IMG/VR virus record: IMGVR_UViG_3300015261_000015
Span: 1-30,731 of that record
From: a virus
Direction: 5' to 3' (one strand)
Length of the DNA stretch: 30,731 bases
Shown in pieces: positions 1 through 30,731 of the stretch. The position numbers and the translations under genes were made by a program. Position 1 is the first letter of the stretch. Every line of letters starts with the position of its first letter. The notes beneath the pieces are model-generated. The model saw nothing but the letters and a program-made list of their open reading frames with translations, did no database searches and had not been told where the DNA came from.

Positions 1-42
1 CTCGTTGCCGCCGCTCGCGCCCGTGACGACCATGCCCCTCAT
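1..42 (-). CDS. Possible 5' end of divergent terminase ATPase subunit gene (gpP-like), partial
   Basis: On the minus strand an ATG at 42 opens a frame that stays open to the window edge and uses only G or C in third positions after the first codons. In P2-type phages the terminase ATPase gene P is read divergently from O, so this is the expected place for its start. Only 14 codons are visible, the residues are not diagnostic, and no clear ribosome binding site precedes the ATG. The call rests on synteny alone. Confidence 0.25.
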   Translation of the reverse strand, partial: MRGMVVTGASGGNE

Positions 43-94
43 TGCAACGCACTGCTCAACCCAGCAGGCGCCCCACGCACTGAGGATTCCCGGC

Positions 95-925
95 ATGAAG
101 AAGTTTCGCAGCAACTGGTTCCGCGTCGCCGTCGAGGGCGCTACTTCGGACAAGCGCACCATCAAACGCAGCTGGCTGGAACAGGCCGCCAAGAACTTCA
201 ACCCGTCCACTTACGGCGCTCGTATTTGGCTGGAGCATTTCCGCAGCCTGTTGCCCGATAGCCCGTTCAAGGCCTACGGCGATGTCCTGGCAGTGAAAAC
301 CGAAGAGGTGGACATCAACGGCCAGAAAAAACTGGCCCTGTTCGCCCAGGTTGAGCCAACCCCCGAGCTGATCGCCATGAACAAGGCGAAGCAGAAGATT
401 TATACCTCCATTGAAATCGACGACAGCTTTGCCGATACCGGCGAGGCCTACATTGTCGGATTGGCTGTCACTGACTCGCCTGCCAGCCTGGGCACCGACG
501 TTCTGGCGTTCTCGGCCCAGAAACCTGACGCCAGCCCCTTCAAGGATCGCCACTACTCGGCAACGTCGATGTTTACCGAGGCGGTGGAAGCCGAGTTGAA
601 GTTCGAAGAAATCGAAGAGAAGCCCAGCATCGGCGCCCAGCTGTTCTACAAGGTGCAAGCGCTGCTGACTGGCAAGCAGGCCAAGGACGATACCGAGTTC
701 GCCCAGATCGGCGAAGCCGTCGAAGCCATCGCCGAACACGTCAAGGATCTGCCCGACCAACTGGCTGCAGAAAAGCAATTCTCGGCGGGGCTGAAAACTC
801 GGCTCGACCAAGTCAGCACGGAACTCACGGAGCTGAAAACCAAGCTCTCCACCACCCAGGACCACAGTCAGATAACGCGCCCGTCAGTAACCGGTGGCAA
901 TGACCTGGTCGTGACCGACTGCTGA
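95..925 (+). CDS. O: Capsid scaffolding protein / capsid maturation protease (P2 gpO)
   Basis: A 276-residue protein of the P2 gpO family, which works both as internal scaffold and as the serine protease that trims the capsid proteins. I chose the ATG at 95 over the upstream frame opening at 5 because a TGAGGA ribosome site lies 8 bases before it. From this start Asp19 and His48 fall exactly where the P2 gpO catalytic residues are known, with the serine in YTSIEI at residue 105 close to P2 Ser107. The C-terminal third (about residues 160-265) is charged and helical, as expected for the scaffold part. It is the first gene of the head operon and is followed after 43 bases by the major capsid gene. 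Function and start are both well supported. Confidence 0.93.
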   Translation: MKKFRSNWFRVAVEGATSDKRTIKRSWLEQAAKNFNPSTYGARIWLEHFRSLLPDSPFKAYGDVLAVKTEEVDINGQKKLALFAQVEPTPELIAMNKAKQKIYTSIEIDDSFADTGEAYIVGLAVTDSPASLGTDVLAFSAQKPDASPFKDRHYSATSMFTEAVEAELKFEEIEEKPSIGAQLFYKVQALLTGKQAKDDTEFAQIGEAVEAIAEHVKDLPDQLAAEKQFSAGLKTRLDQVSTELTELKTKLSTTQDHSQITRPSVTGGNDLVVTDC

Positions 926-968
926 CAGTCAGCCCAACTACAGCCCCGAATCATGAAGGACAATCAAC

Positions 969-1976
969 ATGCGTAACGATACCCGAGTTCTGTTCAACGC
1001 CTACCTGCAACAACTGGCGCAGTTGCATGGGGTGACTGACGTCACCACCAAATTCACAGCAGACCCAAGCGTCGCTCAGACCTTGGAAACCCGCATGCAG
1101 GAATCCAGTGCGTTCCTCAGCGCAATCAACTTCTACCCCGTATCGGAACAGTCGGGTGAAAAGATTGGCATCGGCATCGACGGCACCATTGCCAGCACCA
1201 CCGACACCACCGTCAAAGACCGCGAGCCCCGTGACCCGAGCGGCCTGGACGACCGTGGGTACACCTGCACCCAAACCAACTTCGATACCGGCCTGCGCTA
1301 CCAGAAGCTGGACCAGTGGGCCAAATTCAAAGACTTCCAGGCACGCATCCGCGACGCCATCATCAAGGCCCAAGCCCTCAACCGGATCATGATTGGTTGG
1401 AACGGCATCAGCCGCGCCGCAACATCCAACCCAGCCACCAACCCGCTGTTGCAGGACGTCAACATCGGCTGGCTTCAAAAGATGCGCCTGGAAAACCCTG
1501 CCCGGGTTCTGGATGAGGTGGTGGACGGCAGCGGCAAAATCGAAATCGGAACCGGCAAGGACTTCGAAAACATCGATGCCCTGGTCGTCAGCATGGTCAA
1601 CGAGTTCATCGAGCCTTGGTATCAGGAGGACACCGAACTGGTGGTCATCTGCGGTCGCCAACTGCTGGCCGACAAATACTTCCCGATCATCAACAAGACC
1701 CAGGCGCCGACCGAAATGCTGGCGGCCGACATCGTCACCAGTCAAAAACGGCTCGGGAACCTGCCGGCGGTGCGTGTACCGCACTTCCCGGCCAACGGCT
1801 TGCTGGTCACCCGTCTGGATAATCTGTCGCTGTACTGGCAGGAAGGTACCCGCCGCCGCACCGTCGTGGACAACGCCAAGCGCGACCGCATCGAGAACTA
1901 CGAATCGGTGAACGAAAGCTACGTCATCGAAGACTTGGGCTGCGCGGCCATGGCCGAAAACATCACCCTGAACTAA
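969..1976 (+). CDS. N: Major capsid protein (P2 gpN)
   Basis: A 335-residue protein of the P2 gpN major capsid family, slightly shorter than the P2 protein. It builds the icosahedral shell and is normally processed near its N-terminus by gpO. Family wording is recognisable in the N-terminal segment starting MRNDTRVLFNAYL and in the segments LDDRGYTCTQTNFDT and EPWYQEDTELVVICGRQLL. A long open frame on the opposite strand (951-1994) is a high-GC shadow. The gene sits between the protease/scaffold gene and the terminase endonuclease gene, the standard P2 order, so head genes are made together. Confidence 0.95.
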   Translation: MRNDTRVLFNAYLQQLAQLHGVTDVTTKFTADPSVAQTLETRMQESSAFLSAINFYPVSEQSGEKIGIGIDGTIASTTDTTVKDREPRDPSGLDDRGYTCTQTNFDTGLRYQKLDQWAKFKDFQARIRDAIIKAQALNRIMIGWNGISRAATSNPATNPLLQDVNIGWLQKMRLENPARVLDEVVDGSGKIEIGTGKDFENIDALVVSMVNEFIEPWYQEDTELVVICGRQLLADKYFPIINKTQAPTEMLAADIVTSQKRLGNLPAVRVPHFPANGLLVTRLDNLSLYWQEGTRRRTVVDNAKRDRIENYESVNESYVIEDLGCAAMAENITLN

Positions 1977-1986
1977 GGCGGCCATC

Positions 1987-2685
1987 ATGACCAACCCCTG
2001 CCGCCGTCACTTTGAACGTGTCACTGCCGCCATTGAGTCGGCAGCGACCGAGCCCACCCAAACCATGGCCGGCGCCACGGCCTACGAGCACCAGCTCAAT
2101 CAACTGCTGCAAGACCGTCTGCGCCTGAAACAGGTCCAGTCCAACCAGGGCAAGGCTGAACTCAAGCGTCAGTTGCTGCCAAGCTATGAATCCTACGTGC
2201 AAGGTGTGCTGGAAGGCGGCCAGGGCGCACAGGACGAGGTCCTGACCACCGTCATGGTTTGGCGCTTCGATGCCGGGGACTTCACCGGTGGCCTCGACAT
2301 CGCGACCTACGTGCTGAAACACAAAATGGTCATGCCCGACCGCTTCGCCCGCACCCTGGGCTGCCTGGTCGCCGAGGAGGTCGCCACGGCTGCCTTCAAG
2401 GCACAGAAGGTGGGCGAGCCGTTCGACCTGGCAATCCTGCATCGCACCGCCGAACTCACCGACGCCGAAGACATGCCCGACCAGGCCCGCGCCAAGCTGT
2501 TTCTCGCTATGGGCCGCGCCACGCTGGAAGGCATTACCGAAGAGGCCCCGGGCCAACCCGGCAAGCTCCAGGCCGGTGTGGACCTGCTGAAAAAAGCCAT
2601 CGCCCTGCACGACGCCTGCGGTGGCAAGAAAGATCTGGAGCGGGCCGAACGCCTGCTCAACAAACTTGCCGGCCCTGCCGGCTAA
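1987..2685 (+). CDS. M: Terminase endonuclease (small) subunit (P2 gpM)
   Basis: A 232-residue protein of the P2 gpM family. With gpP it forms the terminase that cuts the concatemer or circle at cos and starts DNA packaging into the prohead. It is helical, with conserved segments such as VLTTVMVWRFDAGDFTGGLDIATYVL (about residues 83-108), typical of the family. The start at 1987 follows the capsid stop by 10 bases and has an AAGGCGG site just upstream. The last codons form a GC-rich inverted repeat ending at the stop codon. Confidence 0.92.
   Translation: MTNPCRRHFERVTAAIESAATEPTQTMAGATAYEHQLNQLLQDRLRLKQVQSNQGKAELKRQLLPSYESYVQGVLEGGQGAQDEVLTTVMVWRFDAGDFTGGLDIATYVLKHKMVMPDRFARTLGCLVAEEVATAAFKAQKVGEPFDLAILHRTAELTDAEDMPDQARAKLFLAMGRATLEGITEEAPGQPGKLQAGVDLLKKAIALHDACGGKKDLERAERLLNKLAGPAG
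2668..2682 (+). other. GC-rich hairpin at the 3' end of gene M
   Basis: Two GCCGGC arms separated by CCT give a 6-bp stem immediately before the M stop codon. There is no T tract, so this is not a canonical terminator. It may stabilise the 3' end of the head-gene mRNA or reduce read-through into L, which lies after a 104-base gap. Confidence 0.4.
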
Positions 2686-2789
2686 CCGAGCGTCCCCACG
2701 CACCCCGCCGGCTCGGGGCGGATCGGCCAGGCCGCTCCTCCTGAACGTGAAGCCCCGACCACCGGCGACCTATTTTTGAGTGCTGTTCC

Positions 2790-3251
2790 ATGAGCGGATT
2801 CGTAGCCAGTGGCCCCGTCGCCAGCGGCCATATCAACACCGACGCCTTCTGGCCCTCAATCGATCTGGATCAGTTGCGCGCCACGCTACGGATCGACGCT
2901 AGCGTCACCGCGCCTCGCCTGGAAACCGCCGCTGTCGCCGCCGCCATCAGCGTCAACCGCGAATTGAGCGAATGGCGCGTCACCCAGCAAGCCGCAGGCC
3001 ATGCCGAACTGGCAGACGTTCCCGGTGACAAGATCAACGACGTGCCGGTACTGGTGCACCTCTACCGCCGCGCCATCGAAGCCGCGACCGGCGCCGAAGT
3101 GTGTGAGCGCTACCGCTCCTACGACACCACCAACAGCGGCAACCAGAACGCCGAAGACCTCACGCCAAATATCGACGACTACCGCCGCGACTTGCGCTGG
3201 GCCGTGCGTGACTTCCTTGGCATCAACCGCACCACAGTGGAGTTGATTTGA
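2790..3251 (+). CDS. L: Head completion/stabilization protein (P2 gpL)
   Basis: A 153-residue protein of the P2 gpL head completion family, which closes the DNA-filled head and prepares the neck for tail joining. The segments FWPSIDLDQLRATLRID and LYRRAIEAATGAEVCERYRSYDTT match the family pattern. It begins 104 bases after M. That gap contains no open reading frame of note, only GC-rich sequence and a short T run just before the start. Its stop overlaps the start of gene X as TGATG, so translation of X is probably coupled. Confidence 0.9.
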   Translation: MSGFVASGPVASGHINTDAFWPSIDLDQLRATLRIDASVTAPRLETAAVAAAISVNRELSEWRVTQQAAGHAELADVPGDKINDVPVLVHLYRRAIEAATGAEVCERYRSYDTTNSGNQNAEDLTPNIDDYRRDLRWAVRDFLGINRTTVELI

Positions 3252-3463
3252 TGCCCGTCACCGTCCGCGCCTTCCAGAACGACACCGTTGACGCCCTGTG
3301 TTGGCGTCACTACGGCCGCACCGCCGGTGTGACCGAGGCGGTACTCGAAGCCAACCCCGGCCTGGCCGACTACGGTCCGATCCTGCCCCAAGGCTTGGCC
3401 GTGCAGATGCCCGAAGCCCAGACGGCCGCGCCACAGCGGCAGATGGTGAACCTATGGGACTGA
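3251..3463 (+). CDS. X: Tail protein X (P2 gpX)
   Basis: A 70-residue protein of the tail protein X family, a small LysM-like fold associated with the tail tip or baseplate. The pattern NDTVDALCWRHYGRT followed by VLEANPGLADYGPILPQGLAVQMP is diagnostic. The ATG at 3251 shares a base with the L stop codon. The apparent TTG one codon earlier is not needed. It is followed by the lysis genes, as in P2. Confidence 0.92.
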   Translation: MPVTVRAFQNDTVDALCWRHYGRTAGVTEAVLEANPGLADYGPILPQGLAVQMPEAQTAAPQRQMVNLWD

Positions 3464-3490
3464 CCACCTCCAACCAAGGAACCTTGCGCC

Positions 3491-3844
3491 ATGGCTGATC
3501 CGACTTCCAGCGCTGTGACTGGCGTTGTCATGGGCCTCGGCCTGGCGACTGCCATGCCAATCATCGACGGTGAAGCCCTGTTTGGGGCCCTGCTCGGTGC
3601 CTGGCTGGTGACCAGCACTAAGCACGACCTCAAGGTCTGGCAGCGGCTGGGTTCGCTGTTCCTGTCTGCCGGCGTCGGCTACCTGTTCGCGCCGATGGCG
3701 TTGCAGCTGATGCCCTTTCTAACCAGCGGCGGCGCGGCGTTTGGCTGCGCCCTGGTCATCATCCCGATCAGCATCAAAGCCATGGTGTGGGTGGAGAAGG
3801 CCGACCTCTGGGAAATTGTGAGACGTATCAGAGGAGGGAGCTGA
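3491..3844 (+). CDS. Putative phage holin, multi-TM
   Basis: A 117-residue hydrophobic protein with about four predicted membrane stretches (roughly residues 8-24, 28-42, 50-72 and 78-98) and a charged C-terminal tail. It matches the general pattern of the putative holin found at this place in Pseudomonas P2-like phages, where the pore it forms releases or activates the endolysin. An AAGGA site lies upstream. It sits directly before a second membrane protein and the muramidase gene, which supports a lysis role. Family assignment is by pattern and context. Confidence 0.75.
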   Translation: MADPTSSAVTGVVMGLGLATAMPIIDGEALFGALLGAWLVTSTKHDLKVWQRLGSLFLSAGVGYLFAPMALQLMPFLTSGGAAFGCALVIIPISIKAMVWVEKADLWEIVRRIRGGS

Positions 3845-3846
3845 GC

Positions 3847-4125
3847 ATGCTCACCATCGAACTGATCATCCCCCTGACCACCGCCCTGGCCTACCTGCTC
3901 AGTGCCCTTCGCCTGGCCTGCTACAGTCGAGGCGCCGCTCGGTTTCGCCGAGGTATCTCGCTGCTCGCGAGTCTGTTCGGCGCTTCACTGTGCCTGTGCG
4001 GTCTGGAAATCATTCTGTACCGGCCCCCAGTCAGTCTTTGGCACGCTGTCGCCACAGTGCTGCTCTGCACCCTGATTTTCCGTTCTCGCGGCAACGTCGC
4101 CGCCCTGTTGAGGCCCAGCGCATGA
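3847..4125 (+). CDS. Second holin-like membrane protein (3-TM family)
   Basis: A 92-residue protein with three hydrophobic segments (about residues 4-22, 35-55 and 65-80), like the phage 3-TM holin families. I chose the ATG at 3847 because of the strong GAGGAGGGAGC ribosome site just before it. The frame also opens earlier inside the first holin gene. It overlaps the endolysin start by ATGA. It could be the true holin or an antiholin partner of the preceding gene, and sequence alone does not say which. Confidence 0.65.
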   Translation: MLTIELIIPLTTALAYLLSALRLACYSRGAARFRRGISLLASLFGASLCLCGLEIILYRPPVSLWHAVATVLLCTLIFRSRGNVAALLRPSA

Positions 4126-4967
4126 CCTTTACCTTGCGTCACGGCGACCGCTCCCAGGCGGTGCGCATCCTGCAAAAGAACCTGAACGACCAAGGCGCCA
4201 GGCTGGTGATGGACGGCGACTATGGCGATTCCACCGAAGCGGCGGTACGGGCGTATCAGTTGAAAGCCGGTTTGGTCGCCGATGGCATTGCCGGCGAAAA
4301 GACCCAGGCCAGCCTAGCCGGCGGTGACTGTCAGCACCTGCTGAAAAACGAAGACCTGGTGCAGGCTGCGCAGATCCTCGATGTACCGCTGGCGAGCGTC
4401 TATGCCGTCAACGAGGTTGAATCCAAGGGCAAGGGCTTCTTGGCGAATGGCAAGCCAGTGATTCTGTTCGAGCGGCACATCATGTACCGCCAGCTCGCCA
4501 TGCCACGCTACGAAGGCGACAACCCCGACGAACTCAAGCGCCACGCCGACCAACTGGCCGCCGCCAATCCGGCCATCGTCAATCCGAAGTCCGGCGGCTA
4601 TGCCGGCGGAACTGCCGAACACCAACGCCTGAGCCATGCGCGTCTGATCGATGACACCGCCGCGCTGGAATCCGCCTCCTGGGGCGCGTTCCAGATCATG
4701 GGATTTCACTGGCAGCGCCTGGGCTATGTCAGTGTGCAAGCGTTTGTCGAGGACATGGGCGCAGGCGAGTCTCAGCAATTCGCCGCCTTTGTGCGTTTCA
4801 TCCAGACCGACCCGGTTCTGCACAAGACGCTGAAAGCTCGTAAATGGGCCGAGTTCGCCAAGCTCTACAACGGCCCGGACTACCAGCGGAACCTGTACGA
4901 CATCAAGCTCCAGCGCGCCTATGAGCGGCACGCTGACTGCAGCTGCGGCCAGGCGGTGGCGGCATGA
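4122..4967 (+). CDS. Endolysin: peptidoglycan-binding domain plus N-acetylmuramidase
   Basis: A 281-residue endolysin with no signal peptide, so it depends on the holin. Residues 4-66 form a peptidoglycan-binding domain (RHGDRSQAVRILQKNLN, DGDYGDSTEAAVRAYQ, GIAGEKTQASL). Residues from about 78 to 272 match the N-acetylmuramidase family formerly DUF3380. Candidate catalytic acids lie in VNEVESKGKGF (residues 97-107) and LFERHIMY (115-122), and the family segment SASWGAFQIMG is present. The start at 4122 overlaps the preceding stop as ATGA. The longer frame opening at 3990 is inside the holin gene and is rejected. Confidence 0.93.
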   Translation: MTFTLRHGDRSQAVRILQKNLNDQGARLVMDGDYGDSTEAAVRAYQLKAGLVADGIAGEKTQASLAGGDCQHLLKNEDLVQAAQILDVPLASVYAVNEVESKGKGFLANGKPVILFERHIMYRQLAMPRYEGDNPDELKRHADQLAAANPAIVNPKSGGYAGGTAEHQRLSHARLIDDTAALESASWGAFQIMGFHWQRLGYVSVQAFVEDMGAGESQQFAAFVRFIQTDPVLHKTLKARKWAEFAKLYNGPDYQRNLYDIKLQRAYERHADCSCGQAVAA

Positions 4968-5170
4968 TCGATCTGGAGGCGGTGCGCAAACTGGACGTTC
5001 AAGACGGAAACCTGTTGGTGGTGCCGGAAAATACCGAGCAGGCCGATATGGAGCTGCTGTGCGAGGCCCTGGCCTTCATGACACCGGGTTGCCGGGTAGT
5101 CATCGTGCGTGGTCCGGTGGAACTGATGGATGTCGGCGACATGAATAGACTGGGCTGGTACCGCGCATGA
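4964..5170 (+). CDS. Small hypothetical protein in lysis cassette
   Basis: A 68-residue acidic soluble protein that I do not recognise. It overlaps the muramidase stop (ATGA) and its own stop overlaps lysB in the same way, so it is translated as part of the lysis unit. It has no signal peptide or membrane segment. Its central part LLCEALAFMTPGCRVVIVRGPVELMD is moderately hydrophobic. The tight coupling makes it a real gene, and a role in lysis timing is only a guess. Confidence 0.65.
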   Translation: MIDLEAVRKLDVQDGNLLVVPENTEQADMELLCEALAFMTPGCRVVIVRGPVELMDVGDMNRLGWYRA

Positions 5171-5610
5171 GTACCCTGCGCCAGACGCTGTATGGCATCG
5201 CCCTGCTGGGCGCCCTGGCGTTGCTCATCTGGGGCCAAGAGCAACGCATCACCGTGGCTGAGAAGAATACCGAGCTGGCGGCGAAAGACACCAAAACCGC
5301 ACGCGATGAGGCTGACAGTCTGCGCAGCAATCTCAGCACCCTGCAAAACACCCTGAACGACGAGCGCATCGCCCAGGCTGCCCTGCGAACCCAGCAGGAT
5401 CAGTTGCGCCAGGGCCTGGCAAAGCGCGAGCAAACCATCGAGGCGCTGAAACGTGAAAACGAAGATCTTCGCAACTGGGCTGACCAGCCTTTGCCTGAGC
5501 TTGCTCGCCGGCTGCGCGAGCGCCCCACCCTCACCGGCGCCGACGCTTATCATCAGTGGCTGTCCGGCCGTGGTGCCCTGCACCCTGCCGGCGACAAGCC
5601 CACTCAATAA
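5167..5610 (+). CDS. lysB: Inner-membrane spanin, LysB/Rz-like
   Basis: A 147-residue protein with one N-terminal membrane anchor (about residues 7-22) followed by a long coiled coil (residues 25-105) rich in Gln, Glu and Arg. It ends with the segment LPELARRLRERPTLTGADAYHQWLSG, which is typical of the LysB group of P2-type i-spanins. The i-spanin spans the periplasm, contacts the o-spanin, and fuses the two membranes at lysis. The outer-membrane partner is encoded inside its 3' end in another frame. Confidence 0.88.
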   Translation: MSTLRQTLYGIALLGALALLIWGQEQRITVAEKNTELAAKDTKTARDEADSLRSNLSTLQNTLNDERIAQAALRTQQDQLRQGLAKREQTIEALKRENEDLRNWADQPLPELARRLRERPTLTGADAYHQWLSGRGALHPAGDKPTQ

Positions 5611-5710
5611 CGGCGATCAGCTCACCGACCAGGACCGCGTCGAAGCCGCGTGGGCTGAGTGCGCCGGCCAGGTAGACATGGTGTTCAACCATCAACAGGC
5701 AGCCCCATGA
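5453..5710 (+). CDS. lysC: Outer-membrane spanin lipoprotein, LysC/Rz1-like (nested in lysB)
   Basis: A nested reading frame with a GTG start inside lysB encodes an 85-residue proline-rich lipoprotein. The signal peptide ends in the lipobox LLAGC with Cys21 as lipidation site, followed by ASAPPSPAPT. Nested lysC/Rz1 genes are the rule in P2-like lysis cassettes, and the length and proline content fit. It overlaps lysB by 158 bases, and its stop overlaps the start of gene R (ATGA). Confidence 0.85.
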   Translation: MKTKIFATGLTSLCLSLLAGCASAPPSPAPTLIISGCPAVVPCTLPATSPLNNGDQLTDQDRVEAAWAECAGQVDMVFNHQQAAP

Positions 5711-6183
5711 ACAAACCCGAAAGCCTGCGCGCCCACCTGCTGGCGACCGTGGCAGAACTCAAGCACAACCCCGACCGGCTGTTGATCTTCATCGACAACG
5801 GCAAAATCCGCTGCACCGCGGCTGCCTCGCTGTCCTTCGAATACAGCTTCGATCTACAGGTCATCCTCACCGACTATGCCGGTCACCCCGACAGCGTCAT
5901 GTTGCCGTTGCTGGGCTGGCTGAGCGTGAATCAGTCTGAGCTGCTGGAGAACCTGAACAAGTCCGCCGAGGGCATCCAGTTCGAGGCCGATATCCTAGAC
6001 AACAGCAAGGTGGACCTGAGCTTGACACTGCCGCTGACCGAGCGTGTGGTTGTAGGGAAAGACGCCGGCGGCAATACCACCGTCCAGCATCCTGGCGAAC
6101 CTAAGCAGGTGGCCGCATTCCTTGACCCGGCGTGGATACCTGGTGCCCAAGGCACCGGCAGTGAATGGGTTGTGCCGAAGTGA
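5707..6183 (+). CDS. R: Tail completion protein R (P2 gpR)
   Basis: A 158-residue protein of the P2 gpR tail completion family, which acts at the head-proximal end of the tail. Conserved wording includes ESLRAHLLATVAELKHNPDRLLIFIDNGKI and FEYSFDLQVILTDYAGHPD. I use the ATG at 5707, which overlaps the lysC stop. The frame upstream of it lies within lysC. Its stop overlaps the GTG start of S. Confidence 0.92.
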   Translation: MNKPESLRAHLLATVAELKHNPDRLLIFIDNGKIRCTAAASLSFEYSFDLQVILTDYAGHPDSVMLPLLGWLSVNQSELLENLNKSAEGIQFEADILDNSKVDLSLTLPLTERVVVGKDAGGNTTVQHPGEPKQVAAFLDPAWIPGAQGTGSEWVVPK

Positions 6184-6644
6184 CCAACCGATTAGAAACG
6201 CTGGAGGATTGGGCAGCCGGCCTGCTGGGACAACTGGAACCGGCATCGCGCAACATACTGGCCCGCAACATCGGCCAGGCCCTGCGTCGCAGTCAGCAGC
6301 AGCGAATCATCGCCCAGCGCAACCCGGACGGGAGCAAGTACGCTCCGCGAAAGCAGCGCAACCTGCGGGCGAAACAAGGACGGGTGAGACGAAAGGTGCA
6401 GATGTTTAAGAAGCTACGCACGGCGAGCTTTTTGAAGGTGAAAGGTGATGGGAATGCCATAAGCGTCGGGTTCACTGGTCGGATTGCGCGCATTGCCCGG
6501 GTGCACCAGTACGGATTGAAAGATCGTGCTGAACGGGGGGCACCTGATGTGAAATATGAGCAGAGGGAAGTTCTCGGGTTAACCGATGCCGACCTAGAAA
6601 TCATTCGGGACCAAATGCTCGCTTACCTCACTAACGACACATAA
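6180..6644 (+). CDS. S: Phage virion morphogenesis / tail completion protein S (P2 gpS)
   Basis: A 154-residue protein of the phage virion morphogenesis family (P2 gpS), needed for tail and head-tail joining. I favour the GTG at 6180, which overlaps the R stop as GTGA and puts the family N-terminus TNRLETLEDWAAGLL first. An ATG at 6165 in the same frame would add five residues. The N-terminal half has the usual GC-rich codons. From about codon 60 onward the third positions become visibly AT-richer up to the stop, right where the cargo gene begins. Confidence 0.9.
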   Translation: MTNRLETLEDWAAGLLGQLEPASRNILARNIGQALRRSQQQRIIAQRNPDGSKYAPRKQRNLRAKQGRVRRKVQMFKKLRTASFLKVKGDGNAISVGFTGRIARIARVHQYGLKDRAERGAPDVKYEQREVLGLTDADLEIIRDQMLAYLTNDT

Positions 6645-6652
6645 AATTTATT

Positions 6653-6681
6653 TTGATAGGTTTCCATTCCGACTCAATAAG
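6653..6681 (+). promoter_or_regulatory. Putative sigma-70 promoter for the DUF4145 cargo gene
   Basis: TTGATA at 6653-6658 (5 of 6 to consensus) and AATAAG at 6676-6681 (4 of 6) are separated by exactly 17 bases, in an AT-rich gap between S and the cargo gene. Such a promoter would let the cargo be expressed in the lysogen independently of late activation. It is read from sequence only. Confidence 0.42.
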
Positions 6682-6738
6682 AGGTAAAAGCTCAATCCAG
6701 AAACGAAAACAAGGATGACCCATAGGAGCCGCAACTGA

Positions 6739-7467
6739 ATGACCGAGACGTTCAAAGCACATTGTCCTCGTTGCGACGGTGAAAGGACCTGCTTTATCCG
6801 GGGCAATTTTGAGCAGTCATGGACGTGGGAAGAGGGTCCTCACTACCATCACGGGCAGAACGATTACAAAATAGCTCAGTGCTGCGGATGTGAGGAAGTG
6901 TTTTTCCATAAGCGCAGCTGGGATTCGGAAGAATGGGACGTGGATTATGACCCAGTAACCAGAGAGGAAGTGCTTGTTAACCCGATAACTACCATCACCT
7001 TTCCTACACCAGAGCAGAAAAGCGCAAAACCGGATTGGGTTTGGGACATTTCGAAGATTGACCCTCAACTTCTACAGATTCTGGACGAAATGTATCAGGC
7101 TTATGAACGAGGCTCGTTAATTCTCGCGTCAGTTGGTTTGAGAACTGCTTTCGACCGTACCACCGAAGTTCTTAAGATTGACCCGGAACTGACATTGAAA
7201 GAAAAGGTAACCTTACTCCTGGACGAGGGATATATAGGCGAAACCGAATCGAAAACACTTGGAGTTGTAACAGATGCAGGTAGCGCAGCCGCACACCGTG
7301 CATGGGCTCCTACGCACAGCGAGTTCCATACATTGCTGACTACACTCGAACATTTCATTCAGCGCACGGTAGTTAGTGGCAAATCTGCTTTGGATATCGC
7401 AGATAGCATTCCCAAGCGACCTAGGAAAAAACCAAAGTCCCAACCAAAACCCGACGAGAAACCCTAG
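6739..7467 (+). CDS. Cargo protein: zinc ribbon plus DUF4145-like domain
   Basis: A 242-residue protein that is not part of the P2 core. The N-terminus has a zinc-ribbon pattern (Cys9, Cys12, Cys48 or Cys49, Cys51). Residues of about 118-215 match the DUF4145 pattern: a helix pair with SLILASVGLRTAFDRTTEVL, then LLLDEGYIGETESKTL and DAGSAAAHRAWAP. The tail is a lysine/proline-rich stretch. DUF4145 domains occur alone and in type I restriction subunits and defence islands. I recall them as related to the HEPN fold, which is not verified here. The codons are AT-richer than in the neighbouring tail genes, it interrupts the usual S-V adjacency, and it has its own promoter and a GGAG site 10 bases before the ATG. 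All this marks it as a moron. A role in host defence or superinfection exclusion is inference. Confidence 0.72.
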   Translation: MTETFKAHCPRCDGERTCFIRGNFEQSWTWEEGPHYHHGQNDYKIAQCCGCEEVFFHKRSWDSEEWDVDYDPVTREEVLVNPITTITFPTPEQKSAKPDWVWDISKIDPQLLQILDEMYQAYERGSLILASVGLRTAFDRTTEVLKIDPELTLKEKVTLLLDEGYIGETESKTLGVVTDAGSAAAHRAWAPTHSEFHTLLTTLEHFIQRTVVSGKSALDIADSIPKRPRKKPKSQPKPDEKP

Positions 7468-7470
7468 GCT

Positions 7471-7490
7471 TGTAGGGAATCAATACACAA
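7471..7490 (+). promoter_or_regulatory. Candidate Ogr/late-activator box upstream of V
   Basis: TGT at 7471-7473 and ACAA at 7487-7490 are separated by 13 bases. The same spacing occurs upstream of FI (12393-12412), the other classic P2 late promoter position, and an Ogr protein is encoded in this prophage. The P2 literature motif is a TGT/ACA dyad with 12 bases between, so the spacing differs by one. A weak hairpin (CCCTA/TAGGG, 7462-7477) over the end of the cargo gene overlaps the box. Confidence 0.45.
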
Positions 7491-7515
7491 CTCTTCGAAG
7501 CTGCACTCCCGCACG

Positions 7516-7539
7516 CGTGGCGCCAACATCGGCGCCATG
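7516..7539 (+). promoter_or_regulatory. Hairpin enclosing the gpV start codon
   Basis: Arms CGTGGCGCC (7516-7524) and GGCGCCATG (7531-7539) around loop AACATC form a 9-bp stem with one G-U pair. The ATG start codon of V is the last three bases of the 3' arm. No Shine-Dalgarno sequence is visible upstream. If transcribed, the fold would hide the start codon and could limit initiation. Confidence 0.5.
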
Positions 7540-8109
7540 AACGACTTAGCCACCCTCGCCCGCCTGATCGAAAACCTCATCCGCTTCGGCACCATCGCTG
7601 CCGTCCAGATGCAGCCCCCGCGTGTGCAGGTCAAAACCGGAACTCTGACCACGGCCTGGCTGCCATGGATCGCCCTGCGGGCCGGTGCCGACCGGGAGTG
7701 GAACCCGCCCACCGTCGATGAACAAGTTCTGCTCTTCAGCCCCTCGGGCCAGCTCGGTAATGGCGTCGTCTTGACCGGCCTGTTTAGCGACCAGATCCCA
7801 GCCAACGGCGACCGCGAAGGCCTGCACCGCTTCACCTACCGCGACGGCACGGTGATCGAGTACGACAGCATCGCTCACCACCTCAACGCCACGCTCACCG
7901 ATGGAGGTACCACCAACCTCATCAGCACCGGCGGCATCAACCTCGTCGGCAACATCACGCACCAGGGCGATTACACCCAGGTCGGCAACCAAAACGTCAC
8001 AGGCAAAGTCACCGTGTCGGTGGATGTGGTGGCCGCTGGCATCAGCTTGGTGAAACACCCGCACGGCGGCGTCATGCCTGGCAGCGGCAAGACAGGGAAA
8101 CCTGAATGA
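7537..8109 (+). CDS. V: Baseplate assembly protein V, tail spike (P2 gpV)
   Basis: A 190-residue protein of the phage baseplate assembly protein V family, the central spike that pierces the outer membrane. The N-terminal RLIENLIRFGTIAAVQ, the OB-fold segment VQVKTGTLTTAWLPWI, the beta-rich repeats of residues 105-165 and the C-terminal HPHGGVMPGSGKTGKPE are all typical. It starts the baseplate operon V-W-J-I with successive 4-base overlaps. The start codon lies in a hairpin and lacks a visible ribosome site, which is unusual for this operon. Confidence 0.93.
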   Translation: MNDLATLARLIENLIRFGTIAAVQMQPPRVQVKTGTLTTAWLPWIALRAGADREWNPPTVDEQVLLFSPSGQLGNGVVLTGLFSDQIPANGDREGLHRFTYRDGTVIEYDSIAHHLNATLTDGGTTNLISTGGINLVGNITHQGDYTQVGNQNVTGKVTVSVDVVAAGISLVKHPHGGVMPGSGKTGKPE

Positions 8110-8450
8110 ACCGACACACCGGCGGCGCCATCACCACCGTGGAGAGCATTGCCCAATCCATGAGCGATGTCCTCAGCACGCGCCTCGGTACCCGGGTGAT
8201 GCGCCGCGAATACGGCAGTCTGTTACCCGAACTGGTGGACCAACCTTTCAACGACATCACCCGCTTGCAGGTGTACGCCGCCACCGTCATGGCGCTGATG
8301 CGCTGGGAGCCCCGTATAACCCTGAGCCGCGTGCAGTTCCAGGGCGCCACCCTGCAAGGTCAAGCATCACTGGACATCGAGGGCAGCATCGTCGATAGCA
8401 ACGAGCCGCTGAGCCTGAGCGTGCCGCTGAACCTTGGGGGTAGCGCATGA
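8106..8450 (+). CDS. W: Baseplate wedge protein W (P2 gpW, T4 gp25-like)
   Basis: A 114-residue protein of the GPW/gp25 family, the wedge component that nucleates sheath attachment. MSDVLSTRLGTRVMRREYGS (residues 18-37) is the family signature. It overlaps both neighbours through ATGA junctions, which supports coupled translation of V, W and J. Confidence 0.94.
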   Translation: MNRHTGGAITTVESIAQSMSDVLSTRLGTRVMRREYGSLLPELVDQPFNDITRLQVYAATVMALMRWEPRITLSRVQFQGATLQGQASLDIEGSIVDSNEPLSLSVPLNLGGSA

Positions 8451-9358
8451 ACTCATTCGTCGCGATTGACCTGGGCCAGCTCCCTGCGCCCGAAGTCGTA
8501 GAGCAAATTGATTACGAGCAGATCCTCGCCGAGCGCAAGGCCTACGCCATCAGCCTCTGGCCGGTCGAGGAACAAGCCGAAATCGCCGCACGGCTTGAGC
8601 TGGAATCTGAGCCCCTGACCAAACTGCTCCAGGAGAACGCCTACCGCGAGACGGTGTGGCGCCAGCGCGTCAATGAAGCATCCGTCGCCAACATGCTGGC
8701 CCTGGCAAAGGGCAACGATCTGGAGAACCTAGCCGGCAACTTCAACGTCAAGCGCCTGGTCATCCAGGCCGCCAAGCCCACAGCCGTGCCTCCGGTACCG
8801 TTGCTGATGGAAAGCGACGACAGCCTGCGAGAGCGGGCTCAAATGGCTTGGGAAGGGCTGAGCACCGCCGGCCCGCGCAATAGCTACATCTTCCATGCGC
8901 GGTCTGCTGACGGCCAGGTGGCCGACGCCACTGCCGAGAGCCCCGCTCCGGCCGAGGCGGTGGTGACCGTGCAATCGATCCTGGGTGACGGCACCGCCTC
9001 GCCCGCGCTGCTGGCAAAGGTCTATGCCTATCTCAGCGACGACGACCGCCGCCCCGTCGCTGATCGGCTCACTGTGCAAAGCGCCCAGGTCATCAACTAC
9101 CAGGTCAAGGCCAAGATGTTTCTCTCGACGTCCGGCCCTGAGAGCGAGTTGATTCTCGCCGCGGCCAATGCGCAGTTGCTGGCCTTCGTGCACCAGCGGC
9201 GTCGCCTGGGCCTGGAGGTTTCAGAATCAATCATCCACGCCTCGCTACACGTTGAGGGTGTGCGCAAGGTCGTGCTGGAGAACTGGGCCGACATCGTTGC
9301 CACGAAGTACCAGGCGCCGTACTGCACGGCCGTCGATTTGGCGTTAGGGATTGAATGA
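8447..9358 (+). CDS. J: Baseplate J-like protein (P2 gpJ)
   Basis: A 303-residue protein of the baseplate J-like family, which links the inner wedge to the periphery of the baseplate. The N-terminal VAIDLGQLPAPEVVEQIDYEQ and the segment AYRETVWRQRVNEA followed by LALAKGNDLENLAGNF are typical of P2-type gpJ, and the length fits. It overlaps W and I by ATGA. No anomaly is seen. Confidence 0.94.
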   Translation: MNSFVAIDLGQLPAPEVVEQIDYEQILAERKAYAISLWPVEEQAEIAARLELESEPLTKLLQENAYRETVWRQRVNEASVANMLALAKGNDLENLAGNFNVKRLVIQAAKPTAVPPVPLLMESDDSLRERAQMAWEGLSTAGPRNSYIFHARSADGQVADATAESPAPAEAVVTVQSILGDGTASPALLAKVYAYLSDDDRRPVADRLTVQSAQVINYQVKAKMFLSTSGPESELILAAANAQLLAFVHQRRRLGLEVSESIIHASLHVEGVRKVVLENWADIVATKYQAPYCTAVDLALGIE

Positions 9359-9975
9359 TGGCTGACGCGCCCCTTCTTCCAAGCAATTCGACGCCGTTGG
9401 AGCGCCAAGCGGCGCAGGCACTGGCTCAGATCCAGCGCGTGCCAATTCCGCTGCGCACTCTGTACAGCCCCGACCGGTGCCCGCTGCCTCTTTTGCCTTA
9501 CCTGGCCTGGGCCTTCTCCGTGGATCGCTGGGACAGCAAATGGACCGAAGCGGCCAAGCGCGCCGCCATCCGCAGTGCGTACTACATCCATTCGCGCAAG
9601 GGCACCATCGGCTCACTGCGCCGCGTCGTTGAACCGCTCGGCTACCTGATTGAAATCATCGAATGGTGGCAGACCGTTCCGGTCGGTCCTCGCGCCACCT
9701 TCAGGCTCAAGGTCGGCGTGCTGGACACCGGCATCACCGAAGAGATGTACCAGGAACTCACCTGGCTGATTGACGATGCCAAACCCCTGACACGCCACCT
9801 CACCGGGCTCGCCATCAGCCTGGAGACCACCGGTTCCGTTCATATCGGCGCCTGCGTCACCGAAGGCGACGAAATTGATATCTACCCACCTACACAGCGA
9901 GACATCGAGGTCACGGGCTACATCCATCAGGGCGGCCGTGAACACCAGATCGACACCATGGACATCTACCCATGA
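9355..9975 (+). CDS. I: Phage tail protein I (P2 gpI)
   Basis: A 206-residue tail protein I family member, a baseplate component next to the tail fibre attachment. LPYLAWAFSVDRWDSKWTE and the helix RAAIRSAYYIHSRKGTIGSLRRV are family hallmarks. Two adjacent ATGs (9355, 9358) are possible starts, and the first overlaps the J stop. The C-terminus is followed directly by the fibre gene with an ATGA overlap. Confidence 0.93.
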   Translation: MMADAPLLPSNSTPLERQAAQALAQIQRVPIPLRTLYSPDRCPLPLLPYLAWAFSVDRWDSKWTEAAKRAAIRSAYYIHSRKGTIGSLRRVVEPLGYLIEIIEWWQTVPVGPRATFRLKVGVLDTGITEEMYQELTWLIDDAKPLTRHLTGLAISLETTGSVHIGACVTEGDEIDIYPPTQRDIEVTGYIHQGGREHQIDTMDIYP

Positions 9976-11930
9976 CAGACCAAAACAGCCAGTTTTTCGC
10001 CATCCTCACCGCCATCGGCAAGGCCAAGCAGGCCAACGCGGACGCCTTGGGCATTCCCTGGACATTCGCGCAGATGGGCGTGGGTGATGCCAACGGCACG
10101 GAGCCAATGCCCAACGAGCAGCAGGCACAGTTGATCAACGAGCGCCGACGTGCCCCGCTGAATCAGCTCAAGGTTGACCCAGCTAACCCAAACATCATCA
10201 TTGCCGAACAGGTCATCCCCGAAAACGTCGGCGGCTGGTGGATTCGTGAGGTGGGACTGTACGACGCCGCCGGTGACCTGGTAGCCGTGGCTAACTGCGC
10301 GCCGAGCTTCAAGCCGTTATTGACCCAGGGTTCAGGCCGCACACAAGTTGTGCGGATGAACCTTATCGTCAGCAACACCGCGAACGTGGAACTGAAGATC
10401 GACCCCTCAGTTGTTTTGGCGACACGTCAGTACGTTGACTCAAAGATTCTTGAGGAGCTTTACAAACTCGACAACAAGCAATCGGTGCGCGTAGCCACCA
10501 CGGCGAACATCGCATTGACCGGGTTGCAGATCGTTGATGGCGTAACGTTGCTTGCAGGGGACCGGGTTTTGGTGAAGAACCAGACGGCCGCCAAGGACAA
10601 TGGTATCTACGTCGCTGGCAGCGCGGCATGGCAGCGTGCTCCGGACGCAGACAGTACCGCCGAAGTGACGTCAGCGATTATTTTGTCAGTCGAGCAAGGC
10701 GTTACGTTGGCCGACACCCGATGGCAGCTGGTCACAGATGGGACAATTGTCCTGGGGACCACAGCGTTAGCATTTCAAAACATCACCCAGGGGTTTGCGC
10801 CCATCAACTCGCCTGCGCTGATTAACCCTACCGCAAATACGCCGCCGCTGTTCGACAACACGAAGTCGGTCGCGACGACTGAATATGTCATGCGTTCCCT
10901 GGGCAATTACCGTGGTTTCACCAGTTTGACGTCGGCGACCACTTTGACAGCCGCTGCGGTTGGCACGCTGGTTTCAACCATCGGGTCGTTTACCCTCACG
11001 TTACCAGCGGCCAGCAGCTTGCCTTCTGGCGGTTCGATTCACTTTCGCAACATTGGCGGCGGCATTGTGACCGTCGTCTGTGTGGGCACTGATCTGATCA
11101 ACGCCGGTAGTTTCAACCAGCCCAACAATATCGTCCTCCAACCAGGTTCAACCCTACAGCTGACCAGCAATGGCGCAGCTGCATGGTGGGCTGCGGGATC
11201 AGCGCAACTCCAGTACTCCAAGGTTTTCGGAGATACTCCTGCACAATTTGACAACAGCAAACTGTTGGCAACCGCCGAGTTCGTGCAACGCGAAAAAGGA
11301 AGCTATGGAAATAGCACAGGGATAGCGGGTGGCAACGTCACCTTGACAGCGGCGCACGTCGGAACACGCATTGAGATGTCTGCAAACGGCACGCTGACAT
11401 TGCCCAAGGCAAATACGGTGCCCAAGGGGTCGGCAATTTTGATTACGACCTCAAGCGCAGTCGATGCGGCCAGGTTGGCATTGGCGGCAGGTGACACCCT
11501 GGCTATCAACAATGTCTCTGTCTCCACGCCGTACACCATGTCTATGGGGTCGGACATATTGCTGGTATCGGACGGTAGCATGTGGCGAGCCCATGCAAGC
11601 CTTGAGTGCTTACGGTCGTCGCCATTATTTGCCGCCATTTTCGGAAGTAATGGCAATCAAGTTTTGCCCAGCGGTTTGATTTTTAAAATCGGACACGCAT
11701 CAACGGACACGGCTTCAGGAACAGTGCCCGTAACGTTTCCCGTCGCATTTCCTAATGCCTGTATGTTCGTAGGGGCTATGTATGGCGGGGCCAGCTCGGC
11801 GGTGAATCCAAACTTGTGCCAGTGCGGACAACCGACTCGTACAGGTTTCACGGGCTACATCACAAGCTTTAATAGCAACAACTCAGCCATAACCGCTGGT
11901 GGTTACGGCTGGCTAGCCATTGGCTATTGA
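9972..11930 (+). CDS. H: Tail fibre protein (P2 gpH-like, mosaic)
   Basis: A 652-residue tail fibre that recognises the host surface. Residues 1-150 match the tail-collar fibre N-terminal domain (SQFFAILTAIGKAKQANA, WWIREVGLYD). Residues 175-270 hold a widespread fibre module (TGLQIVDGVTLLAGDRVLVK, NGIYVAGSAAWQRAPDAD). Two related modules follow, at about 291-408 and 423-540, each beginning FDNxKxxATxE[YF]V and containing TLTLP. The final 90 residues resemble the gp53-like C-terminal receptor domain, ending GGYGWLAIGY. The second half is AT-richer than the baseplate genes, consistent with exchange of host-range modules. Confidence 0.9.
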   Translation: MTDQNSQFFAILTAIGKAKQANADALGIPWTFAQMGVGDANGTEPMPNEQQAQLINERRRAPLNQLKVDPANPNIIIAEQVIPENVGGWWIREVGLYDAAGDLVAVANCAPSFKPLLTQGSGRTQVVRMNLIVSNTANVELKIDPSVVLATRQYVDSKILEELYKLDNKQSVRVATTANIALTGLQIVDGVTLLAGDRVLVKNQTAAKDNGIYVAGSAAWQRAPDADSTAEVTSAIILSVEQGVTLADTRWQLVTDGTIVLGTTALAFQNITQGFAPINSPALINPTANTPPLFDNTKSVATTEYVMRSLGNYRGFTSLTSATTLTAAAVGTLVSTIGSFTLTLPAASSLPSGGSIHFRNIGGGIVTVVCVGTDLINAGSFNQPNNIVLQPGSTLQLTSNGAAAWWAAGSAQLQYSKVFGDTPAQFDNSKLLATAEFVQREKGSYGNSTGIAGGNVTLTAAHVGTRIEMSANGTLTLPKANTVPKGSAILITTSSAVDAARLALAAGDTLAINNVSVSTPYTMSMGSDILLVSDGSMWRAHASLECLRSSPLFAAIFGSNGNQVLPSGLIFKIGHASTDTASGTVPVTFPVAFPNACMFVGAMYGGASSAVNPNLCQCGQPTRTGFTGYITSFNSNNSAITAGGYGWLAIGY

Positions 11931-11940
11931 GGGGTTATCT

Positions 11941-12360
11941 ATGTTCGCTAAATGGATTGAGGAAGACGGCCGATTTGCCTTCGAGGAGAAGGATAACGGG
12001 GGCATCGAAATATCTGATGAGGATCACGCGGCACTGTTTGAGCCGCGCCAGGCGGTCAAGATCATTGGAAGGGGAGTTGATGGCCGACCGGAGTTGCAAG
12101 ATCCGCCACAATCGACGGCAGAGGAACTCGCCGCCATTGAACGAGCCTGGCGAGATTACCAGCTCTCACTTACTGACGGCGTTGTAACGCGCCACCGTGA
12201 CGAGTTGGAAGATGACTCAGAAACAACGCTGTCAGCAGCCGAATACACTGAGCTTCAAACATATCGGCGGAAACTGCGCAGTTGGCCTGAGTCGGGAGAG
12301 TTTCCGTTAAGGGAACATCGCCCGATAGCTCCTTCCTGGCTAGCAGTACAGACCCAGTAA
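11941..12360 (+). CDS. Tail fibre assembly chaperone (gpG-like)
   Basis: A 139-residue acidic protein downstream of the fibre gene. I take the ATG at 11941, with a GAGGGG site upstream, rather than the TTG inside the fibre gene. The C-terminal segment YTELQTYRRKLRSWPESGEFP is typical of tail fibre assembly proteins, which bind and fold the fibre and are exchanged together with its C-terminus. The AT-richer composition matches the end of the fibre gene, suggesting the two moved as a pair. Confidence 0.75.
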   Translation: MFAKWIEEDGRFAFEEKDNGGIEISDEDHAALFEPRQAVKIIGRGVDGRPELQDPPQSTAEELAAIERAWRDYQLSLTDGVVTRHRDELEDDSETTLSAAEYTELQTYRRKLRSWPESGEFPLREHRPIAPSWLAVQTQ

Positions 12361-12392
12361 GCCGAATCCAGCGCTACTGATACATTCCATCC

Positions 12393-12412
12393 TGTACCAC
12401 TACCGTTTACAA
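12393..12412 (+). promoter_or_regulatory. Candidate Ogr/late-activator box upstream of FI
   Basis: TGT at 12393-12395 and ACAA at 12409-12412 with 13 bases between, the same layout as upstream of V. In P2 the activator site lies about 55 bases before the transcript start. That would place the start near 12457, about 30 bases before the sheath start codon. Confidence 0.48.
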
Positions 12413-12487
12413 GCCCACGCGCTCGTCCAACCGGCGCGCGCGCGGCAGCCTGTGCACTGTCATCCCAATCACTGCGCAGGCAAACCC

Positions 12488-13657
12488 ATGGCCGATTATC
12501 TTCACGGCGTGCGGGTCATCGAACTCAACGACGGCACCCGCCCCATTCGCACCATCCCCACCGCTGTTATCGGCATGGTCTGCACGGCCGACGACGCTGA
12601 TACCACCGTTTTCCCGCTCGATACACCGGTACTGCTGACCAATGTTCAAACCGCCGTCGGCAAAGCCGGTACCACCGGCACACTGGCGAAGAGTCTTCAG
12701 GCCATCGCCGACCAGACCAAGCCCTACACCATCGTCGTGCGGGTGAAGGAAGGTGCAACCGACGCGGAAACCACCAGCGCCCTGATCGGCACGACCACGG
12801 CCGAGGGCAAATACACCGGAATGAAAGCCTTGCTCGCGGCGAAGGCTCGCGTCGGCATGGTGCCGCGCATTCTGGGTGTACCGGGCCTCGACAGCCTGCC
12901 AGTAGCCACCGCCTTGGTCACCATCGCTCAGCAGTTGCGCGGCTTCGCCTACGTCAGCGCCTGGGGCTGCAAAACCAAGGAAGAGGTGGTCGCTTACAGG
13001 GACAACTTCGGTGCCCGCGAAGCCATGGTCATCTGGCCCGAATTCCAGAACTGGAGCACCGTCACCAACGCGACCGTCACCGCCTCGGCAGTGGCGCGTG
13101 CATTGGGTTTGCGTGCCAAGATCGATCAGGAGGTGGGCTGGCACAAGACGCTCTCCAACGTCGCTGTCAACGGCGTGACAGGCATCAGCGCCGACGTGTT
13201 CTGGGATCTGCAGAACCCGGCCACGGACGCCAACTACCTCAACAGCAACGAAGTCACCACCCTCATCAATGAGGGCGGCTTTCGCTTCTGGGGCAGCCGC
13301 ACCACCAGCGAAGACCCGTTGTTTGCCTTCGAAAACTACACCCGCACGGCGCAGATCCTGGCCGACACCATGGCCGAGGCGCACATGTGGGCTGTAGACA
13401 AACCGCTGCACGCGTCCCTGGTGCGCGACATCATCGAGGGGGTCAACGCCAAATTCCGCGAAATGGTCGCGGCGGGCTATCTGATTGGCGGTAAGTGCTG
13501 GTACCCAGACGACGCCAACGACAAGGACACGCTCAAGGCCGGCAAGCTGTTCCTGGACTATGACTACACGCCGGTACCGCCGCTGGAAGACCTCACGTTG
13601 CGGCAACGCATCACCGACCGCTACCTGATCGACTTCGCCAGCAAGATCAACAGCTAA
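12488..13657 (+). CDS. FI: Contractile tail sheath protein (P2 gpFI)
   Basis: A 389-residue tail sheath protein, the contractile outer tube. MADYLHGVRVIELNDGTRPIRTIPTAVIG at the N-terminus and LNSNEVTTLINEGGFRFWGSRT (about residues 253-274) are clear family signatures. I use the ATG at 12488. The frame opens 12 codons earlier without conservation. The gene begins the FI-FII-E-T-U-D operon behind a candidate Ogr box. A 612-codon open frame on the opposite strand (12407-14245) is a shadow. Confidence 0.95.
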   Translation: MADYLHGVRVIELNDGTRPIRTIPTAVIGMVCTADDADTTVFPLDTPVLLTNVQTAVGKAGTTGTLAKSLQAIADQTKPYTIVVRVKEGATDAETTSALIGTTTAEGKYTGMKALLAAKARVGMVPRILGVPGLDSLPVATALVTIAQQLRGFAYVSAWGCKTKEEVVAYRDNFGAREAMVIWPEFQNWSTVTNATVTASAVARALGLRAKIDQEVGWHKTLSNVAVNGVTGISADVFWDLQNPATDANYLNSNEVTTLINEGGFRFWGSRTTSEDPLFAFENYTRTAQILADTMAEAHMWAVDKPLHASLVRDIIEGVNAKFREMVAAGYLIGGKCWYPDDANDKDTLKAGKLFLDYDYTPVPPLEDLTLRQRITDRYLIDFASKINS

Positions 13658-13664
13658 CCCGGGC

Positions 13665-13680
13665 CTCCCCGCTAGGGGAG
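13665..13680 (+). other. Intercistronic hairpin between FI and FII
   Basis: CTCCCC and GGGGAG separated by GCTA give a perfect 6-bp stem directly after the sheath stop codon. No T tract follows, so termination is unlikely. It may set 3' mRNA stability or the sheath/tube ratio. Confidence 0.45.
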
Positions 13681-13714
13681 CTGACCCCGTGCCTGAGCAA
13701 CGGAGAACCCCGCC

Positions 13715-14230
13715 ATGGCCATGCCCCGCAAACTCAAAAACCTCAACCTGTTCAACGACGCCAACAGCTACCTCGGCGTGGTCAAGTCCGTCACCCTGCC
13801 GCCGCTCGGACGCAAGATGGAAGCCTATCGCGGTGGCGGCATGAACGGCCCGGTCAAAGCCGACCTTGGCTTCTCTGATGACGGTATCCAGTTCGAATGG
13901 AAGACCGGCGGCCTGGACCTGATCGCCCTCAAACAGTTCGGCGCCGTCAACGCCTCGGGCATCGCCTTGCGCTTTACGGGTGCTTTCCAGCAAGACGACA
14001 CCGAAGAAGTCAGCGCTGTGGAGGTTGTCATGCGAGGCCGGCATGAAACCATCGAAATGGGCGATGCGCAGCCAGGCGAAGACACCGAGCACAGCATCAC
14101 CACTACCTGCACCTATTACAAACTTATCGTCGATAACGAAGAAATCATCGAAATCGACCTGCTCAACTTCATTGAGAACGTGAACGGCGTGGACATGCTG
14201 GACAAGCAGCGCCAAGCCCTCGGCATCTGA
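13715..14230 (+). CDS. FII: Major tail tube protein (P2 gpFII)
   Basis: A 171-residue tail tube protein through which DNA passes. PRKLKNLNLFNDANSYLGVV and the segments GAFQQDDTEEVSAVEVVMRGRH and INLL-like EIDLLNFIENVNGVDML are typical. The ATG at 13715 has a GGAG site 9 bases upstream. A second in-frame ATG two codons later is less well placed. It is flanked on both sides by GC-rich hairpins, which fits a gene needing many copies of its product. Confidence 0.95.
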   Translation: MAMPRKLKNLNLFNDANSYLGVVKSVTLPPLGRKMEAYRGGGMNGPVKADLGFSDDGIQFEWKTGGLDLIALKQFGAVNASGIALRFTGAFQQDDTEEVSAVEVVMRGRHETIEMGDAQPGEDTEHSITTTCTYYKLIVDNEEIIEIDLLNFIENVNGVDMLDKQRQALGI

Positions 14231-14235
14231 CCCTC

Positions 14236-14253
14236 CCGCCCCCATCGGGGCGG
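14236..14253 (+). other. Intercistronic hairpin between FII and E
   Basis: CCGCCCC and GGGGCGG around loop CATC form a perfect 7-bp stem 5 bases after the tube stop codon. The following bases TTCATCCC are not a strong U tract, so partial termination or mRNA end protection are both possible. Confidence 0.5.
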
Positions 14254-14278
14254 TTCATCCCACAAGCTGGAGCCAAAC

Positions 14279-14608
14279 ATGAAACCTGAAGATACCCTCG
14301 AAGCGCTGCCCCCGGTTGACGACAACACCGTCTCCCTGGACACCCCGATCATCCGTGGCAAGAGCGTCATCGACAGCATCACCCTGCGCAAACCTCAATC
14401 GGGTGAGCTGCGCGGCGTGCAGTTGGTCGAGCTGCTGAACATGGACGTAGCGACCCTCATCAAGATCCTGCCCCGCATCAGCAGCCCGGGCATCACCGCA
14501 CCCGAAGCCGCCAGCATGGACCCGGCCGACCTACTCGCCTGTGGTAGCAAGATCTCCGGTTTTTTGTTGCAGAAGTCGGTGAAGACGGACGCGTCCCTCG
14601 TTGCGTAG
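14279..14608 (+). CDS. E: Tail assembly chaperone E (P2 gpE)
   Basis: A 109-residue tail assembly chaperone of the P2 gpE type, located between the tube and tape measure genes. TVSLDTPIIRGKSVIDSITLRKPQSGELRG is the family pattern. Chaperones of this kind coat the tape measure during tail building. A slippery T TTT TTG lies in frame near its 3' end (14560-14566) and allows a longer E+E' product. Confidence 0.92.
   Translation: MKPEDTLEALPPVDDNTVSLDTPIIRGKSVIDSITLRKPQSGELRGVQLVELLNMDVATLIKILPRISSPGITAPEAASMDPADLLACGSKISGFLLQKSVKTDASLVA
14560..14566 (+). promoter_or_regulatory. Programmed -1 frameshift site in E
   Basis: T TTT TTG is in the correct 0-frame register (GGT TTT TTG) for simultaneous slippage. 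The -1 frame is open from here through the E' frame to 14736. This is the same heptamer class and location known for P2 gene E. Confidence 0.85.
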
Positions 14609-14736
14609 AAGACGCCATGGCCGATCTGGCCGTGGTTTTCCACTGGGCACCAGCTGACATGGACCAACTGGGCCTGCAAGAACTGATAGAGTGGCGCGAG
14701 CGCGCCCGGGTGCGGAGTTCCACCGATGGCGAATGA
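14566..14736 (+). CDS. E': E' part of the frameshift product (P2 GpE+E')
   Basis: After a -1 shift at the T TTT TTG site, translation runs from 14566 to a TGA at 14734-14736. This gives a fusion of 96 E codons plus 56 new residues, 152 in all. The E' region also contains an internal ATG at 14617 encoding a 39-residue protein MADLAVVFHWAPADMDQLGL... that matches the GpE domain (helical, W-A-P-x-D-M pattern). The two forms are needed in a defined ratio to load tube protein on the tape measure. The 3' end overlaps the tape measure start by 11 bases. Confidence 0.82.
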   Translation, partial: VAEVGEDGRVPRCVEDAMADLAVVFHWAPADMDQLGLQELIEWRERARVRSSTDGE

Positions 14737-17668
14737 TTTAAAACTTCAGGTACTGCTCAATGCCATCGACAAGGCGAGCGGCCCCCTGAAGGCCATCAAC
14801 AACGGCAGCATCGGTGCCGCCCGCGCCCTCAAGGAAGCCCGCGACCGCCTCAAAGAACTCAACACCCAACAGAAGGACGTCAGCGCCTGGCGCACCCAGC
14901 GCGCTGCCGCCGAGCAGACCGAACAAGCCCTCATCGCGGCCCGCGACAAAGTCCGGTCCCTGTCCCAGCAGTTCGCCGCCACAGGCGCACCCACCAAGGC
15001 CATGACCAGGGACTTCCGCGCAGCGGTGCGTGAGGCTCAGAAGCTCAAAGAGCAGCATCAACAACAGGGCGAACAGCTCCAGGCCCTGCGCAGCAAACTA
15101 CAAGGTGCGGGCATCAGCACTAAAAACCTCGGCAGTCACGAACGCCAACTGCGTGAGCAAATCAGCGCCACCAACGCCAGCATCAGCGAACAGGGCAAGC
15201 GCCTGGTCGCGTTGAATGCTCAACAAAAGCGCCTTGCCATAGAGCGCGCCAAGCTGGAGAAAACCCAGAACCTCGCCGGCAACATGGCTATGAACGGCGC
15301 CGCCGGCTTGGGTGTGGGGTATGCAGCGAGTCGGCCGGTGGCGAAGGCCATCGGTGCCTTTGCGCCGAACGAAGACTCGGCCACGCAACTCAAGGTTTCG
15401 ATGATGGATGGCACCGGCAAGGTGTCTGAAGACTTTCAGAAAATTACCGACCTGGCTACCAAGCTGGGCGACCGCTTGCCCGGGACCACGGCCGACTTCC
15501 AAGAAATGATGACCATGCTGCGGCGCCAGGGCCTGAGCGCGCAGAGCATTCTCGGCGGCACCGGTGAAGCGGCCGCGTACCTGGGCGTTCAGCTGCAGAT
15601 GCCCGTAACCGCTGCGGCTGAATTCGCCGCCAAGATGCAGGACGCCACCCGAACATCCGAAAAAGACATGATGGGGCTGATGGACATCATCCAGCGTGGG
15701 TTTTACTCCGGCGTAGACCCGACCAACATGCTCCAGGGTTTCAGCAAGATCGCGCCGGTCATGGACACCATCAAGAAATCGGGCATCGATGCTGCTGCCG
15801 AGTTGGCCCCCCTGCTGATCATGATGGACCAGGCAGGCATGGAAGGCGGCGCGGCCGGTAACGCCTATCGGAAGATCTTCCAGGCCGGCCTGGACAAGGA
15901 TGGGATCAAGGACGTCAACAAAATCATGGAGCTGGAAGGCAAAAACATACGTTTCAAGTTCACCGACGACAAAGGCAACTTCGCCGGCCTGGAAAATCTG
16001 TTCGCCCAGGTCGAAAAACTAAAGTCACTGAACGACGAGGACCGCACGTCCACGATCAAGCTGCTGTTCGGGGACGACTCCGAAACAATGACCACCTTGA
16101 ACACCATGATGAACAAGGGGATCGCGGGTTATCGGGAAGTGCAGCAGAAGCTGCAAAACCAAGCCGATTTGCGCAAGCGGGTCAACGAACAGCTCGCCAC
16201 CCTCACCAACGTCATGGAGGCAGCAGAGGGCAGCTTCACCAACGCCCTGGCCGAGTTTGGCGCCGCCGTTGCGCCCGAGCTGAAACAGATCATCACCACC
16301 CTCGGAGAGGTCGCTAACAGCGTTGGGGCCTGGGCTCGTGAAAACCCGAGACTGGCGGGCGGCCTGGTGAAGGTTGTAGCGGCTGTCGCTGGCCTGGCCT
16401 TCGTGTTCGGTGGCCTGGCCTTGACGATGGCAAGCCTGCTCGGCCCTTTCGCCATGGTGCGGTACGGCATGGGCATGTTTGGCATTCGCTTGGGCATCGT
16501 GAAAGCCCAACTGATAGGCACGCGCACCGCAGCAGCAGGTGCCGGAGCCAACATTGGTAGGCTTGGGAAAGTCTGGCGGTCCCTGGTAGCCACTCGCTCG
16601 GCGGGTGGTTTGCTGAGTGCATTACCCGCTTTCGTCAGCAGCGCCCGCCTGGCTGCGGCCAGCGTGCTGCCGATGCTCGGCGGCGCGATCAGTGCGGTCG
16701 GTACCGCTATTATGGCGACGCCCATCGGCTGGTTACTCGCGGCCATCGCGGCCCTGGTTGCTGCTGGTGTGTTGGTCTACAAGTACTGGAACCCGATCAA
16801 GGGCTTCTTCCTCGGCTTCTGGCAAGGCCTGGTCGGGGCGTTGCAACCGGTACTCGATAGTTTTGCCGGGCTGGGCCAATCGCTACTGAATCTGGGCCAA
16901 GTCGTAATGACGCTACCAGGTGTCGGCGCAGCCATGGAGCTTCTGGGCAGTATCGCCCGTCCGTTGTTCAGTTTGATCTCGGATGGTGTCAGCAGTCTGA
17001 TCAACTGGTTCGGCCAGCTACTCAATCCCGTCGAAGATGTCGGCGGCGCAGCTCAATCAATGGGTGAGCGTTTCGGCGCTGTCATCGGCAACATGCTCAG
17101 CCTTTTGTTAGGCCTGCCAGCACAGTTCGCTGAGCTGGGGTCGCAGATGATCCAGGGCCTGGCAAACGGCATCACCAACAGCCTGACCGTAGCCAAGGAG
17201 GCCATCACCGGCGCTGGCGATGCGGTCATCGGTTGGTTCAAGGAAAAGCTCGACATCCACAGCCCTTCGCGTGTGTTCGCGGAGCTGGGCGGTTTCACCA
17301 TGGCAGGCCTGGCCCAGGGGCTTGAGGGCAGTCAAAACGGGCCGCTGAGCGCCGTGACCAGTCTGAGCAAACAGCTCACGGCAGCCGGCACCCTCGCCCT
17401 CGGCGCAACTGCCATGCCTTTGGAGGCAATGCCGTTGCCGCAATTCCCGAATGGGGCCGCCACCTCTTCGCTGTCGATCGATGATCGTGCGCCAATCAGC
17501 CCTACCCCGGCGCCGGTCCATGACAGCCACGACACCTACGAAATCAACATCCACACAACGTCTGGCATGGACGCCCAGGCGATCAGCCGCGCCGTGCGGT
17601 CCGAGCTGGCACGAATCGCCAGTGAAAAAGCAGCCCGCCAGCGCAGCAAACTGTCCGATTTGGAGTAA
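14726..17668 (+). CDS. T: Tail tape measure protein (P2 gpT)
   Basis: A 980-residue tape measure protein, which sets tail length. The N-terminal 190 residues are coiled coil (ARALKEARDRLKELNTQQKDV and onward). The phage TMP core follows at about residues 220-420. Hydrophobic stretches near residues 545-575 and 650-685 may insert in the inner membrane during DNA ejection. The C-terminal KEKLDIHSPSRVFAELGGFTMAGLAQGLE is a common tape-measure motif. It is longer than P2 gpT, so the tail is probably longer. Several minus-strand open frames inside it are shadows. Confidence 0.94.
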   Translation: MANDLKLQVLLNAIDKASGPLKAINNGSIGAARALKEARDRLKELNTQQKDVSAWRTQRAAAEQTEQALIAARDKVRSLSQQFAATGAPTKAMTRDFRAAVREAQKLKEQHQQQGEQLQALRSKLQGAGISTKNLGSHERQLREQISATNASISEQGKRLVALNAQQKRLAIERAKLEKTQNLAGNMAMNGAAGLGVGYAASRPVAKAIGAFAPNEDSATQLKVSMMDGTGKVSEDFQKITDLATKLGDRLPGTTADFQEMMTMLRRQGLSAQSILGGTGEAAAYLGVQLQMPVTAAAEFAAKMQDATRTSEKDMMGLMDIIQRGFYSGVDPTNMLQGFSKIAPVMDTIKKSGIDAAAELAPLLIMMDQAGMEGGAAGNAYRKIFQAGLDKDGIKDVNKIMELEGKNIRFKFTDDKGNFAGLENLFAQVEKLKSLNDEDRTSTIKLLFGDDSETMTTLNTMMNKGIAGYREVQQKLQNQADLRKRVNEQLATLTNVMEAAEGSFTNALAEFGAAVAPELKQIITTLGEVANSVGAWARENPRLAGGLVKVVAAVAGLAFVFGGLALTMASLLGPFAMVRYGMGMFGIRLGIVKAQLIGTRTAAAGAGANIGRLGKVWRSLVATRSAGGLLSALPAFVSSARLAAASVLPMLGGAISAVGTAIMATPIGWLLAAIAALVAAGVLVYKYWNPIKGFFLGFWQGLVGALQPVLDSFAGLGQSLLNLGQVVMTLPGVGAAMELLGSIARPLFSLISDGVSSLINWFGQLLNPVEDVGGAAQSMGERFGAVIGNMLSLLLGLPAQFAELGSQMIQGLANGITNSLTVAKEAITGAGDAVIGWFKEKLDIHSPSRVFAELGGFTMAGLAQGLEGSQNGPLSAVTSLSKQLTAAGTLALGATAMPLEAMPLPQFPNGAATSSLSIDDRAPISPTPAPVHDSHDTYEINIHTTSGMDAQAISRAVRSELARIASEKAARQRSKLSDLE

Positions 17669-17673
17669 ACCCC

Positions 17674-18114
17674 ATGATGCTTGCCTTGGGCATGTTCGTG
17701 TTCAGCCTGTCCACCGCCGCCTATCAGGAGCTGCAACGCCAAACCGATTGGCGCCATGCCAGCAACAGTCGCGTTGGCGCCGCTCCCGCTCGACAGTTTG
17801 TCGGGCGCGGCGACGATGCCATCACCCTCCCCGGCGTGATCCTGCCGGAGCTGGCCGGCAGCGCCTTGAGCCTCGACGCCCTGCGCCTGATGGCAAACAC
17901 CGGTAAGGCGTGGCCGATGGTAGAGGGCAGCGGCCGGATATACGGCCTGTGGATTATCGAGAGCCTGAGCGAAACCAAAACCGTCTTCTTCCGCGACGGC
18001 ACTCCACGGCGCATCGAGTTCTCAATCAGCCTCAAACGGATCGACGACGACCGTATTGACCTGCTCGGCGCAGGCACCAGTGCAGGCATCAACATTTTGA
18101 GGGCGTTGCTGTGA
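17674..18114 (+). CDS. U: Tail terminator/tail protein U (P2 gpU)
   Basis: A 146-residue phage tail protein U family member, involved in completing the tail tube and sheath. MMLALGMFVFSLSTAAYQELQRQTDWRHASNSRVG at the N-terminus is characteristic. A GGAG site lies 9 bases upstream. The stop overlaps the GTG start of D. Confidence 0.93.
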   Translation: MMLALGMFVFSLSTAAYQELQRQTDWRHASNSRVGAAPARQFVGRGDDAITLPGVILPELAGSALSLDALRLMANTGKAWPMVEGSGRIYGLWIIESLSETKTVFFRDGTPRRIEFSISLKRIDDDRIDLLGAGTSAGINILRALL

Positions 18115-19379
18115 TCGACGCTGCTCTGTCCAAGGTCACCGGCTACATCGAAGACCTGGTCGAACGCTACCGCCGCGATGCCGCATATCCGATGCCGGCG
18201 TTTCGTATCACTGTCGATGGCAACGACATCGCCCAGTTGATCAGCCCACGGCTGATGAGCCTGGAGCTGACCGACAATCGCGGGATCGAGGCCGACCAAC
18301 TCAGCATCACCCTCAGCGACCACGACGGCCTGCTGTCGATCCCGCCCAAGGGCGCGGTCATTCGGTTATGGCTGGGTTGGAGCGACACGGGCCTGGTGGA
18401 CAAGGGCACCTATACCGTCGATGAAACCGAGCATAGCGGTGCACCGGACGTACTCAGCATCCGCGCTCGCTCTGCCGATCTGCGCAAAGGCCTGAAGACC
18501 AAGCGCGAGCGCAGTTGGAGCAATACCACGCTCGGCGACGTCCTGGGCGACATCGCCCTGGGCAACGGCCTCACGGCCACTATTGCCGGCGCCCTGGACG
18601 GTTTGCCTATCCTGCAGTTGGACCAGGCCAACGAATCAGACGCCAACCTGATCAGCCGCGTGGGAGAAGAGTTCGACGCCGTGGTCACCGTCAAGGCCGG
18701 CTGCCTGCTGTGCCTGCCGGCAGGCGGCGGCAAGACGGCCTCCGGCGCAGAGCTTCCGCATATCACCCTCACCCGCGCCGATGGCGACCAACACCGCTAC
18801 TTGCAAGCTGACCGCGACAGCTACGACGGTGTGCGCGCCTATTTCTACGACGTGAACAGTGCGAAGAAACAGGAAGCCATCGCCGGCGGTGGTGAAAACC
18901 TCAAGGATCTGCGCCACACCTTCAGCGACCGACAGTCCGCCCTGCGCGCTGCCCGGGCGGAATTCAACCGCCTGCAACGTGGTAGCGCGACGCTCAGCTA
19001 CACCCTCGCCCGGGGTCGGCCTGACCTCATTCCCGAACTGACCTACACGCTCCAGGGCGTGAAGCCGGAAATTGACGAGATCATCTGGTACGGCGGTAAC
19101 GTGCAACACACCCTCAGCCCGGACGATGGATACACCGTCAGCCTGGCGCTGGAGAGCAAGCTGCCCGAGGATACGGTTGAGGGATTGGCGGAGGAAAACA
19201 AAGGGGATTACACAGGAATCATCGCTTACTATCGCGACAAGAAAACAGGGAAGGAGAAGACGATGACGGCAGGGGATCAGAGCAAGCCGAAGCGGTTGCA
19301 TTGGTTGTATGCAAATGAGAAAACAGCAAGGCGGGCAGTAGATAGAGAATGGATTCGATTAAATCGAAAAATCTCTTGA
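18111..19379 (+). CDS. D: Late control protein D, tail hub (P2 gpD)
   Basis: A 422-residue gpD family protein, the baseplate hub related to T4 gp27. It has a GTG start in a GTGA overlap with U. PMPAFRITVDGNDIAQLISPRLMSLELTDNRG and the segments around LSIRARSADLRKGLKTKRERSW are typical. The C-terminal extension after about residue 350 (RLHWLYANEKTARRAVDREW) occurs in many relatives. Its codons are clearly different, with AGA, AGG, TTA and ATT becoming frequent over the last 65 or so codons. That change leads straight into the AT-rich cargo region. Confidence 0.93.
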   Translation: MIDAALSKVTGYIEDLVERYRRDAAYPMPAFRITVDGNDIAQLISPRLMSLELTDNRGIEADQLSITLSDHDGLLSIPPKGAVIRLWLGWSDTGLVDKGTYTVDETEHSGAPDVLSIRARSADLRKGLKTKRERSWSNTTLGDVLGDIALGNGLTATIAGALDGLPILQLDQANESDANLISRVGEEFDAVVTVKAGCLLCLPAGGGKTASGAELPHITLTRADGDQHRYLQADRDSYDGVRAYFYDVNSAKKQEAIAGGGENLKDLRHTFSDRQSALRAARAEFNRLQRGSATLSYTLARGRPDLIPELTYTLQGVKPEIDEIIWYGGNVQHTLSPDDGYTVSLALESKLPEDTVEGLAEENKGDYTGIIAYYRDKKTGKEKTMTAGDQSKPKRLHWLYANEKTARRAVDREWIRLNRKIS

Positions 19380-19439
19380 ATGAGTTCCTGTTAGAGGTAA
19401 CATAGCGGCAATTTGCCACATAACTCAGGATAATACGCC

Positions 19440-20234
19440 GTGGGACGAACTTCAAGATGGACCTCGACTCCTCTAGCAAAAGGCATTAAGGTATACACAT
19501 TATCATCTTGGAAGTATTTTTCCGACTTCGTCAACCAAGAACTGCTCGAATACACTACATACGTGTACCGAGGTCACGGTAATAGTAAATGGAAACTAGA
19601 ACCGACTATAGACAGGCTTATTAAATATCCGACTTCGCCAAGACGTGAGAGTCATCTTGAACGCTTTAAATTTGCTACTCGAGGCCGACGGGGTTCTAAC
19701 CCAATCAAAATAGAGCATGAAAACGACTGGTGGGCTTTGGGACAACATCATGGGCTGGCCACTCCATTGTTGGACTGGACAGAATCACCATTTGTTGCTT
19801 TATTTTTTGGAGCCAACGCTGCAAGAAAAGAAAAGTCTGATTTCTATTCAGTATTTGCCATTGCCCAATCATCGATTGACAAAGTAAATACATATATTTG
19901 CAATAATGCCGCCATACCTCTAATCAACAATCGCAAACAGACTATTAAGATAGTACGTCCGTTAAGCGATGAGAATATGCGCCTTGTCAGTCAGCGAGGG
20001 TTATTCACAAGAGGACCAAACAACGTAGACGTTGAAAGTTGGGTCTCAAAACATACGCCCGCGTTAACCGAAGGCCGAAACATCCACCTCTTGAAAATAA
20101 ATATCCCCAACAAAGATGTGGACGAGTGTTTACGTTATCTAAACAGAATGAACATCAATCATCTCACCCTATTCCCTGACGTTCCGGGCGCATCAGAGTT
20201 CTGCAATCAACATCTAACAATCAGCACCTATTAA
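19440..20234 (+). CDS. Cargo protein with FRG domain
   Basis: A 264-residue protein with the FRG domain pattern: YRGH at residues 43-46 and the hallmark WALGQHHGLATPLLDWTESPFVALFF (about 98-123). The GTG at 19440 has an AGGA site 9 bases upstream. An earlier conserved start is not available. The gene is strongly AT-rich compared with the tail genes and lies after D, where P2-like phages often carry accessory genes. FRG-domain proteins are common in prophages and mobile elements but their biochemical activity is not established to my knowledge. A phage-exclusion role is a hypothesis from position and composition. No signal peptide or membrane segment is seen. No clear promoter was found in the 60-base gap before it. 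Confidence 0.8.
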   Translation: MGRTSRWTSTPLAKGIKVYTLSSWKYFSDFVNQELLEYTTYVYRGHGNSKWKLEPTIDRLIKYPTSPRRESHLERFKFATRGRRGSNPIKIEHENDWWALGQHHGLATPLLDWTESPFVALFFGANAARKEKSDFYSVFAIAQSSIDKVNTYICNNAAIPLINNRKQTIKIVRPLSDENMRLVSQRGLFTRGPNNVDVESWVSKHTPALTEGRNIHLLKINIPNKDVDECLRYLNRMNINHLTLFPDVPGASEFCNQHLTISTY

Positions 20235-20235
20235 C

Positions 20236-20251
20236 ACCAACATAGGTACAA
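20236..20251. repeat. Degenerate 16-bp direct repeat, copy 1
   Basis: ACCAACATAGGTACAA, immediately after the FRG stop codon, matches 20494-20509 at 14 of 16 positions. The two copies flank the hairpin and the 52-residue gene. They could be recombination scars or regulator sites. Confidence 0.4.
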
Positions 20252-20265
20252 GCAAACCATATTGA

Positions 20266-20295
20266 TAAGTTGCCCGATAGCAGTCGAGCAACTTA
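20266..20295. terminator. Hairpin between convergent genes, probable bidirectional terminator
   Basis: TAAGTTGC (20266-20273) and GCAACTTA (20288-20295) form a perfect 8-bp stem extended by an inner CGA/TCG triplet after one mismatch. It lies 31 bases after the FRG stop and 5 bases before the stop of the leftward small gene. U tracts are poor on both sides, so efficiency is uncertain. Confidence 0.5.
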
Positions 20296-20300
20296 CAACA

Positions 20301-20459
20301 TCAAAGACTCAACAAAACACTAATAAAACGAAGAATGTCTTGCCGACATACCTCATCAAGGAGTCTAAATCGCTCTATGAGGATTCGTTCGCGTTCATCC
20401 AGTTCAGACCATCTAATGATATCCGACTTGTTGGCCTCTGATTCTTTCATCACTGACAT
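20301..20459 (-). CDS. Small 52-residue helical protein downstream of the lysogeny genes
   Basis: A 52-residue charged protein, MSVMKESEANKSDIIRWSEL... ending DEVCRQDILRFISVLLSL. A GGAG site lies 7 bases before the ATG at 20459, and the codons avoid stops over the whole stretch while the opposite strand looks random. The second half (about residues 19-51) is a predicted amphipathic helix pair, similar in feel to the tail of short Cro/C1 repressors. It is read in the same direction as the repressor and DUF2511 genes, 129 bases after the latter. Function is unknown. Confidence 0.62.
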   Translation of the reverse strand: MSVMKESEANKSDIIRWSELDERERILIERFRLLDEVCRQDILRFISVLLSL

Positions 20460-20493
20460 GTGTCACTCCATTCAACACGCTCGGACGCCTGAT

Positions 20494-20509
20494 ACCAACA
20501 TCGGTACCA
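20494..20509. repeat. Degenerate 16-bp direct repeat, copy 2
   Basis: ACCAACATCGGTACCA, 14 of 16 identical to 20236-20251. This copy lies 35 bases upstream of the start of the 52-residue gene, in its likely promoter/leader region, and contains the palindrome GGTACC. Confidence 0.4.
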
Positions 20510-20588
20510 ACCAAAGCGCCCGGGGAGTGAGCTATTTTCAGCATGTTCGGCCTTCTCCTGAGCCCACGAGAAAAATTTTCATTACAAA

Positions 20589-20933
20589 TTATGCCCCTCC
20601 GCAGAGCGCCTGGGCACGCTGAACGATATCGCTATAGTCCATCTTGATGGATGGCATCGTAGGATTGGGCTTGGTGATGTCTTGGCCGTCTGACCAACCC
20701 TGATCTTTTGCCTGACGCCGTGCACTGCCGCTCAATGCATAGACGGTTCCATCCGAGGTTCGGGCCAACGCCTTGGGCGATGGTCCAAAGCACAACAGGT
20801 CAACGCTATCGACCGTAAACGGCCAAGCGTCGCCATACTCTCTGCTCGAAACCGTCTGGCTCTTTTCCTTGGCACCACACACACCCGAAACAAGCATTGC
20901 CAGCACCACTACCGATAACGTCATCCTTTTCAT
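20589..20933 (-). CDS. Secreted DUF2511-like protein, co-oriented with repressor
   Basis: A 114-residue protein with a signal peptide (MKRMTLSVVVLAMLVSGVCG) and a likely SPase I cleavage near residue 20. There is no proper lipobox. The mature part has the DUF2511/YebY-like layout: YGDAWPFTVDSVDLLC, then GTVYALSGSARRQAKDQGW and a final SDIVQRAQALC with two cysteines that could pair in the periplasm. The ATG at 20933 has an AGGAG site 8 bases upstream. It begins only 11 bases after the repressor stop codon, so it is probably on the same leftward transcript and expressed in the lysogen. A surface or periplasmic exclusion role is plausible but unproven. Confidence 0.7.
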   Translation of the reverse strand: MKRMTLSVVVLAMLVSGVCGAKEKSQTVSSREYGDAWPFTVDSVDLLCFGPSPKALARTSDGTVYALSGSARRQAKDQGWSDGQDITKPNPTMPSIKMDYSDIVQRAQALCGGA

Positions 20934-20944
20934 GTCCAAACTCC

Positions 20945-21265
20945 TTACTTTTTTACTGTAAAAGCCCTTAGTAGGCGCATCACCGCGCCTTTGTCCTCAT
21001 CGCCCAGGCTGCGTACGTGCATCACGATTTCCATGTCATCGTTGGACAACTGGCTTTTGCCCATAGATGACCGCTGGCCGGTTACTACGTACAGGACATC
21101 CACCCCTTGTTCAGCAACTGCTGCCAGGTAACTGGCATCCGGGCTGCGCTCGCCCTTCTCATAGTTGTACTGACTGTTTTTCGAGGCGCCAGCCTTCGCC
21201 GCGAACTCAGTCTGATTGAAGCCCAAGCGCTCGCGCTCTTCTTTTAGGCGATCACCAATTCCCAC
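20945..21265 (-). CDS. Short phage repressor, XRE/C1-type helix-turn-helix
   Basis: A 106-residue regulator with an N-terminal HTH (about residues 3-60: IGDRLKEERERLGFNQTEFAAKAGAS, YNYEKGERSPDASYLAAVAEQGVDVLYVVTG). A short helical tail (LGDEDKGAVMRLLRAFTV) probably dimerises. I chose the GTG at 21265, which has a GGAG site 6 bases upstream. The frame extends to a TTG at 21298 inside the operator. There is no S24 autocleavage domain, so like P2 C it is not expected to be cleaved during SOS. It faces the Cro-like gene across the switch region. Confidence 0.85.
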   Translation of the reverse strand: MGIGDRLKEERERLGFNQTEFAAKAGASKNSQYNYEKGERSPDASYLAAVAEQGVDVLYVVTGQRSSMGKSQLSNDDMEIVMHVRSLGDEDKGAVMRLLRAFTVKK

Positions 21266-21283
21266 AAACGTCTCCACGACGAT

Positions 21284-21312
21284 TTGACATTCCCACAATC
21301 ATGGGAAATACT
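21284..21312 (+). promoter_or_regulatory. Rightward early promoter
   Basis: A perfect TTGACA at 21284-21289, a 17-base spacer and AATACT at 21307-21312 (4 of 6). It lies between the repressor and the first rightward gene, with the palindromic operator filling the spacer. This is the expected early (PR/Pe-like) promoter. Confidence 0.7.
21290..21307. promoter_or_regulatory. Palindromic operator in the lysogeny switch
   Basis: TTCCCACAATCATGGGAA has perfect 6-bp arms around 6 bases. The half-site ATTCCCACAA recurs at 21258-21267, 31 bp away on the same face of the helix, overlapping the repressor start. This fits cooperative repressor binding and autoregulation. Confidence 0.65.
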
Positions 21313-21323
21313 TCGCCTGTCAT
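21295..21323 (-). promoter_or_regulatory. Putative leftward repressor promoter
   Basis: On the minus strand ATGACA (21323-21318, 5 of 6) and GATTGT (21300-21295, 3 of 6) are 17 bases apart. They overlap the rightward promoter and the operator, which would make the two promoters mutually exclusive. Confidence 0.35.
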
Positions 21324-21341
21324 CACACGAAATCACACGAA
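21322..21341. repeat. Tandem 10-bp repeat in early leader
   Basis: Two exact copies of ATCACACGAA, one helical turn apart, lie between the early promoter and the first rightward start codon. Possible second binding site for the Cro-like protein. Confidence 0.5.
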
Positions 21342-21349
21342 ACGAGACT

Positions 21350-21562
21350 ATGCCGAACGCATACCCCACGGAGCAAGCGTGCCGAAAGGCACGTGAGCGC
21401 CTCGCGCATCAAGGCCTCTCTGCTAAAGACTGGGCCGATCAGCACAATTTGACCCCGTCCACGGTGTACGCCGTCTTGAACGGACAGAAGAAATGTCTCC
21501 GGGGCGAGTCCCACCGTGCTGCGGTGTTGCTCGGTATCAAAGACGGCGTCGTCACAAATTAG
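21350..21562 (+). CDS. Cro-like DNA-binding protein, BcepMu gp16 family
   Basis: A 70-residue protein with a helix-turn-helix (LSAKDWADQHNLTPSTVYAVLNGQKKCLRGESHRAAVLLGIKDG), the pattern of the BcepMu gp16 phage-associated family. It is the first gene of the rightward early operon and is opposite the repressor, so it probably acts as the Cro counterpart. I use the ATG at 21350. The frame opens upstream in the promoter itself. Confidence 0.8.
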   Translation: MPNAYPTEQACRKARERLAHQGLSAKDWADQHNLTPSTVYAVLNGQKKCLRGESHRAAVLLGIKDGVVTN

Positions 21563-21591
21563 GCCCGTTGGCTCAGGTAGGAAACCAGAAG

Positions 21592-22065
21592 ATGAAACGC
21601 TCAGTTCTAGCCAACCGCAAAGACGTAGTCAGCGCCGTAATCGCCGCTTATCCAGGTGGCCGGCACTATGCCGCAGCTGACCTTGGAATGCCGATCAAGA
21701 AGTTTGATAACCAAGCCTATGAGAACGCTGGCAGCCGGCCGCTGAGCGACGAACATATCTGTCGCCTCGAGCAAGTTGCGGGTACGTCATATCTCGCGGA
21801 TTACATCACCGGCATGTATGGCGGCATGTTTGTGCCCGTCGCGGTGCCTGGAACGCTGGATAACGTCGAGCTGTACAACCGCTCCGTAAGAGCTGCCGCC
21901 AAGCGTGGGTTGGTTGACCAGATCATTGCCCAAGCCCTGGACGACGGTGTCATTGAGCAGGATGAGGCCGAAGTCATTGTGGCGGCCCTGATGAAGTACA
22001 TGTCAGCCCGCTATGCCGAAGTGCTAGCGACCATTCAACTGCACGGTCGGGGGTTCGCTGGGTGA
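21592..22065 (+). CDS. CII/YmfL-like phage regulatory protein
   Basis: A 157-residue protein resembling the phage regulatory CII/YmfL group: NRKDVVSAVIAAYPGGRHYAAADLGMPIKKFDNQAYENAG and LSDEHICRLEQVAGTSYLADYITGMYGGMFV. The C-terminal half is helical and acidic. The ATG at 21592 has an AGGA site. It lies 29 bases after the Cro-like gene and its stop overlaps the Ogr gene, so early control and late activation are on one transcript. The family name is from pattern recognition. Confidence 0.72.
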   Translation: MKRSVLANRKDVVSAVIAAYPGGRHYAAADLGMPIKKFDNQAYENAGSRPLSDEHICRLEQVAGTSYLADYITGMYGGMFVPVAVPGTLDNVELYNRSVRAAAKRGLVDQIIAQALDDGVIEQDEAEVIVAALMKYMSARYAEVLATIQLHGRGFAG

Positions 22066-22352
22066 GCACCTACAAACTTGTCTGCCCTCACTGCCTTGGC
22101 CGCATGCGTATCCGCACCAGCGAAGGCACGCACATTTTCCTGCGGGTGGCCTACCTGCAATGCACCAACGAGGCCTGCGGCTGGTCGGTGCGAGCTGAGT
22201 TCGAAATGACTCACGAAATGAGCCCCAGCGGCATGGCGAACCCCGCCGTAAAGCTGCCCATCGCTGACATTGCTCTACGTCGTGCCGCGATGAAGTCCGC
22301 CAACGATCAACCCGACCTGCTCGACCAAATGGAAATGGAGTGTGCGCAATGA
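22062..22352 (+). CDS. ogr: Ogr/Delta-like zinc-finger late activator
   Basis: A 96-residue Ogr/Delta family protein. The zinc ligands are CPHC (Cys8, Cys11) and CTNEACG (Cys34, Cys39), with the typical RIRTSEG and YLQCTNEACGWS wording. Ogr binds dyad sites upstream of P2 late promoters and contacts RNA polymerase. It starts with GTG overlapping the CII-like stop. In P2 ogr lies next to D, while here it is in the early operon. The matching candidate sites are upstream of V and FI. Confidence 0.9.
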   Translation: MSTYKLVCPHCLGRMRIRTSEGTHIFLRVAYLQCTNEACGWSVRAEFEMTHEMSPSGMANPAVKLPIADIALRRAAMKSANDQPDLLDQMEMECAQ

Positions 22353-22720
22353 ACCATGAACAGCTTGACCACGATTATCGCAGCAGCATGCAACGTGTCG
22401 CATTCGCCTACCTGCAACGGCACGAAGCGCAGCACCTGGTGGACTCTGACCTGCTGTACGAAAACTGCGTTCGGCATATGACCACTGCAATGGAAGTACC
22501 GGTGTTCATGGCACAGCAGCTGGTGCACAACGCCTGGACGGAATTGCAGGTCATCAACCAACGCAAGTGGATCGGCGTGGACTGGGGCTCCAGCCCTGGC
22601 AGCACCGTCGTCCATTTGATCGACACCCGGGCGGACCTTCGCTACCCGGTCCCGGCAAGGCTGCTACCACAGACGATGCTGGCCCAGCGCGATGCCGCGC
22701 TGAAACAACAACCTCAGTAA
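22349..22720 (+). CDS. Hypothetical early phage protein
   Basis: A 123-residue soluble protein not recognised. It overlaps the Ogr stop by ATGA. It has a helical N-terminal half (about residues 1-70, rich in Gln and His) and a C-terminal segment WIGVDWGSSPGSTVVHLIDTRADLRYP. The DWGSSPGSTV run resembles a phosphate-binding turn of the actin/RNase H type only superficially. The coupled start and consistent codon use make it a real gene. Confidence 0.7.
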   Translation: MNHEQLDHDYRSSMQRVAFAYLQRHEAQHLVDSDLLYENCVRHMTTAMEVPVFMAQQLVHNAWTELQVINQRKWIGVDWGSSPGSTVVHLIDTRADLRYPVPARLLPQTMLAQRDAALKQQPQ

Positions 22721-22795
22721 CCCCCTTATAAACAACCCGCCCTACCCCGCTTCCCGTGGGTTTGGGTGAGCTTTGCCCGAAATCCGAGGTGGACC

Positions 22796-23029
22796 ATGGA
22801 AATCGACGTCGCCATCACCGCAAAACTGCCCCGCGAAGAGGCCGAAGCGCTGCTCCAAGCGCTACGGAACCAGTACGCCCAGCAGTTTAACGAGCATTGG
22901 TACGACGACCGCTTTCGCATGATCCCCGAGGGTTTACGGCATGGCTCGTTGCTCGCGGCCTTCCCGGTAATGGCCGCGCAAAAACGCCTGATTGGCGCCC
23001 TTAAACACAGTCTCGGCGAAGTGAAATAA
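22796..23029 (+). CDS. Small hypothetical protein upstream of replication gene
   Basis: A 77-residue protein starting MEIDVAITAKLPREEAEALLQALRNQYAQQF. I chose the ATG at 22796 for its GAGGTGG ribosome site. The frame opens 10 codons earlier without one. It sits 6 bases before the primase/helicase gene and may be a replication accessory protein, but nothing in the sequence proves this. Confidence 0.65.
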   Translation: MEIDVAITAKLPREEAEALLQALRNQYAQQFNEHWYDDRFRMIPEGLRHGSLLAAFPVMAAQKRLIGALKHSLGEVK

Positions 23030-23035
23030 GCCCCG

Positions 23036-25888
23036 ATGAATAAGCGACTCGTTACCTCACATGGCGCAAAGGCTTTTGTACGTGAGCCCATGGAGCACAA
23101 GCTGCGCGCCGACGTGCTTCAGCGCCTTGAGTCAGATTACGGCCTGCAACATATGGTCGGCACGCATTACATGCGTAAGGGTACCTGCCCTCAGTGCAAT
23201 CAGAAGCGCCTGTTCTCTCGCCACGATGAACCGTGGTTTATCCGCTGCGGCCGCGAGGAAAAGTGCCGATACCAGGCCCCAGTAAAAGAGCTGTACCCGG
23301 ACCTGTTTGACGATTGGAGCAAGCGTGCGCCAGCCACCAATGACCAGCCAACCGCCACTGCAAAGGCGTATCTGGCCTTTGCTCGCGGCTTCCGTCTTGA
23401 ACTGATTGAAGGCTGGTACACCCAGGAAAGTTATTTTGACCGCGACCTAAATATCGGCTCGGCCACGGTTCGGTTCCCTCTCGAACATGGCGGTTATTGG
23501 GAACGCCTGATTGACCAGCCCTCGCGCTTTGGTAAGAAGAAAGCCCGCTTCCAACCCAAGCAAAGCTACAAGGGCTACTGGTGGTGCCCACCATGTGTTG
23601 ATGTCCTTCAGGTTGATGAACTGTGGATTGTCGAAGGCATTTTCGACGCCATAGCGCTCATCCATAACGGCATTTCTGCGGTCGCCGCGCTGTCCTCGAA
23701 TGCATTCCCTGAAGAATCGCTCAAGACATTGATCGCGGACTGTGAAGGAAAGCTGCCCAAGTTGGTTTGGGCATTGGACAACGAGCCTGGCGCGCAAAAG
23801 TACACCCGCTCATGGGTCAAGCAAGCCCGGGAGTTGGGCTTTGTTTGCGAGGCCGCCCAGATCCCGCAGCCCGACAACCGCAAGGTTGATTGGAACGACC
23901 TGCATCAGCGCTGGGCATTTTTGGACGATGACGAGGCACGAGCGCAGCGGATCGAAAAAGACCTCAAAGAAGCCAGGCACCACGGCGCATTGCTGATTGC
24001 CGAAAGCGCCAGCGACAAAGCCCTGCTCATGTACCAGTGGCGCGAGCGGGAAGAGTTCCATTTCTGTTTCGACTCGCGCTTGTACTGGTGGAAGTTGGAC
24101 ATATCCAAATTCAACAGTGCCAAACAGGCACTCGATGACAGCGACAAGCAGGAAGACCAACTGCTCAACGAAAAGGCCATCCGCGAAAAGGCGCTGCGCA
24201 TGTCCGGCTGCGTGGTCGAGATCGCGAATTGCTATCCCAAGGCACTGTATTTCCAGCGCAACGAGATCACCGACGAATCCTGGTATTTCTTCCGCGTCGA
24301 TTTCCCGCACGACGGCGGTTCAGTGAAAAACACCTTCACCGGCGGACAAGTCGCTGCTGCCAGTGAATTCAAGAAAAGGCTTCTTGGCATGGGTGCCGGG
24401 GCAGTGTTCACCGGCAGCGGACAGCAGTTGGACAAAATAATGAAAGACCAACTGTTCGGTATTAAAACCGTCCAGACCATCGACTACGTCGGTTACAGCC
24501 GGGAGTACGGCTGCTACGTGTTCAACGACGTGGCCGTTCGTGAAGGGCAACTGATCAAAATCAACGAGGAAGAGTTCTTCGAAATGGGCAAGCTGAAACT
24601 CAAAAGCTTGCAAAAAGGCGTCAAGATCCAGTTGACCAAGGATGCCAAAAACTACGACCCGCGCTGGCTGGATCTGCTCTGGCAATGCTTTGGTACCCAG
24701 GGAATCGTCGCCCTCACGTTTTGGTTCGGCTCGCTGTTCGCCGAACAAATCCGTCATCGTTACCAGTCGTTCCCGTTTCTTGAGGCTACCGGTGAAGCCG
24801 GCGCCGGCAAGACGACCTTGCTGACGTTGTTATGGAAGCTACTCGGACGTGATGGGTATGAGGGCTTTGACCCTTCCAAATCCACCAAGGCCGGGCGCAG
24901 CCGTTTGATGGGCCAGGTGTCTGGCATGCCTATCGTGCTGCTGGAATCCGACCGAAGCGGCGAAGACAAGGCGCACGCCAAAACTTTCGAATGGGACGAA
25001 CTGAAGGACTATTACGGCGGCGGCACCCTGGCGACCAAAGGGGTTAAAACCGCCGGCAACGAGACATATGAGCCACCCTTTCGGGGAACGATCGCCATCA
25101 GCCAGAACGCGCCGGTAGTGGCCTCCGAAGCGATCATGACCCGGATCGTCAAACTGCACTTCGTGCGGCCGAACGTAACCCCGGAGAGCCGCGCTGCTGC
25201 AGACTTACTAAACGCCTTGGAAGGCGCGACGCTGAGCAACTTCGTATTGCAGGCCGTGCGCAAAGAAGCCGAGGTCATGGATCTGTTTGCACAGCGCCTG
25301 CCCGGCTACGAAGCGAAACTGCGCTGCCTGCACTCGCACTGCTTCGCTTGCGATACCCCTTTCAAAGATGAGCAAAGCGACTGTGCCCATTGCGGCAACA
25401 AGCTACGCGGTTACATCCGTGTCGAGCGTATCAACAAGAACCACGCTCAATTGCTCGCGTTACTCGACTGCCTGCGGATGGTGGTTTCGCTCACCGATCC
25501 TCAGGTCAGCAACACCCGCACCCAGATCATTCGCATGGCGATAGAGCGCCAGGCCTCCATCAGTTCCGATCATCCGGTCGTGGCCGAATTCTGGGAGGTG
25601 TACGAATACCTGGAAGGCCTCGACGCAGATGGGCCTGTGGTCAACCACAGCAAGAAAGACAACATCATCGCCATCAACCTCAACGACTTCGTGAAGTGCG
25701 CCGCCGAGCATCGCCAAAAAATTGCCGATGTCAGCGAGCTGCGCGAACGGCTGAAGGACTCCCGCTCTCGGAAGCTGCTCGACATCAACAAGGCGACGGA
25801 CAGCGCGGTACGGGCTTACCAGGCCCAGCACAGCAACGCGGTCATCACCAAGCAACCCATCGTGAAGTGCTGGCACTTCCAGGCCTGA
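23036..25888 (+). CDS. Toprim primase / SF3-like helicase replication protein
   Basis: A 950-residue replication protein. The N-terminal zinc finger has Cys51, Cys54, Cys71 and Cys77. A toprim-type core follows with ELWIVEGIFDAIAL (Glu200-Gly201) and KLVWALDNEPG (Asp248), then DWNDL (285-289). The C-terminal half has a Walker A GEAGAGKTT (586-594), a Walker B-like PIVLLESD (632-639), GTIAISQNAPV and a possible arginine finger in MTRIVKL. A second zinc motif CFAC...CAHC lies at residues 769-786. It would prime and unwind DNA at the phage origin. It takes the place of the rolling-circle gpA expected from P2 and gives this prophage a mosaic replication module. No separate origin was recognised. 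Confidence 0.88.
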   Translation: MNKRLVTSHGAKAFVREPMEHKLRADVLQRLESDYGLQHMVGTHYMRKGTCPQCNQKRLFSRHDEPWFIRCGREEKCRYQAPVKELYPDLFDDWSKRAPATNDQPTATAKAYLAFARGFRLELIEGWYTQESYFDRDLNIGSATVRFPLEHGGYWERLIDQPSRFGKKKARFQPKQSYKGYWWCPPCVDVLQVDELWIVEGIFDAIALIHNGISAVAALSSNAFPEESLKTLIADCEGKLPKLVWALDNEPGAQKYTRSWVKQARELGFVCEAAQIPQPDNRKVDWNDLHQRWAFLDDDEARAQRIEKDLKEARHHGALLIAESASDKALLMYQWREREEFHFCFDSRLYWWKLDISKFNSAKQALDDSDKQEDQLLNEKAIREKALRMSGCVVEIANCYPKALYFQRNEITDESWYFFRVDFPHDGGSVKNTFTGGQVAAASEFKKRLLGMGAGAVFTGSGQQLDKIMKDQLFGIKTVQTIDYVGYSREYGCYVFNDVAVREGQLIKINEEEFFEMGKLKLKSLQKGVKIQLTKDAKNYDPRWLDLLWQCFGTQGIVALTFWFGSLFAEQIRHRYQSFPFLEATGEAGAGKTTLLTLLWKLLGRDGYEGFDPSKSTKAGRSRLMGQVSGMPIVLLESDRSGEDKAHAKTFEWDELKDYYGGGTLATKGVKTAGNETYEPPFRGTIAISQNAPVVASEAIMTRIVKLHFVRPNVTPESRAAADLLNALEGATLSNFVLQAVRKEAEVMDLFAQRLPGYEAKLRCLHSHCFACDTPFKDEQSDCAHCGNKLRGYIRVERINKNHAQLLALLDCLRMVVSLTDPQVSNTRTQIIRMAIERQASISSDHPVVAEFWEVYEYLEGLDADGPVVNHSKKDNIIAINLNDFVKCAAEHRQKIADVSELRERLKDSRSRKLLDINKATDSAVRAYQAQHSNAVITKQPIVKCWHFQA

Positions 25889-25909
25889 CCAATCGACAAC
25901 AACACACAC

Positions 25910-25927
25910 CAGGCGCGGCAACGCCTG
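25910..25927 (+). other. Intercistronic hairpin after the replication gene
   Basis: CAGGCG and CGCCTG with loop CGGCAA, 20 bases before the ATG-proximal ribosome site of the next gene. No T tract. The same loop sequence appears in the hairpin at 26495-26524. Confidence 0.45.
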
Positions 25928-25946
25928 CCACTCATGGAGAAGCACC

Positions 25947-26285
25947 ATGCACAACGAAACGCTCAAAGATGCCTTTGACGAGTTGTTCCAGTACCAGGCC
26001 GAGCGTCCCGTCATCCGCAAAGCCGGCGTCGAGGCGCTGGTTCGCTTGCTGCCAGTCGCCCAGCGCGACACCGGGCAAAGCAGGGTCATCGGCCGCTTCC
26101 TGCTCGGTTTGTACAACGGCCCAGCACATCCATTTGACCTGACCGAGCTGCGCCGTCTAGACGCGGGACTGTTCGACGACTGTATTGCCGTCCTTCGACT
26201 GGATAACAGCCCCGAGCAAGAGGTTCACACCTACTTCCCAGACGGCGATGCGATCTGGCAGGAACTCCGTAGGGCCTGGGCATGA
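25947..26285 (+). CDS. Conserved phage protein (DUF7673-like)
   Basis: A 112-residue soluble protein. The central part LGLYNGPAHPFDLTELRRLDAGLFDDCIAVLRLD is a recurring pattern in Pseudomonas phage small proteins, probably the family named DUF7673. That name is from memory and not certain. A GGAG site precedes the start. The stop overlaps the next gene by ATGA. Function unknown. Confidence 0.7.
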   Translation: MHNETLKDAFDELFQYQAERPVIRKAGVEALVRLLPVAQRDTGQSRVIGRFLLGLYNGPAHPFDLTELRRLDAGLFDDCIAVLRLDNSPEQEVHTYFPDGDAIWQELRRAWA

Positions 26286-26488
26286 AGTGGGCAGTGAAAC
26301 GCAACAGAGACGGGCAAGTGCAGCAGAACTGCTGGATCACCGACAGCGGTTACACCGTGGCCGAATGTCGGTTGCCTGAAGCTCGGTACCCCATCACTCG
26401 CCCAAGCGCCGACCTGCCTTTCGCTTATGCGAAGGACCGGGACGAAGTCGTAGCGATCATCAAGCAAGACCAGGCCAGAACGGCCTGA
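26282..26488 (+). CDS. Small hypothetical protein
   Basis: A 68-residue basic/mixed protein MKWAVKRNRDGQVQQNCWITDSGYTVAECRLPEARYPITRP..., not recognised. It has a WxV...DGxV..N.WI..SGYTV layout that suggests a small beta fold. It is translationally coupled to the preceding gene and followed by a strong hairpin. Confidence 0.65.
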   Translation: MKWAVKRNRDGQVQQNCWITDSGYTVAECRLPEARYPITRPSADLPFAYAKDRDEVVAIIKQDQARTA

Positions 26489-26494
26489 AAAGAC

Positions 26495-26524
26495 GGTGTC
26501 GAGGAGCGGCAACTCCCCGACACC
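26495..26524 (+). other. Strong intercistronic hairpin with CGGCAA loop
   Basis: GGTGTCG and CGACACC pair over 7 bp, then after one A-C mismatch GGAG pairs with CTCC around loop CGGCAA. It lies between the stop at 26488 and the ribosome site of the gene at 26548. No U tract follows. It is likely an mRNA processing or stability element. Confidence 0.6.
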
Positions 26525-26547
26525 TACCACCACCAAGGAGCAGCACC

Positions 26548-26817
26548 ATGCAAGCACAGAACCCAGGCAGCAGCGCCGTAGAGGCTAGCACGAACCCTTT
26601 GAAAGTCGGCGACGATGTTTCCTTTGTTGTCGCCAGGACCATGGCGCGCAGTGTCGAATTCAGCGTGCGCAAGGGCACCATCATGGCGATTGAAGACCAG
26701 GTCGCGCTGGTGGAATCACGCCACGGCCGGAGTTTGCAACCACTGAACAAGCTCAGCTGTGAAGGCGAACCCAATGCACTCACCAAAGCCTTGTTGGGAG
26801 GGCGCGACGATGCTTAA
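26548..26817 (+). CDS. Small hypothetical protein before methyltransferase
   Basis: An 89-residue protein with a beta-rich central part (VGDDVSFVVARTM, FSVRKGTIMAIEDQVALVESRHGRSLQPLNKL) that resembles a small SH3-like barrel. An AAGGAG site precedes the ATG. Its last codons overlap the methyltransferase start by 8 bases. Not otherwise recognised. Confidence 0.65.
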   Translation: MQAQNPGSSAVEASTNPLKVGDDVSFVVARTMARSVEFSVRKGTIMAIEDQVALVESRHGRSLQPLNKLSCEGEPNALTKALLGGRDDA

Positions 26818-28801
26818 GCGCACCTTCACCCATTTCCACCTCTGCTGCGGCCTCGGCAGCGGTGCCGCTGGCTTCAGCGACTCCAAGCCCACCCTTGGCC
26901 CAGTCCAAGCCGAATGGCGCTGCCTGGGAGGCGTTGACGTTGATCCGGCCGGCTTGCGGGACTTCCAGATGATGACCGGTGTGCCTGGCACTCTGATGGA
27001 TCTGTTCACCCGCGAGCAATACACCGCATTCCACGGCCAGCAACCGCCTGCCGGCTGGAAGGAAGCAACCGCCGAGGATCTGCGCCGCGCCGCCGGCAAC
27101 GAAAATCCGGACGCGGTGTTCATCAGCAGCCCATGCAAGGGCGCTTCGGGCCTGTTGTCCGAGACAATGAGTCAGACGCCGAAATACCGGGCACTCAACG
27201 AGCTTACGTTGCGCTGTGTTTGGCTGATGTGTGAAGCCTGGAAGCACAAACCGGTGAAGTTGATCGTGTTCGAAAACGTGCCACGCCTGGCAACCCGTGG
27301 CCGTTACCTTCTGGACCAGATCACCAAGCTGCTCCGTCATTACGGCTACGCGGTGGCGGAAACTACCCACGACTGTGGCGAAATTGGCGGGCTGGCCCAG
27401 AGCCGCAAGCGTTTCTTGCTGGTGGCCAGGCATGTCGAGCAGGTTCCTGCATTCTTGTATGAGCCTGAAAAGCGCAGCCTTCGCGCCGTCGGTGACGTGC
27501 TGAGCCGCATGCCGCTGGCCGGCGATATCGATCAGGCGGGGCCAATGCACCGGGTGCCGGCATTGCAGTGGAAAACTTGGGTTCGCCTGGCCCTGGTGGA
27601 GGCTGGGAAGGACTGGCGTAGCCTGAGTCGGTTTGCGATCGAGGACGGATATCTGCGCGACTTTGTGATCGTGCCGGAGTACCGCGCTGGTTATCTCGGG
27701 GTGCATGAATGGCAGAATACCGCCGGGACTGTCGCTGGCCGGTCGAGCCCTACCAATGGAAAGTTCTCAGTAGCAGACCCACGACCGGCGAACAAATTCG
27801 AGTACACCCAATACGGTGTGCTGCCCTACGACCGTCACTGTGGCGTTGTCACAGGCCAACGAAGCCCAGGGCAAGGTACGTTCAGCGTTGCCGACCCGCG
27901 TATGAGCGGCGAGCGGCACAACAACGTGTTCCGCGTGGTTCACAACGACCAGGCTGCCGGCACGGTCACTGCTGGACACGGGCCAAGTTCTGGAGGCCAG
28001 GCCGTGGCTGACCCTCGGCAACCTTCCAAGGGCTTCGGCAAGTACCTAGTAACCGACTACAGCAAGCCGGCCGGTACCGTCATCGCCGGCAGCACCACCG
28101 GGCAAGGCGCTTTTGCCGTGGCGGACCCTGCCTATAAGAACTGGCATTCAGGGGCCAGCACCCAAAAGTTGCGCATCACCCCCTGGGAGGGCAACGCCAG
28201 GACAGTGACTGGCTCACAACAGGTTGCCAGCGGAGCCCTATCGATTGCAGATCCACGCCCGGGCATGTTCCGCACCAAGGGCGATGCCTACCTGACCGGC
28301 GGTCATTACGGGGTGGTCCACTGGAATGATCCGGCAGGCGCTGTTTCTGCCAGCGCCTGCCATGACAACGGTCGGTGGTCGGTTGCGGACCAGCGCATGC
28401 CGGCGCCCAACGACAGGCTGACCTGCATGATCACCAGCCTCGACGGCACCTGGCACCGCCCCTTCACCACGCTGGAGCTGGCCGCGCTGCAATCGCTGTT
28501 TGATCCGGAGGACCATTGGTCAACCGATCCGCAGACCGCGCATGAAATCCAACGGATGCAGCGTGTTCGCAAGATCGAGCAGGCGCGGTTCTTTCAACTG
28601 GATGGCATCAACGACGGACTCCACCGGGAGCGCATCGGTAACGCGGTCCCACGGGCGGCAGCGAAGGCGATGGCCGATGTGTTCGGCATGACGCTGCTGC
28701 TCTCCGAGGCTGGCGAAACGTTCATGTTGAGCAATGTGTCGATTTGGGTGCGGCCGGTGGCGGTTGCGTTGAGTGTGGCTCAGGCGGAGGCCAGTGTATG
28801 A
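26810..28801 (+). CDS. Orphan C5-cytosine DNA methyltransferase with internal repeats
   Basis: A 663-residue C5-cytosine methyltransferase. Motif I is HLCCGLGSGAAGF (residues 10-22). The catalytic Cys109 is in SSPCKG (motif IV). ENV is at 155-157 (motif VI), QSRKR at 197-201 (motif VIII), and RIGNAVP at 608-614 (motif X). The target-recognition region is unusually long and is made of six 38-46 residue repeats (see 27719-28396). No restriction enzyme is encoded nearby, so it is probably an orphan enzyme protecting phage DNA from host nucleases or marking DNA for replication or regulation. The start at 26810 has a GGGAGG site. The frame opens further upstream inside the previous gene. Confidence 0.9.
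   Translation: MLKRTFTHFHLCCGLGSGAAGFSDSKPTLGPVQAEWRCLGGVDVDPAGLRDFQMMTGVPGTLMDLFTREQYTAFHGQQPPAGWKEATAEDLRRAAGNENPDAVFISSPCKGASGLLSETMSQTPKYRALNELTLRCVWLMCEAWKHKPVKLIVFENVPRLATRGRYLLDQITKLLRHYGYAVAETTHDCGEIGGLAQSRKRFLLVARHVEQVPAFLYEPEKRSLRAVGDVLSRMPLAGDIDQAGPMHRVPALQWKTWVRLALVEAGKDWRSLSRFAIEDGYLRDFVIVPEYRAGYLGVHEWQNTAGTVAGRSSPTNGKFSVADPRPANKFEYTQYGVLPYDRHCGVVTGQRSPGQGTFSVADPRMSGERHNNVFRVVHNDQAAGTVTAGHGPSSGGQAVADPRQPSKGFGKYLVTDYSKPAGTVIAGSTTGQGAFAVADPAYKNWHSGASTQKLRITPWEGNARTVTGSQQVASGALSIADPRPGMFRTKGDAYLTGGHYGVVHWNDPAGAVSASACHDNGRWSVADQRMPAPNDRLTCMITSLDGTWHRPFTTLELAALQSLFDPEDHWSTDPQTAHEIQRMQRVRKIEQARFFQLDGINDGLHRERIGNAVPRAAAKAMADVFGMTLLLSEAGETFMLSNVSIWVRPVAVALSVAQAEASV
27719..28396 (+). repeat. 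Six-unit protein repeat within the methyltransferase
   Basis: Units end in VADPR (residues 321, 360, 399), VADPA (437), IADPR (479) and VADQR (525). Each is preceded by a G[TVA]V[TSI]-type strand such as TAGTVAG, CGVVTG, AAGTVTAG, PAGTVIAG, ARTVTG and PAGAVSA. Spacing is 38-46 residues. The DNA has diverged, so the repeat is old or under selection, not a recent tandem slip. Confidence 0.8.
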
Positions 28802-29049
28802 GCGTTTTTCTTCTGCTCTACCTGTGTGCGGACGCAACCCGAACGGATTGCCAGGTGCTACCAGCTCAACGCTGGGTCGGGCCAGACGCTTATGAGCAAT
28901 GCCTCGGCGCGGTGCCAGGGCTTACCCAAGCGTTGAGCGCACCGAACCGTGAACGACATCGTTTTGTTTGCGAGATCCAAACCGACAGCGCACAACCTGC
29001 AGGAAGTGCCGCCCGGCCGACATTCATTCATCAATCGTTTCGGATATGA
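28798..29049 (+). CDS. Small cysteine-containing hypothetical protein
   Basis: An 83-residue protein starting MSVFLLLYLCADATRTDCQVLPAQRW, with four cysteines (LYLC, TDC, EQC, FVC). The first 12 residues are hydrophobic but no clear cleavage site or long membrane span is seen. It overlaps the methyltransferase stop as ATGA. Not recognised; a small early-operon protein. Confidence 0.6.
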   Translation: MSVFLLLYLCADATRTDCQVLPAQRWVGPDAYEQCLGAVPGLTQALSAPNRERHRFVCEIQTDSAQPAGSAARPTFIHQSFRI

Positions 29050-29057
29050 GGGACATC

Positions 29058-29333
29058 ATGAACACAGCTTTTATCCTGATGGCCCAGTACGACGGCCAGG
29101 CGATTATTTCGCTGGAGCAGGTTTGCCGGGACTACTTCACGCACCTGACGCCTGACATGTTCCAACGCAAGGTAATGAGCGGGCAAATCAAGATTCCCAT
29201 CACCCGCTTGGAACGCAGCCAGAAGTCGGCCAAGGGGATTCATATCACCGACCTGGCTGCTTACCTCGATCTACAGCGCGCAGCCGCGGTTAAAGAGAAC
29301 AGCCAGCTCAACGGGTTAAAACACGCCTTTTAA
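29058..29333 (+). CDS. Pyocin activator PrtN-family protein
   Basis: A 91-residue PrtN-family protein: MNTAFILMAQYDGQAIISLEQVCRDYFTHLTPDMFQRKVMSGQIKIPI and SQKSAKGIHITDLAAYLD. In P. aeruginosa PrtN activates pyocin genes after DNA damage. Prophage homologues are often placed beside integrases. Here it is the last rightward gene and overlaps the integrase 3' end tail to tail by 26 bp. Possible roles are activator of phage genes or recombination directionality factor, since the fold resembles winged-helix excisionases. I prefer the ATG at 29058 with GAGGGA upstream. Confidence 0.85.
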   Translation: MNTAFILMAQYDGQAIISLEQVCRDYFTHLTPDMFQRKVMSGQIKIPITRLERSQKSAKGIHITDLAAYLDLQRAAAVKENSQLNGLKHAF

Positions 29334-30459
29334 GCCACTTCATTGATGCGGCGCCCAGTTGGACGGGCGCCCTCAATATCTCTTCGTACCATTCCCACTT
29401 CACATATCGATCACCCTTGCCACGTAGGTGGGTGTAGCGTCTTAGCGAATTCCAGTCCCGGTGGCCCGAAACGCTCGCCACTCGGGGGATATCCCAGTCC
29501 ATTTCGAACAAACGGCTTACACCTTCGTGCCGGAGGTCATGAAAGTGCAGATCCTTGATTTCCAGGAATTTGCAGGCTTTCGCCCATGAGGTGGAAATTG
29601 ATTCAGGGCTGTAGGGGAAGATATCTTCGCCGGCGCGGGGCATGGACTGGAGGATCTTCCAGGCCTCGTCGGGCAGGTAGCACCACACGTCGTTTCCGAT
29701 CTTCTGGCCTGGGTTCTTCATGTCGCGTACCAGCACCCGCTGGCCGGGCTCGTCGAGATCGTCCCAGCGAATCCGGGTGATTTCGTCGAGACGGCGTGTC
29801 GAGAACAGGGCGAAGCCCACCACTTTCATCATGTTGATGATGCTTCGACGCCGGGCCTGCATGTCCTGGTAATGCTTCATTAGCTTGCCCAGTTCGTCCA
29901 GCGTAGGGCGCCGGTCACGCTCGCGGCTCTTCAGGTTGTAACCGAGCTTGCGCAGTACGCGCCGTGCGCCACCCATCGCCATGGGGTCAAGCTGGTATCC
30001 CCATGCGTCCTTGCCGATGGAAAGCACAGCGCCGAGGTGCGCCAGGTCGTTGCCAGCGGTCTGCGCCTGGACGCCCCCACCCTCGGGACTCATCCGCCAA
30101 AGCGCGTAATCGACCAGGCATTGGGTATTGATCTGAGTATCAGCCAGCTTACCCATGTACGTTTCGCCGATGGCCGTCAGGGTTGCGCGTTTGGTTTTGC
30201 CCAGCGGCCGGGCTTTCTCAACCTCGATAAGGTACTGGTCAATCATGTCTTTGAGCGTGACGCCTATGCGGCTCGCCCGCTCGATCGCACCAGGCTCATC
30301 CAGTTCGGATTCACGCTTCCGTGCCCAAGCCTGCGCCGCCTGTTTTCGGGCGAAGGTCTGGCTCTCTTGATAGACTTGCACTCCGTCGCGCTTGATGCGG
30401 ATCTGAGCCGTGTAGCTAACAGACCCATCCGCCAGTTTTCTTGCCCTGATAGTCGCCAT
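29308..30459 (-). CDS. int: Tyrosine integrase, dusA-associated type
   Basis: A 383-residue phage tyrosine recombinase. Expected catalytic residues are Arg223 (STRRLDEI), Lys248, His307 and Arg310 (HDLRH), His333 (SGHRDW) and Tyr342 (RRYTHL). The N-terminal arm-binding domain spans roughly residues 1-65. I use the ATG at 30459. The longer frame begins inside the repeated GTGGTAC motifs. It inserts and excises the prophage at the dusA 5' end, about 100 bases from its start codon, the typical setting of dusA-associated integrases. Confidence 0.93.
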   Translation of the reverse strand: MATIRARKLADGSVSYTAQIRIKRDGVQVYQESQTFARKQAAQAWARKRESELDEPGAIERASRIGVTLKDMIDQYLIEVEKARPLGKTKRATLTAIGETYMGKLADTQINTQCLVDYALWRMSPEGGGVQAQTAGNDLAHLGAVLSIGKDAWGYQLDPMAMGGARRVLRKLGYNLKSRERDRRPTLDELGKLMKHYQDMQARRRSIINMMKVVGFALFSTRRLDEITRIRWDDLDEPGQRVLVRDMKNPGQKIGNDVWCYLPDEAWKILQSMPRAGEDIFPYSPESISTSWAKACKFLEIKDLHFHDLRHEGVSRLFEMDWDIPRVASVSGHRDWNSLRRYTHLRGKGDRYVKWEWYEEILRAPVQLGAASMKWLKRRVLTR

Positions 30460-30466
30460 GTCAAAA

Positions 30467-30504
30467 GTGGTACGCGTCAGTTTTTGAGTGGTACATCGTA
30501 CCAC
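30467..30504. promoter_or_regulatory. GTGGTAC iterons upstream of integrase
   Basis: GTGGTAC at 30467-30473 and 30488-30494 (21 bp apart, two helical turns), with an inverted copy GTACCAC at 30498-30504. The last two form a perfect 7-bp palindrome with a 3-base centre. Likely integrase arm sites or a binding site for the integrase regulator or excisionase. Confidence 0.55.
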
Positions 30505-30514
30505 CGAGCCCTAA

Positions 30515-30534
30515 AAAACGCCTGAAAACGCCCG
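30515..30534. repeat. Tandem 10-bp repeat near the attachment site
   Basis: AAAACGCCTG followed by AAAACGCCCG, 9 of 10 identical and exactly one helical turn apart. Situated between the integrase iterons and dusA, a position typical of integrase arm or bending-protein sites. Confidence 0.45.
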
Positions 30535-30562
30535 AAATCATGCCCAGAACACGTTGAGTAAA

Positions 30563-30731
30563 ATGCTAGATAAACAGAGCCTTAGCCCAGTAAATACGCG
30601 GCCTACGCTGTCTCGGCGCTTCAGTGTTGCACCCATGATGGATTGGACCGACCCCCACTGCCGCTACTTCCTGCGCATCCTGTCCAAGCACGCCCTGCTT
30701 TACACCGAGATGGTCACCACCGGTGCCTTGC
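30563..30731 (+). CDS. dusA: tRNA-dihydrouridine synthase A, 5' part (chromosomal, cut by window end)
   Basis: The frame from the ATG at 30563 encodes [20 protein letters not shown] followed by [20 protein letters not shown] and [14 protein letters not shown]. This is the FMN-binding N-terminus of DusA, which reduces U20/U20a of tRNA. The residues before LSRRFSVAP are poorly conserved and probably come from the phage side of the junction. dusA is a known prophage insertion hotspot whose reading frame is restored by phage DNA. The ribosome site is weak (GTTGAG). Confidence 0.93.
30611..30650. other. Probable region of the right attachment site (within dusA)
   Basis: The strongly conserved dusA stretch encoding [13 protein letters not shown] is where dusA-associated prophages are known to recombine. 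The exact crossover cannot be set without the left junction, which is outside the window. Confidence 0.4.

Follow-up and report, generated by a model that had tools for sequence, protein, structure and literature searches.

A putative lysogeny operon of a Pseudomonas prophage with a variable cargo slot, a conserved structured RNA and a possible SinI-like repressor modulator

The stretch of DNA analysed here (the window) is 30,731 bases long and constitutes a virus record of IMG/VR. Its genes, some of which were named from reading their translations, run from a capsid scaffold-like gene through tail genes and gpD to a leftward immunity gene that faces rightward early genes, followed by an Ogr/Delta-like protein, a primase-helicase-like protein and an integrase. 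Judged from the sequence, this order is that of a P2-family phage. Among phage records, DNA similarity across the immunity region was confined to phages of P. aeruginosa; three of these were examined and belong to Citexvirus. The locus is read here as a putative lysogeny operon, running leftward, of a Pseudomonas prophage of the P2 family (Citexvirus-like), which is one part of an explanation that we hold, as a whole, at a probability of about 0.45. The features concerned are the following.

20945-21265, minus strand: repressor gene, 106 residues, GTG start at 21265, HTH_3 match (E=1.2e-7)
20589-20933, minus strand: DUF2511 secreted protein, 114 residues, PF10709 match at 37.3 bits (curated cutoff 21)
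20447-20560, minus strand: conserved structured RNA element that overlaps the first few codons of the small gene
20482-20522, minus strand: bulged hairpin H1, 8 + 7 pairs with a 5-nt bulge on the 5' side and compensatory changes
20460-20478, minus strand: weaker hairpin H2, with the GGAG Shine-Dalgarno sequence (20469-20466) in its loop
20301-20459, minus strand: 52-residue gene, free homologue of the C-terminal hairpin of the repressor
20266-20295, no strand assigned: possible two-way terminator, perfect 8-bp stem TAAGTTGC/GCAACTTA with a 14-nt loop
21284-21312, plus strand: rightward (lytic) promoter-like site TTGACA-17-AATACT, from a promoter scan whose number of promoter-like sites was not above chance
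21290-21307: inverted repeat TTCCCACAATCATGGGAA, in and over the spacer of the rightward promoter-like site, read from the sequence

The minus-strand order given by an earlier, sequence-only reading (repressor at 21265-20945, DUF2511 gene at 20933-20589, 52-codon gene at 20459-20301) was confirmed, as were the 11 bases that it counted between the repressor stop and the DUF2511 ATG at 20933. The same holds for the two ribosome-binding sites it had assigned: AGGAG for the DUF2511 gene (20945-20941), abutting the repressor stop codon, and GGAG for the small gene, 6 bases 5' of the ATG at 20459. This layout of repressor and DUF2511 gene is favourable to coupled translation. Gene spacing, together with the precedent of the lysogenic operon of phage K139, supports the proposal that repressor and DUF2511 would be co-expressed. 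The arrangement also exceeds chance: a protein search returned 27 viral-contig loci carrying a DUF2511 gene, each of which keeps the gene order, with a homologous small ORF at the same position and in the same Shine-Dalgarno context. The promoter scan of the window revealed no sigma-70-like leftward promoter. A sigma-54 promoter in a conserved TGGCAC stretch was considered and rejected by eye, the spacing to GC being 13 and not 10. At the other end, the 20266-20295 stem lies between the small gene and a convergent FRG gene; it has no T-run and does not appear in the scan listing. In the literature searched, no paper dealt with this operon or with phage-encoded DUF2511.

The repressor consists of an N-terminal HTH and a short C-terminal helical tail, without an S24 peptidase domain. 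Its nearest NCBIfam entry, the RstR family NF041951, scored 41.2 bits, under the cutoff of 80. The tail is probably the part by which such short repressors dimerise, and the inverted repeat TTCCCACAATCATGGGAA is a candidate operator for the protein.

The small ORF is a real gene under purifying selection, since its median dN/dS, calculated with dS near saturation, is low in frame (0.18) and not in the shifted frames (0.81 and 1.64). It had been described as unannotated, which is only partly correct: phages Dobby, D14A and Sirocco have related genes of 38 aa that carry the annotation hypothetical or phage protein. One sequence, present in both L007 (4476-4688) and L071, has an altered C-terminus after about residue 40 (..QKRTYYGSL); it is probably a frameshift and a natural broken copy.

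Between the DUF2511 gene and the small gene lies a gap of about 130 bases that is more conserved than expected of intergenic DNA. This gap is a structured RNA, as its compensatory base-pair changes exceed the controls. In a MAFFT alignment of 27 sequences, 5 of 26 pairs showed compensatory changes, in 22 cells, a level reached by none of 500 shuffles and compared with 1 to 8 cells for slid controls. An alignment of 44 sequences gave compensatory changes at 16 of 21 pairs, in 90 cells (0/500 shuffles; 5-10 cells in slid controls); having been fitted to the structure, this alignment is biased towards it, and the MAFFT alignment is less so. All 15 pairs of H1 are formed in the window. For H2, 89.7% of cells are paired in a broad, structure-fitted alignment, and unfitted alignments show little or no covariation. 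Folding is better for the coding strand (z -2.05) than for its complement (z -0.96), which is what a contribution of wobble pairs to an RNA fold would predict. Upstream of H1 (20560-20530 on the minus strand of the window, and in homologues), the motifs GGTGGCAC and GNTGAAAAT are conserved in nearly all members; the window deviates in GGTGGCAC, the first of the two, and no pairing partner was found for either.

A covariance model of the element scored 94-114 bits on loci outside its training set (L065, L066) and detected it in 22 of 399 genomes of the genus of Pseudomonas sp. GD04091, from which 24 loci were analysed. A second model found it in Dobby (E=6.9e-9), D14A and Sirocco, where it overlaps the start of the 38-aa gene each time. 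With strict filters, it was not detected in genomes newly sampled from the wider order. Rfam 15 holds no family for it: the matches obtained were at chance level (E 0.26 or worse) and fell far short of the gathering scores. The element could be used as a probe for operons of this kind.

What follows the element is nearly constant: a 38-58 aa ORF stands after it in nearly every locus of the bacterial genomes, the exception being L102, in which the match is truncated. What precedes it varies, so that the constant unit is made of the RNA element and the small gene, behind a variable slot. The contents of the slot are listed below; where the cargo genes were longest, the short locus sometimes ended before the repressor.

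L067-L073: DUF2511
L064, L074-L077, L087, L090, L096, L098: empty
L079-L082, L084, L100, L102: zinc-ribbon membrane proteins
L083, L085: 156-aa secreted protein
L097: 145-aa secreted protein
L086, L088, L089, L094, L101: other membrane proteins
L078, L091, L092, L095: UmuC-type polymerase
L099: BRCT-like protein (weak)
L093: SHOCT-type protein, named by eye

About 10 of 13 cargo kinds, as grouped post hoc, appear to be membrane or secreted proteins, compared with 3 of the 31 other window genes. Since most slot genes have this appearance, the slot could be mined for anti-phage proteins that act at the envelope. In Dobby, a secreted protein is placed 3' of the small gene instead. The UmuC-type error-prone polymerase found before the RNA element in four Pseudomonas genomes indicates that the unit also ends likely SOS-linked operons. 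Several of the membrane proteins (L079, L082, L088, L102) are mosaic, with a common C-terminal REGRPRKVEV... on differing membrane N-termini; conversely, a zinc-ribbon N-terminus (MALKPCKSC) is joined to differing C-terminal parts. The FRG-domain gene that faces the operon (19440-20234, plus strand; PF08867, E=5e-24) lies between gpD and the lysogeny genes and matches the PADLOC candidate defence family PDC-S15 very strongly (E=6.7e-95). Its position is taken by a methyltransferase and a ParB-like protein in D14A, and by a LuxR/HTH gene and a hypothetical gene in Dobby and Sirocco; with such differing genes in other Citexviruses, it looks like a second cargo slot.

Variable genes between constant flanks, next to a bulged stem that changes in sequence and keeps its shape, would also be expected of an attC-like recombination site, in which the hairpin acts as DNA to allow cargo exchange. 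We consider this highly improbable: with a single exception, every genome carrying the element has just one copy, neither a second site on the repressor side nor an attC core was seen, and the wobble pairs agree with an RNA made from the coding strand.

Pairing of an ACTCC 5' of H1 with the small-gene Shine-Dalgarno sequence appeared plausible by eye and was rejected: about 15% of shuffles (median) matched it, which is not clearly above chance, and the predicted accessibility of the site (0.31) is near that of control genes (0.42 for 20 other ORFs, 0.30 for DUF2511). These weak sequestration statistics lend themselves to an alternative in which the element acts on the message, either as a processing or stabilising structure that separates the repressor-cargo mRNA from the small-gene mRNA, or as the target of an RNA-binding protein of phage or host, RsmA for example, with a GGA in a loop. 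Consistently, H1 is always 3' of the last cargo gene, and ANGGA is found at the Shine-Dalgarno sequence in most members. We nonetheless regard a message-level role as rather unlikely, given that in nearly all loci examined, those without cargo included, the element overlaps the beginning of the small gene. In the reading that we prefer, the RNA leader would limit translation of the small gene, and little product would be made until the structure opens.

The DUF2511 protein carries a hydrophobic N-terminal signal followed by a strongly conserved mature part with two conserved cysteines, and its gene is under purifying selection (median dN/dS 0.09). The window protein has no lipobox (it reads ..VSGVCGA); boxes of the LAGC/LSGC type occur only in some homologues (L021, L026). 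No PADLOC family matched it, and a DUF2511 scan of genome contigs returned two loci only.

A close precedent for such a gene at this position is Vibrio phage K139, also of the P2 family, whose record annotation gives a mapped lysogenic operon cI-orf2-glo-int. As in the window, further genes follow the repressor, among them a periplasmic protein annotated for phage exclusion, Glo; like Glo, the window protein is secreted, and its gene follows that of the repressor in a P2-family prophage. The K139 orf2 product has a BRCT domain, as does (weakly) the Pseudomonas cargo protein of L099. In contrast with the window, K139 has a larger repressor, and its match to the RNA model is weak and wrongly placed (E=0.12). 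Glo itself was rejected as a homologue of DUF2511, hhalign detecting no homology between the two (probability 0.2%, P=0.29). In the 186-like Salmonella phages PSP3 and SW9, with the order CI-DUF2511-int, a homologous DUF2511 gene (hhalign 96%, P=2.6e-9) starts 8 bases after the immunity repressor; unlike in the window, the CI is unrelated and much larger, there is no RNA element, and the integrase gene comes next. The presence of DUF2511 directly after an unrelated CI in PSP3, SW9 and 613R3 is independent evidence that the lysogenic position has been selected. Together with the Glo parallel, it supports expression in the lysogen and a role in the envelope. In L028 (about 3700-4270), a deletion apparently fuses or truncates the repressor and DUF2511, leaving the RNA element and the small ORF intact.

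A further parallel is Ltp of Streptococcus phage TP-J34, a lysogeny-module envelope protein that is transcribed in the prophage and blocks DNA injection (PMC3952083); it differs from DUF2511 in being a lipoprotein of a Gram-positive host and in belonging to an unrelated family. By analogy, DUF2511 most likely acts in superinfection exclusion like Glo or Ltp: in the periplasm, it would stop adsorption or DNA entry of related phages.

The predicted fold of DUF2511 might point to another function. The nearest fold is that of E. coli YebY (7n0j, Z 5.7, the next and unrelated row being at Z 3.0), followed by Microbispora MlbQ (Z 4.9 and 4.7), and the DUF2511 profile also matches MlbQ (E=0.00096). 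The folds of these two secreted proteins may be shared by DUF2511; YebY belongs to a chromosomal copper operon, and MlbQ is a lipoprotein conferring lantibiotic immunity on its producer. The gene could accordingly serve lysogenic conversion against envelope stress, for instance in copper handling or in resistance to a bacteriocin or a lantibiotic-like peptide, rather than exclusion. This is a possibility that we hold with some doubt: model confidence is moderate (pLDDT 66), the Z scores are low, a common fold is no proof of function, and the slot houses many unrelated envelope proteins at the place where the exclusion genes of K139 and TP-J34 sit.

It had been proposed that the small protein might help DUF2511 in its function. 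This found no support and was rejected, as the small gene is also present where DUF2511 is absent and beside at least 10 other cargo genes. The constant association of RNA element and small gene behind a variable slot indicates that the small gene belongs with the repressor and not with DUF2511. Its occurrence without DUF2511, combined with its homology to the repressor tail, makes the repressor the more likely partner. Profiles of the small-protein family and of repressor tails match with a probability of 76% for a close set and 94-96% for a diverse set; the best alignment reaches 95.9% (P=5.3e-9), a score attained by none of 200 column shuffles, and reversed or unrelated DUF2511 profiles gave no signal. 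An AlphaFold2 model of the protein predicts a two-helix hairpin (helices 22-32 and 36-51). These comparisons identify the 52-residue protein as the C-terminal helical hairpin of the repressor in a free copy. Searches for it returned no PDB relatives and no PADLOC family.

Such a relation has a counterpart in Bacillus. According to PMC3163267 and PMC5864091, SinR is a protein of about 110 aa made of an HTH and a hairpin, and SinI is a free copy of that hairpin; in PMC3163267, SinI-SinR heterodimers are reported to abolish DNA binding. The small protein resembles SinI in being a free homologue of the C-terminal hairpin of its cognate repressor and differs from it in its phage setting, in its RNA leader and in not matching Pfam SinI. 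Since it would stand to its repressor as SinI stands to SinR, the role of an antirepressor or tuner is favoured.

The main rival is that the small protein serves as a co-repressor, whose hairpin joins the repressor tail to form larger, stronger complexes that stabilise lysogeny. The homology to the repressor tail fits this equally well, and the gene lies after that of the repressor, in the same direction, in the lysogenic operon, a place in which an antirepressor made constitutively would defeat itself. Yet the small protein has no DNA-binding part, the covarying leader suggests that its dose is held down or controlled, and SinI, the best-studied free repressor tail, is an antagonist; we judge a co-repressor to be rather unlikely, though a serious competitor.

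Altogether, the explanation put at about 0.45 above is that of a lysogeny operon in which an envelope "moron" slot has exchangeable contents and the last gene encodes a SinI-like repressor modulator under RNA control. Repressor, cargo, RNA leader and small gene would be carried in the lysogen on a single transcript. The small protein would pair with the tail of the repressor and weaken or otherwise tune its dimers, as SinI does with SinR; switching off a repressor that is not cleavable would require a modulator of this kind. The most specific form of the proposal is more doubtful: that a new Pseudomonas prophage RNA family gates translation of a repressor-tail microprotein and so sets lysis-lysogeny, with the envelope slot on the same transcript.

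If true, the choice between lysis and lysogeny in phages whose repressors are not cleavable would fall to an antirepressor of the SinI kind under RNA control. The induction of prophages whose short repressors have no self-cleaving domain is often unexplained, and a free repressor tail, encoded downstream of a conserved RNA structure, would provide a concrete, testable answer as to how it occurs.
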